A stretch of DNA of 47,530 nucleotides from Deltaproteobacteria bacterium (GCA_031276635.1 JAISMU010000082.1:1-47530), one strand, 5' to 3'; shown: positions 1 to 47,530, counted from the stretch's first letter. Notes: generated from the letters alone by a model not told the origin. Numbers and translations: made by a program.

Positions 1-673
1 GGAGTCAAACGGGTTAGTGATCGCCTCAACCTTGGAGTTATGGCAGGCTGTCTACAAACCTTTTCCAATTGTCATTGACCAAAAAAAAGCCTTGGAAAAT
101 GCTCTTGACGTGGCCTTAGAATCATGCGATATAATTTTAATTAACGGTGGATCTTCCATGGGGAGTGAGGATCTGGTCGCCGGTGCCCTATCCCGACGGG
201 GGAGTTTTTTTCAACACGGAGTCAAGGCTATCCCCGGAATGCCCATGGCTGTGGCTATAATTGCGGGCAAACCAGTTATCAATATTCCCGGCCCCCCATT
301 TGCCGCCTTTTGCGGTATGGACTGGTGTGTTAAACCTTTAATCGCTCATTGGTCTGGCCGGCCTTGTCCTCAGCGTCGCCGGATTCTGGCCAAGCTGACC
401 AAACCAATCACCAAACCTCGCCAGTTTGAATTTTTCCACCGTCTCCATCTTTTTATGGACTCAAATTTCAACCACTTTGTTGACCCAATTAGTTTTAGCG
501 ATCGCGACGCCGAGGCGACCAGGCGATTTAATGCTATAAATATAGTTCCAATTGGTTGTGAACTGATAGAAGCCGGGACTGAAATTGAGGCTGAGGTTTT
601 GTATTCTGAGTCGGTCAACGAAGAGATTCCTTTTTCTGCTATTTCACCCCAAAAAGAGCGTGACCACCAGTAA
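1..673 (+). CDS. moeA: Molybdopterin molybdotransferase MoeA-like, C-terminal part
   Basis: The reading frame is open to the left edge (first full codon at base 2), so the gene starts outside the window. The internal GTG at 17 is not the real start, because the frame before it reads ESNGL, which fits the MoeA Ser-Asn motif. Residues after it hold a GGSSMGSED loop (usual form GGVSVGxxD), then GSFFQHGVKAIPGMP and GKPVINIPGPP, the typical MoeA/MogA molybdenum-insertion fold, followed by a domain-IV-like tail. MoeA inserts molybdate into adenylated molybdopterin in the cytoplasm. The Ser-Ser-Met variant of the loop may mean a divergent paralogue, such as a tungsten enzyme or a molybdopterin-binding protein. 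Codon use is somewhat more AT-rich than in the genes to the right. The gene is followed by a clear terminator. Confidence 0.85.
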   Translation, partial: ESNGLVIASTLELWQAVYKPFPIVIDQKKALENALDVALESCDIILINGGSSMGSEDLVAGALSRRGSFFQHGVKAIPGMPMAVAIIAGKPVINIPGPPFAAFCGMDWCVKPLIAHWSGRPCPQRRRILAKLTKPITKPRQFEFFHRLHLFMDSNFNHFVDPISFSDRDAEATRRFNAINIVPIGCELIEAGTEIEAEVLYSESVNEEIPFSAISPQKERDHQ

Positions 674-754
674 CTTTATTTTGGAACCCGTGGTTTTTCT
701 TTATTCTGTGGATAAGTGGTAGAGGCAGGTTATTCTATTTCTAAACACATTAAG

Positions 755-781
755 CCTCCCCCATAGAGGGGGAGGTTTTTT
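755..781 (+). terminator. Rho-independent terminator after the moeA-like gene
   Basis: A perfect 8-bp stem CCTCCCCC (755-762) / GGGGGAGG (768-775) with a 5-nt loop is followed directly by six T residues (776-781). It lies about 80 bp after the stop codon of the moeA-like gene. Confidence 0.9.
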
Positions 782-1763
782 GTCTATAATTACTATTTTT
801 ATATTTAATTAAACATAATTAGCTCATGTGCGCCAATGAAGGCCACTTATCAGCGCGGTGAGAGTCTGCGTCAGAGTATAGTCAGTCTTCAGGTAACCTA
901 TCGTAACCGTGTCACTGGGTAAATTCCCGTCCAAAATGACAGCGATTTCGTTTTTCGCTGAACAGCATTCCACTTTTGGGGACACCATTCTGAAAAAAAA
1001 TGAACCCCCCAATATCCTGTGCCAGGTCTCAAAAATTTTCAACTAATTTTGATGCCCTCGCTAAAAGTCATTCTTTCTTGAATAACACTTGGTAACATAT
1101 TGAAATCACAAATTTATTTAAGGCATGGTTTTAAAAACCAGGGCTTTTGCAAAGGCGTCTTGATTTATACTTTTAAAAGAAAATTGAGTGTTTTCTATTG
1201 TATTATTATTAAAATAACATAATTAAATAATTATTTATTGATAAATCTGTTATATTAATATAATGTAAAATAATGAATTTATAAAATTTATATTAACTTG
1301 AAATTTATTAAATAATATAAAATAGTGTTAAAAAAATTAATGTAATAACTATTTTTAACATTAGATATTAATTAATTTTATAGTATATTTATAGTGTTTT
1401 ATTGGTTTTTCCCTTTTTTTGGTGAGGGCAAATCTATCTAAAAATTCAAGGTTCACCCAAAAATTGAATTTCACTCGTTCAAAAATTAGTCATCAATTTC
1501 GACCTGATATTATACTCAAGAGGGAAAACATCTTCTATTTAAAAATTTATTTAATCTTGATTTTTCCTTAAAAACCTTTACAATGACTTTTGATTTTTAG
1601 TTACTGCTTGGAAATTTCTAAGCGAATCTACCAGGGACTTTATTTAGGCCTGATTTCGCCTATAAAAACTTTAGTTTAAGGCGATTTTTCCGCTGGCCAT
1701 TTGCCAGGGTCGAGGGAGGCTTCTCGCGATATCTTGGGGCTGAAATCTTTTGTTCCCTAGGTA
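782..1763. other. AT-rich intergenic desert
   Basis: About 1 kb without a supportable gene. Bases 824-1042 form a more balanced block with a 72-codon minus-strand ORF that I do not recognise. From about 1150 to 1420 the sequence is almost pure A/T with short homopolymers. No RNA gene, long repeat or mobile-element end was visible. Confidence 0.7.
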
Positions 1764-1792
1764 TTGACATTTCCCCCAGGCCGGATTATAAT
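1764..1792 (+). promoter_or_regulatory. Perfect consensus sigma70-type promoter for the SNF2/SWIM pair
   Basis: TTGACA at 1764-1769, exactly 17 bp of spacer, then TATAAT at 1787-1792, which is a full match to the housekeeping consensus. Transcription should start near 1799, giving a 5' leader of about 105 nt before the ATG at 1905. The promoter sits at the right end of an AT-rich desert and points to the helicase gene. Confidence 0.8.
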
Positions 1793-1904
1793 TAAAATAA
1801 TATTTGTAATTCTTTGGTTGTCTTTGGCCTATGGCGGGAAATTTAAGACTCTTATGGATTTTTATTGGACTCAAGACCATATATATTAACTCCTCACAGG
1901 CGCT

Positions 1905-4541
1905 ATGGAAGCAATTACTCTAACTCCGCACGGTACTATAATCTTTCCTGGTCAACCTGGCGATTGGCGGGAAATTATCTTTGACATGGCGGCCCGACAG
2001 GACAAGGACGGCGATCAGGTAGTCCGGTTCTGGCGGCGAGTGGCCGAGAGTTTTATTTTCAGCCTTTGCCGACTGCCTGAAAACCAGCCCTTGACAGCCC
2101 CACGCCGGCCTTCGGACCACCTTCTGAGGACCTGGGTCGAGGGAGCCCCGCCCATGCGCGGGGGCGAGTATCTCTCCGAGACTCTGATTTTGGCTATCTG
2201 GGAAAAACTGACTGAATGGGTTCTAATCCGGGCCGGTGGGGCCGGTGGGCTGGCCAACTTTCTGGCCCAGCGCGCCCCCAAGTGGCAGACCGTGGGCCGG
2301 GTGGCTTTCCATTTGGCCGAAAACAAGGTCAACCCCAACCTGCCTTTCGCGTTCATGGCCACGTATGTCACGGGTCTCACCGAGGCCGGGGGCGAGCGAC
2401 ATCTGCCTCTGTTTCAAGCTCTGCGCCAATACGCCGGGGAAAGGGACCAGCTCACTCTGGCCCGTCTCCTGACCCCGGTCCAGCGGGCCAGCGAGAGCCT
2501 GCCGTGGGTGGAGAAGATGGTAAGCGACAACTCCATCTACCAGCCCACCGCCATGACTATCACCCAGGCTCACCAGTTTCTGGTGGATGTCCCCAAGCTA
2601 GAGGACTGCGGCCTGATGGTGCGCATCCCCAACTGGTGGAAGCGCCGCTCTCAGGTCCAGGTCCGGGTGGTGGTGGGTGAGCAAAAGGCCCCCATGTTTG
2701 GCTTGGCGAGCCTTCTGGACTGGAAAGTTGGGCTCTCCATGGGCGACGAGAATCTCTCCGAGTCCGAGATCCAGGAGCTTTTGGACACCAAGGAGCGCCT
2801 GGTCTTCTTTAAGGGCCAATGGCTGGAGGCTGACCGCGACAAGCTCAAGCAGGCCTTGAGTATGTGGTCCCAGGCGCGGGCTCGCTCCGGCGAGGGGGTC
2901 TCTTTCATTGAGGCCATGCGCCTTTTGGTCGGCTACCCATCTGAGGCTAATCAGCTCCCGGAAAAGCCTGACGAGGAAATCAACCAGTGGGTTCGGGTCG
3001 AGGCGGGTCAGGCCTTGGAAGGGCTTTTAAAAGAAATAAGGCGGCCCCAGGCGATGGAGGTCCCCAAAGAGCTCAATGCCGTTCTAAGGCCTTATCAGGA
3101 AAAGGGTCTGGCCTGGTTGGCCCTGTTGAGCGGCTTGGGTCTGGGAGCCTGTCTGGCCGACGACATGGGCCTGGGCAAGACCATCCAGGTTTTGGCCCTG
3201 CTGCTTTTGGACAAAAAAAGAAACCCGGAGAAACTCCCCTCGCTTCTGGTGGCCCCGGCCTCTCTTTTAAGCAATTGGCGCCTGGAGGCCAGTCGTTTCG
3301 CCCCGGATTTGCGTCTCTCAATTTTTCACCCATCTGAGACCCCCAAAGACAAGCTGGCCTTCTGGGAGAGGCGACCCAATTTTCTCTTGGAGGGGAGCGA
3401 TCTGGTGGTCACCAGTTACGCCCTCCTGGCCCGGAAACTGGATTTTTTCGCCGAGCCCACCTGGCGCATGATGATCATTGATGAGGCCCAGGCCGTGAAG
3501 AATCCGGCCACCGCCCAGAGTCGGGCGGTTCGTAAAATCAAGGCCCACGCGCGGCTGGCCTTGACCGGGACCCCCATTGAGAACCGCCTTCTGGACATCT
3601 GGTCGCTTTTTGACTTTTTGAGTCCCGGCCTTTTGGGCTCAGCCAGAAAGTTCAAAGCCACGGTCAGCGAGCTGGAAAACCGGACCGAGGACCAGTATGG
3701 GCCCATCCGCCGGTTGGTGGCCCCGTATCTGTTGCGGCGGCTCAAGACGGACAAGAGCGTTATCTCGGACCTGCCGGATAAGACCGAGACTACGGTTCAT
3801 TGTTGGCTCAGCCAGACCCAGGCCAAGCTTTACGGCAAAATAGTCGATCGCCTGAAGCAGTCCCTGATGGGCTTTTCCCAGGACAACGCCGACCAGTTTC
3901 GGCGTAAGGGCCTGGTTTTGCAAAGTCTCATGCAACTTAAGCAACTGTGCAATCACCCCGCCCAACTAACCGGAGACTTGGACTGGTCCCCGGAGCGCAG
4001 CGGAAAATTTTTGCGCATTGCCGAGTTGACCAGGGAGATGTCCGAGCGCCAGGACAAGGTTTTGGTATTTACCCAGTTTCAGGAAATCATTGAGCCCCTT
4101 GGCCATTGGCTGACCGAGATCTTCGGACGCCCGGGCCTGGCTCTCCACGGGGGCACCCCGGTCCGCCAGCGGCAAGGCCTGGTGAGCGAGTTTCAAAAAG
4201 ACGATGGCCCCCCGTTTTTTATCTTGTCTTTGAAAGCCGGGGGCACCGGGCTTAATCTCACGGCCGCGGGGCATGTCATCCACTTTGATCGCTGGTGGAA
4301 TCCGGCCGTGGAAGATCAGGCCACGGATCGGGCCTACCGCATTGGCCAGAAAAAAAACGTTCTGGTGCATAAATGCGTAACCCGGGGCACGGTTGAGGAG
4401 AGGGTCGATCTGATGCTGACCGACAAAAGGCGCCTGGCCAATGAGATTTTGGGCCAGGAGGGCGAGATTAACATTGTCAACCTGGATGACCAGGCCCTTT
4501 TGGATCTGATTCGCCTGGATATTGACCGGGCGGTTATCTGA
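1905..4541 (+). CDS. SNF2-family DNA-dependent ATPase/helicase
   Basis: An 878-aa superfamily 2 ATPase of the bacterial SNF2/RapA type, expected to translocate on DNA and remodel protein-DNA or RNA polymerase complexes. The N-terminal half holds a SNF2-associated region (about residues 218-350). The ATPase core has Walker A MGLGKT (421-426), box DEAQ (526-529), the LTGTPIEN motif (553-560), and near residue 810 the motif VI sequence QATDRAYRIGQ. All core motifs look intact and the length is normal. The ATG at 1905 has only a weak upstream AGG. The SWIM zinc-finger gene starts about 24 bp after the stop, the same pairing as Bacillus subtilis ywqA-ywqB, so the two probably act together. The pair is transcribed from the consensus promoter at 1764-1792. 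Confidence 0.93.
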   Translation: MEAITLTPHGTIIFPGQPGDWREIIFDMAARQDKDGDQVVRFWRRVAESFIFSLCRLPENQPLTAPRRPSDHLLRTWVEGAPPMRGGEYLSETLILAIWEKLTEWVLIRAGGAGGLANFLAQRAPKWQTVGRVAFHLAENKVNPNLPFAFMATYVTGLTEAGGERHLPLFQALRQYAGERDQLTLARLLTPVQRASESLPWVEKMVSDNSIYQPTAMTITQAHQFLVDVPKLEDCGLMVRIPNWWKRRSQVQVRVVVGEQKAPMFGLASLLDWKVGLSMGDENLSESEIQELLDTKERLVFFKGQWLEADRDKLKQALSMWSQARARSGEGVSFIEAMRLLVGYPSEANQLPEKPDEEINQWVRVEAGQALEGLLKEIRRPQAMEVPKELNAVLRPYQEKGLAWLALLSGLGLGACLADDMGLGKTIQVLALLLLDKKRNPEKLPSLLVAPASLLSNWRLEASRFAPDLRLSIFHPSETPKDKLAFWERRPNFLLEGSDLVVTSYALLARKLDFFAEPTWRMMIIDEAQAVKNPATAQSRAVRKIKAHARLALTGTPIENRLLDIWSLFDFLSPGLLGSARKFKATVSELENRTEDQYGPIRRLVAPYLLRRLKTDKSVISDLPDKTETTVHCWLSQTQAKLYGKIVDRLKQSLMGFSQDNADQFRRKGLVLQSLMQLKQLCNHPAQLTGDLDWSPERSGKFLRIAELTREMSERQDKVLVFTQFQEIIEPLGHWLTEIFGRPGLALHGGTPVRQRQGLVSEFQKDDGPPFFILSLKAGGTGLNLTAAGHVIHFDRWWNPAVEDQATDRAYRIGQKKNVLVHKCVTRGTVEERVDLMLTDKRRLANEILGQEGEINIVNLDDQALLDLIRLDIDRAVI

Positions 4542-4565
4542 GGTTTTTTCCCAGGGGAGGTGGCT

Positions 4566-6083
4566 ATGTGGTGGAATAGGCCTTATGTTTCCGTGGCCCA
4601 AAAGAAGGCCAAGGCCAATCGACTGGTCAAAAGCCTGATGAAACAGAACAAGAACCTGATGCCCTGCCGGATCACTGGCCGGCAGATCGCTCAGAGTTTT
4701 TGGGGCAAGAGCTGGTGTGAGCATTTTGAGCGCCAGGCTGACTATGGCAACCGCCTGCCGCGGGGGCGCAGTTATGTCTTAAATGACGCGGTCTGCCACC
4801 TGGAGGTCGCCCCGGGTCGGGTCTTCGCCTTGGTCAGCGGGTCGGAGCTCTACGAGGTGGAGATGACCATAAAGCCTCTGCCTAAGGACAAGTGGGAGAA
4901 CATCAAAAACCTCTGCCGGGGCCAGATCGCCACCTTGGTGGATATCCTCTGCGGGCGTTTTTCCCCTGAGGTCATGAGCGTGGTCAGCCACCCGGTAGAT
5001 GGCCTTTTTCCTCTGGAGCACGAGATCTCTTACAAGTGCTCCTGCCCGGATTGGGCCGGGTTGTGCAAACATGTGGCCGCGGTCTTTTATGGGCTCGGCA
5101 ACCGCCTGGATAAATCCCCCGAACTCCTTTTTCAGCTGCGGAATGTTGATCCCTCTGAGCTTCTGGGCGCGGGCATCGACCATTTGACCGCCATGGAGAC
5201 CGTCAGCCCAGACAACCAGCTGGGCGGCGATCTGGGGGTCATTTTCGGGGTGGAGCTGGACACTTTCACTTCTCCCGCCCCTCAGGAGAAGGGCAAAAAG
5301 GCCACGAAATCGCGTTTTACCCTGGTCCCAGCCCCAGGCGCGACCGAGGCCAAGAGCCCGGTCGGTCAGCCCAAGGCGGATCTGACCTTACGTGAAGACG
5401 GCTCGGCTCCTAGCCAGAAGGCCGCCCCACCCGAAAAGACGGCGGTCATTTTGAAGCCGGTCCCGAAAAAGAAGGGCCAGAATCCCGATAAAGGCGCTCT
5501 CGAGCTGGCGGCCAGGTTGAAGCGAGCCGCCGACAGGGAACAGGCCAAACAGGCCAAGTTGGCGGCCACGCAAGCTAAGAAGGAGGCCGCGCTGGCCAAA
5601 AAGGAAGCCAAGCTGGCCAAGGCGGCCCTTAAGATGGCCCCAAAGGCGCCTCCGACCAAAAGTGTCAGCCTCAATGTCGCCTCTCCCCAGGCCCAGGGGC
5701 GGATTCAGGTCTCCGAGCCTGGGGCCCAGGCGGTGGTTAAGACTCGAGGTCGCCCGCGACTCCAGCCACTGGTCCAGCCGGCGCCTGGGCCGAGCGCCCC
5801 CGCCCCAAAAGAGGAGCCGCCGGTCGCCCTCACCCCGCAGGTGGAGGAGGTCAAGCCCGTCCCTAGCCCTCAAGCGAAAACAGAACCCCTAACCCCGGCC
5901 CGGGCCAGATCTAATCGGGCCTGGGAGGTGGCCTTGAGTATAATCGCGGCTCATCACGCCAAAGAGAGGGGACCGAACGCTCCCGAAATACCGAACCCTA
6001 ACCAGGGTGGGGCGGGGCGGTCGGGTTTGTCGCCTGAGGCCATCAAGGAGCTGGGAAAACAGGTCCATAAACAGAAGGGTTGA
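4566..6083 (+). CDS. SWIM zinc-finger protein with basic, AT-hook-like tail
   Basis: I chose the ATG at 4566 because GGGGAGG (about 4554-4560) lies 5 nt before it. The GTG at 4560 overlaps that site and would add two residues. Counting from the GTG, the SWIM motif CxCx(n)CxH is complete: C160, C162, C169, H171. The N-terminal half (to about 210) resembles SWIM proteins encoded beside SNF2 helicases. From about 235 the protein is low-complexity: a Lys/Ala-rich, probably helical stretch (about 312-362), then TRGRPRL at about 395-401, which contains the RGRP core of an AT-hook, then a Pro-rich linker. SWIM domains bind DNA or protein. The likely job is to guide the upstream helicase. The AT-hook reading is my inference and rests on one short motif. 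Confidence 0.88.
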   Translation: MWWNRPYVSVAQKKAKANRLVKSLMKQNKNLMPCRITGRQIAQSFWGKSWCEHFERQADYGNRLPRGRSYVLNDAVCHLEVAPGRVFALVSGSELYEVEMTIKPLPKDKWENIKNLCRGQIATLVDILCGRFSPEVMSVVSHPVDGLFPLEHEISYKCSCPDWAGLCKHVAAVFYGLGNRLDKSPELLFQLRNVDPSELLGAGIDHLTAMETVSPDNQLGGDLGVIFGVELDTFTSPAPQEKGKKATKSRFTLVPAPGATEAKSPVGQPKADLTLREDGSAPSQKAAPPEKTAVILKPVPKKKGQNPDKGALELAARLKRAADREQAKQAKLAATQAKKEAALAKKEAKLAKAALKMAPKAPPTKSVSLNVASPQAQGRIQVSEPGAQAVVKTRGRPRLQPLVQPAPGPSAPAPKEEPPVALTPQVEEVKPVPSPQAKTEPLTPARARSNRAWEVALSIIAAHHAKERGPNAPEIPNPNQGGAGRSGLSPEAIKELGKQVHKQKG

Positions 6084-6096
6084 GGGGCTGAGAACA

Positions 6097-6145
6097 CCCC
6101 TTCCCATTGGTGGCCTTTGGCGGGTCTCTGGGGGGAGGGGTTTTT
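6097..6145 (+). terminator. Probable terminator after the SWIM gene
   Basis: CCCCTTCCC (6097-6105) can pair with GGGGAGGGG (6132-6140, one G-T pair) and is followed by TTTTT. The loop is long (26 nt), so this is moderate support. A second hairpin lies just downstream. Confidence 0.5.
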
Positions 6146-6152
6146 AACTGTT

Positions 6153-6185
6153 GAGCGGAGCCTTTCCGTAGTGGAGCTCTTTTTT
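6153..6185 (+). terminator. Second, tandem terminator-like hairpin
   Basis: GAGC near 6153 pairs with GCTC near 6175-6178, enclosing a small CGGA/TCCG hairpin, and six T residues follow (6180-6185). Together with the preceding hairpin it would isolate the SNF2/SWIM operon from the next gene. Confidence 0.45.
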
Positions 6186-6229
6186 ATTTAATTAATTTAA
6201 TTTAGGTTTATGACAAATAGGAAAAAGTC

Positions 6230-6571
6230 ATGAAAACAATGAAGAAAGTAAAAATTACAGTCTTGAAATTAAACTTTGACCCTCAACTTGCCGCCGAATT
6301 TGGGGTCACGGGTCTGGGCCCTTGCCCTGTGTTAAAAGTCGGGCAGGAATTTTACGCTGACTTCGCCAAACCTGAGGGGCTCTGCGACGAGGCCTGGAAG
6401 GCGATCTATCAATATGTTTTCGCCTTGGCTCATGGCGCGGAGGATTTTCAGTTCTATTTCGGCGACTGGATAAAGCGGCCTGGAATCGCGATCACGTGCT
6501 GCAATGATGGGATCAGGCCGGTGGTGTTCAAGTTGGAAGCCACTAGTGATAACTCCCAGCCGCAGGCTTGA
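6230..6571 (+). CDS. TIGR04076 family protein
   Basis: A 113-aa protein that matches the TIGR04076 family by its conserved blocks: VKITVLK near the N-terminus, GPCPVLKVGQEF, KPEGLCDEAWKAIYQYVFAL, and a C-terminal CCNDGIRPVVFKLE. Several conserved Cys residues (in GPCP, GLCDE and TCCNDG) are present, but no function is established for the family that I know of. The start ATG at 6230 follows AGGAAAAAGTC. GC content is much higher than in the ATPase gene that follows, and the pair is not an obvious operon. It is common in anaerobes. Confidence 0.85.
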   Translation: MKTMKKVKITVLKLNFDPQLAAEFGVTGLGPCPVLKVGQEFYADFAKPEGLCDEAWKAIYQYVFALAHGAEDFQFYFGDWIKRPGIAITCCNDGIRPVVFKLEATSDNSQPQA

Positions 6572-6619
6572 TAAGTGATGGTAAATTTTTTATTCAAAAT
6601 GTATTGAGGTATTGTTTTT

Positions 6620-7702
6620 ATGATTACGAAAATATCTGTTAAAAATTATAAATGCTTAAAAGACTTCAGTGTGGAAGATTTACGGCCTATTAATCTTATA
6701 GCAGGTAAAAATAATGTAGGTAAATCAACATTATTAGAGAGTATTTTTTTATTTTTTAATAAATTTTCAATTGATATTTTTTCTAAAATTCTTGGATTTA
6801 GAAGAATTCAAGCTAATCTATCAGTACAATGGTTATGGAAAACTTTATTTATAGATATGAACTCTGAAAATAATGTTTTTATTTCACTTATGTTAGATAA
6901 TATACTACATACAACCACTTTTTCTCTAGATCCTTTTTTTAATTTTTCCTTTTTGCCTATAAACCAAAACAAAATTAATATTGATAAAACAATAGTAAAT
7001 GGACATAATTATCAAGCTTTAAAAGTAAATTATTCTTGCCAAGCATTGAATATTGATTATATGTACTTTTTTTTATTAATAAAAAATGAATTAAGTTTTT
7101 TTACACATAATGAAGCTATTTTAACTCAAAATAATATTTTAGCTCAATATTTAAACCAAAATATTGAAGTAAATCAATCGTTATTAACTGAATATTTTAG
7201 CAAATTAGACCTTCATAGCGAGACAAATAATGTAGTCGAAATTTTAATGAAGATTGAACAACGTTTAGTTGATTTATCAGTCATTGATATTTATGGTTTT
7301 AACTCTTTATTTGCTGATATAGGTCTGCCAGTAAAATTACCTTTAGCTGCTCTTGGAGATGGAGCCAATAAGTTTGCACAAATAGTTTTAACTTTATTGA
7401 CTAATCCTGGTAGTATAGTTCTTATTGATGGTATAGAAAATGGTTTTCATTATAAATTTTTCCCAATTTTATGGGAAACTCTAGGTTTATTAGTTGAAAA
7501 AACTGGTTGTCAAGTGTTTGCTACAACTTATAGTTTTGAATGCATTGAAGGAGCTCAAATTTTCACTAAAAATAATGATATATTTAAAAATGGTATTTTT
7601 CGTTTTATTAGGTTAGATAATATAAAAGGTGTTATTAAATCAGTATCATTTAATTCAGAATCATTTAATATTTTTTTAGATAATAATTTTGAAATAAGAT
7701 GA
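6620..7702 (+). CDS. AAA ATPase of the SMC-like/AAA_21 type with degenerate catalytic motifs
   Basis: A 360-aa ABC/SMC-like ATPase. Visible features are an N-terminal ISVKNYKCLKDF strand-helix, Walker A GKNNVGKST (29-37), the LPLAALGDGANK region before the signature helix (about 241-251), and a Walker B strand IVLIDGIENGFHY (about 266-278). In close relatives Walker B normally reads IDEIENGxHY and the switch region TTHSxECI. Here the catalytic Glu is Gly271 and the switch His is Tyr304 (ATTYSFECI). The frame is uninterrupted, but ATP hydrolysis may be impaired. The gene is very AT-rich, unlike its neighbours, which suggests recent transfer or drift. Such ATPases often partner a nuclease or TOPRIM gene in phage defence, but none is present here. 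SD-like GAGG precedes the ATG at 6620. Confidence 0.85.
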   Translation: MITKISVKNYKCLKDFSVEDLRPINLIAGKNNVGKSTLLESIFLFFNKFSIDIFSKILGFRRIQANLSVQWLWKTLFIDMNSENNVFISLMLDNILHTTTFSLDPFFNFSFLPINQNKINIDKTIVNGHNYQALKVNYSCQALNIDYMYFFLLIKNELSFFTHNEAILTQNNILAQYLNQNIEVNQSLLTEYFSKLDLHSETNNVVEILMKIEQRLVDLSVIDIYGFNSLFADIGLPVKLPLAALGDGANKFAQIVLTLLTNPGSIVLIDGIENGFHYKFFPILWETLGLLVEKTGCQVFATTYSFECIEGAQIFTKNNDIFKNGIFRFIRLDNIKGVIKSVSFNSESFNIFLDNNFEIR

Positions 7703-7914
7703 ACATCAGCGCAATATTTTGGCAATAAAAATAAAAACAATAAAAAGAGCTTAATTATATATAATATTTGTTTATAGTATATTTATTGATTATTTTATTG
7801 TATTAAAATGTTTATTGTTATTATGTTTAGTTAAAGATAATATCTAATATATGAAATTTATTCTAAATGTTGAAGCTGTTAGCTAGATAATTGTTGTTAG
7901 AACTTAAAACTTAA

Positions 7915-8064
7915 ACTCTAAAAGATCTACCCAAAGCGTTAAATATCTGTAGTTGGGACAATGACCACTGTGTTGAGTGGCGGGCTGACCGCCGTTTCTC
8001 CAAGTGCCGGCGCTATAAGGAATGGGTTAAGCGTCATTATTTCAAGCGTAGTTACCGGCGATAA
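7915..8064 (+). pseudogene. Start-less ORF remnant, basic C-terminal tail
   Basis: A GC-richer island inside AT-rich DNA holds a 49-codon open frame with no in-frame start codon and a stop just upstream (7912). It encodes a Cys/Trp/Arg-rich tail: ICSWDNDHCVEW, then FSKCRRYKEWVKRHYF and a basic end. A strong terminator follows 30 bp after the stop, as expected for the 3' end of a once-real gene. I do not recognise the family. It could instead be the 3' end of a non-coding RNA. Confidence 0.4.
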
Positions 8065-8094
8065 ATTTTAACCTGGTGTTATCCGCTTAGGGCA

Positions 8095-8125
8095 GGCTCC
8101 TGGCTTCGGTCAGGGGCCGTTTTTT
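8095..8125 (+). terminator. UUCG-loop terminator
   Basis: GGCTCCTGGC (8095-8104), loop TTCG, GTCAGGGGCC (8109-8118): a 10-bp stem with two G-T pairs closed by a stable UUCG tetraloop, then G and six T residues. It is one of the best-formed terminators in the window, although only a remnant ORF lies upstream. Confidence 0.88.
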
Positions 8126-8623
8126 AACCTGGGTTGGGCTATTTTCGTCACGGTTAGCCGTAGGTTAAGTTAGAGAATGAAATAAATATCTCTTAATATT
8201 ATAAATTAAATAACAATTTAATGTTAATTTGTATGTACTAACTACTTAGTCTTTTTCTTGATGGGTTAGATTTTTTCCACACGTTGGACTTTAAAAATAT
8301 TTCTGAGTTTGTATAATATTATAGCCTTTTACTCGCGAGCGGCTTTTCCAGCCCCGCGTAAGTCGCCTGGCCCGGTTTGGGGTTTTTAGGTAGGGCATAG
8401 AACTCCAGGGCCAGTTTTCCGCCACGCTATTCCTCAGTTCCTTCGCCCAAAGCCTTTGGTGGAGCGATGGTTGTTTGATTTTTCTCCTAAATCTCTCTCT
8501 TTGGGGCTTTTGGCCCTTCATACCGCTTGACCGGCCCCCATTTTCGGCTCGCGCCCAGAGTTGGCCGAGCGAGGGGAAAGTCGCCTCCTTCCTTTTTCTT
8601 GTCGCCATAAAAGGAGAAATATC
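8126..8623 (+). other. AT-rich spacer and long putative leader of cstA
   Basis: Bases 8160-8320 are AT-rich and contain TATAAT at 8312-8317 without a good -35 box 17 bp upstream. If it is used, the cstA transcript would carry a leader of about 300 nt. The GC-rich part (8330-8600) has no convincing gene. I could not match it to a known riboswitch. Confidence 0.4.
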
Positions 8624-10084
8624 ATGCCCTCTATAGTCTATTTTTTCCTGGCTGTGGCCGTTTTGATATTAGGGTACGCGATTTACGGGAATGTCGCAGA
8701 AAGGCTTTTTGGCCCGGATTTCCACCGCCGCGTTCCCGCCTCCGCCCTCAATGACGGAGTAGATTACATCTCTTTGCCGACCTGGAAAGTCTTTTTGATC
8801 CAGCTTTTAAACATCGCCGGGGTCGGGCCGGTCTTTGGGCCCATCCTGGGGGCTCTTTATGGCCCGTCGGCTCTTTTGTGGATAGTTTTCGGGACAATTT
8901 TCGCCGGAGGTATGCACGATTATTTTTCTGGCATGATCAGCTTGCGTTACAATGGTAAATCTATCCCGGAGGTGGTCGGTTACACTCTGGGCGGTGGCTT
9001 TAAGCAATTCATGCGGGTTTTCTCCTTGGTTCTTCTGGTCTTGGTGGGCGTGGTGTTCGTAACCGCCCCGGCTGGCATTCTGGCCAGTTTGACCCCGGAC
9101 TGGGCCAACTTCCGGTTCTGGCTGGTCATCATTTTTCTGTATTATTTTCTGGCCACCATTCTGCCCATTGACGTCATTATCGCCCGGCTCTACCCGCTTT
9201 TCGCGGCTGTTCTTTTGATTATGGCGGTGGGCATTTCCGCCGGCCTCATCTTCAAGGGCTATAATTTTTACAATTGGGTTTCCCCTGATATCGGGGGCCC
9301 GTTTGCCAATTTTCATCCCCAGGGCCTGCCGATCTGGCCTTTGATGTTCATCACCATCGCCTGTGGGGCTCTTTCCGGGTTCCACGCCACTCAATCGCCC
9401 ATGATGGCCAGATGCCTCAGTTCGGAAAAACACGGTCGCCGCGTTTTTTATGGGGCCATGGTGGCCGAGGGGATCATCGGCCTGGTCTGGGCCACGGCTG
9501 GCCTGACCTTCTACAACAGTCCCGAGGCTCTGGCCGCGGTTATCAAGGCCGGAGGCAGCCCGGCCGCGGTCGTTAAAGAGGTGTCCCTGGCCCTTTTGGG
9601 CTCGGCGGGTGGGGTTCTGGCCATTCTGGGCGTGGTGATTCTGCCCATCACTTCCGGGGACACAGCTTTTCGGGCCTCCCGCCTTTTAGTGGCGGACTTG
9701 ACTGGCCTGAGCCAGGCCAGTCCCCAAAAGCGGCTCCTGATCGCCATTCCTCTTTTCCTGATAGGGATTGTTTTATGCAACATTGATTTTATCATAATCT
9801 GGCGTTATTTTAGCTGGGCCAATCAGACCTTGGCCTCTTTCATGCTCTGGGCCGCCGCCGCCTACGTGGTCCGGCGCGGGGGGTTCCACTGGCTGCTGAC
9901 CCTGCCGGCCTCTTTCATGACCGCCACAGTGATCGCCTACATCTGCGTGGCCCCGGAGGGTTTTACCCTCCCGTACGGTCTGTCGTGCTCCATTGGCCTG
10001 ACTGTGGCGGCTTTTTGCCTGGTCTGGTTTTTAGCCAGCCTGGCCAAGTTCCGGCGGAATATTCTTCTGGAGCTACCAGTCTAG
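8624..10084 (+). CDS. cstA: CstA-family carbon starvation / pyruvate or peptide transporter
   Basis: A polytopic inner-membrane protein of 486 aa, the short CstA form rather than the roughly 700-aa enterobacterial type. Typical CstA sequences are LNIAGVGPVFGPILGALYG, FAGGMHDYFSGMISLRYNG and GFHATQSPMMARCLSSEKHGR. CstA proteins take up pyruvate or small peptides. I chose the ATG at 8624 because AAGGAG (8611-8616) precedes it at good spacing, and the protein then starts with a hydrophobic segment (PSIVYFFLAVAVLILGYAI). A longer frame from 8561 would add a polar, unlikely extension. No neighbour is obviously linked. ackA, further on, also handles pyruvate-derived carbon. Confidence 0.92.
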   Translation: MPSIVYFFLAVAVLILGYAIYGNVAERLFGPDFHRRVPASALNDGVDYISLPTWKVFLIQLLNIAGVGPVFGPILGALYGPSALLWIVFGTIFAGGMHDYFSGMISLRYNGKSIPEVVGYTLGGGFKQFMRVFSLVLLVLVGVVFVTAPAGILASLTPDWANFRFWLVIIFLYYFLATILPIDVIIARLYPLFAAVLLIMAVGISAGLIFKGYNFYNWVSPDIGGPFANFHPQGLPIWPLMFITIACGALSGFHATQSPMMARCLSSEKHGRRVFYGAMVAEGIIGLVWATAGLTFYNSPEALAAVIKAGGSPAAVVKEVSLALLGSAGGVLAILGVVILPITSGDTAFRASRLLVADLTGLSQASPQKRLLIAIPLFLIGIVLCNIDFIIIWRYFSWANQTLASFMLWAAAAYVVRRGGFHWLLTLPASFMTATVIAYICVAPEGFTLPYGLSCSIGLTVAAFCLVWFLASLAKFRRNILLELPV

Positions 10085-10684
10085 CGAACTTTGTTAAACT
10101 TCGGAGTCAGCCGGGGGCCTGGGGTTTTATTTCGCTCGTCCCATTTTCGCCCGCCCCGGGCCCGCGGGCTCTCATTTTTCAGCTGTTTTTTGAAGCGGCT
10201 CATCGCCCTCGATTAGGCTGGCGGTGGCTGGAGCCTCCACAAATTTGCTTAGCCTGAGGCGCGATTATAAATCTTTCGACTGGAAGATAGCGGATTTATT
10301 CTCGCCAGAAGGTCTGGCCCCGTCCAGGTCCAGGTGGCGAATGATCCGCTCAAAATTGACCGGAATCAAAAGATTTCCGTCTCAGGGGCGCTTAGTTTGA
10401 GGTCTTTAAGTCGCGCGCTGGCGGCTAAGCCAGCTGGCCCCGGGTGGTGAGTCGGGGGGAGGCTCAGCCGCGAGGGCGGTCGCGGTTGGCTTGAGCTTGG
10501 CCGCTGTTTTTCTGGGATAGGGCTTTGTGGCTTTGTCTTGATTGTTGAGGGTCGTTAATGTAGATTAAGCCCACGCTCACATGGTCATTTTTAATAAAGG
10601 TCAAGAGAGTTAGTCAGGCTTGGGGCTGACCCCGCCAGGGGTTGGTGGTTTTAAGCGGTTGACGGACAGGCCTGGGAGGGCCTT
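10085..10684. other. 600-bp gap without a recognised gene
   Basis: GC-rich sequence after cstA. Short overlapping frames exist but none has family features, a good ribosome site or an intact start. No terminator of good quality and no RNA gene was seen. It could be decayed coding sequence. Confidence 0.5.
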
Positions 10685-11740
10685 ATGAACCCAACTCTAC
10701 TGGCTGAGTCGATCCGGGACCAGGCTTTGGCCCTGGGCTACGATAAATGCGCCATGATTCCCCTGCCCAGGCTGGAAGGGTACGGCTCGGTGGTGGATAG
10801 CCGCCTGCGGCGAATTCCCGAAGATTCGTTTAAGGATTTGGACAAGGCGGTTTTGGCTAATTTTTTCGCCTTCCGGCTTTTGAGCGAGACCTATCCCTGG
10901 GCCAAGTCCGCGGTCATCGCCGTTATGGGCTACGGGGTTTACAAGATTCCTCAGAATCTCAAGGGGAAAGTGGCTAAGTACTTTTGCGTGGACAGCCGCC
11001 GGGACCCCAACAGTTTTGAGTTTCAGGCCAGCGTGGCCCTGGAGAGTTTTCTGGTGGCCAATGGCCTCCGGGTGGCGACCGAGAGAAAGTTCGGTCTTTT
11101 GCCCTTGAGGTGGGCGGCCAACAAGGCCGGTCTGGGGCGGGGGCGGAAGAACAATTTCTTCTACACCCACAAAGGTTCCTGGGTGCATCTGGAAGCCTGG
11201 CTGATCGACCAGGATCTGGAGCTGACGGAAACCACGGATTTAGCGCCCTGTCCCATTAACTGTCATTTGTGCCAGAAGGCCTGCCCGACCGGGGCCCTGA
11301 CCGAGGCTTACCTGACCAGGCCCGGCAGTTGCCTGACCTTGCTTAACGCCTTAAGCCTGGTCAATTGGATTGAGCACCCTTACTCCCGGGCGGCTGGGGA
11401 CTGGATTTACGGTTGCGAGTTATGTCAGACCTCTTGCCCCTTCAATGAAGGTCTCTGGCGCGAGGAACGGGAGTACCCGGGCCTTGAGGAGTTGAGCCTG
11501 AACATGGACTTGGGGCGGATCCTTGAGCTGGACTATGAATTCATCAAGGAAAAGCTGGTCCCCAAATTTTGGTACCTGACCGCCGACCGGGCCTGGCAGT
11601 GGAAACTCAATGTCTTAAACGCCATGAAAAATCATTGGGATTCTGGCTACACCCCTTATTTGCGCCACGCTATGCGGGACGACGTCCCTGAGGTCAGAGT
11701 TATGGCCCAATGGGTTTTACGCCAGGTCTACCCGGTTTGA
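10685..11740 (+). CDS. QueG-like 4Fe-4S oxidoreductase (epoxyqueuosine reductase family)
   Basis: A 351-aa protein with an N-terminal cobalamin-dependent reductase-like region and two 4Fe-4S motifs. The first is C189-x3-C193-x2-C196-x3-C200-PTGAL. The second uses C216 and C244-x2-C247-x3-C251-PFN, inside IYGCELCQTSCPFN, which resembles the QueG YGCDxCQxxCPWN signature. The last 60 residues look like a HEAT-type helical pair, as in QueG. QueG removes the epoxide of epoxyqueuosine in tRNA. The spacing of the first cluster (x3 instead of x2) and the sequence between the clusters differ, so this may be a paralogue with another substrate. SD GGGAGGG lies just before the ATG at 10685. It converges with tag. 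Confidence 0.75.
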   Translation: MNPTLLAESIRDQALALGYDKCAMIPLPRLEGYGSVVDSRLRRIPEDSFKDLDKAVLANFFAFRLLSETYPWAKSAVIAVMGYGVYKIPQNLKGKVAKYFCVDSRRDPNSFEFQASVALESFLVANGLRVATERKFGLLPLRWAANKAGLGRGRKNNFFYTHKGSWVHLEAWLIDQDLELTETTDLAPCPINCHLCQKACPTGALTEAYLTRPGSCLTLLNALSLVNWIEHPYSRAAGDWIYGCELCQTSCPFNEGLWREEREYPGLEELSLNMDLGRILELDYEFIKEKLVPKFWYLTADRAWQWKLNVLNAMKNHWDSGYTPYLRHAMRDDVPEVRVMAQWVLRQVYPV

Positions 11741-11823
11741 TCTGGGGCGGAAAAAACGCTTGAGGTTTTTTGAGGGGGGGAATAGGGCTTGGTCGTTTTT
11801 TTAAGTAGCGCGTTCCTTGGTTA

Positions 11824-11877
11824 GGGCGTTTCCCCATCCGTCGGTCGCGGAGCTCGGCGACCTAGCCCAAAACGCCC
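11824..11877. other. Nested inverted repeat between convergent genes
   Basis: GGGCGTTT (11824-11831) pairs with AAACGCCC (11870-11877), and inside it GGTCGC (11843-11848) pairs with GCGACC (11857-11862). It lies between the convergent QueG-like and tag genes. There is no long T tract on either strand, so a terminator role is only possible. Confidence 0.35.
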
Positions 11878-11883
11878 CTGGCT

Positions 11884-12462
11884 TTATTCCGTCTCGCTGG
11901 AAACGCCTCGGAAGGGGCAGCTCACCAGATGGTCGTTAACCAGGCCTACCGCCTGGGCGAAGGCGTAGATAATCGTAGGGCCGACAAACTTAAAACCCAG
12001 TTTTTGCAAATCCCGGCTGAGTCGCTCGGAGAGAGCCGTTTTGGCGGGCAACTCGCTCTGGGCTCGCCAATTGTTGACAATTGGGGACCCTTCCACGTAG
12101 GCCCACAAAAACTCGTTCAGGCTGGTTCCCTGGTCCCTTAACCTCAGGTAAGCCTGGGCGTTATCAATGGTCGCCTGGACTTTCAGCCGATTGCGGATGA
12201 TGAGAGGATCGCTCAACAGACTCGCTATCTTGCCTTGGTCATAGCTGGCTATTTTGACGGGGTCAAAATCATCATAGGCTTTTTGGAGCCCCTCCAGCTT
12301 GCGCAAAATGGTCAGCCAGGCCAACCCGGCCTGCTGACCCTCCAGGATTAACATTTTAAAAAGTTCCCGCTCGTCATGGCAGGGGCGACCCCATTGGGTG
12401 TCGTGGTAAACCCGGCTCAAGGGGTCGCTTTCGGCCCAGGGGCAGCGGCTAAGGTCAGGCAT
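11884..12462 (-). CDS. tag: DNA-3-methyladenine glycosylase I
   Basis: A 192-aa base-excision repair enzyme that removes 3-methyladenine from alkylated DNA. The four zinc ligands of the E. coli enzyme are conserved with identical spacing: C7, H20, H178 and C182 (NDHLVSCPFR). The catalytic-pocket segment EGQQAGLAW, with E41 matching E. coli E38, is intact, as is the helix-hairpin-helix region KLGFKFVGPTIIYAFAQAVG. Length is normal. The ATG at 12462 is preceded by AAGGAG. The gene follows the large DUF2157 membrane-protein gene on the same strand with a 123-bp gap, so co-transcription is possible. Confidence 0.96.
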   Translation of the reverse strand: MPDLSRCPWAESDPLSRVYHDTQWGRPCHDERELFKMLILEGQQAGLAWLTILRKLEGLQKAYDDFDPVKIASYDQGKIASLLSDPLIIRNRLKVQATIDNAQAYLRLRDQGTSLNEFLWAYVEGSPIVNNWRAQSELPAKTALSERLSRDLQKLGFKFVGPTIIYAFAQAVGLVNDHLVSCPFRGVSSETE

Positions 12463-12585
12463 TGGGGCTCCTTTTGAGGTGGCGGAAAATCTTCAGGCCC
12501 TCTGGTTTTTGCGAGAAATCAGGGCCCGAGTCGCCCTCAGCTGGTTAGGCCAGTTTTAGGGTCGGTTTTTGGGTCAACCTCTGGT

Positions 12586-15402
12586 TCAGTCTCGGATTCG
12601 GCCTTTGGGAAACGCGGGTCCTTTGGGCTCAATGAGTTGGCGGTCCAGGTCCCGCAGCTGGGTGAGGAGAACTTGGCCGGCCGCGCTCACCCGGGCCTCG
12701 GCGCACTTGGCCCGTTCGTATTCCGCCCTCGCGCCCTCTTGAAAGAAAAATGAGCCGCCGCTCACTCGGGCCTGGCCATCAGGCCGGACCCGAAAGCTGA
12801 CCAGATACTCGCCCGCGGCCAACGGCTCGCCAGCGTGGACCCGCCGGAAACTCCCCAGGCCCGCCTCGTCAGCCAAGACGGCTAGGCCCTGTCTGGGGAG
12901 CCGGGGAAGCCGCTGGAGAGCCTGGTTTAAATCCCGGTCAACCGCTAAGTTGACCCGGACATAATAGCCCTGGAACAGAGAGAGGGGATCAACGGGGGCG
13001 ATTTTCAACAAGACAATTCGGCCTTGGCTTAAAATCAACTCATTGGCGAATACTCCCGAGTTCAGGGCGATCAGAGCGGCCAGCCCCAGTCCCAATATGG
13101 CCCAGGCTCTGGCTGGCCGCGGCCCGGGGAGGGGTTTTTGGGTTCCCCCAGGCTTGGGGCTGGTGGTCGGGGCCCCGAGTTTTCGGCAGGCCAGAGCCGC
13201 CCCCAGTAACAGAAGGCCGCTCAACGTTAGAGCCAGGCCCTTTTGAGGAAATGTCAGTCGCATTTGGTAGTGGAACATGGTTAGCCCGGCGCCCAGATAA
13301 GCGGCGGCCAGACCCAGGAGGCCCGGTTTGCCCCGGGCCCGGGCCAGGAGAGTCAGGGCCGCCCCCGGGCCCAGGGGAGCGAAGAGCCAGCTCAACCAGG
13401 CCAGGACCCCGGCCAAGGGGGCCAGAGTCCGCCTGGTCTGGGGCTGGGTCAGGCTCTTGACGGCGAAGGCCAGAAAACCCAGGCTTATTCCGGCCTCGGC
13501 GTAATGTAACCAGCCCAGGAACCGGTAACTCCAGGACCCCAGATTCGTGACGCTGGCCAGGGCGCTCAGAGCGAGGAAAAGGGCGGCTCCCTCGCTGACC
13601 CCACCCCATGGATTTCTCAGCGGGCGCCCGGTTGGGTGGGGGTCTGAGGGGTCGGGGGGGTTAGTTTGAGGCGGCCAATCCGTCAAGTTTAAGACTGCGA
13701 TATAGGTTAATAAAGCTAATATAGCATAAAAAACAGAATATATGTGTATTAAAATAGGAATGGTATTGTTAAAAAACAAAATAAATAAAAATAATATTGC
13801 TAAGGCGAAATTTATAGCTTTATGCCAAATTTTTCTCATAATTAAAGAAAATGATGAAAAAAGAATAAAATAAAAAAATAATACATATGTTATATTTCCA
13901 TCAACCATAAAAATAATAAATAAGCCGCTTACTAACCCAAATAGTATTAATGATAGAGATATTTGTTTTATGGAAAATTTTTCATTTTCTATGTTCCTTA
14001 CACCTATAAAGCAGAAAATAATTCCTATTAAAAGAATTATTTCAGGCCTGGGCCCCACGAGAGAAAAAATAAAGAGGCCCAAGAAGGCGACCGCCACCCA
14101 GACACCCAGAAAGATAAAGGTTTTCAGGTACCAGGGTAGGGCTCTCAGCTCGGCTTGAGCCTGGTCAGCGCTCAGTTCCAGGGCCGTGTCAGCCGCGAAG
14201 CCAGCTGGCCCGGTCAACCACTCTCGCCAGGCTTTCCCGGGGACTAAAGGGTTGATTGCCAGTGAGTTTTGGGTCTCGGTGATTTTTGGGGCCGAAAAAA
14301 TCGCCGGTTCCGCCATCGCCTCTGGCTCTGGGGAACTGACTGGCCTTTGGGCTTGGCGAAGGACCAGGAGGAGTTTGGTCACCCCCAGGATCAGGGCTAA
14401 ACTGCCCAGGCCGGCCAGGCAGATCCCCACCTCATCGCTGGTATTTCCCGGGAGCCACAAGAGGAATTTGGCGCCCACAGCCACGCCCAGGCTGAAAATC
14501 CCGGCGGTCAGGAAAAAGAAATTGGGCCGGGCTCGCCCGTAGTAATAACCCACCCCGGCCAGAATCGGCCAATAGGCCCAAACGATATTCGGGCTTTTCC
14601 AGGCGTTGGGCCAGTAATCTCCCCAGTCGAAATAATCTTGGAGTAGAAAGGCCACAAACTTGATGGTTACAAGGCTAAGGGTCAGGGCGCCCAGAACCTG
14701 GGTCAGCCAAGGGCTGGGGTCAAAGCGGGGAAAAAAGGCGGCCTCGGATGGCTTGGGCGAGGCCAACCCCCAACGCCGGAAGAGCTCGGCCAGGGCCCAG
14801 GCGACTAGGAGGAGGGTGGCCAGGGGATCGAAAATCGGCTCCCAGAGGACGGACCAGTAACTGCCCTCTGGTTTGGACCAGGTCAGCAGCCACAGGGCCC
14901 CGGTTAAAGAGGCCGCCAATCCCAGGCCGTTGGAGCGCAGCAAGGCGAACAAGGCCCCATTCAACAGAGTCCAGGCTCGGAAGAGCTCCCAGGAGTCGGC
15001 CCCGGTCTGATAAATTTGTCCGAAGAGAGCCAAGAGGGCTCCTCCGGCCAGAGCCATCCCCAGGCCGCCCAGGCGGCCTCGCCAAGGTTGGGGGCCAAAG
15101 GCGGCCAAAAGCGAGCAGCCCAGGAAGATGGCCTGGGCCACCGCGAGTTTGGGGCCCCGGGAGAGGGTCAGCCAATTCCAGGCCATGAGCGCAATCAAGC
15201 CCGCCAAAAAGGTCACCAGCCCCCCCAGGCCGAAGGCGCGTCCCAAAAACAACCGCCAAGCTTTTCCATCGGGCCAGAGCCCGAAATGTTGGAGACCGGC
15301 TCGGTAAAGCCCCGCGTCCAGCTGGCCGCGCTCATAAAGGCCCTGGAGCCGGTTGGCCGCGTTGATCCACTCTGGTTCGGACGCTGGTTCGGACGGGGGC
15401 AT
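12586..15402 (-). CDS. DUF2157 / DUF4401 / GDYXXLXY-domain membrane protein
   Basis: A 938-aa polytopic membrane protein. I chose the ATG at 15402 because AGGAG (15414-15410) lies 7 nt upstream; a frame open to 15504 would add 34 polar residues. The order is an N-terminal DUF2157 region (cytoplasmic helix, then many TM segments), a central DUF4401-like TM block, and a C-terminal GDYXXLXY-like domain after about residue 760, where the motif is degenerate (QGYYVRVNLAVD). Such fusions are known as envelope proteins of unknown role. Oddly, bases about 13685-14043 (residues about 453-572) are strongly AT-rich, with Ile/Phe-rich TM segments, while both flanks are GC-rich. The frame stays open throughout. 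Confidence 0.82.
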   Translation of the reverse strand: MPPSEPASEPEWINAANRLQGLYERGQLDAGLYRAGLQHFGLWPDGKAWRLFLGRAFGLGGLVTFLAGLIALMAWNWLTLSRGPKLAVAQAIFLGCSLLAAFGPQPWRGRLGGLGMALAGGALLALFGQIYQTGADSWELFRAWTLLNGALFALLRSNGLGLAASLTGALWLLTWSKPEGSYWSVLWEPIFDPLATLLLVAWALAELFRRWGLASPKPSEAAFFPRFDPSPWLTQVLGALTLSLVTIKFVAFLLQDYFDWGDYWPNAWKSPNIVWAYWPILAGVGYYYGRARPNFFFLTAGIFSLGVAVGAKFLLWLPGNTSDEVGICLAGLGSLALILGVTKLLLVLRQAQRPVSSPEPEAMAEPAIFSAPKITETQNSLAINPLVPGKAWREWLTGPAGFAADTALELSADQAQAELRALPWYLKTFIFLGVWVAVAFLGLFIFSLVGPRPEIILLIGIIFCFIGVRNIENEKFSIKQISLSLILFGLVSGLFIIFMVDGNITYVLFFYFILFSSFSLIMRKIWHKAINFALAILFLFILFFNNTIPILIHIYSVFYAILALLTYIAVLNLTDWPPQTNPPDPSDPHPTGRPLRNPWGGVSEGAALFLALSALASVTNLGSWSYRFLGWLHYAEAGISLGFLAFAVKSLTQPQTRRTLAPLAGVLAWLSWLFAPLGPGAALTLLARARGKPGLLGLAAAYLGAGLTMFHYQMRLTFPQKGLALTLSGLLLLGAALACRKLGAPTTSPKPGGTQKPLPGPRPARAWAILGLGLAALIALNSGVFANELILSQGRIVLLKIAPVDPLSLFQGYYVRVNLAVDRDLNQALQRLPRLPRQGLAVLADEAGLGSFRRVHAGEPLAAGEYLVSFRVRPDGQARVSGGSFFFQEGARAEYERAKCAEARVSAAGQVLLTQLRDLDRQLIEPKGPAFPKGRIRD

Positions 15403-15659
15403 GGTCGCTCTCCTGGTTTTTAGGCCCCTGATTCTGGGCCCCCAATTCTGTCCGTCTGGCTCTGGCCCGACGTCTGGCGCGGCCTGGGGCCTCAGACCGG
15501 CCAAAGTCGCTCGCGGCCGGTTATTGTCAATAAAAGTTCCGAGTTTGGCGATTAGGCCAAAAGGTCAGGGGTGTTTAACCGGCTCTGTCAGTGGAGAGGC
15601 TATTGCCCAGTCGTGGTCCCCGCCGCGACCGACTTTTGGCCGATTGGCCGAAAATAATC

Positions 15660-15695
15660 TTGACCCATGAGCCTTTTCTGGCTAAAATAGCCAGA
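15660..15695 (+). promoter_or_regulatory. ackA promoter overlapped by a palindrome
   Basis: TTGACC (15660-15665), 17 bp, TAAAAT (15683-15688) is a strong sigma70-type promoter about 95 bp before the ackA start. An 8-bp perfect inverted repeat, TCTGGCTA (15677-15684), AAA, TAGCCAGA (15688-15695), covers the -10 box. A protein bound there would block the promoter, so it is a candidate operator. Confidence 0.6.
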
Positions 15696-15787
15696 TCCTG
15701 ATTGAGTCTATCCATGGCCAGGCCTTTTAGGCCCAGATCAAGCCTGGAATCATTTCGCCGGTTTTAAACTCTCCATGTGAGGTAGGT

Positions 15788-16990
15788 ATGGTTATCCTAG
15801 TTATCAACGCTGGCAGCTCCTCTGTTAAATTCACCATTTTTGACATGGCCAACCAGAAAAAAGTCTTGGCCTCTGGCCTGATCGAGCGCATCGGGATCGA
15901 GGGCACCACCATGAAGTACACCAATCATCGTGGGGAAGAGGTCAAGGGTGAGGTTCCGGTGAAAAACCCCCAGGACGCGGTCAAGATTATATCCGAGCGC
16001 CTTTTGGACGCCAAGGTCGGGGTTTTGAAAAGCCTCTCCGAGATTAAGGCCATTGGTCATCGGATTGTCCAGGGCATGGAGAAGATCCAGGAGCCGATTC
16101 TGTTGAGCGCTGAGGCGAAGAACATCGTCCGGGAGTGCGCCGTCCTGGCCCCTCTCCACAATCCCCACAACCTGATGGGCGTGGAGGCCTGCGAGGCCGT
16201 GCTGCCCGGGGTGCCTAACGTGGGCGTTTTTGACACCGCTTTCCACTCCACCATGCCGCCCCGGGCTTATCTTTACGGCCTGCCGTACAAATACTACGAG
16301 AAAGACCACATCCGGCGTTACGGCTTCCACGGCACCAGTCACGGATTTGTGGCTAAGGCCGCGGCCGCTCTGGATGGCCGGCCTTTGGAGAAGCTGCGAA
16401 TCATCACCGCCCATCTTGGCAATGGCGGCTCCCTGGCCGCGGTCAAGAATGGTCAGTGCCAGGACACCTCCATGGGCGTCACTCCCCTGGAAGGCGTCAT
16501 CATGGGCACCCGCTCGGGCGACGTGGACGCCACGGCTGTTTTGCATATTATGAAGGGCGAGGGCTTAACCCCGGATCAGGCGGATAACCTTCTCAATAAG
16601 CAAAGCGGCGTTTTGGGGCTGGCCAACATCGGCTCCTCCGACCTGCGCGACGTGGAGGCCGAGGCCAACAAAGGCAACAAACTCTGCGCCCAGGCCCTGG
16701 AAGTCTACGCCTACCGGGTTAAAAAATATATCGGGGCCTACATGGCCGCTTTGGGTGGCTTGGACATCCTGGTCTTTACCGCCGGGGTGGGCGAGAATTC
16801 CAGCACCATGCGGGCGGCCATTTTGCAAGATTTGGAGGGTATAGGCCTGAAACTCGACCCCAAGAAGAACTCTGTCCGCTCCCCCGAGCCGCGGGTCATC
16901 TCCACTGACGACAGCCCCATCAAGATTCACGTCATTCCCACCAATGAGGAGCTGGCCATCGCCGAGGCCACCTCGAAACTGGTGGCTTAG
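15788..16990 (+). CDS. ackA: Acetate kinase
   Basis: A 400-aa cytoplasmic enzyme that converts acetyl phosphate and ADP to acetate and ATP. Family signatures are all present: N-terminal VINAGSSSVKF (N7, S10, S12), FDTAFHSTMP, RYGFHGTSHGF, AHLGNGGS, the LEGVIMGTRSGDVD segment, and C-terminal FTAGVGENSS and IPTNEELAIA. Length is normal. The ATG at 15788 follows GAGGTAGGT. It stands alone, without a neighbouring pta, with its own promoter and a terminator shared with the convergent minus-strand operon. It fits acetate-forming energy metabolism. Confidence 0.98.
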   Translation: MVILVINAGSSSVKFTIFDMANQKKVLASGLIERIGIEGTTMKYTNHRGEEVKGEVPVKNPQDAVKIISERLLDAKVGVLKSLSEIKAIGHRIVQGMEKIQEPILLSAEAKNIVRECAVLAPLHNPHNLMGVEACEAVLPGVPNVGVFDTAFHSTMPPRAYLYGLPYKYYEKDHIRRYGFHGTSHGFVAKAAAALDGRPLEKLRIITAHLGNGGSLAAVKNGQCQDTSMGVTPLEGVIMGTRSGDVDATAVLHIMKGEGLTPDQADNLLNKQSGVLGLANIGSSDLRDVEAEANKGNKLCAQALEVYAYRVKKYIGAYMAALGGLDILVFTAGVGENSSTMRAAILQDLEGIGLKLDPKKNSVRSPEPRVISTDDSPIKIHVIPTNEELAIAEATSKLVA

Positions 16991-17010
16991 GGGTTGGCGA
17001 CCGAGAACTT

Positions 17011-17042
17011 AAAAATGGCCGGCTTGTCCGGCCATTTTTTTT
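17011..17042. terminator. Bidirectional terminator between ackA and the PhoU-kinase gene
   Basis: A perfect stem AAAAATGGCCGG (17011-17022) / CCGGCCATTTTT (17028-17039) with a 5-nt loop. A T tract is present on the plus strand and an A tract (T on the minus strand) on the other side, so it can end both ackA and the convergent gene that stops at 17050. Confidence 0.9.
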
Positions 17043-17049
17043 GGCGCCT

Positions 17050-18759
17050 TCATCTCTGGCTCAGGCGCTCCTGGGCGTTGGGGCGGTTGGCGGCCAGAGA
17101 CTGGCCAGCCCCCTCGCTGGGCATACTCAGAATTTCCCGGCTGAAACGGAAATCAGCCCAATCCAGGCCCTTTTGCCCGTGCTCAACCAGCTTATCCCAC
17201 AGGTAGCGGGCCCGGAAGACAAACATCGCGGCCAGCTTTTCCTTCATGATAAAGCGGGTGCTGGTCACAAAGGAGCGAGCCAGGCCAAAAGCTAGGCGGG
17301 CCTCATAAGTCGGGTCCCCCATTTCCAGAGAGAAACGGTCAGCGAAGCGGGCCGTCTCCAGGGCCGCCTGGGTCAGCTGCCAGCGCCGCCCAACGCAGAA
17401 CACCGGCAGCCGGATGATGGACACCAGCATCACCGAGATGTCTTGCAGGTAATCTGACTCCCGGCTCCGGTAGAGATCAATGAATCGCAGCTGGCCGGCG
17501 CTGGGATTGTAGAGCAGGTTTGAGAGGTTGAAATCCCCGTGGATGCGAGCGGTGAAGGGGGCGTGGAGGCCTGCCTCCATCTCCTTGGCCTCGGCCAGGA
17601 GCCTTTCCAGGGGGGGGACTTTCAAGCTCCCAATGGCCCCGAAGTGGCTCATCAGTTTGGGATAGAGCGTGGTCGCCTCGGCTAGGCGGCTTTCGGCCTG
17701 GCGGCTGAACTCGGCCTGGGCGGGCTTGTCCTGGCGGGTGGCCCGCCAGAGATCGGTCATGGTCTCCATGGCCAGCTTCAAGCCCCGCATGGCGTCTAAG
17801 TGGGTGTTTTCCAGGAAAAGGGCCTGGAGCGTCCGGCTGGGGAAGAACTCCAGAATCAGGGCCGCCTCCTGGCCCTCCCGGTCGGGGACAAAGGCCTTGA
17901 CCCGGGGGGTGAGGCCAGGCTTGAGGGTGGCCCAAAGCTCCAGGTTTTCTCGCTCCATGGCCAGCTTAAAGGCCGGGCCGTGCTTGAAGAGGACCGGCTC
18001 TTCCCCTTCTTGAGTGCCCACCACCCCAATTCGGCAACCCGAGCGCCCGCCCCAGATGGATCGGAAATCCAGCCGCCCCGGCTCCAGGCTCTGACCGGTG
18101 GCCTTCAAGCCCGCCCCCAGGGCCTTGAATTGCTCCAGCTTGATGTTCTCGCCCAGGATGAAATAGATAATCTTCTCCCCGATCTCCAGGAGCATGTCCC
18201 CGGTCCGCTCCAGGTAATGGATGATCATGAGAGCGGTGACCAGGTTCTTGGGGTTGGCCGGGCCGCTGAATTCCTGGATTAACCTGGCGAAGCGGTCAGC
18301 GTAGAGGGCGTCGAGCTTTTCCTCAACCTGGCCCAGGCGGATGGCCAGGCTCACGTCCCGGTGAGCGATGGCCGGGTAAATCAGCTCCAGGCCCAGAAAA
18401 ATCTCCTGGAAAAACTCCCCCAGGTTATAGCTTTTCAGGAATCCCACGTCGGCCAGGTAACCGGCCTGGCCGTCGAGGTTCAGCAATAGCTCGGCCACCC
18501 GGTCCAATCGGGAGGCGATGGAGGACATGGCTTGCAGAAAAAGGCTGTCCTTGGGGCCGCTGGTCTTGGTGAAGACCATTTCCAGGGTTTCCTTCTGGGC
18601 CAGGGCGACCTGCGTGGAGACATAGGCGACCCGGTTATACAGACCGCGGCTTTTGTTGGGATCCTTTTTCAGCAGAATGTCCCGGGCCTCCATGGCCACC
18701 TGGAGGACTTCCCGGGAGAGGAGCTTGATTCCGGCCTTGATTTCCTCAAACTGGGGCAT
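17050..18759 (-). CDS. PhoU-domain / aminoglycoside-phosphotransferase-like kinase fusion
   Basis: A 569-aa two-domain protein. Residues about 1-205 form a PhoU-like helical domain ending in HYLERTGDMLLEIGEKIIYF, close to the PhoU ERxGD signature. Residues about 250-569 form an APH/choline-kinase-like fold, with a probable ATP lysine in VLFKHGP (K259), the catalytic loop HGDFNLSNLL (H407, D409, N414) and the metal Asp in FIDLYR (D428). All kinase residues look intact. The substrate is unknown. I chose ATG 18759, which overlaps the end of the amphi-Trp gene by 14 nt. The 37 residues upstream are Arg/Pro-rich and out of keeping with PhoU. With the PHP and amphi-Trp genes it forms a compact operon, probably a phosphorylation/dephosphorylation pair. 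Confidence 0.85.
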   Translation of the reverse strand: MPQFEEIKAGIKLLSREVLQVAMEARDILLKKDPNKSRGLYNRVAYVSTQVALAQKETLEMVFTKTSGPKDSLFLQAMSSIASRLDRVAELLLNLDGQAGYLADVGFLKSYNLGEFFQEIFLGLELIYPAIAHRDVSLAIRLGQVEEKLDALYADRFARLIQEFSGPANPKNLVTALMIIHYLERTGDMLLEIGEKIIYFILGENIKLEQFKALGAGLKATGQSLEPGRLDFRSIWGGRSGCRIGVVGTQEGEEPVLFKHGPAFKLAMERENLELWATLKPGLTPRVKAFVPDREGQEAALILEFFPSRTLQALFLENTHLDAMRGLKLAMETMTDLWRATRQDKPAQAEFSRQAESRLAEATTLYPKLMSHFGAIGSLKVPPLERLLAEAKEMEAGLHAPFTARIHGDFNLSNLLYNPSAGQLRFIDLYRSRESDYLQDISVMLVSIIRLPVFCVGRRWQLTQAALETARFADRFSLEMGDPTYEARLAFGLARSFVTSTRFIMKEKLAAMFVFRARYLWDKLVEHGQKGLDWADFRFSREILSMPSEGAGQSLAANRPNAQERLSQR

Positions 18760-19120
18760 TGTCCGGCCCGCCCTCCCCAGGGGAGGGGGCGGCCTCCTCT
18801 GGCTCCTTGCCCGGCTTAGGCTCGTTCTTAGACTCATGGTCTGGCAGAGGCTCATTATCCAGGCTGTCAAATGGGAGCGACAGTTGCTTATGGGCCGTGG
18901 TCTCCACCCAGCTGAGGGAAATGGTCAGGTTGACCTGGCCTTTGCGGCGGGAGGTGTCAAGGCCCAGCTCAATAATTTCGGCCGGCCTCAGGATAAGCTG
19001 GTTGTTCTGGTCATTGAGACGTAGCTCGCCATTTTGGAAGCCTTGGATCAAGGATTGCAGGTAGCGGGCCACGTCCTGGGGATCAGTGACAAAATTATAA
19101 TGAAATCGGCTTTTGCTCAT
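18746..19120 (-). CDS. amphi-Trp domain protein
   Basis: A 124-aa protein. The first about 80 residues fit the amphi-Trp domain: an N-terminal helix (DVARYLQSLIQGFQNGELRL), then a strand region and VNLTISLSWVETT with the late Trp. The last about 40 residues are an acidic, Pro/Glu/Lys-rich disordered tail. Amphi-Trp domains occur in haloarchaea and in Desulfovibrio-type bacteria, including the GAK (ATP-grasp and kinase) gene sets, but their molecular role is not known to me. Here it sits between a PHP phosphoesterase and a PhoU-kinase and overlaps the latter. It may be a substrate or adaptor of these enzymes (inference). Start ATG at 19120 follows GGGG. Confidence 0.82.
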   Translation of the reverse strand: MSKSRFHYNFVTDPQDVARYLQSLIQGFQNGELRLNDQNNQLILRPAEIIELGLDTSRRKGQVNLTISLSWVETTAHKQLSLPFDSLDNEPLPDHESKNEPKPGKEPEEAAPSPGEGGPDNAPV

Positions 19121-19177
19121 AATAATTGCCCCAATGTGGACTGTTTTTCCGCGAGTTTGCCTTTTGCGCCCGGTCTT

Positions 19178-20338
19178 TTAGGCCAAGCGGGCGCGATACT
19201 CGTCCATGGTTTTCTCCCGGCTCTGGCCGGCCCTGGCTAAGGCCTTGGCCACCTGGGGATCCCGCCAGGGGGACTGAAAGCCAATCTCCCGGTCGAAGTT
19301 GTTTTTCTCCTCGGATTTCTGATCTGGCCGGATTTTGGAAGACATATGCGTGTCGTCCCCCATGAAGGCCAACAGCGGGCGCTTGGTTTTTTTCTGGCGG
19401 GCCAGGGTGTCGATGAGAAAAATCGTGTGATTGGGGGTTGAGGGGTTCCAGACCTCCCAACCGTCCACGTCCAGATCATCCATCAAGATCGGCCAGAACA
19501 GCGGGGGATGGGGAATGACCACCCCGGCCCCCAAACCTCGGGCCTCCTCAATCACTTCCCGGACGGTGTGAAAGCGGCTGGGCATCAGGCGCCTTTTGAC
19601 CTGGCTTTTAACCAGGCGCCCCAGGGCCATGGCCCGATCCAGCAGAGCCGGGGGATACTCCTGGCCCCGGGCGGCCATGAAATCCGGGAGCAGCCGGTTT
19701 TTCAGCATCTCGGCCCGGTCCGAGTCGCCCAGGTCAGCCTTCTCAATGAGGTTTTTCAGGCGCTTGGCCAATAAGCGGGCCAGGTTAATCGAGTCCGTGG
19801 AAAAGCCCTGTTTTTTTATTTCGTTTTTGATCGCCTCGTCTGGGGAGATGAGGCTTTCCAGGACATCCAGCAGCTGCAGGGCCCGGTACCGGAAAGTCCG
19901 CTCCATCATTCCGGCCAGGGTCACGGCCTTGGGCAGGAGGCGCCCGGGCAGGTGAATCAGCAGCTGGACCTTGAGGCCATACTCGGGAGCGTAGGCGTCA
20001 GCCTCCACCCCGGCCCATTCGCCCAGAGTCATCAGGCGGTTATGCTGGGTAGGGATGACCAGGCGGTCGTCAGCCGCGGGAAAAGCTTGGTTGACCCTCT
20101 CCGCGATCAGGTCCAGGGGGATCCACTCGGGGTGAAAGTGGACTGCCAGAACTCTTTTCTCCTCAAGATCTTGACGGGTGGGGCGGGCGGCCACCGTGGT
20201 TTCCCGAGAGGTCAATTCAACTGAGGTCAGGCGATTAAAAGCGGCCCAGTCCTCACTGGGCGATTCCTTGACGAATTGGGCGGCCCCACGAGGCGCCGGG
20301 GCGTTGGGCGCGGCTGTCTTCATTCCCAAAAATTCCAC
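19178..20338 (-). CDS. PHP-type metal-dependent phosphoesterase
   Basis: A 386-aa protein with PHP-like metal motifs: VHFHPEW (HxH, about residues 91-97), IPTQHN, IPHPPLFW, WEVWNPSTPNHT and a C-terminal GDDTHM (DxH). PHP domains hydrolyse phosphate esters with a trinuclear metal site, as in histidinol phosphatases and polymerase proofreaders. An inserted helical section (about 175-265) separates the motifs. The start is uncertain: GTG 20338 has AGGGG very close upstream, and ATG 20323 has only GGGA. It begins 42 bp after ybaB ends and is followed 57 bp later by the amphi-Trp gene. In this operon it could reverse the action of the PhoU-kinase (inference). Confidence 0.8.
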   Translation of the reverse strand: MEFLGMKTAAPNAPAPRGAAQFVKESPSEDWAAFNRLTSVELTSRETTVAARPTRQDLEEKRVLAVHFHPEWIPLDLIAERVNQAFPAADDRLVIPTQHNRLMTLGEWAGVEADAYAPEYGLKVQLLIHLPGRLLPKAVTLAGMMERTFRYRALQLLDVLESLISPDEAIKNEIKKQGFSTDSINLARLLAKRLKNLIEKADLGDSDRAEMLKNRLLPDFMAARGQEYPPALLDRAMALGRLVKSQVKRRLMPSRFHTVREVIEEARGLGAGVVIPHPPLFWPILMDDLDVDGWEVWNPSTPNHTIFLIDTLARQKKTKRPLLAFMGDDTHMSSKIRPDQKSEEKNNFDREIGFQSPWRDPQVAKALARAGQSREKTMDEYRARLA

Positions 20339-20380
20339 TGCCCCTGGGGGGCTTGTAGGGGGTGAGGGGATTGGCCAGGG

Positions 20381-20719
20381 TTAAAAAAGCCCGGAAAGCC
20401 CTGACAGATTCAGGCCGGCCGTGATTTTGGACGCCTCCTTGAGCATCTCGTTCTGGATTTGGGAGAGAGCCTCGTTGACCGCGGCCAGGATCAGGTCGCC
20501 CAACATATCCGGGTCATTGGGATCGATCACCTCTGGCTCGATTTTGATGGACACAATCCGGTTAAGCCCGTTGGCGGTGACAGTCACCATGCCCCCGCCG
20601 ACAGTGGCGGTGAAGGTTTTCTGGTGAGCCTCCTCCTGGGCTTTGAGAATTTTTTCTCGGACGAGTTTGGCCTGCTTGATCAGATCCAGGGCTCCGTTGT
20701 TGAGGGCGTCTTCGGACAT
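20381..20719 (-). CDS. ybaB: YbaB/EbfC nucleoid-associated protein
   Basis: A 112-aa DNA-binding protein with the family core: a coiled-coil N-terminus, then TATVGGGMVTVTANGLNRIVSIKI, and DMLGDLILAAVNEAL. It forms dimers that bind and compact DNA. I chose ATG 20719 because GGAG (20728-20725) lies 5 nt upstream and overlaps the alternative GTG at 20725. In most bacteria the order is dnaX-ybaB-recR. Here dnaX lies upstream on the same strand but about 1 kb of AT-rich, partly decayed DNA separates them, and recR does not follow; a PHP gene does. Confidence 0.95.
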   Translation of the reverse strand: MSEDALNNGALDLIKQAKLVREKILKAQEEAHQKTFTATVGGGMVTVTANGLNRIVSIKIEPEVIDPNDPDMLGDLILAAVNEALSQIQNEMLKEASKITAGLNLSGLSGLF

Positions 20720-21242
20720 GGTCACTCCAAAAAAGTTCTGGGTTTATTTTGCCCCGGGCATTTTTGGTTCCCCTCGCCAAAACCTGGCCTGGGGGCGTTG
20801 GGGGGTCAAAGGCCTTAAAACAGGCCAGGTTCTGGGCCAAAATGGTGGTCAGGATTTACCTTGAGGCCGGGCGAGTTAAATCTGAATCTGACCCAGGGGG
20901 CTGGTCCTAGCGAACAAACATATCTGTGGATCTATTGTTGAACAATTCGACAAAAAAAACAACAGCTATTTGAGCCGTGGTTTGGTCCCCGCCTGAAGGC
21001 CCATTTTTGGGCGACAAAACTTCTCCCTCGGGGGGCGCCAATGGCCCCCCGACCGACCGCTGGCCAGGTCAAGAGCCTGAATTGGCCCAGGATTCGGCTT
21101 TAGTCAGCGGCTATAACTTAAATTACGAGGTATGGTTCCTGATAGTATAATTTTTGTTTATTTAATAGGTATTATTAATAGAATAAATTATAAAATAATG
21201 AACATTAAATCGATCTAATTAATTATTTTAATGTTAATTAAT

Positions 21243-21277
21243 ATCAGAAAACCAGGCCAAAGGCCTGATTTTCTGAT
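21243..21277. terminator. Long inverted repeat, probable terminator of the decayed cooS-like gene
   Basis: ATCAGAAAACCAGGCC (21243-21258) and GGCCTGATTTTCTGAT (21262-21277) form a 16-bp stem with one mismatch and an AAA loop. It lies 23 bp after the end of the CooS-like fragment on the minus strand. The T-rich part lies within the stem. Confidence 0.6.
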
Positions 21278-21300
21278 TATTAACCGGGTAACCAATAGCT

Positions 21301-21504
21301 TTAGTTGACCGCCACCAGGCCCAGGCTCTCTCGTTGGCGGGCCAAGGTCTGGCCAATCAGGGTGGCCGCGGCCAGAGGATCGGGCTCATAGACAATGGAG
21401 CCGCCATACTTGGCGGCCAGAGTCTCGTCCAGGTACCGATGAATCAAAGGCGCGCCCTGGACCGGCAAAGTCACGCCCAGCGTGACTTTCAGGCCTGAGG
21501 CCAC
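21301..21504 (-). pseudogene. C-terminal remnant of a CooS-type anaerobic CO dehydrogenase
   Basis: A 67-codon fragment whose order of motifs fits the C-terminus of anaerobic CO dehydrogenase catalytic subunits: LGVTLPVQGAP (relatives read LGVLPPVGGSP), then LDETLAAKYGG, VYEPDPLAAATLI (relatives EEDPxKAAxLI) and a final RQRESLGL (relatives KRKALGI). The match is from family knowledge, not a search. Homology stops abruptly at about 21504, where the frame runs on into AT-rich sequence, so about 90 percent of the gene is missing. It suggests that the lineage had, or still has elsewhere, Wood-Ljungdahl-type CO metabolism. Confidence 0.65.
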
Positions 21505-21728
21505 ATAATAGAAACAAATAGAGAAAAAACGATTTAAATTTTGGCTTTAGTATTATAAGTCTAGCTTACAAAATTTTAATTTATATATAAATTAATAATT
21601 TTAAAATATTTTGTAAATTTATTGTATATAGATTTATTTTTGGATGTTTTTAAAATAAATTTTTTGATTGGATGACTGATTTTCATTTCCCAGGTCGGGA
21701 ACAGCGGTCTGGTGGCTGAGGGCGGTTT

Positions 21729-23765
21729 TTAGTCCGTTTCCTCAGTTTGGGCGACATCCTTTCCTTGGCCCTCGTCAAATTCCTCGTCCTCCTCCGACTC
21801 ATCAACCAGCTCAGAATTAAGCATGGGGCTCAAGGGGAGAGCTCGGTGATCAAAGCTTGAGATTTTGCCGCCAATAGCCTCGCTAAACGCCTTAATTATC
21901 GGATTCTCCTTTAAAGCGTCAACGTGCTTTTTAAGCTCAACGTCGGAGATGGTGGTTTGCGGCAAGGGCGGGACGGGATTTTGGAAGTCGGAATAATCGG
22001 GCAGATCCTCGTAAAATGGGCTTCCCATCAGTTCGACCGAGTCAAGCCAGCGCGGATCTCCCAAAACATTCTGAGGCCCAGTTCCCTCTCTGGGGGGGGG
22101 CGAGGCCTGATTCAGGGGGAAAACCTCGTTAAAATTCTCGGCCCTAGGCGGGGCCAGGTCGGGCGGGGGAGACAAAGGCTCAGGCTCAAGGGGGTCAGTC
22201 GTCAGGACTGATTTAGGCATAAAGTCAGACTCTGGCCAGGTCGGCGGCGGGAAGACGGACGCCTCGGGGTTGACCGCGGGGGCTGGCTCGGGTTCGGGGA
22301 GTTGAGCCGGGGGCGGAGTTGGGAGTGACTCCGGTGGGGACTCGGGGCCGGGGAGTTGAGCCGGTGGCGGAGTCGGAAGCGGCTCCGGCGGTAACTCAGG
22401 CCCAGATAAAGCCGGCGCGGCGGGGCTGACCGGAGGGGTCGGCGCGGGCTTGAGCTCTGGGGTTATCTGAGCGGGCGGCCCCAGAGGGGGGGTCCGCGGC
22501 GTGGCGGAAGCGAGAGCCTTGGGGGAGACCGGGGCGGTTGCCCCGGTTGGCGGCTGAGCCACGGGGGCCGTCGGGGCTTTCTGGGCCTCCAGGGTCAGTA
22601 GCTCCAGATTTTTTTTCAACAGGTCTGGGGAGCCCTCCAGCAGGGCGGTCAACCGGGCGGTCAGGGCGGCCAGATCGGTCAGGGGAGCGGTCTGGCAAAG
22701 CTTGATCAGGTGAGCCTCCATCAGCCAGCGGGGCTGGGGGTGCCGGGCCAGGTTCGCCTGAAACTTGAGCCAGGCCTCAAAATGTCGGTGGAGAAAGGAC
22801 AGCGACAGGTTTTGGCCGACTTTTTGATACTCGCTTATTTCCTTTTCCGTCAGATCCAGAAACGTGGCGGTCTGGGCGTTGGCCTTATACAGCGTCAGCC
22901 CCCGGACATACTCCAGAATCCGGGCCCCCAGCTCCCGGAAATCCGAGCCCAGGTTGTAGGCTTTTTCCATCAGGTCCAGGGCCTCTTTCGTGTCCCCCCG
23001 GAAGGCGGCCTGGGCGGTCTGGCTGACCAGGTTCTGGTTGATCAGCCCCAGGGCCTGATCCACGGTTTCGGGGGTGATTTCCCCGGCTGAGGCGATCACC
23101 TGGTCCATGAGGCCCAGGGCGTCCCTTAAGCCGCCCTCGGCCTGGCGGGCGATGATGGTCAGGGCCTCGGGCTCGGCGTGGATACTTTCGGTCTGAGCCA
23201 CCTTAAGCAAGCGCTCGGTAATCTCGTCGGCCCGGATGCGCTTGAAGTCATAGCGTTGGCAGCGCGAGAGAATGGTGGCCGGGACCTTGTGAGCCTCGGT
23301 GGTGGCGAAGATGAAGATCACGTGGGCCGGCGGCTCCTCCAGGGTTTTGAGGAGGGCGTTGAAGGCCTCGTTGGTTAAGGCGTGGACTTCGTCGATGATG
23401 TAGACTTTGTAAGGGTTTTTGGCTGGCAGGTATTTGACCGTGTCTCGGAGGCCCCGGATCTCGTTGATGCCCCGGTTGGAGGCCCCGTCAACCTCCATCA
23501 GGTCCACGCACTCCCCGTTCTGGATTTCCAGGCAGTTCGGGCAGGTTCCGCAAGGTTTGGGGCCGGGGCTCTGACAGGCCAGGGCCATGGCCAGAAGCCG
23601 GGCGGCCGTGGTCTTGCCCACGCCCCGCGGGCCGGTGAAAAGATAGGCGTGAGCCACGCGCCCGGTCTCCAGGGCCTTGGTCAGAGTGCGGCGGACCTGC
23701 TCTTGGCCAGTGAGGTCCTCAAAGGTGATCGGCCGGTACTTGCGGGCCAGAACCAGGTAGGACAT
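21729..23765 (-). CDS. dnaX: DNA polymerase III subunits gamma/tau
   Basis: A 678-aa clamp-loader ATPase. I chose the ATG at 23765 (protein begins MSYLVLARKYRP, the canonical DnaX start), 7 nt after the ileS stop. A longer frame would extend into ileS. It contains Walker A GPRGVGKT (45-52), the zinc module C64, C72, C75, C78, Walker B DEVH (125-128) and sensor SRC (167-169). Domain III follows, then a long Pro-rich linker (about 390-600) with a perfect-length 18-residue tandem duplication, and a short acidic C-terminus. The tau-specific polymerase-binding end seems poorly conserved. It is translationally close to ileS and probably co-transcribed with it. Confidence 0.97.
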   Translation of the reverse strand: MSYLVLARKYRPITFEDLTGQEQVRRTLTKALETGRVAHAYLFTGPRGVGKTTAARLLAMALACQSPGPKPCGTCPNCLEIQNGECVDLMEVDGASNRGINEIRGLRDTVKYLPAKNPYKVYIIDEVHALTNEAFNALLKTLEEPPAHVIFIFATTEAHKVPATILSRCQRYDFKRIRADEITERLLKVAQTESIHAEPEALTIIARQAEGGLRDALGLMDQVIASAGEITPETVDQALGLINQNLVSQTAQAAFRGDTKEALDLMEKAYNLGSDFRELGARILEYVRGLTLYKANAQTATFLDLTEKEISEYQKVGQNLSLSFLHRHFEAWLKFQANLARHPQPRWLMEAHLIKLCQTAPLTDLAALTARLTALLEGSPDLLKKNLELLTLEAQKAPTAPVAQPPTGATAPVSPKALASATPRTPPLGPPAQITPELKPAPTPPVSPAAPALSGPELPPEPLPTPPPAQLPGPESPPESLPTPPPAQLPEPEPAPAVNPEASVFPPPTWPESDFMPKSVLTTDPLEPEPLSPPPDLAPPRAENFNEVFPLNQASPPPREGTGPQNVLGDPRWLDSVELMGSPFYEDLPDYSDFQNPVPPLPQTTISDVELKKHVDALKENPIIKAFSEAIGGKISSFDHRALPLSPMLNSELVDESEEDEEFDEGQGKDVAQTEETD
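22296..22403 (-). repeat. 54-bp tandem duplication within dnaX
   Basis: Two adjacent 54-bp units (22296-22349 and 22350-22403) encode near-identical 18-residue Pro-rich segments, each ending LPTPPPAQLP (about residues 454-489). The length keeps the frame, so it only lengthens the DnaX linker. Confidence 0.8.
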
Positions 23766-23772
23766 GGGGCGC

Positions 23773-26514
23773 TCATCCTCTTTCGGCGAGAGCTTTTTGG
23801 CATTTGGGGCAGACCGCGCTCTGGTCGGCCGGGACATCTTTATGGCGAGTCCAGCAGCGGGGGCACTTGGGATCCGGGCTCACCGTTATGGTGACGCGCG
23901 TGGCCGGGCCCTCAGTCAGCTCCAGGCCACTGAGCAGGAAAAACTCCAGAAGAAGATCCTCGCGTTTTTTCAGGAGAAGATAATCCTCCCGCTGGGCGGT
24001 CAAATGGCCGATAGCCTCCAGGCCCGAGCGGATGAGTTTGGCCTGGCGGGCTTCCTCCAGGGCTTTGTTGACCTGGTCCCGAATGGCGATCAGGCGTTCC
24101 ATCTCGCTGGCCAGGGCCGGTTGGCGATACTCTGGGGGGGTCGTGGGAAAGTCCCCCAGAAAGACGGACTTATCCGCCCCGGGCTCCAGGTGGCCCCAGA
24201 TCTCCTCTGCCGTAAACGAGAGGATGGGGGCCATCAGTCGGGTCAGGGCCGGGACAATGGCCCGCATGGCCGTCTGCGTTCCCCGGCGGCGGGGATCGTT
24301 GGGGGCCAGGGTGTAGAGGCGATCTTTGACAATGTCAAAATAGAGGGACGATAAGAGGCCGACATATTTGTTGACCAGTTGGTAGACGTCATGAAACGCG
24401 TAAGTTTCATAGGCTTTGCGAGTTTTGTCGATGAGGGAGCCCAACTGGTGAAGGACGTAGCGATCCAGGTCATCGAGGCGCTCGTAGGGAATGGCCAGAC
24501 TGTCATCGAAGTCGCTGAGGTTCCCCAGAAGAAAGCGGATGGTGTTGCGAAAATTAAAATAGGCCTTGGCCAGCATGTTCAGGATGTCGTTGGAGATGCG
24601 GATGTCATCCTGGTAGTTCTCGGCGGCCACCCACAGCCGGATCAGATCGGCCCCGTACTGTTTAATCAGGGTTTCCGGGTCAATGGTGTTGCCCAGAGAT
24701 TTGCTCATCTTGCGGCCCTGGCCATCGACCACGTAGCCATGGGTCAGAACTTCCTTATAGGGGGCCCGACCGCGATTGGCCATTGAAAGAAGCAGGCTGG
24801 AGTGGAACCAGCCCCGGTGCTGGTCGGAGCCCTCCAGGTACATGTCCGCCTGGTCCGGCAGGGTCGGGCTGGTTTCCAGAACCGCCGCGAAAGAGGAGCC
24901 GGAGTCAAACCAGACGTCCAGAATGTCAGTTTCTTTGGTGAACTCGGTTGACCCGCAGGCCGGGCACTTTTCCCCCGCGGGCAAGAGCTCCCGCGGCGAG
25001 CGGTGGAACCAGGCGTCCGCCCCCTCGGCCCGGAACAGCTCGTAAAGCCGGGCCTGGATGGCTGGGCTGTAATGCCATTGGCCACAAGCCTGGCAGAAGA
25101 AAATGGTGATGGGCACCCCCCAGGAGCGCTGGCGGCTGACGCACCAGTCGGGCCGGTTCTCAATCATGCCGTGGATGCGCTCCCGACCCCACTTGGGGAT
25201 CCAGGCGACCTGGTTAATGGCGGCCAGGCTTTTGGCGCGCAGGTTTTTTTCCTCCATGGAGATGAACCACTGGAGGGTGGCCCGGAAAACCACCGGTTTA
25301 TGACAGCGCCAGCAGTGGGGGTAGGAGTGGGTGATTTTCTCGACGGCCAGCAGGGCCCCCTTGGCCTGGAGAGCGGCGGTGACCAGGGGGTTGGCCTCAA
25401 GCACCCGTCGCCCGGCCAACTCCGGGACCTCATCGGTGTAGCGGGCCTGGTCGTCCAGGGGGGAGTAGATGGGCAGGTTATTGGCCAGCCCGGTCTCATA
25501 ATCCTCGCGCCCATGGCCTGGGGCGGTGTGGACCAGCCCGGTGCCCTGCTCCAGGGTGACATAGTTGGCCGCGACCAGAGGGGACTCGCGGTCATACAGC
25601 GGGTGTCGGGTCTTGAGCCCCAAGAGGGCGGCGGTCGGGATTTCCGTGATTTCGGCGGCGCTCTGATCGCCCATTTTTTTCCAGAGGTTGGGGGCCAGCT
25701 CCTTGGCCAGGACCAGAACCCGGCCACTGACCTCATAGGCCGAGTAGGCCAAGGCCGGGTTAAAGGCCACGGCCAGGTTGGCCGGGATGGTCCAGGGGGT
25801 GGTGGTCCAGATGACCAGCTCCACCTGGCGACCGGCCAGTTTTGGGGAGAGCGAGCTCGGATCGGAGATCAGCGGAAAGGCGACAAAGATGGAATCTGAG
25901 GCGATGTCCTGATACTCCACCTCCGCCTCGGCCAGGGCGGTGCGGCACTGACCACACCAGAGAACTGGTTTGAGGCTTCGGTAAAGCCGCCCGTCCAAAG
26001 CGGTTTGGCCCAGTTCCCTGGCGGTGATGGCCTCGTACTCATAACTCATGGTGAGGTAGGGATGAGCCCAGTCCCCCAGCGTCCCCAGGCGCTGGAATTG
26101 CTGGGACTGAGCCGCGACAAACTTTTCCGCGTGCTGACGGCACAAACTCCGGATCTCCGCCTGGGAGAGTTCTTTTTTCTTGGGGCCCAGGCTCTGGTCC
26201 ACCTGGTGCTCGATGGGCAGGCCATGGCAGTCCCAGCCTGGGACATAAGGCGAGCCATAGCCAGTCATGACCTTGGACTTGATAATGATGTCCTTCAGGA
26301 TCTTGTTCAGGGCCGTTCCCAGGTGGATTTGGCCATTGGCGTAGGGCGGGCCATCGTGGAGAACCCACTGAGGTTGGCCTTTGGCTCGTTCCTGGATCCG
26401 CCCATAAAGATCCATCTGGCGCCATTTTTCCAAAATGCCCGGCTCCCGTTGGGCCAGGGAGGCTTTCATGGGAAAATCGGTTTTTGGCAAGTTTAAGGTG
26501 TCTTTGTATTCCAT
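23773..26514 (-). CDS. ileS: Isoleucyl-tRNA synthetase
   Basis: A 913-aa class I aminoacyl-tRNA synthetase of the bacterial type. The HIGH motif appears as HLGT (64-67) in GPPYANGQIHLGTALN. The KMSKS motif is intact in GRKMSKSLGNTIDP. The editing-domain region is present, and a C-terminal zinc knuckle has C884, C887, C902 and C905. Length is normal. The start ATG at 26514 opens MEYKDTLNLPKTDFPMK, which is typical, but the upstream ribosome site is weak. dnaX begins 7 nt after the stop. A hairpin with a T-run lies just upstream of the start. Confidence 0.98.
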   Translation of the reverse strand: MEYKDTLNLPKTDFPMKASLAQREPGILEKWRQMDLYGRIQERAKGQPQWVLHDGPPYANGQIHLGTALNKILKDIIIKSKVMTGYGSPYVPGWDCHGLPIEHQVDQSLGPKKKELSQAEIRSLCRQHAEKFVAAQSQQFQRLGTLGDWAHPYLTMSYEYEAITARELGQTALDGRLYRSLKPVLWCGQCRTALAEAEVEYQDIASDSIFVAFPLISDPSSLSPKLAGRQVELVIWTTTPWTIPANLAVAFNPALAYSAYEVSGRVLVLAKELAPNLWKKMGDQSAAEITEIPTAALLGLKTRHPLYDRESPLVAANYVTLEQGTGLVHTAPGHGREDYETGLANNLPIYSPLDDQARYTDEVPELAGRRVLEANPLVTAALQAKGALLAVEKITHSYPHCWRCHKPVVFRATLQWFISMEEKNLRAKSLAAINQVAWIPKWGRERIHGMIENRPDWCVSRQRSWGVPITIFFCQACGQWHYSPAIQARLYELFRAEGADAWFHRSPRELLPAGEKCPACGSTEFTKETDILDVWFDSGSSFAAVLETSPTLPDQADMYLEGSDQHRGWFHSSLLLSMANRGRAPYKEVLTHGYVVDGQGRKMSKSLGNTIDPETLIKQYGADLIRLWVAAENYQDDIRISNDILNMLAKAYFNFRNTIRFLLGNLSDFDDSLAIPYERLDDLDRYVLHQLGSLIDKTRKAYETYAFHDVYQLVNKYVGLLSSLYFDIVKDRLYTLAPNDPRRRGTQTAMRAIVPALTRLMAPILSFTAEEIWGHLEPGADKSVFLGDFPTTPPEYRQPALASEMERLIAIRDQVNKALEEARQAKLIRSGLEAIGHLTAQREDYLLLKKREDLLLEFFLLSGLELTEGPATRVTITVSPDPKCPRCWTRHKDVPADQSAVCPKCQKALAERG

Positions 26515-26526
26515 AATGAAAAGCTC

Positions 26527-26545
26527 AAAAATGGCCCCCAGGGCC
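26527..26545 (-). terminator. Hairpin and T-run just upstream of ileS
   Basis: On the minus strand GGCCC, loop TGG, GGGCC (26545-26533) is followed by ATTTTT, ending only 12 nt before the ileS ATG. It may end the dedA transcript. Its position also allows an attenuator role for ileS. Confidence 0.5.
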
Positions 26546-26648
26546 GATTGGTGGAAAATCCGCCGGCGCGCCGGGCTAGGCCCGCCGACCGGGCGAAAGA
26601 TATGTGGGCCGAGCCAACCTCAACCTTTCTCGCCGCGACCGCCTCGCC

Positions 26649-27332
26649 TCAACTCCGCTCGGGGAGGGGCTTTTTCCGACGGCGGGCTCGGAGGTATTCC
26701 ACCACCATCGGCAGGATGGAGAGAATTATGATGGCCATGATGACCATGGTGAAATTCTGGCGAACCACCGGCAGGGCCCCAAAGAAATAGCCGGCCCAGA
26801 TGAAGAGCAGGGCCCAACTCGCTCCGCCGATGAGGTTAAAGGCCATGAACCGGGGATATCTCATGGCCCCGACCCCGGCCACAAAGGGGGCGAAGGTCCG
26901 CACAATGGGGACAAAGCGGGCGATAATGATGGTTGAGACGCCGTATTTCTCGTAAAAGTCCTTGGTTTTGTCCAGGTATTTTCGTTTGAGAAATCGACCG
27001 TCCCGATTGAGGGCCTTGGGCCCGACCAGCCGACCGATCCAGTAATTGAAGGTGTCGCCCAGAAAGGCGGCCGTGATGATGACCACCAGGAGAGTCCACG
27101 GGCCCAAGGGGGAGCCGTCCCGGGCGGCGATGGCCCCGGCCGCGAACAGCAGTGAGTCCCCAGGCAGGAAAGGGCAGATCACCACCCCGGTTTCCCAAAA
27201 AACAATCAGAAATAAGATCAGATAAACGCGCCAACCGAACTGGTCCACCAGGTTGTCCAAGTGGGTGTCGATGTGCAAAATAAAACTGATCAAATCGCCA
27301 ATCCCCTGGGACAGGAGATCGAAGGCTTCCAT
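26649..27332 (-). CDS. DedA family membrane protein
   Basis: A 227-aa inner-membrane protein of the DedA/VTT family, associated with lipid (undecaprenyl phosphate or phospholipid) translocation and membrane homeostasis. Typical sequences are FWETGVVICPFLPGDSLLFAAG, LGDTFNYWIGRLVG, and FARFVPIVRTFAPFVAGVGAM, written in the protein as IIIARFVPIVRTF, with the conserved Arg and Pro. Several TM segments are present, and the C-terminus is Arg/Lys-rich. GAGG lies 8 nt before the ATG at 27332. The tsaC-like gene ends 27 bp upstream, so the two may form an operon. Confidence 0.94.
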   Translation of the reverse strand: MEAFDLLSQGIGDLISFILHIDTHLDNLVDQFGWRVYLILFLIVFWETGVVICPFLPGDSLLFAAGAIAARDGSPLGPWTLLVVIITAAFLGDTFNYWIGRLVGPKALNRDGRFLKRKYLDKTKDFYEKYGVSTIIIARFVPIVRTFAPFVAGVGAMRYPRFMAFNLIGGASWALLFIWAGYFFGALPVVRQNFTMVIMAIIILSILPMVVEYLRARRRKKPLPERS

Positions 27333-27359
27333 AAAAATAACCTCAAGTAAGCAGATTGG

Positions 27360-28058
27360 TCAGGAGCGCCTCAGGTTGGGGCAGACCGCCTCAAGCTCGG
27401 CCTGGGGTATGGCCCCCCGCCGGAAGATCCAAGGCTCGGCCCCACTGACGTCAATGATGGTCGACGAAGCCAGGCCTTTGGTGGGGCCCGCGTCGATTAT
27501 GAGGTCGATTCGCCCGTAAAAGTTGGCCAGGACCTCATCGGCGGTGGTGGGGGGGGCGGCTTGATGGGCGTTGGCGCTCGTGCCCGTGACCCCCCGGTCG
27601 ACCATGCGGATCAGCTGGCGGATCAGGGTCAGGCCCTCCACCCGCAGGCCGACGGTGTTGGCCTTGCCCAGGAGGAGAGGGTGCAGGCCATTATGGCCGG
27701 TGAATAAGAGAGTCAGGAGCCCTGGCCAGAAATGGTCCATGAGGAGCTTGGCTGACCCATTGGTTTCCCGGGCGTAACAGGCGGCTCGGGGAATGGAGTC
27801 AATTAACAGCAGAAACGGCTGATCCAGGGCCCGGCCAGCCTTCAATTGGGCCACCCGCTCCAAGGCCTGAGGCTTGTCGGCCAAGGCCATGAAAGCGTAA
27901 AAGGATTGGGTCGGCCCGACGATCACGCCGCCATCCAGGAGAGCCTCAGCCGCTGGGGTCAAATCCCGGAAACTGGCCTTCTGAGGCTCTATGGCGAGGC
28001 GAGTGGTCAAAGGGGCTCCCAAAAACGCCTTGACTCCACGCGGGCGGGGACTAGCCAA
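27360..28058 (-). CDS. Sua5/YciO/YrdC-family protein (TsaC-like)
   Basis: A 232-aa YrdC-fold protein. TsaC makes threonylcarbamoyl-AMP for the t6A modification of ANN-decoding tRNAs. Family features are GPTQSFYAFM (usual PTETVYGL), KAGRALDQPF (the KxRxxxxP binding motif), HFWPGLLTLLF, NTVGLRV, TGTSAN and DAGPTKGLASSTIID. The first motif is clearly divergent, so it may be a YciO-type paralogue rather than the main TsaC. The start is uncertain: the frame opens with TTG at 28058, directly beside AT-rich sequence, and no ATG is available early. A good ribosome site is missing, so a slightly truncated N-terminus is possible. Confidence 0.78.
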   Translation of the reverse strand: MASPRPRGVKAFLGAPLTTRLAIEPQKASFRDLTPAAEALLDGGVIVGPTQSFYAFMALADKPQALERVAQLKAGRALDQPFLLLIDSIPRAACYARETNGSAKLLMDHFWPGLLTLLFTGHNGLHPLLLGKANTVGLRVEGLTLIRQLIRMVDRGVTGTSANAHQAAPPTTADEVLANFYGRIDLIIDAGPTKGLASSTIIDVSGAEPWIFRRGAIPQAELEAVCPNLRRS

Positions 28059-28560
28059 GGTTCTCTATTTTTACAGAAATAGAATAAAAGTATAATATTT
28101 AAATATAAAAAAATGTTTATATTAGTAAAAGTCAACCAAAAAAACGCTGGCCCCTGAAAACTGGCGAAAAAAAACTCGGGGCTTTTCTGAACTAAATATT
28201 ATAGCGCCAGGGCCTCGGTCAATCAAGAGTGAAAAATTTGGCGGCGAATTGGCGAATGGGATGGGAATTTGGCTTTGGCCAACGCCTTGAGGAAGATTTT
28301 TTCGTTTAATGACTTGGCGGCTCGGGGGAGTAACGGTGGCGCGTTTATCAAAACAATGGCCATCCATTGGCGGGAACGCTCGCCCGAAAGGGCTCTCATT
28401 CTCTGGCGCCTCGGCGCCGAAAACAACCTTCATCTTGGAGCCATCGTCATGGAAGACTATGGCGAAATCGATAAATTTTTTTACCGCTTTAGGGTGGCCT
28501 GGGCCAGCGGAAAATTTTCTTTGTCCTCAGATGACTCATCGTCATCTGATTCCGACAAAA
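28059..28560. other. Gap with AT-rich start and unassigned GC block
   Basis: Bases 28070-28135 are very AT-rich. The rest (28140-28560) has overlapping short frames on both strands. A 107-codon plus-strand frame (28269-28592) has no family features or good start and overlaps the pseudogene to the right. I see no supportable intact gene. Confidence 0.5.
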
Positions 28561-29066
28561 TTAACGCGATTCGATCAGAGTCAAATTTTTGAGAGGCGAC
28601 CGTGGCCTACCGTTGGCGCCACTCCGCCTTTGGTAGAGATTTAATGGCCAAGTTACCCAAAATTTCATCATTATTGGCTGACCTGTTTTTTTTGGTTTTG
28701 GCCGATCCTTGAGCTCAAGGACCAAAACGACCTGACCCGGCAATTCCAAGCTTAGGTCCAACCGTCCCTTGGATCCTAGCGACTCACTTTTGACCTCCAA
28801 ATCAAAATACCGAAAAAGTAACTGGAGAATGGCGTGGAAATCGTTTTCGCGGTTGGGCTTTTGAAAATTAGTCAGCCGGTGAAAATCTCCCCCCACAGAG
28901 TCTAACAAAAGTGTTTTGCCGAAACGGCGAGGCCGGGACAAAAAAAGCGGTTCTCAACGCGAGTCAAGAGATGGTGGATATATCTGGTCATATCCGCGTA
29001 AAAAATGTTTTGATCTCTTATTTCCCTGAAAGGCCGTTTAGTAGGCAATATTTCGCTCATAGTCAT
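28561..29066 (-). pseudogene. Decayed AAA-ATPase-like / PD-(D/E)XK protein (DUF1703 type)
   Basis: Minus-strand reading from ATG 29066 gives MTMSEILPTKRPFREIRDQN, then FYADMTRYIHHLL, the N-terminus of AAA-ATPase-like/PDDEXK_9 proteins (normally YVDKTxYI). The frame is then lost at a run of seven A (28940-28946, T in the gene): one more T would rejoin it to FLSRPRRFGKTLLLDSV, the Walker A region. Soon after, the sequence jumps to the C-terminal nuclease core (ENDFHAILQLLFRYFDLEV, GRLDLSLELPGQVVLVLELK). Roughly 350 residues of the middle are therefore deleted. A second frameshift near an A-run at about 28690 is possible. Intact relatives are widespread multi-copy proteins of uncertain role. Confidence 0.75.
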
Positions 29067-29141
29067 TATTCCAAATCAATAGCTAACAGGCTTTGGTGGA
29101 GCCATCTGGCTAGCGGGCCGGTTGAGGTGAGCTTTGTTTAA

Positions 29142-30155
29142 AGCAAAATAGCCTGGAGAGAAGATAAGTTTGATTATGCCACCTCAACAGTTGTTTGACA
29201 ATAGTGAGAGAGAGAAAAAAAATCAGTTTAATTTTTTTCTTAGATCTGAATCGGTTCAGTTTACAAAAATTTAATTTAGTTATTAAATAAGAAATTTATT
29301 ACAATTAAGAAGGAAGTAATTGATATTTTGATCGGCGCGCAGGTAAGCTTTTCAGCCAACTTGTCTTGGATAATTTTCCGGTCGTTAGTTAAAATTTATA
29401 ATTTTATATGAATTAAATATTATATCTCATGGTTAATTAGATATTACCAATAAAAATATATAAATTTTATATGTAATATTAATAATGATTATTATAGTGC
29501 ATAAAAAAAGTATTTGTATGTATAACGAGAGAAATAAGTCAAAAATTGTAACATTTAAATAAATAATTATTTCATATATAAATTTAAATTATTATATAAT
29601 ATTATATTACACTATAAAAACGCTAAATATAAATTATTAATATTGCAATAAAAATATATCATTAATTAATTTGAATTGTTAATATATTTTTATTGAAAAG
29701 ATTATATATATAAAAAAAAGAATATTTAAAATCAAATAAACTAAAAAATAAATATTTTATAAATTTTATTTTTAAATTTAAGTATTTATGTTGTCTTATA
29801 TTAATTAATTATATAAATTTATTTTATAGTAAAAAATATTACCTAGATATTATATGGTCGTTCTTCTGGCCAAGGCCCTTAAGTGGGCCTAGCCAAATTT
29901 AAAATTGCGGCCCAACGATTTATTTTCTTGACTAAATGGAGGCGTTTTGGTTATCATCAAGTGTTAGCTTTCGCGACAGGCTCTGACTGGATCCTCGTGG
30001 CGTTGTTTCGCTCGCTATTAATTAATAGTCTCGCGACAGTCCGCGAGAGGCGGGGCTTTAACCTTTCCTGATCATGATGTTTGAGGTTTATTTCGTCTTG
30101 GAAATGATCTCGGTCTTTGGGTCAACTAATTAACCATACGTGAGGTAGATTTATA
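29142..30155. other. Extreme AT-rich desert
   Basis: Bases about 29160-29860 are dominated by A/T, with only scattered G/C. A mixed block (29860-30150) follows, with an imperfect inverted repeat around 29870-29893 and a 62-codon frame (29883-30071) I cannot support as a gene. No RNA gene was seen. Confidence 0.65.
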
Positions 30156-30344
30156 ATGGAAATTGAGGCCACCCCTGATTGCATGAAGGAACAGACTCAA
30201 CTCATCACTGGCCCTTGCCCCAAGTGTGGCAAAGAGCTGGAGTTTTTCAGCGTTCCTGAGTTGAGAAACACGAGCCATTGCTATGAATGCAAAGCTCCCT
30301 TTGATCCCAAGGAATTCGCCAAGAAACTGGGCCTGGCCATTTAA
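30156..30344 (+). CDS. Small zinc-ribbon protein
   Basis: A 62-aa protein with two CxxC knuckles, C21/C24 in GPCPKCGKELEFFSVPE and C42/C45 in HCYECKAPFD, spaced like a zinc ribbon, followed by a short helix (PKEFAKKLGL). The ATG at 30156 is preceded by GAGG at suitable distance, and a terminator follows the stop, so this is an intact single-gene unit. I recognise the fold but not a named family. It may bind zinc and contact protein or nucleic acid. It is notable for surviving between two decayed, AT-rich regions. Confidence 0.82.
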   Translation: MEIEATPDCMKEQTQLITGPCPKCGKELEFFSVPELRNTSHCYECKAPFDPKEFAKKLGLAI

Positions 30345-30371
30345 GGGGCCAGTTTTCCGCGTCTCCATTCC

Positions 30372-30422
30372 ACCGACGGCCCTTGGTCCCCAACTCCGAC
30401 CTCTGGTCGTCGGTTTTTTTTT
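30372..30422 (+). terminator. Terminator after the zinc-ribbon gene
   Basis: CCGACG (from about 30373) pairs with CGTCGG (ending 30413), enclosing a smaller GACC-TCT-GGTC hairpin. Nine T residues follow (30414-30422). It lies about 30 bp after the stop codon. Confidence 0.75.
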
Positions 30423-30455
30423 GATAAATTAGTATATTTTTTTATTTTATAATGA

Positions 30456-30502
30456 ACATATATTTATAATATACATATATTTATAATATACATATATTTA
30501 TA
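30456..30502. repeat. 17-bp AT-rich tandem repeat, 2.8 copies
   Basis: The unit ACATATATTTATAATAT occurs at 30456-30472 and 30473-30489, with a partial third copy to 30502. It lies in AT-rich non-coding DNA (30423-30745). Confidence 0.85.
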
Positions 30503-30687
30503 GATACAAACTTATTGCGTCAAGATATTTCTCTTCTAATAGTAGTTTATCTTCAAGACAAGCTTCCAGTCGCCTTAATCTTAACTTACTGACTTCTGGC
30601 CATTTTTTGGATAACATCTTGGTTTTATTAAGTAAATATTTTTGCTCCAAAAAACTGTTGTAGCTAAAAATTTTATTTTATAATCTC

Positions 30688-30717
30688 TTGACATTATAAA
30701 AAAAATAATATTTATTG
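30688..30717 (+). promoter_or_regulatory. Possible promoter before the transposase remnant
   Basis: TTGACA (30688-30693), 18 bp, TATTGT (30712-30717) lies about 28 bp before ATG 30746. The -35 is perfect but the -10 is weak, and the surrounding AT-richness makes chance matches likely. Confidence 0.35.
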
Positions 30718-30745
30718 TAGATTATCAAGGAGTTAGGAGATAAAT

Positions 30746-30945
30746 ATGGCCATTAGCCAGTCCAGGTATATTGTATTTAACCATAGGGATTATAAAGGGT
30801 AAAACCTACTGGCGCCACCTTTGGTCCAGGGGTACCGGGATGAGGCTGGAAAAGTCAAAAGAAAGACTTTAGCCAATCTCTCTCATCTTCCTTTGCCGGG
30901 AACTGAAACAATTAAGGCCATGCTCAAGGGAGAGCTTTTTTTCAG
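30746..30945 (+). pseudogene. N-terminal fragment of an IS1634-like transposase with two frameshifts
   Basis: ATG 30746 with AGGAG upstream gives MAISQSRYIVFNHRDYKG, then a stop at 30800. The next frame continues GKTYWRHL, and a third frame continues LVQGYRDEAGKVKRKTLANL, then PLPGTETIKAMLKGE. Put together, this reads like the N-terminus of IS1634-type transposases (short strand region, YRxxGKVKxRTLANLxxLP, LKGE). Two small indels, near 30797 and near 30818, broke the frame. The similarity ends at about 30945, where IS630-type sequence begins soon after. Confidence 0.65.
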
Positions 30946-30954
30946 AGGAAGCTC

Positions 30955-31754
30955 TTGGCCCCGCCCTCCAAAAAATTATCTGGCCAGGTTGAGGCGGCTG
31001 AGGTGGTTGAGTTGAGCTATCAAGATTTCCCGCGTCAAGCGACTAAAGGCAAAATTTTAGAAAAAAACGAAGTTAAACCTTGCCTTTCTAAGATGTGGAA
31101 AATTCCGCCCGGGCCATTGGCCGCGTTTGTTCGCGTCATGGAGAAGGTCCTGGAAACTTACCAAAAAACTTATGACCCTGACTGTTCAGTCTTTTGCGTG
31201 GCTGAGTCGCCTATCCAATTGGTTGAGGAGCGTGGGCCACCGATTAATCGCTCTTCCGGTGGGCCTCAATTCTTTGCTCCCGAATATATTCGTCGAGGCG
31301 AGGTCAACATATTTGTCGCGGTCGAGCCATTACCTGGGCAACGGCGTTGGAAAATAACCGGGTCCAGGGCAAAGTTTGAGTGGGCTTTCTTTGTCAAAGA
31401 ACTTATGTTATCGCGTTATAAAGCTGAAAAATTATTTTTGTAATTGACAGTTTACGCTCGAATGATTTCAGGTTATTGTTTTCAGGGCTTCCCGCTGATG
31501 AAAATAAAAGATTATTCACACAAGTGGAAATACTCTCCACTTCAAAATCTGGTAGTTGGCTTAATCTGGCGAAAATTGAGCTTAGCGCGTTTAAAGGGCA
31601 ATGTTTCTCTGGAATGATTCCTGACCTGGCCAGATTAAAGGAAGAAATCAGAGTCTGGGAATCCCATCGGCAGAACAAAAAATCGATTTTTAACTGGCGA
31701 TTAAAAAATGAGGACGCTCGGATTAAGCTGAAAAAGCTTTACCCGGTATTATAA
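30955..31754 (+). pseudogene. IS630-family transposase, truncated, frameshifted and lacking catalytic residues
   Basis: The DDE domain of an IS630-family transposase is readable from about 31045 (ILEKNEVKPCLSKMWKIPP), through ETYQKTYDPDCSVFCVAESP and VNIFVAVEPLPGQRRW, to a stop at 31441. A frame change near 31440 then continues VIDSLRSNDFRLLFSGLPADE, and SGSWLNLAKIELSAFKGQCF to the C-terminal end DARIKLKKLYP. Intact copies read CFDEKP and SWLNMAEIELS. Here the first catalytic Asp is replaced (CVAESP) and the Glu is Lys (LAKIEL). The N-terminal DNA-binding part is missing and replaced by other IS sequence, so this is dead. Confidence 0.85.
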
Positions 31755-32329
31755 AGCCGATAGTGGACCAGGCGCGCTACCCCAGCCAATTGACCTTATC
31801 ATTATGGCGGCCAGAGGATGACTGAAAACCTGTTTCAGCCAAAGGGTCATTAGCCGCTCTTACCGGCTAATGAGGCTGGTTCTTGAGGCTCTGGCCGGAT
31901 TTCTGATTTCATTGGCCGCCCGCGGAGCCCAAGGGTCGCGGCTAGTTACCTCTGGCTAATCCCCAGGGCGCTCCCCCCAGGAAGTCCCGAAGTCGCCAGG
32001 GCTGGGTTAAACCTCTCTGAACTGGTAACATTTCTCTCTGAGAGCCGCCGCGGCCGGGGACGGCCGCCGTTAATTGAAAGAAACAGGTTTTTAGAGAAGC
32101 TTACTGGGCCCGAAATTTGGGTGATATTGCCGAGCGGGCCACCCGCGAGCGAGCCAATTTTCCGGGATGATGTTTTTCTCGGTTTTTTCCTCCGGGCCCT
32201 GGCTCATAATTTCAAGCTATAGCCTGTCAGCGGCCTAAGGACTAATCTCTCGGGTTCTCGCGTTTTCGGCTATTGATGGCCAATGGCCTCGCCTGCTGGC
32301 GTCAGGGCTTGGGCGTCAGGGCCTGGGCG
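31755..32329. other. Gap with two hairpins, no gene
   Basis: No supportable gene. Two perfect inverted repeats are present: CATTAGCCG (31848-31856) / CGGCTAATG (31864-31872), with one more flanking T-A pair, and GCGGCCG (32050-32056) / CGGCCGC (32061-32067) with a GGGA loop. Neither is followed by a T-run. They may be remains of mobile-element ends. Confidence 0.5.
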
Positions 32330-33349
32330 TCAGATCAGGGCGTTATAGCGGTTGATCATATACTCAAAACGCTGGCTCAGGGCGCTCGGCGAGCCATCAG
32401 ACATGGGCTTGGGGGCCTGACCGCTCTGGATAGCCTCTAAAAGCGCGGCCGCGCTGAGCTTGTATTTTTGAGCTCCCTCCAGAAATTGCCTGGCGATCTG
32501 GGGGACGAGCCCTTCTTGGCGGGCTTGTTCCTCGGTCAGAGTCTTTTCCAGGACCGTCAACTTTTCGGCCAAAGCCTTATAAAGCGGCGAAAACTCGGCT
32601 TCGGGGACCTTTGTCAGGACGTCCTCAGCTTTGACCTCTCTTTCCGTCAGGAGAATTTGGATTTTTTCGGCCTGACTCAGGGTCTCCATCATGGCTGGCA
32701 GGATCTGGAGGCCCTGATCTCTCATTTCCTGAAACTCTTGGGCTCGCCTGGCGACATCCTCATCTGACAGGTTTTTCTGAAACACGAGGAAAACAGGCTT
32801 GAGCTTCTCAATGTTCGCCAAAATCTGGGCGTGGAGTTCCTGGCCGCGAGCCAGGTCATCGTCGAGGTATTTCTTATTTTTGAGATAGTCGGCCATTTCG
32901 AGCATCTGGGCCCACAGGGGCTCAGCCACCGCGAAGAAGGCTTGGGCGCCCTGGTCGAGCGAGCTGACCGGCTCTTGAGTGGCCAGCCCTTTGGCGAGGC
33001 TCATGGCTTGGGCCAGAGGTGGCTTGGTGACCAGATTGTTGGACCACATAGTTATTGTTAGTTCGCGCTCGGGCAAGGTCAGTCGTGGGCCCTGGCCAAA
33101 GGCCGCCAGATACTGGTTGAGGGCGTTGTTGACCCTCCCCAGGTTATTGGCCACGTCCACGTAGGCGTTCCACTTGGCCAAATCAGGCTTTTCGCCCGCC
33201 GGGGGGGGTGGCTGTCTGGTTGACTCCGGGCCAGGGGCGGTTGAGGTCGGGGCGGGCGGCGAGGAGCTGGAGTCGCAACCAAGTCCCCCGACCAGGCCAA
33301 GAAAAGTCAAACAGATCAGAATTAAAGCCCAAGGCCGGAAACGGGTCAT
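32330..33349 (-). CDS. DUF3829 (YiiG-like) lipoprotein
   Basis: A 339-aa predicted lipoprotein. I chose ATG 33349, which has AAGGAT upstream and yields a proper signal peptide (MTRFRPW, hydrophobic core, lipobox LGC with Cys25, then Asp26). Asp at +2 would favour inner-membrane retention under the E. coli sorting rule. After a Pro-rich linker, KWNAYVDVANNLGRVNNALNQYL starts a mostly helical DUF3829-like domain that runs to the end. The role of the family is unknown to me. It stands alone between the decay zone and the bactofilin gene. Confidence 0.8.
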   Translation of the reverse strand: MTRFRPWALILICLTFLGLVGGLGCDSSSSPPAPTSTAPGPESTRQPPPPAGEKPDLAKWNAYVDVANNLGRVNNALNQYLAAFGQGPRLTLPERELTITMWSNNLVTKPPLAQAMSLAKGLATQEPVSSLDQGAQAFFAVAEPLWAQMLEMADYLKNKKYLDDDLARGQELHAQILANIEKLKPVFLVFQKNLSDEDVARRAQEFQEMRDQGLQILPAMMETLSQAEKIQILLTEREVKAEDVLTKVPEAEFSPLYKALAEKLTVLEKTLTEEQARQEGLVPQIARQFLEGAQKYKLSAAALLEAIQSGQAPKPMSDGSPSALSQRFEYMINRYNALI

Positions 33350-34123
33350 GTTGAAATCCTTCCGCTGACGGCGCTTGCCCAAGCCTTGGCGACAGGCGAG
33401 GGCAAGCGGGGGGAACTGAGGGGGACCAAAGATCTTTTTTTGGGCGAGCTCTTGAGTCTGGCCAAGCGTCCAGAGCCTTCAAGATAAAAACGCGTCTTTG
33501 ATTTAAGTCTAAAGAAAATGACCCAGGCGGTCAAATGAAAGTTAGGCCCGCGCCCGCGAGGGAAGGCGGAGCCCCTGGAATTCTTCCCGCCCCCCGGGGG
33601 GCCAGCCGTCCCGCGGCGAGCGAGGCGCCGGAAAACAACCGCGTCGGCGATCCCGCCATTCAGCGACCCCCTCAACCGTCCCAATTATCGCTCGTTGCCG
33701 CGGTATTTCTCCAAACTTTTTGGGCCGGCGACACGCGGTCAGAAGGAAATTTTTTTATTATATACTAACAAGAGCTAAATAATACCTACTCGGCTTGTTA
33801 GATAGCAAAAACATTTAAAAATTCTTGGCAACGTTAAGACAAAAGTTTTAGTTAATCGGTAAAAATATTATTATTAGATTTTTTAATTTATAAAATAAAC
33901 TAATTATTTTTTTTATGGCTCAATTATGAAGGCGCGAATTTTTTTCAAAAAAATTTGTCATTTTCGCCCCTGGGGGCGGATTTTTGAGCCGTCGGGACTT
34001 GTCAAAACAATGGTTTTAGTTTAAAGTGCTAAATGGCGCTCTGAATTTTCGAGCCCAATTTATCTAAACAGTTTTTTTGACAATTGATTGGCCTAGCTCT
34101 GGTCAGGCCCGGTCATCATACAG
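33350..34123. other. Intergenic region upstream of bactofilin
   Basis: A GC-rich part (33350-33740) without a supportable gene, then an AT-rich part (33760-33920) and mixed sequence. TTGACA occurs at 34077-34082, about 45 bp before the bactofilin start, but no good -10 box is found at normal spacing. Confidence 0.45.
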
Positions 34124-34696
34124 GTGGTGAGTCAGATAATGTTCGGCAGATCTGGGGACAAGAAAAACAGCAAACCAGGCAAACAGGTCTGGAACGCTTT
34201 TTTCGCCAATAGCGTGGAGATCGAGGGGTCGCTGCGCTTTTCCGGCCTCTTGAATATTGACGGTCACCTGACCGGGGCCATTGTGGCCAAGGGCATGCTG
34301 GTAACCGGGGCCAACGCCCGCATCGTCGGCGACATCTTCGTGGAAAACCTGATTTTAAGTGGCACGGTCATTGGCAACATTTTCGCCACCGGCGAGGTTC
34401 ACTTGAATCACACCGCCCACGTCAATGGCAATATCAACTACAACACCTTGAGCATTGTCCCCGGGGCCGTCCATGAGGGCAACAGCCACCTGTTCTCGGA
34501 AAAGGAAAGAATTACCCTTTTGGACAAGATCCAGGCCGAGTTGGCCTCGCCGGAGGAGTCGGACGCCCTGGTGGAGGAAAGACCTCCTGTCGAGGCCGTG
34601 CCGCCGCCCCGGAAAATCCCCGAGCTCCCCAGCTCCTTGAGCCAGGAGTCGGTTGAGCGGATCGAGTTGACGCCCGCGCCCGAGAACGCCTCTTAA
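34124..34696 (+). CDS. Bactofilin
   Basis: A 190-aa cytoskeletal protein. Residues about 25-130 form the bactofilin beta-helix, with its repeating Gly/hydrophobic pattern: IEGSLRFSGLLNIDGHLTG, IVGDIFVENLILSGTVIG and VNGNINYNTLSIVPGA. The short charged N-terminus and the Pro/Glu-rich C-terminal tail are typical. Bactofilins polymerise without nucleotide and scaffold cell-wall or polar proteins. The start is uncertain: GTG 34124, GTG 34127 and ATG 34139 are all possible, with no clear ribosome site for any. The chemotaxis receptor gene lies 420 bp downstream, across AT-rich DNA. Confidence 0.92.
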   Translation: MVSQIMFGRSGDKKNSKPGKQVWNAFFANSVEIEGSLRFSGLLNIDGHLTGAIVAKGMLVTGANARIVGDIFVENLILSGTVIGNIFATGEVHLNHTAHVNGNINYNTLSIVPGAVHEGNSHLFSEKERITLLDKIQAELASPEESDALVEERPPVEAVPPPRKIPELPSSLSQESVERIELTPAPENAS

Positions 34697-35119
34697 ACAG
34701 ACGGTCTTAAAAGGTTATCAGACTCTATTTTTAACCTATAATTATTGTATAATAATTAATTTGTCTGATTTTAGTTTTTTTGTTTTTTAAGCGAACAAAC
34801 CCCTAAAATAAATATAATGTTTGAATAAAATTTTCTTAAAGGAAGTTTTATAGGAATTTTTTTATTTTATTATATAATTGTTACAAATAAAGTAACATAA
34901 TTTAAATTTCATTGAATATTAAATAAATTTTTGGTTGAATTTTTGGTTTGGACCCTCGGAGGTATTTTCCGGTTTTTTCGAGGAATAGACGCCTGAGGCT
35001 CAGAGTTGGGGGGCCTCAGCTCAAAAAGTGTTCTCGCGGATTTGGGTTATTTTTTGGGGGCTTGAATTGGCGCGCTGTCAATTTTTTGAGCTCGTAACCG
35101 TATTCTTTGAGGTTCTAAT
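34697..35119. other. AT-rich spacer before the chemotaxis receptor gene
   Basis: Bases 34725-34935 are very AT-rich. A small inverted repeat, CTGAGGC (34993-34999) / GCCTCAG (35013-35019), lies upstream of the receptor gene. No sigma28-type promoter was recognised. Confidence 0.45.
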
Positions 35120-37159
35120 ATGTCTTTTGCTGCCAAGATTTACTTTATAACTGGATTCCTTTGCCTGACAATCTTGGTGGTGGCGGTCAGCGGGTTTTTG
35201 GCTTTGGAAAACCTCAATCGCGGCACTCAGATCAGCTTTCAGATGCAAAATCAGTCGAATGTCATCCACTCGCTGAAAAATGACATCGACCTGATTTCCC
35301 TGGGGATCCGGGAGATAGTTCTCAATGATGACGTTAACCTGAAGACTGAGGAAAAGAAAAAGATTGACGAGATTATCCTGACCAGTCTCACCCAGGAAAT
35401 CGCCAAATTCAAGCCCACGTCAGCCCAGAAGGAGGATTGGGACAAGTTCAAGGCCATCTGGGCCGAGCACCACAAGATAATTGACGAGATCTTCACTTTA
35501 AGCGTTAAAAACACGGATTATTTTGGCAAGATCGTCTCGGTTTATGGCAGCTTCAACTATTGGCTCAACTATGAGCCGGGGCTGATGAAATTGCACGACG
35601 CGGCTGTCAAGTGGCCGGAGGGGGCGCCCGGGTCCTATGAGGCCATCAGTGTCGGCTATCTGGCCCTGGAGTGTCTGGAAGCCATCAAGGGCCTGCAGTT
35701 GCGGGAAAAAATGGCGGTCATGGCCATGAGTCAGGATGAAAGGGAGCGACACATAGCCGATGGCCAGCGGGATCTCAAGAGGGTGAACTCCCTGATGGAT
35801 CAGATGGAGAATATTCTCACCAACCCGGCGATCACTAAAAAAGAGTTGGATAATTTCAACGAAAATTTTGAGCATTCTGTCGCTAACTCCATGAATATCG
35901 CCGAATCTGGCCAAGTCCAACATACTCCCAGTAATTTAGTTCTGCCCTCTAATTTCATTCACCCGACCTTGCGAGCTCTCTCGTCGACCTATTGGAGCGA
36001 AATCAAACCCCGGCGGGGCGGGGGCGCGGAAATTTTCAACAAAGTTAACGAGCTCACCACGGAAAACTCCAACGGGCGGGCTTACTCCCTGCTCCTGGAT
36101 AAGTGCAATCCGGTGCGTCATGAGGAGACCGCTCTTCTGGAGCGTTTGAACCGCTTGAGCGACCAGCTCGTCAATGACACCAAGGAAGAGTCCAGCTCCA
36201 TTTTCCACCGGGTCAAGAGCCTTCTTCTGGCCGTCTCCATCCTGGGCCTGGTTCTGGGCGTGGTGGGAACTATCATCTTCACCTCCAAGCTCAACCGGAC
36301 CCTGGAAGACATTGTCTCGGATCTGTTTGAAAGCTCTAAAAAAACCTCCACCGCCTCCCAGTCTCTCGCGGACTCCTCCCAGTCCATCGCCCGCGGGGCC
36401 TCTGACAACGCCAACTCCCTCGACGAGGTCGAGATCTCCATTGAGCAGCTCAGTGGCATGGTCCAGCGCAACTCTGAGTCGGCGGCCCGGGCCGACGCCC
36501 TTATGCGCAAGGTTGACGAGCAGGCCCACGAGGCCCGTGGCTCCATGCAGAAGATCAAGGACTCGATGGATCAGATCGGGACCTCGGGTCAGGAGATCCG
36601 CAAGATTGTCAAAACCATTGACGAGATCGCCTATCAGACCAACCTTTTGGCCTTGAACGCGGCCGTGGAAGCCGCCCGGGCTGGAGAGAGCGGGGCGGGC
36701 TTCGCGGTGGTGGCCGAGGAGGTCCGGGGGCTGGCGGTCAAAAGCGGGGAGGCGGTGCAGAACACCTCGGATCTGATCATGGAGACCATCGCCAACATTG
36801 AAAAGGGCGTGAAACTGGTCCAGGAGACCTTTACCGGCTTCGCGGCCCTGGTCAATAACGAGACCAACGCCGCCAAGCTCATCGCCGAGGTCGATAAAGC
36901 CGCCCACGAGCAGGCCTCCAGCATCAAGAACATTGTGCAGGCCTCCTCGCTCATAGAGCAGGTCACCCACAAGACCGCCAACTCCGCGGACAATTCCGCC
37001 AAACTGGCGGAGTCTCTTTACCACGCCTCGCAGGGGGTTCTGAAGATTGTGGCTCAGATTGACCAGTTGCTGCACGGAACCAAGGCCCAGGACAACACTT
37101 TTGAGCGCCTGACCAGGCCGGCCCGGGTGGGCTTGTTGACTGACGACAACCTGGCCTGA
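35120..37159 (+). CDS. Methyl-accepting chemotaxis protein without a clear HAMP domain
   Basis: A 679-aa transmembrane receptor. TM1 is at about 8-29 and TM2 at about 367-388, with a large periplasmic region of about 335 residues between them that starts as a four-helix-bundle-like sensor. The cytoplasmic part has the receptor hairpin [21 protein letters not shown] and [19 protein letters not shown], which contacts CheA and CheW. Directly after TM2 comes [18 protein letters not shown] and coiled-coil, with no recognisable HAMP module. Residues about 265-330 of the sensor look unlike the surrounding helices and may be an insertion. GAGG precedes the ATG at 35120. The ligand is unknown, and no che genes are nearby. 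Confidence 0.93.
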
Positions 37160-37170
37160 GCCTGACTCTC

Positions 37171-37196
37171 TGGCCTGGCCCGGGTGGGCCAGGCCA
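37171..37196 (+). terminator. Strong hairpin after the chemotaxis receptor gene
   Basis: TGGCCTGGCCC (37171-37181), loop GGGT, GGGCCAGGCCA (37186-37196) is a perfect 11-bp stem 12 bp after the stop codon. Only a weak T tract follows, so termination is likely but not certain. Confidence 0.6.
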
Positions 37197-37354
37197 ATCT
37201 TCGCTCTTAACTCCCTGGCCACCGCCTGGGGGCTCCTCTCCTGATCGTTCGCTCTTCTCGCGCTCTCGGCCTGGGTGGGCCGGCGGGCTTTTTGCCAGAT
37301 ATTAGCCGGTTCGCTCAATGGATTTTCTTCAGGGGTTATTCTCAAGGGGTTATG

Positions 37355-38512
37355 ATGTTTGTTTATTTTGGGGCTTTTTTGGCCCTGGCTGTTTTTTTGA
37401 GCTACGTCCAGTTTTTACCCTGGTCCTGGGCGACTCGGCTGACCCTGGGGGCGGTGTCCTTTTTGCTCGCCACCCGCGTGGCTATATTGCGTTATTTCTT
37501 TGGCGGAATCGGGGGGATTGAGGCTCCCAGGAGTTTATTGCTGGTCACCTCCTTTTTGCAGGGTTTTCTGGTCATCCTGCTGCTGCTGGCCTTACTGCGG
37601 TTATTCAGCCTTATTTTTCTGGTTCTTCTGAGTCATTGGCCGACCGCTCCAGGGCGTTTTTTCGGGCTTTTAAAGGTTTGGGTTTGGTCCCCCAAAGGAG
37701 CCTTGACGATAGCCATCCTGGCGGCTCTGCTGTCCGCCCAGAGTCTCTACCAGGCCGCCCGGGTCCCGGCCCTCAAGCGAGCCGAGATCTCTCTCCAGGC
37801 TTGGCCGAAAAACTTGGATGGCCTCACCGTGGCCATCCTGGCGGACTTGCATATAAGCCGTTTTTTTGACCGGCCCTGGGTCGAGGCGGTGGTGGCCAGG
37901 ACCATGGCCCAGAAACCGGAGCTGATTCTCCTGCCCGGGGATATGGTCGATGGCTCGGTCGAGCAAAGGGTCGCGGACGTCGCCCCTTTGGCGGAGCTCA
38001 AGGCTCCCCTCGGGGTTTTCGCCTGTGTCGGCAATCACGAGTATTACTCCGGCGTCGCCGAGTGGCTGCCTGCCTTTGAGCGGCTGGGGCTCAAGGTTCT
38101 TTATAATAGTCACGCGGTCATTGCGCCCCGGGGAGTTCCGTTGGTGGTGGCGGGATTGACGGATCTGACCGCTCTGGAAAAGCGCTTTAACCTCCCTGGC
38201 CCGGATCTGGCCAAGGCTTTAGCCGGAGCTCCAGCGGCCCCGGTCATCCTCCTGGAGCACCGCCCCGTCCGGGCGGCTCACAACGCCCGGAATCCGCGGA
38301 TAATCTGGCAGATTTCCGGTCACACCCACGGGGGCATGTTGCCGGTTTTAAAAAGCGTGGTCGAAAAAGTCAATGGCGGTTTTGTGGTGGGCTGGTATGA
38401 GGTGGGCTCGCTGAAACTGTTTGTGCAGCCGGGCCTGGGGCTGTGGAATGGCTTTCCCATGCGTCTGTTTGATCCTTCCGAAATCACTTTGCTGACCATC
38501 CGCTCGGCTTAA
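37355..38512 (+). CDS. Membrane-anchored metallophosphoesterase (YkuE-like)
   Basis: A calcineurin-like phosphoesterase of 385 aa. The N-terminal 140 residues hold about four TM helices. The catalytic domain has all metal motifs in order: DLH, GDMVD, GNHE, an H in LEHRP, and GHTHGG. Similar proteins act on lipid-linked or UDP-linked substrates at the membrane, but the substrate here is unknown. I chose ATG 37355 because AAGGGG (37344-37349) lies 5 nt upstream. ATG 37352 is nearly as good, and a TTG at 37292 is unlikely. The cysteine desulfurase gene starts 14 bp after the stop, so the two are probably co-transcribed. Confidence 0.9.
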   Translation: MFVYFGAFLALAVFLSYVQFLPWSWATRLTLGAVSFLLATRVAILRYFFGGIGGIEAPRSLLLVTSFLQGFLVILLLLALLRLFSLIFLVLLSHWPTAPGRFFGLLKVWVWSPKGALTIAILAALLSAQSLYQAARVPALKRAEISLQAWPKNLDGLTVAILADLHISRFFDRPWVEAVVARTMAQKPELILLPGDMVDGSVEQRVADVAPLAELKAPLGVFACVGNHEYYSGVAEWLPAFERLGLKVLYNSHAVIAPRGVPLVVAGLTDLTALEKRFNLPGPDLAKALAGAPAAPVILLEHRPVRAAHNARNPRIIWQISGHTHGGMLPVLKSVVEKVNGGFVVGWYEVGSLKLFVQPGLGLWNGFPMRLFDPSEITLLTIRSA

Positions 38513-38526
38513 GGCGGGTCGGTTCC

Positions 38527-39732
38527 ATGACCAATCCCGCGAATCAGTCGCTTCAGCCGCCGACTCTCCCCTCCCGCCAGGCGCTCCCCCGGCGGATCTA
38601 TCTGGATAACGCCGCCACCACCCCCGTCTCCGAGGCGGCCCTGACAGCGATGCTGCCTTATTTTCAGGAGAGTTTTGGCAACCCCTCGGCCATTTACAGT
38701 TATGGGTTGGAGGCCAATCAGGCCTTGAGCGCCAGTCGCCGGTTGGTGGCCAGTTGTCTGGGGGCCATGTCGAGCGAGATTTTTTTCACCTCCGGGGGCA
38801 CGGAGAGCGACAATTGGGCCATCCACAGCGTAGTGGGGCGCTCCGACCTCAAGGGTCGGCATATCATCACCTCGGCCATTGAGCACAACGCGGTCTTGAA
38901 ACCCCTGGCTAAACTGGCCGAGCGCGGCTTTGAGATCACTCTGTTGCCCCCGGACCGGGCCGGGCGGATCGCGGTGGCGGCTTTAGAGCGGGCCCGGCGG
39001 CCCGACACCATTCTGGTTTCCATCATGCTGGCCAACAATGTGGTTGGAACTGTCCAGGACATTCCCGCCCTGGCTCGGGCGGCTCATGAGGTTAACGCGG
39101 TTTTTCACGTGGACGCGGTCCAGGCCGCCGGCTATCTGCCCATTGACGTCCGGGCCCTGGGGGTGGATTTGCTGTCCATCTCCGGGCACAAGTTTCACGG
39201 GCCCAAGGGGGTGGGGGCTCTGTACGCCAGAATCCCCCGTTTGCCCGAGCCACTCCTAAACGGCGGCGGCCAGGAAAGAGGTGGGCGCTCTGGGACGGAA
39301 AACGTGCCCGGGGTGGTGGGTCTGGCCACGGCCTTGGCCGAGGCGGTGGCGGGCCTCCCCAAGACCGCCGCTCTGACGGCTTTAAGGGATCAACTTATTG
39401 AGGGGGTTTTACGGATTCCCGGGGCGTTTCTGACCGGGGATCCGGTCAACCGGCTCCCCGGCCTGGCTTCTTTCGTTTTCACGGGTTTGAAATCCAGCGT
39501 TCACCTCATTAACCGGTTAAATGAGCGCGGCGTTTGCGCCAGCTCCGGCTCCGCCTGCTCGGTCGCCTCCCAGGAGGCTTCCCAGGTTCTGATGGCCATG
39601 GGTTTTTCGGAGGAGCTGGCCAGATGCTCTTTGCGCTTATCCTTATCGCGCCGCAACACGGCGGAGGAAGTGGAAACTGTAGTCGCCCTTCTCCCGGAGC
39701 TCATAGCGGACATCCGAGCCAAGATTCACTAA
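38527..39732 (+). CDS. Cysteine desulfurase (NifS/IscS family)
   Basis: A 401-aa PLP enzyme that takes sulfur from cysteine for Fe-S clusters, thiolated tRNA or molybdopterin. Motifs are RRIYLDNAATTPVS at the start of the fold, FTSGGTESDNWA, the PLP-lysine segment SISGHKFHGPKGVGALY and the active-site Cys in CASSGSACSVAS. The first 20 residues are a polar extension. No iscU, nifU or thiI lies beside it, so its acceptor is unclear. The ATG at 38527 follows GGCGGGTCGG, 14 bp after the phosphoesterase gene. A terminator follows. Confidence 0.95.
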   Translation: MTNPANQSLQPPTLPSRQALPRRIYLDNAATTPVSEAALTAMLPYFQESFGNPSAIYSYGLEANQALSASRRLVASCLGAMSSEIFFTSGGTESDNWAIHSVVGRSDLKGRHIITSAIEHNAVLKPLAKLAERGFEITLLPPDRAGRIAVAALERARRPDTILVSIMLANNVVGTVQDIPALARAAHEVNAVFHVDAVQAAGYLPIDVRALGVDLLSISGHKFHGPKGVGALYARIPRLPEPLLNGGGQERGGRSGTENVPGVVGLATALAEAVAGLPKTAALTALRDQLIEGVLRIPGAFLTGDPVNRLPGLASFVFTGLKSSVHLINRLNERGVCASSGSACSVASQEASQVLMAMGFSEELARCSLRLSLSRRNTAEEVETVVALLPELIADIRAKIH

Positions 39733-39738
39733 GGCCGG

Positions 39739-39766
39739 CCCGGCCCGGGGGGCCGGGTGTTTTTTT
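39739..39766 (+). terminator. Terminator after the cysteine desulfurase gene
   Basis: CCCGGCC (39739-39745) pairs with GGCCGGG (39751-39757), a 7-bp GC stem with a 5-nt loop, followed by TG and seven T residues (39760-39766). It separates this operon from the convergent Ter-associated operon. Confidence 0.8.
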
Positions 39767-39826
39767 CAGTTTGTTTTTTGAGGGGGAGAGACCCAGGCTG
39801 GCCGAGGCTTTCTGACTCTGGGGCTC

Positions 39827-40774
39827 TCAGGCCCGGGGTTTGAGGGATTCCCCCAAGGTGGTGGGGTAGAAAGCCATGGGCGTTTTGGGCCTGGCCCCGA
39901 AGATCCGGGCTCGCTCCAGGACGGTGGCCGCCCAGTTGGCGTGGACCGCCTTCTCGCACATCCGACCGCCCAATCGGAAGACCGCCGGGGTTTCCGGGCT
40001 CAGGATGGCCTCGGCCATCTCCAGCTCCTCGGGTTGGGCTTGGTAGGCCTCATGGATGAGGTCCACCTGGCTGGGGTGGACGCAAGTCTTGGCGAAAAGG
40101 CCCCGGTTGACATCCATGGAGAGCTCCTCCATCAGAGTCAGGGGCTGGTCGAGCCCCTCAAAGCCCGGGGCCGAGAGCTCAAACTGGGCGGGTTTGAATA
40201 TGGCGATCAGCTGGTCAATGGCGTAACCGAGGGGAGTGTCGTAGATGACGCGGGTCAACTCCCGCCGGAGGCTCAACACGCTCAACAGATCGAGCGAGCC
40301 CACCCTTAAGGCGGCGATCCGGGGGGCCAGGGGGGATTGGGCCAGATAGTCTCGCAGGCGCCGCATCTCGCTGGGGTCAAAGACGGCCTTGGTCTCCAAG
40401 GTTGGCATGATCTCGAAATGGTCATAACCCTCTAAAAGCCGCAGATAATCAGGGAGAGTGGTCAGATCGGCCTTGGGGATGACAAATCCCTCGATCCGCT
40501 GGATGTGGGGCAAGGCCAGGAGGGCCGCCAGGACTTCCAGGTTGCGCGGTCGGATGAACCGGTGGATGGGGGCCTGGCCCAACCTGGGCAGGAGGTTTTT
40601 GAGGTTGGCCATGGCCAGCGGCAGATCGGCCTGACTGACCGAATCTTCGGCGCAAAACACCACCGAGCGCAGGTTGGGCAGTTTCAAGCCATTGCCGATC
40701 TCGGCCAGGTCAGGGCGGGTGGCGGGCGCGTACATGGTGGCGCCATATTTTATCGATTTCATGGGCGTGTCCAC
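39827..40774 (-). CDS. HpcH/HpaI / CitE-like C-C lyase of the Ter-associated operon
   Basis: A 315-aa TIM-barrel protein like the citrate-lyase beta subunit. Visible are GATMYAPATRPDLAEIGNG at the N-terminus, VVFCAEDSV (acidic ligand), HRFIRPRN (the substrate-binding Arg), IPKADL, IMPTLETKAV (Glu) and a C-terminal FAKTCVHPSQVDLI, typical of the family. It should cleave or form a C-C bond on a CoA or carboxylate substrate, which is unknown here. It is the last gene of a five-gene operon, 4 nt after the StiP-like gene. The start could be GTG 40774 or ATG 40762. CitE-like genes are part of the Ter-linked biosynthetic set. Confidence 0.85.
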   Translation of the reverse strand: MDTPMKSIKYGATMYAPATRPDLAEIGNGLKLPNLRSVVFCAEDSVSQADLPLAMANLKNLLPRLGQAPIHRFIRPRNLEVLAALLALPHIQRIEGFVIPKADLTTLPDYLRLLEGYDHFEIMPTLETKAVFDPSEMRRLRDYLAQSPLAPRIAALRVGSLDLLSVLSLRRELTRVIYDTPLGYAIDQLIAIFKPAQFELSAPGFEGLDQPLTLMEELSMDVNRGLFAKTCVHPSQVDLIHEAYQAQPEELEMAEAILSPETPAVFRLGGRMCEKAVHANWAATVLERARIFGARPKTPMAFYPTTLGESLKPRA

Positions 40775-40778
40775 GGGG

Positions 40779-41939
40779 TCAAGGGAGCTGGTTTCTTGGG
40801 CCCAAGGGGCCGTTTAAGTCGGGCCCGGCTGAGGTGGCCTGGCCCTTTAAGTCTTTGATGATGGCCACCGCCCGGTACGGCAGCCCTGGCTCGGCCCGGA
40901 TCGGCGTCGCCCGGGCCGCGGCCAGGCTCAGGGCGTGGGCCACGTCTGGGTCGGTCGGATCTCGCAACAGCAAAAGCCCTGGCGCGCGGCGCAGCAGAAC
41001 CCGCGTGGCCTCGCCGAGCCCGGGTTTGATGAGGTTATCGTCAACGACGCCGAACTCCTGGCGGGTTTTGGCCATAAAGGTGGCGTTGGCCTGGGCCGCC
41101 CGCTCCTGAGCCGCCGGAGTCAGGGGCTGGGCCGCCCAGAGGGAGGGATCGCTGGCCAGCTCAAGCTTGGCTTGGGCCAGGACCCGCTCCACCAGCCAGC
41201 GCGAGAGATCCTGGGGGGCCAGCTCCTTATAGTAGAGGCAGCCATGAAAGTCGTTCGGGCCGATCAGCTCGTCGTTTAAAATGGTTCGGCTGATGAGCCC
41301 GGCGACCACGCTGTTTAAAAGGGCCGTGGGGATCAGGTAGTCGTCGGCCCCCACCGCCAGACCGGCCACCCCGGCCAGATCGGTCAGAACCGCCAGGGTC
41401 CCGGCCAGGTCGCGCCCGGTTCGCCGGTTATAGTCGGCGAGGGCTTTTTTCAGCTCCCGAGCGATGACCCCTTTGCCGGTCCAGCCGTCCACAAAAACCA
41501 CGGACTCAGCTGGTCGCTCGGCTAAAAGGCGATTCAAGGCGTTCTGATCCACCCCCCGGTCGCGGATGATGGAGATGGAGTAATGGGCGCACTCGCGTTG
41601 GAGCCAGTTTTTCAGGATCCGCCCCACCAGGACGCCCACCGGGGTCCCGGAGCGGGCTAGGGAAACCAAGGTGACAGGCCCGGGCCGGCTGTTGGCGATC
41701 AGGGCGGCCAGGCGGACCACGTCCCGAGCCAGGCGACCCAAGTTCCGCTCCAGGGCCGCGTGAAAAATTTTCAGGTATTCGGGGGCCGGGGCCGCTTCCG
41801 GGCCGATCATCTCGCTGTAATGGCGCTGACCTGATTGAATCAGGCGCTCGCGTCTCTCCAGGGGGAGGGGGGCGAGCTCAATCACCTTGAGCAAAAAAGT
41901 CACGTCCCCGGGGTCATAGCTGCCGGAAAAGCCGGTCAT
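40779..41939 (-). CDS. StiP-type phosphoribosyltransferase-like protein with PELOTA-like C-terminus
   Basis: A 386-aa protein of the family also annotated as cysteine protease StiP. It opens MTGFSGSYDPGDVTFLLK, a hallmark of the family. The phosphoribosyltransferase-like part includes LVSLARSGTPVGVLVGR and VVFVDGWTGKGVIARELKK, in which the WTGKG turn takes the place of a PRPP loop. The last about 100 residues (FGVVDDNLIKPGLGEATRVLLRR onward) resemble the PELOTA-like RNA-binding domain of these proteins. I chose ATG 41939 because it overlaps the upstream HAD stop as ATGA, a sign of coupled translation. The TTG at 41957 is less likely. Known from Ter stress loci, it is thought to act in making a nucleoside-like compound. 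Confidence 0.85.
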   Translation of the reverse strand: MTGFSGSYDPGDVTFLLKVIELAPLPLERRERLIQSGQRHYSEMIGPEAAPAPEYLKIFHAALERNLGRLARDVVRLAALIANSRPGPVTLVSLARSGTPVGVLVGRILKNWLQRECAHYSISIIRDRGVDQNALNRLLAERPAESVVFVDGWTGKGVIARELKKALADYNRRTGRDLAGTLAVLTDLAGVAGLAVGADDYLIPTALLNSVVAGLISRTILNDELIGPNDFHGCLYYKELAPQDLSRWLVERVLAQAKLELASDPSLWAAQPLTPAAQERAAQANATFMAKTRQEFGVVDDNLIKPGLGEATRVLLRRAPGLLLLRDPTDPDVAHALSLAAARATPIRAEPGLPYRAVAIIKDLKGQATSAGPDLNGPLGPRNQLP

Positions 41940-42700
41940 GGTTTTTTTTTCCGCCAAAGGAGACTCAGTTGGCTCCGGGTCGGGATCACCTGAAAATCGC
42001 CTAGGGCCAGAAAACCCAGGTCCGAGCGGCTGTCCCCGATGGTGAGGCAGAGACGCTCTCCCGCCGGGGGAACCTGGTTGGCCAGAAAGTAGCTGGCCGC
42101 CGGGGCTTTGTCCAGGTATTGGGGCAAAATGGCCAGGTTATTGCCATTGAGGTAAACCTTGGCCACGCGCGAAAACTTTCGCAGGTCCATGGCCAGAAGA
42201 GCCAGCTCATGAAGATTGTCAGGCTGGGTTTTGATGACCACGTAAAATGGCAGACCCTGGTCCTCAATGATCCTGGCTCGAGCCAGGAATCCATCGCGCT
42301 GGATCAGAGTCTGGGCCTTGGCTTGGGCCGCTTTTAGGAAATCGCTCGCCGCCCGAGCCTGGGGCTCAATGATTTTTCGCCAGCCCGGATCCTCCTGGCC
42401 GTCGGGATTCAGAATGACCCCGCCAAAGCTCAAGATGGCCCCGCCCTGGAATCGCAGATTAACCCGGCCATAGGCTTCCCGGTTGCGAGCGGTGACCGGA
42501 ATGACCAGGGCTTTTTCCAAAAGTTCCCACAAAAGCCGCTGGCTGGGTCGCATGAAGGAGAGGGGCTGGCCCTGGCGATCCATCGCCGCCACCGTCAGAC
42601 ACTCACCGGGCTCTGGGCATTTGCTCAGAGTCTGGAAAAGGGTGTCATCAAGATCGACCAGGGCCACGATCTGGCCCTGGGGGAGGCTATCTGGGCTCAT
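41936..42700 (-). CDS. HAD-family phosphatase of the Ter-associated operon
   Basis: A 254-aa haloacid-dehalogenase-fold hydrolase. The DxDxT nucleophile motif is D16-L-D18-D-T20 in ALVDLDDTLF. Motif II is in IPVTARN (Thr), and the metal-binding end is IGDSRSDLGFLALGD. An inserted cap region (about 75-200) would set substrate choice. Phosphatase activity on a phosphorylated sugar or nucleotide intermediate is the probable role, as proposed for HAD enzymes in Ter-linked clusters. It lies 58 bp after the TRSP phosphoribosyltransferase and overlaps the StiP-like gene by 4 nt. Confidence 0.88.
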   Translation of the reverse strand: MSPDSLPQGQIVALVDLDDTLFQTLSKCPEPGECLTVAAMDRQGQPLSFMRPSQRLLWELLEKALVIPVTARNREAYGRVNLRFQGGAILSFGGVILNPDGQEDPGWRKIIEPQARAASDFLKAAQAKAQTLIQRDGFLARARIIEDQGLPFYVVIKTQPDNLHELALLAMDLRKFSRVAKVYLNGNNLAILPQYLDKAPAASYFLANQVPPAGERLCLTIGDSRSDLGFLALGDFQVIPTRSQLSLLWRKKKP

Positions 42701-42758
42701 AATCGTCTGGGCTCAGAACTGACCAGGCTTATGGTCGCCAGTTTCCTAGTCGTCAGTT

Positions 42759-43934
42759 TCATAGTTGAATGTCTCGCGCCCCTAACATCCCGCTCAACGT
42801 TGGGAGGGACCCCATCTCCAGGGCCAGGAAGGTCTGGCCCGGGTAATCAAGGTCAGCGTTGTACAGGAAATTGTCCAGGCCTTCGCCATAATTGTCCAGA
42901 AAATTCCATTTGCCCTTGATGGGCCCCTCGAAAGCCAGCGGGGTGCGGGTGGTCGACTGAAAGATGGTCGCGAACCCCATCTTTTCCAGGGTTCTGGCCA
43001 GAACAAATGGCTCGTGCAAAAACTCCCCCGAGCCCACCACCCGGACCGGGCCCGGGCCCAGAGCGCGAGCCTCAGCCTCAGCCGCGCGCTGGGCTTTCTG
43101 AGTCAAGGCCCGCGCCTGGGCGGGCCGCAGGCCCAGGCGACCGCGGTTGATCACCAGCTCTTCTTTCAGGGCCCAGTCCCCCACGGAGCGCGTCAGGGGG
43201 GCGGGGGGCGACGGCGGCCCCTGGGCTTCGAACTCAAACTCCCCCGCCAAAAGCGAGACAAACCGGGCCGACTCTCGCGGCTTCCAAGGGGCCTGAGCCA
43301 GGAAATTCACCCGCCCCTCCTCAGAAAGCCAGTTCGTCAGGCAGACCAGGGCCAGCTTTTTAAAACCCTGGTTTCTTTGCGAGTAGGCCAGGGCCAGGTT
43401 GAAAAGGGTTCGCCCGGTGGAGATTTCGTCGTCCACCAGAACCAGGCTCTGGGCCTCGCGGAAGATTCGCTGGGCCGCCTCGCCCTCAGGCTCGTAAACC
43501 AGGTGGTCCCGGGCGTGGGAGTGGGGCTCATCAATTTTGAGGGCCACCGGTCGGCCCAGATTATAGCGAGTGGTGTGGCTGAAGAGGGCGGCCTCTTCCC
43601 CGGTCAAATCCAGCCAGCTCTCGTAAACGCCCCGGCCCAGGCCAATGGCGGTCTCGGCCATGGCCAGAAAAAGAACCGGGCCCGGGAGGGGGCCCAGTTT
43701 AGCGGCCAGCGCCTCGTGGGTCCAGGTCATCGCCTGAGGTTGGCAGGGCCAGTGCTTGCCGAGAACCTTGCTGACAAAGATGAAGGGTCTTTTGGCGTTG
43801 AGCCGGCTGGCCACCGCGCAAAGCTCGTCGAAGGGCTGGTCAGCCCAATGAATCTTGACTGTCAGACGCCCACCCTCAAGCTCAAAGGACCTGGCGCCCT
43901 GATTCAGGGGGCTTTTATCGTTGGGGCTACTCAT
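42759..43934 (-). CDS. Phosphoribosyltransferase with C-terminal TRSP domain
   Basis: A 391-aa protein. The N-terminal two-thirds is a phosphoribosyltransferase fold of the Ter-associated type, with the PRPP-binding loop VLVDDEISTGRT near residue 180 and a hood region around AETAIGLGRGVYESW. The C-terminal part has VVGSGEFLHEPFVLARTLEKMG and RTPLAFEG, fitting the TRSP domain found fused to these enzymes. I chose ATG 43934, which overlaps the ATP-grasp gene by 8 nt. ATG 43973 would add 13 residues. It likely adds or removes a phosphoribosyl group on a nucleoside-like intermediate (inference from published Ter analyses). Confidence 0.87.
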   Translation of the reverse strand: MSSPNDKSPLNQGARSFELEGGRLTVKIHWADQPFDELCAVASRLNAKRPFIFVSKVLGKHWPCQPQAMTWTHEALAAKLGPLPGPVLFLAMAETAIGLGRGVYESWLDLTGEEAALFSHTTRYNLGRPVALKIDEPHSHARDHLVYEPEGEAAQRIFREAQSLVLVDDEISTGRTLFNLALAYSQRNQGFKKLALVCLTNWLSEEGRVNFLAQAPWKPRESARFVSLLAGEFEFEAQGPPSPPAPLTRSVGDWALKEELVINRGRLGLRPAQARALTQKAQRAAEAEARALGPGPVRVVGSGEFLHEPFVLARTLEKMGFATIFQSTTRTPLAFEGPIKGKWNFLDNYGEGLDNFLYNADLDYPGQTFLALEMGSLPTLSGMLGARDIQL

Positions 43935-44964
43935 AAATAAATGGTTGATAGGCCTGGTTAACGAAGAGGTCATAAACCTGATCTGGCAACAGCGCCTCGT
44001 CCGCCCCCAGAGCCAGGCGCAGAGCCCAGTAGGGGTAGTTGATCCCGGCCAGGCACGAGAAGTACAGGCCGCCGGCCATCCGGGGGTTGATCTCCAGAAG
44101 TTTCAAACCCTCTGGGGAGTCAATGAGCTGAAGGTTAAACAGATGGCTTAACTGGAAAATTTCCGTGAGCCGCTCCGCGATCGCCAAAGCCTTCTCGTGG
44201 CGGACCAGTTTTTCCGGTCGCCCGGGCAGCTGGGGTTTTTGTCGGGTTGAGGCCCGCAAGAGGCGACCGGCCTGGGCCAGGCAGTCGAGGCTGTATTCCG
44301 GGCCGGGCAAGAGTTCCATGACCAGCAGCCGGGGAAACTCTTCCGGCGGGACCGAGCCCAGTTTGGCCCGCGCTTCCTCCAAGGTCGTTTTATGGGGGGC
44401 GCCGCCCAGGTAAGCGGCCAGAAGATTACCTGATTTTTCCAGGATTTTAAAGCCCAGGCCATAAATCGATTTAGGCGGTTTGAAACAGACCCGGCGGCCA
44501 GAGGCGGCCAGAGCCTCGACCGCCTGAGTGAGCTCGGTGAGGCCGCGGACCTCCTGATAACGCGGGAGGTTTAAGCCACTCTGAGCCAGTTGGGCGTAAA
44601 AGGCGGCCTTGTCGTTTAAGATGTCCAGGACCTCGGGTTCGGCGCAAACCAATAAACGCGCGCTCAGGGCCGAAAATTCCTCTTTTCGGGCGGCCAGGGC
44701 CCGGGCGCCCCGGGCTGGCCAGAAGAGATCCACGCCCCAGTGGCGGCAGGTGGCCAGGCACCAGTCCACGTAAGCGTCAGGCTCCAGGGCCTGGGGTTCC
44801 AGGAAGAACTCGTCCGCCAAAGGCCGAGCCACAAACTGGGGATTTTCGTGGCTCAGAAGGATTCGCAGGCGGTCGGGGAAACCGTGGCGCCGCTCGCCTT
44901 CCCGCAGCGACTGACAGATGTTATAGACACTGGAGAAGGTGTGATTAAACCATAGCGTGATCAA
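43927..44964 (-). CDS. ATP-grasp ligase of the Ter-associated operon
   Basis: A 345-aa ATP-grasp enzyme, first gene of the five-gene biosynthetic operon. The N-terminal domain resembles a PreATP-grasp Rossmann fold. ATP-grasp features are ILNDKAAFYAQLAQSGL, VCFKPPKSIYGLGFKIL (nucleotide Lys), VMELLPGPEYSLDCL and the metal-binding LLEINPRMAGG near residue 300. It should join a carboxylate to an amine through an acyl phosphate. The start is TTG 44964: AGAGGA lies 6-7 nt upstream and there is no in-frame ATG nearby. A 340-bp gap separates it from terD, so it may have its own promoter. Confidence 0.87.
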   Translation of the reverse strand: MITLWFNHTFSSVYNICQSLREGERRHGFPDRLRILLSHENPQFVARPLADEFFLEPQALEPDAYVDWCLATCRHWGVDLFWPARGARALAARKEEFSALSARLLVCAEPEVLDILNDKAAFYAQLAQSGLNLPRYQEVRGLTELTQAVEALAASGRRVCFKPPKSIYGLGFKILEKSGNLLAAYLGGAPHKTTLEEARAKLGSVPPEEFPRLLVMELLPGPEYSLDCLAQAGRLLRASTRQKPQLPGRPEKLVRHEKALAIAERLTEIFQLSHLFNLQLIDSPEGLKLLEINPRMAGGLYFSCLAGINYPYWALRLALGADEALLPDQVYDLFVNQAYQPFIYE

Positions 44965-45304
44965 ACAAAATCCTCTGGGCCTGGAGGTTTCTCCTCAACT
45001 AAGTTTGAGCTGGCGGGGCGAGCTTGACGCCGAGCCCGAAAATAGTCAGCCGTGGCCAGGCCAGCTCGACCCCGGGAACTCGAGGGCTATTTTCGGCCCA
45101 AGGCCCAATATTTCAGAAAAGGCGGTTTTTTTTGCCAAACAGCCGCGGTTGGCTGGCCGGGAAGCGGCCGGAAAACCTCGCCAGGGCGGTTGGTGGGAAG
45201 AACTAGTCATAGTCAGAGTGGGGCTCCAGGTCGCTGGCGGCCCCACGTCAAGGCTCGGCCCGAGTTTTTCCCCCGGGAGCGACCGCGGCCATCAGGAAGG
45301 AGGC
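44965..45304. other. Gap between terD and the ATP-grasp gene
   Basis: Holds a 7-bp perfect inverted repeat, GTGGGGC (45218-45224) / GCCCCAC (45240-45246), without a T-run. No gene is supported. A promoter for the minus-strand biosynthetic operon is expected here but I could not point to a convincing one. Confidence 0.45.
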
Positions 45305-45859
45305 TTACAGGACGCCGACCATGGCTGGAACCAGATCCTTAGCCACCCGGCCACTGGCGGGATCCCCCAGGGCGTGCATCTTCCACTCGCCCTGGTGCCG
45401 ATAGAGCTTGGCCATGATCAGGCCGGTGTGCGCGCCGCCCCCGGAGAGGGTGTACTTGGCGATTTCCTGGTTGTTGGTTCCATCGACCAGGCGGCAGAAA
45501 GCGTTGGCGACCTCGTTGAAGCTCTGACCCTGGTAACTGTTGACGGTAAAGACCAGGAACTTGACGTTGGCCGGGACCTTTTGGAGGTCCACGATGATCT
45601 GCTCATCGTCGCCCTCACCCTCGCCGGTGAGGTTGTCGCCGGTGTGGGTGATGGAGCCGTCCTTGCTTTTCAGTTGCCCGAAGTAAACTAAGTCCAAGGG
45701 CTTTTTCTGCTCATCGAACAAAGCGCACGAGGCGTCGAGATCGATGGATTTGCCGGCCTTGACCGGGTCCCAGCCCAGGCCCATGATGACTTTGGTTAAG
45801 CCGCCACCGGAGTCTTTCTGCAGGTTGATTTTCTGGCCTTTGACCAGGTTTATGCCCAT
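45305..45859 (-). CDS. terD: TerD-family tellurium resistance / stress protein
   Basis: A 184-aa TerD protein of normal length. It opens INLVKGQKINLQK and contains LGWDP, the calcium-binding IDLDAS segment, FGQLKSKDGSITHTGDNLTGEGEGDDE, the VNSYQGQSFNEVANAF block and the late LYRHQGEWKMHALGD. The acidic Ca2+ ligands look intact. TerD proteins act with TerC at the inner membrane in resistance to tellurite, phage and other stress. GGGAGG lies well placed before the ATG at 45859. It follows the AIM24-family gene by 105 bp. Confidence 0.96.
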   Translation of the reverse strand: MGINLVKGQKINLQKDSGGGLTKVIMGLGWDPVKAGKSIDLDASCALFDEQKKPLDLVYFGQLKSKDGSITHTGDNLTGEGEGDDEQIIVDLQKVPANVKFLVFTVNSYQGQSFNEVANAFCRLVDGTNNQEIAKYTLSGGGAHTGLIMAKLYRHQGEWKMHALGDPASGRVAKDLVPAMVGVL

Positions 45860-45964
45860 GTTACGCCCTCCCGAATATGTTTAGCGAAGTTAGTCGGTGG
45901 CCTCTGGAGGCCGAGTTGATGAAAAAAAGTTGACGAAAAAAGAGTCAGGCAAAAAAGAGTCAGG

Positions 45965-46654
45965 CTAGATTTTTTTCGGGACTATGCCCAATCTTTGCAG
46001 CCAGCCGACGAAGGAAGACGGGTTCCGGGTCTGAATGAGGACCGTCCCCGGGCCGGTGAAACGGCAGACCAGGCTCTCGCCGGACATCCAGCTGTTGATC
46101 CAGCCATTGGAGGCCTTTTCAATGGTGTAATTCATATAGTCCGGCCAGGCCACCAGATGGCCGTTATCGACAATGACCTGTTGCCCGGGCTCGACGTCCA
46201 GGGCGTGGATAGCCCCGTAAGAGGAGACAAACACCACGCCTCGACCGGTGATTTTCAGGATAAAGAAACCTTCCCTGGAGAAAAGCCCTTTTGACAGGCT
46301 TTGCATGGTCGTGCTGATCTCCACGCCCTCGGTGGCCGCCAGGAACCCATCCTTCTGGACCACCAGGCCGTAGGAGCCATCAAGCTCCACGTCAGTGATC
46401 CCGCCAGGTTGGGCGTGGCCCAACAGAGCCATGCCGGGCCCGCGCTTGGCCTCCAGGTATTGGAAGAAGAACTTTTCCCCGGCCAGCTTCCGAGCCAGGG
46501 ATTTAAAAAGGCCGCCCTCGGCTCCACCGGTCACGTCAATGGTCGCGGACATGGCCACCATGGCGTCGGACTCGGCCTTGATTTTCTCCCCCTGATTGAG
46601 CTGGTAACGCACCAAGGGAAAGGCCTCCCCGTGGATGATTTCGTATTTGGGCAC
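45965..46654 (-). CDS. AIM24 / TIGR00266 family protein
   Basis: A 229-aa beta-rich protein of the AIM24 (TIGR00266) family. Typical features are the N-terminal YEIIHGEAFPLVRYQLNQGE, the central GRGVVFVSSYGAIHALDVE, and the Trp-rich NGWINSWMSGESLVCRFTGPG near the end. No catalytic role is known. Such genes are frequently next to terD in bacteria, where they are thought to be a membrane- or vesicle-related scaffold. The start is GTG 46654, with GGGAGGGA just upstream. It lies 72 bp after the partial two-domain TerD gene. Confidence 0.92.
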   Translation of the reverse strand: MPKYEIIHGEAFPLVRYQLNQGEKIKAESDAMVAMSATIDVTGGAEGGLFKSLARKLAGEKFFFQYLEAKRGPGMALLGHAQPGGITDVELDGSYGLVVQKDGFLAATEGVEISTTMQSLSKGLFSREGFFILKITGRGVVFVSSYGAIHALDVEPGQQVIVDNGHLVAWPDYMNYTIEKASNGWINSWMSGESLVCRFTGPGTVLIQTRNPSSFVGWLQRLGIVPKKI

Positions 46655-46726
46655 GTTCTTCCCTCCCTGAAGCTGGGGCTTTTGATTTAGCCAGTTATCT
46701 GGTCTGAGCGTTATCTGGTCTGACCG

Positions 46727-47530
46727 TTATTTGGTTTGGCCGATCGGGCCAATGTCCATGACCACCTTGGCTCCTTGATAGCCGATCCGGTTTTCCGAGC
46801 TGGGGGCGCTGTACATCTCCAGATTTTGAACCTCAATGGAACCGGGCTCCTGGCCAAACAGCAGTTCCCCGAAACATAGGGTGTAACTGTTGTATTTGGC
46901 GCTGGCGCTTTTGGCCGGGATCTCCACGACCTGGGGGCCATTGGTGATCCGGACAAAGACCCCGTACTCCCGGAAAGAGCCAGTCCCGTTCTCCAGGGCG
47001 CTGTAGGAGCTGACCGCCACTGAGGCGATGTCGGGATGCCATTTGACCAAAATCTTCTCCAGCTCGCCCGGGGCCCGGACATCGCCCCCGTGCCGGATGG
47101 CCCCCTCGCTGGTGGCCAGGGCCTCATCAGCGTTGGCCGCCCCAATATAGACCAGCCGGCCATCGCGGTAGCGGACCAGGGCTTTTAGGTCATAATCCTT
47201 GTTTTTAGCTGTCCAGCCATTTTCAATGACGATTTCCGAAGCGGCGTTTTTGTTGAGGTTGATTTTCTGGCCCTTGGTCAAAGTGATCTTCGAGGGTTTA
47301 AGGGCGGCCGATTCGGGCTGAGGGGCCGGCGGGGTGGGGGGCGTCGCGGCTGGCTTGGCTGGGGCCTCCATTTGCTCGCCACCATAATGCTGCAGCAACG
47401 CCGCCAGTCCCCCGTTAAAGCCGCTGGCCACCGCGGCCAGGCGCCATTCGTCCTTGCGATAGATCTCTATGGCGATCAGGGCCTTTTCCCCGGCAAAGTC
47501 CGCCCCGGTCAGCTCCAGGGAAAGGGCCGC
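46727..47530 (-). CDS. Two-domain TerD-family protein, 5' end outside the window
   Basis: The frame is open to the right edge, so the start is missing. The GTG at 47431 is internal, because the frame before it encodes EIYRKDEWRLAAV, the end of a TerD/TerZ domain. A second TerD-like domain follows a Pro/Ala-rich linker and starts ITLTKGQKINLNK. In that domain the calcium segment reads YDLKALVRYRDG instead of DLDxS, so metal binding may be lost. Two-domain TerD proteins belong to Ter loci. It is the first visible gene of this minus-strand cluster. Confidence 0.9.
   Translation of the reverse strand, partial: AALSLELTGADFAGEKALIAIEIYRKDEWRLAAVASGFNGGLAALLQHYGGEQMEAPAKPAATPPTPPAPQPESAALKPSKITLTKGQKINLNKNAASEIVIENGWTAKNKDYDLKALVRYRDGRLVYIGAANADEALATSEGAIRHGGDVRAPGELEKILVKWHPDIASVAVSSYSALENGTGSFREYGVFVRITNGPQVVEIPAKSASAKYNSYTLCFGELLFGQEPGSIEVQNLEMYSAPSSENRIGYQGAKVVMDIGPIGQTK

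Follow-up and report, generated by a model that had tools for sequence, protein, structure and literature searches.

The locus and its predicted products

We analyzed a window of 47,530 nt, the whole stretch of DNA under study, from a genome (G000) of 3.48 Mb that is 94% complete. In a scan of a genome collection, which recovered close relatives only, its nearest named relatives were metagenome-assembled genomes designated "Deltaproteobacteria bacterium". We take this bin series to originate from termite guts, and hence refer to the window's family as the "termite-gut family". On the minus strand, the 5' to 3' order is ybaB, the genes for a PHP protein, an amphi-Trp protein, and a PhoU-APH kinase (hereafter, the trio), and a hairpin, followed by the convergent ackA:

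20381..20725, minus strand: ybaB/ebfC, upstream neighbor of the PHP gene, context and not part of the module (PF02575, E 4e-29)
19178..20323, minus strand: predicted PHP-superfamily phosphoesterase, 381 aa from ATG 20323; GTG 20338 is also possible
18746..19120, minus strand: protein of 124 aa with an amphi-Trp domain and an acidic tail specific to the genus (TIGR04354)
18746..18759, minus strand: 14-nt overlap between the amphi-Trp stop and the kinase start, read from the sequence
17050..18759, minus strand: fusion of a PhoU domain and an APH-fold kinase, 569 aa, ATG 18759 (PF01895 and PF01636)
17013..17043, no strand assigned: hairpin with A and T runs on either side, in the space separating the kinase gene from the convergent ackA, seen in the sequence by eye
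15788..16990, plus strand: ackA, acetate kinase, convergent neighbor, context (TIGR00016, E 1e-145)

A first-pass annotation had described three consecutive minus-strand genes in this order with the last two overlapping, and the sequence bears this out; the 14-nt overlap is likely a sign of translational coupling. The genes are present where they had been placed, but two boundaries needed adjustment. The 606-aa kinase reading frame from 18870 appears to be a mechanical over-extension, with ATG 18759 the most likely start, and GTG 20338 is a less likely start for the PHP gene than ATG 20323, which we prefer because the close relatives L032 and L034 start with "MK" there. The spacing from ybaB to the PHP gene is accordingly 42 bp (GTG) or 57 bp (ATG 20323), and a gap of 57 bp separates the PHP and amphi-Trp genes. 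The hairpin, AAAAATGGCCGG-CTTGT-CCGGCCATTTTTTTT, which is absent from the list of an automated scan, is likely a bidirectional terminator for the kinase gene and ackA.

Profile searches of the PHP protein returned no Pfam or NCBIfam match, and its identification required a structure because a sequence profile search against solved structures found no match either. Using Foldseek with the AlphaFold2 model (pLDDT 86), the best PDB folds were the PHP phosphoesterases 3e0f and 3o0f (E 3e-5 and 1e-4), followed by RNase AM (9etk) at E 1e-3, with no other fold approaching significance. At the level of the predicted model, these matches confirm a PHP fold for the product of 19178..20323, and with it the earlier identification of a metal phosphoesterase. 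Ten residues are invariant among 19 homologues (H67, H69, E71, H99, E112, H129, H277, D328, D329, and H331, numbered in the 386-aa reading frame from GTG 20338); H67, H69, H99, E112, H129, H277, D329, and H331, as placed by motif, are candidate metal ligands, with Gln in place of the motif II Asp. The HP, WEVWNP, and GDDTH segments align with AHP, LEVYHP, and GSDFH in a genuine PHP protein encoded by the same genome, and HxHxE, QHN, GVE, and xLxxH match, by eye, its DLHTH, CDHD, GVE, and HVLGL. Compared with the PHP phosphoesterases BAD_1165 and RNase AM/TrpH, the trio protein has the same fold and most of the predicted metal ligands, but it escapes detection by Pfam and NCBIfam, has its HxH half separated from its HP half by a long helical insert, and reads TQHN at motif II instead of xDHD, with Gln for the usual Asp.

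The second protein was correctly assigned to the amphi-Trp family at first pass: it passes the NCBIfam cut-off for TIGR04354 (E 4e-11, 42.9 versus 31 bits) and scores under that of Pfam (18.8 versus 27 bits). The acidic tail is present as had been reported, but it occurs only within the window's genus and in a small number of relatives, and tails are not conserved.

The third protein exceeds the Pfam cut-offs for both PhoU (PF01895, E 2e-9) and APH (PF01636, E 2e-7). Against the PhoU equivalog TIGR02135, it reaches 40.8 bits for a cut-off of 130.25, and we therefore regard its N-terminus as a PhoU-like domain and not as PhoU itself. Foldseek searches with its AlphaFold2 model (pLDDT 88) retrieved APH(3')-Ia (E 1e-8), fructosamine kinase, and MTR kinase, as well as PhoU 2i0m (TM 0.85 of target). 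The features of the APH superfamily are all present, namely the Brenner motif HGDxxxxN, the metal-binding Asp, the Lys/Glu pair, and the fold; in an alignment of 16 homologues, K259, E269, HGD 407-409, N414, and D428 are invariant, and the ERxGD motif of the PhoU domain (E184-D188) is kept. The proposal of a PhoU domain fused to an APH-like kinase with intact catalytic residues thus holds. Like the Pho regulon regulator PhoU (TIGR02135), the protein has the PhoU fold and the ERxGD motif, and its loci often lie beside true pstB-phoU-phoR genes, but here the PhoU domain is joined to a kinase. With APH, fructosamine kinase, and MTR kinase, it shares the catalytic HGDxxxxN, Asp, Lys, and Glu, but differs from them in its N-terminal PhoU domain, its placement in a separate family, and the absence of an antibiotic context.

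Relation of the trio to the GAK operon

The first-pass annotation had suggested looking for the trio across Desulfobacterota and for genes constantly found next to it, and both searches were productive. The trio is widely conserved outside the window's strain, far above chance expectation. The full order, found across two Desulfobacterota classes and in additional families, runs PHP, amphi-Trp, PhoU-kinase, GAK ATP-grasp, HprK-related kinase B, CofD-like, and second amphi-Trp/XXXCH. For example, in families f3 and f5 of the window's class, the kinase is followed by TIGR04356 (the ATP-grasp, E 1e-133 to 1e-110), TIGR04355, and TIGR04357, and then by a second amphi-Trp (TIGR04354) and an XXXCH protein (TIGR04358), the latter found in the GAK locus L051; the order PHP, amphi-Trp, kinase, GAK also occurs in f35, f39, f41, f45, f47, and more. 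Among loci with enough flank outside the window's family, amphi-Trp lies directly upstream of the kinase in 53 of 55, PHP lies upstream in 51 of 55, and the ATP-grasp gene lies directly downstream of the kinase in 46 of 52.

The kinase and the GAK ATP-grasp are also inherited together. In the class of G098, which we take to be the Desulfovibrio class, the kinase was detected in 132 of 297 sampled genomes, the ATP-grasp in 131, and both in 130, with 2 and 1 genomes carrying a single one (Fisher p ~1e-81, a statistic that ignores phylogeny). The three exceptions are incomplete genomes (78-87% complete), one of them with a contig edge at the locus. A phylum-wide sample of 247 genomes included 17 with the kinase, 16 with the ATP-grasp, and 15 with both; the kinase-only genomes are two from the window's family, and once this family is removed, 15 genomes carry both genes against 0 and 1 with a single one.

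Several lineages have split the operon. Genus g190 carries PHP, amphi-Trp, and kinase at one site (L116, L135) and amphi-Trp, kinase, ATP-grasp, and HprK-related kinase B at a second site (L117, L136), and g172 and G491 carry PHP, amphi-Trp, kinase, and HprK-related kinase B with no adjacent ATP-grasp (L097, L082, L107). Since these partial separations are independent, the trio behaves as a module. Because the ATP-grasp, HprK-related kinase B, and CofD-like genes directly follow it in relatives, we identify it as the front half of the GAK operon, and these genomic comparisons make it very likely that the window's trio is a GAK-derived module. Orthologous PHP, amphi-Trp, and PhoU-kinase genes occupy, in the same order, the 5' end of the GAK system (TIGR04355, TIGR04356, TIGR04357, TIGR04358, and the amphi-Trp TIGR04354), whereas the genes for the ATP-grasp, the HprK-related kinase B, and the CofD-like protein are missing from the window and from every one of the 37 family genomes. 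A connection to GAK had been raised at first pass and then set aside for lack of an HprK-related kinase; the hint was right, but the missing kinase was no reason to drop it, as the GAK core follows the trio in relatives.

We know of no description of the PHP protein or the PhoU-kinase as GAK components. The GAK families have curated names, yet full-text searches of open literature recovered no paper on GAK function, none relevant on PhoU-kinase fusions, and none mentioning amphi-Trp by name, in line with the earlier statement that no function is described for the trio. New here are the placement of three further genes in the GAK operon and the almost perfect co-inheritance of kinase and ATP-grasp over 297 genomes.

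In the termite-gut family, the GAK ATP-grasp TIGR04356 was found in 0 of 37 genomes (G000 included), as were the GAK CofD-like TIGR04357 and HprK-related kinase B TIGR04355, the latter as first observed for the window; at the locus itself, no XXXCH protein (TIGR04358) was seen near the trio. Absence from 37 of 37 genomes is far more than genome incompleteness would explain. In the kinase tree, the family's sequences group in a single clade (SH-aLRT 100) with a long stem of 1.32 changes per column, adjoining sequences from f3, of the same order and with a complete operon, and from f5, of the same class (support 90 and 99). Given the absence of the core and this position beside f3, the simplest reading is that the core was lost in the family's ancestor; comparative genomics thus shows the trio retained alone after core loss. 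The very long stem branch suggests that the function of the kinase may have shifted after the loss.

The kinase, full-length or fragmentary, is present in most of the 37 genomes. The arrangement ileS-dnaX-ybaB-PHP-amphi-Trp-kinase with convergent ackA is recognizable in about eight genera, ybaB being a neighbor of the trio in 8 and ackA likewise positioned in 8. In genera g6 and g7, PHP is unlinked from the kinase but retained (in G029, the kinase lies at 1.83 Mb and PHP at 3.84 Mb), and the two proteins therefore need not form one complex. The family amounts to a natural reduction experiment, revealing which part of GAK persists without the core.

Phosphate genes near the loci

Genes of the pst, phoU, phoR, or phoH type lie near the GAK or trio locus in about 14 genera. 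In the class of G098, 11 of the 38 loci with annotated system genes have Pst, PhoU, PhoR, or PhoH-family genes at a distance of ~10 kb or less (p ~2e-6 at an assumed chance of 5% per locus, the loci being non-independent). Four loci (L101, L104, L108, L131) read phoR-pstB-phoU-PHP-amphi-Trp-kinase on one strand, L131 with pstC-pstA upstream as well, and L099 reads pstB-phoU-PHP-amphi-Trp-kinase. NCBIfam profiles confirmed PhoU over cut-off in L101, L108, and L131, PstB in L101, and PstA in L131. Outside this class, we found pst-phoU and phoH2 in L053/L054 (f5), phoH2 in L048, and pstB-phoU-phoR with a phoH-like gene in L081 (f35). Direct adjacency of phoU and PHP occurs in five genera of two families.

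Based on this genomic context, the trio probably plays a role in phosphate homeostasis. In the window's family, no Pho genes lie beside the trio, which sits between dnaX-ybaB and ackA; we infer the phosphate link for this family by inheritance, since Pho neighbors are found only in relatives. The repeated position directly downstream of phoR-pstB-phoU provides the first functional lead for GAK, phosphate homeostasis, and makes the system testable in Desulfovibrio. In Desulfovibrio alaskensis G20, Pst and PhoR are important under phosphate limitation, and glyco- and ornithine lipids replace phospholipids (PMC5193443). The main text of that study makes no mention of HPr, ATP-grasp, CofD, PHP, or PhoH, which would speak against our phosphate-linked reading should G20 carry GAK.

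As a separate observation, the PhoU domain fused to the kinase also fits a phosphate link.

Proposed mechanism and alternatives

Our best explanation, to which we assign a probability of about 55%, is that the front half of GAK, kept alone, works as a phosphate-linked two-enzyme module. The PhoU domain would sense the phosphate or metal state of the cell, or dock on Pst/PhoR-type partners, and gate the APH-fold kinase. The kinase would in turn transfer phosphate to a hydroxyl group of a small molecule or of a modified peptide, a target suggested by the fact that its nearest folds are small-molecule kinases. The amphi-Trp protein, as the kinase's probable obligate and non-catalytic partner, may act as adaptor or substrate carrier, and the PHP protein would hydrolyze the matching phosphoester, resetting the pathway or releasing phosphate. 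Where the GAK locus is complete, the phosphorylated product would be passed on to the ATP-grasp ligase, HprK-like kinase, and CofD-like transferase; in the window's family, only the kinase/phosphoesterase end would be left. That the kinase and the PHP protein share one substrate pool is a more tentative part of this scheme. Just as tentatively, GAK could be a pathway of the phosphate regulon with eight components (PHP, amphi-Trp, PhoU-kinase, ATP-grasp, HprK-like, CofD-like, second amphi-Trp, and XXXCH) that makes or attaches a phosphorylated compound under PhoU-like control, the window holding a minimal circuit that is still selected. If so, the kinase, the phosphoesterase, and their amphi-Trp partner would constitute a new minimal phosphate-signaling circuit.

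Alternatively, the PHP protein could be a nuclease or nucleotide phosphatase that scavenges phosphate and the kinase a separate phosphate-state signal, the two sharing regulation and acting on different substrates. RNase AM and a PHP phosphoesterase among the closest PHP folds, the Pho gene neighborhood, and the unlinked PHP genes of two genera would all suit such a division. However, the two genes co-occur by genome (47 with both, 3 and 1 with a single one, 12 with neither), and in G023 both have degenerated into pseudogenes carrying many stops. This joint decay and the co-occurrence suggest a common pathway, and we consider separate substrates unlikely.

The first-pass annotation had suggested a reversible phosphorylation circuit around the small protein, which we read as the kinase phosphorylating the amphi-Trp protein and the PHP protein taking the phosphate off. 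Intact kinase motifs would be expected of such a circuit, as would the close pairing of the kinase and amphi-Trp genes, which lie side by side in 69 of the 71 loci that have sufficient flank. We searched for a conserved phospho-acceptor in the 75 amphi-Trp copies that adjoin a kinase (from 78 loci whose kinase is near full-length), but found no conserved Ser, Thr, Tyr, or His in the domain, the best Ser reaching 68%; the conserved positions are instead W (100%), D (97%), P (97%), G (96%), and F (92%). The tails vary, the closest solved kinase folds (APH(3'), fructosamine kinase, MTR kinase) act on small molecules, and PHP is sometimes located elsewhere in the genome. With no conserved acceptor and an acidic tail limited to close relatives, phosphorylation of the amphi-Trp protein is unsupported and, in our assessment, improbable. 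No other gene accompanies the kinase as faithfully as amphi-Trp, yet its product is devoid of a conserved phospho-acceptor, and we infer the partner role proposed above.

A decaying, functionless relic of the lost GAK system would be in keeping with the missing core in 37 of 37 genomes, the long stem branch, and the G023 pseudogenes. Against this, frames and catalytic residues are intact across about ten genera, amphi-Trp is retained beside the kinase in 16 of 16 family loci, and the kinase and PHP genes give dN/dS values of ~0.06-0.1 when close species are compared, which are approximate because dS is near saturation. Judged by these comparisons, the family's trio is under purifying selection, which largely refutes the relic reading and leaves it very improbable. 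We give almost no credence to an antibiotic-resistance or salvage kinase in an incidental position, for which the APH fold and the aminoglycoside phosphotransferases as closest structures might speak, but whose sequence similarity to solved APH enzymes is weak (APH(3'), E 2e-4 over ~50 residues), whereas every homologue carries the fused PhoU domain in a constant, non-resistance operon and the tree unites them in one coherent family.

Acetyl-phosphate chemistry was also considered, ackA being the convergent neighbor in the termite-gut family and pta-ackA lying inside one GAK cluster (L083); we regard it as a weak lead.

Acetate kinase genes inside a GAK cluster and beside the trio

L083:9856-16361 (G265 contig 74), phosphate acetyltransferase-acetate kinase pair in a GAK cluster

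At this locus, the genes encoding the HprK-related B and CofD-like proteins flank the pair, inside the GAK cluster. In the window's family, the trio of PHP phosphoesterase, amphi-Trp and PhoU-APH kinase genes also has ackA as its convergent neighbour. The proximity of acetate kinase genes to both possibly indicates a link to acetyl phosphate; it is also possibly due to chance.

Variants and decay of the kinase

L134:8975-10732 (G510 contig 12), divergent stand-alone kinase paralogue
G023, contigs C102 and C118, PHP and kinase pseudogenes

Kinases of genus g7 (genomes G012, G024, G027, G030 and G033) carry an insert of ~75-150 residues at the junction of the PhoU and APH domains. The L134 paralogue is very divergent (end branch 1.8), and no PHP, amphi-Trp or GAK genes lie beside it. 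In genome G023, both PHP and kinase are pseudogenes, an apparent co-loss.

Tails of the second amphi-Trp proteins

L047:3611-4096, second amphi-Trp protein with a histone H1-like tail
L051:13982-14455, second amphi-Trp protein with a histone H1-like tail

The tails at these GAK loci are long and Lys/Ala/Pro-rich and resemble polyphosphate- or DNA-binding tails; other GAK loci encode second amphi-Trp proteins with acidic tails instead.

Other features of the window

12586-15504, minus strand, membrane protein of 972 aa (DUF2157, DUF4401 and GDYXXLXY fusion)
21301-21504, minus strand, orphan ORF of 67 aa in the AT-rich dnaX/ybaB gap

The orphan ORF, which resembles the 3'-terminal part of a longer conserved gene, is perhaps a gene remnant.
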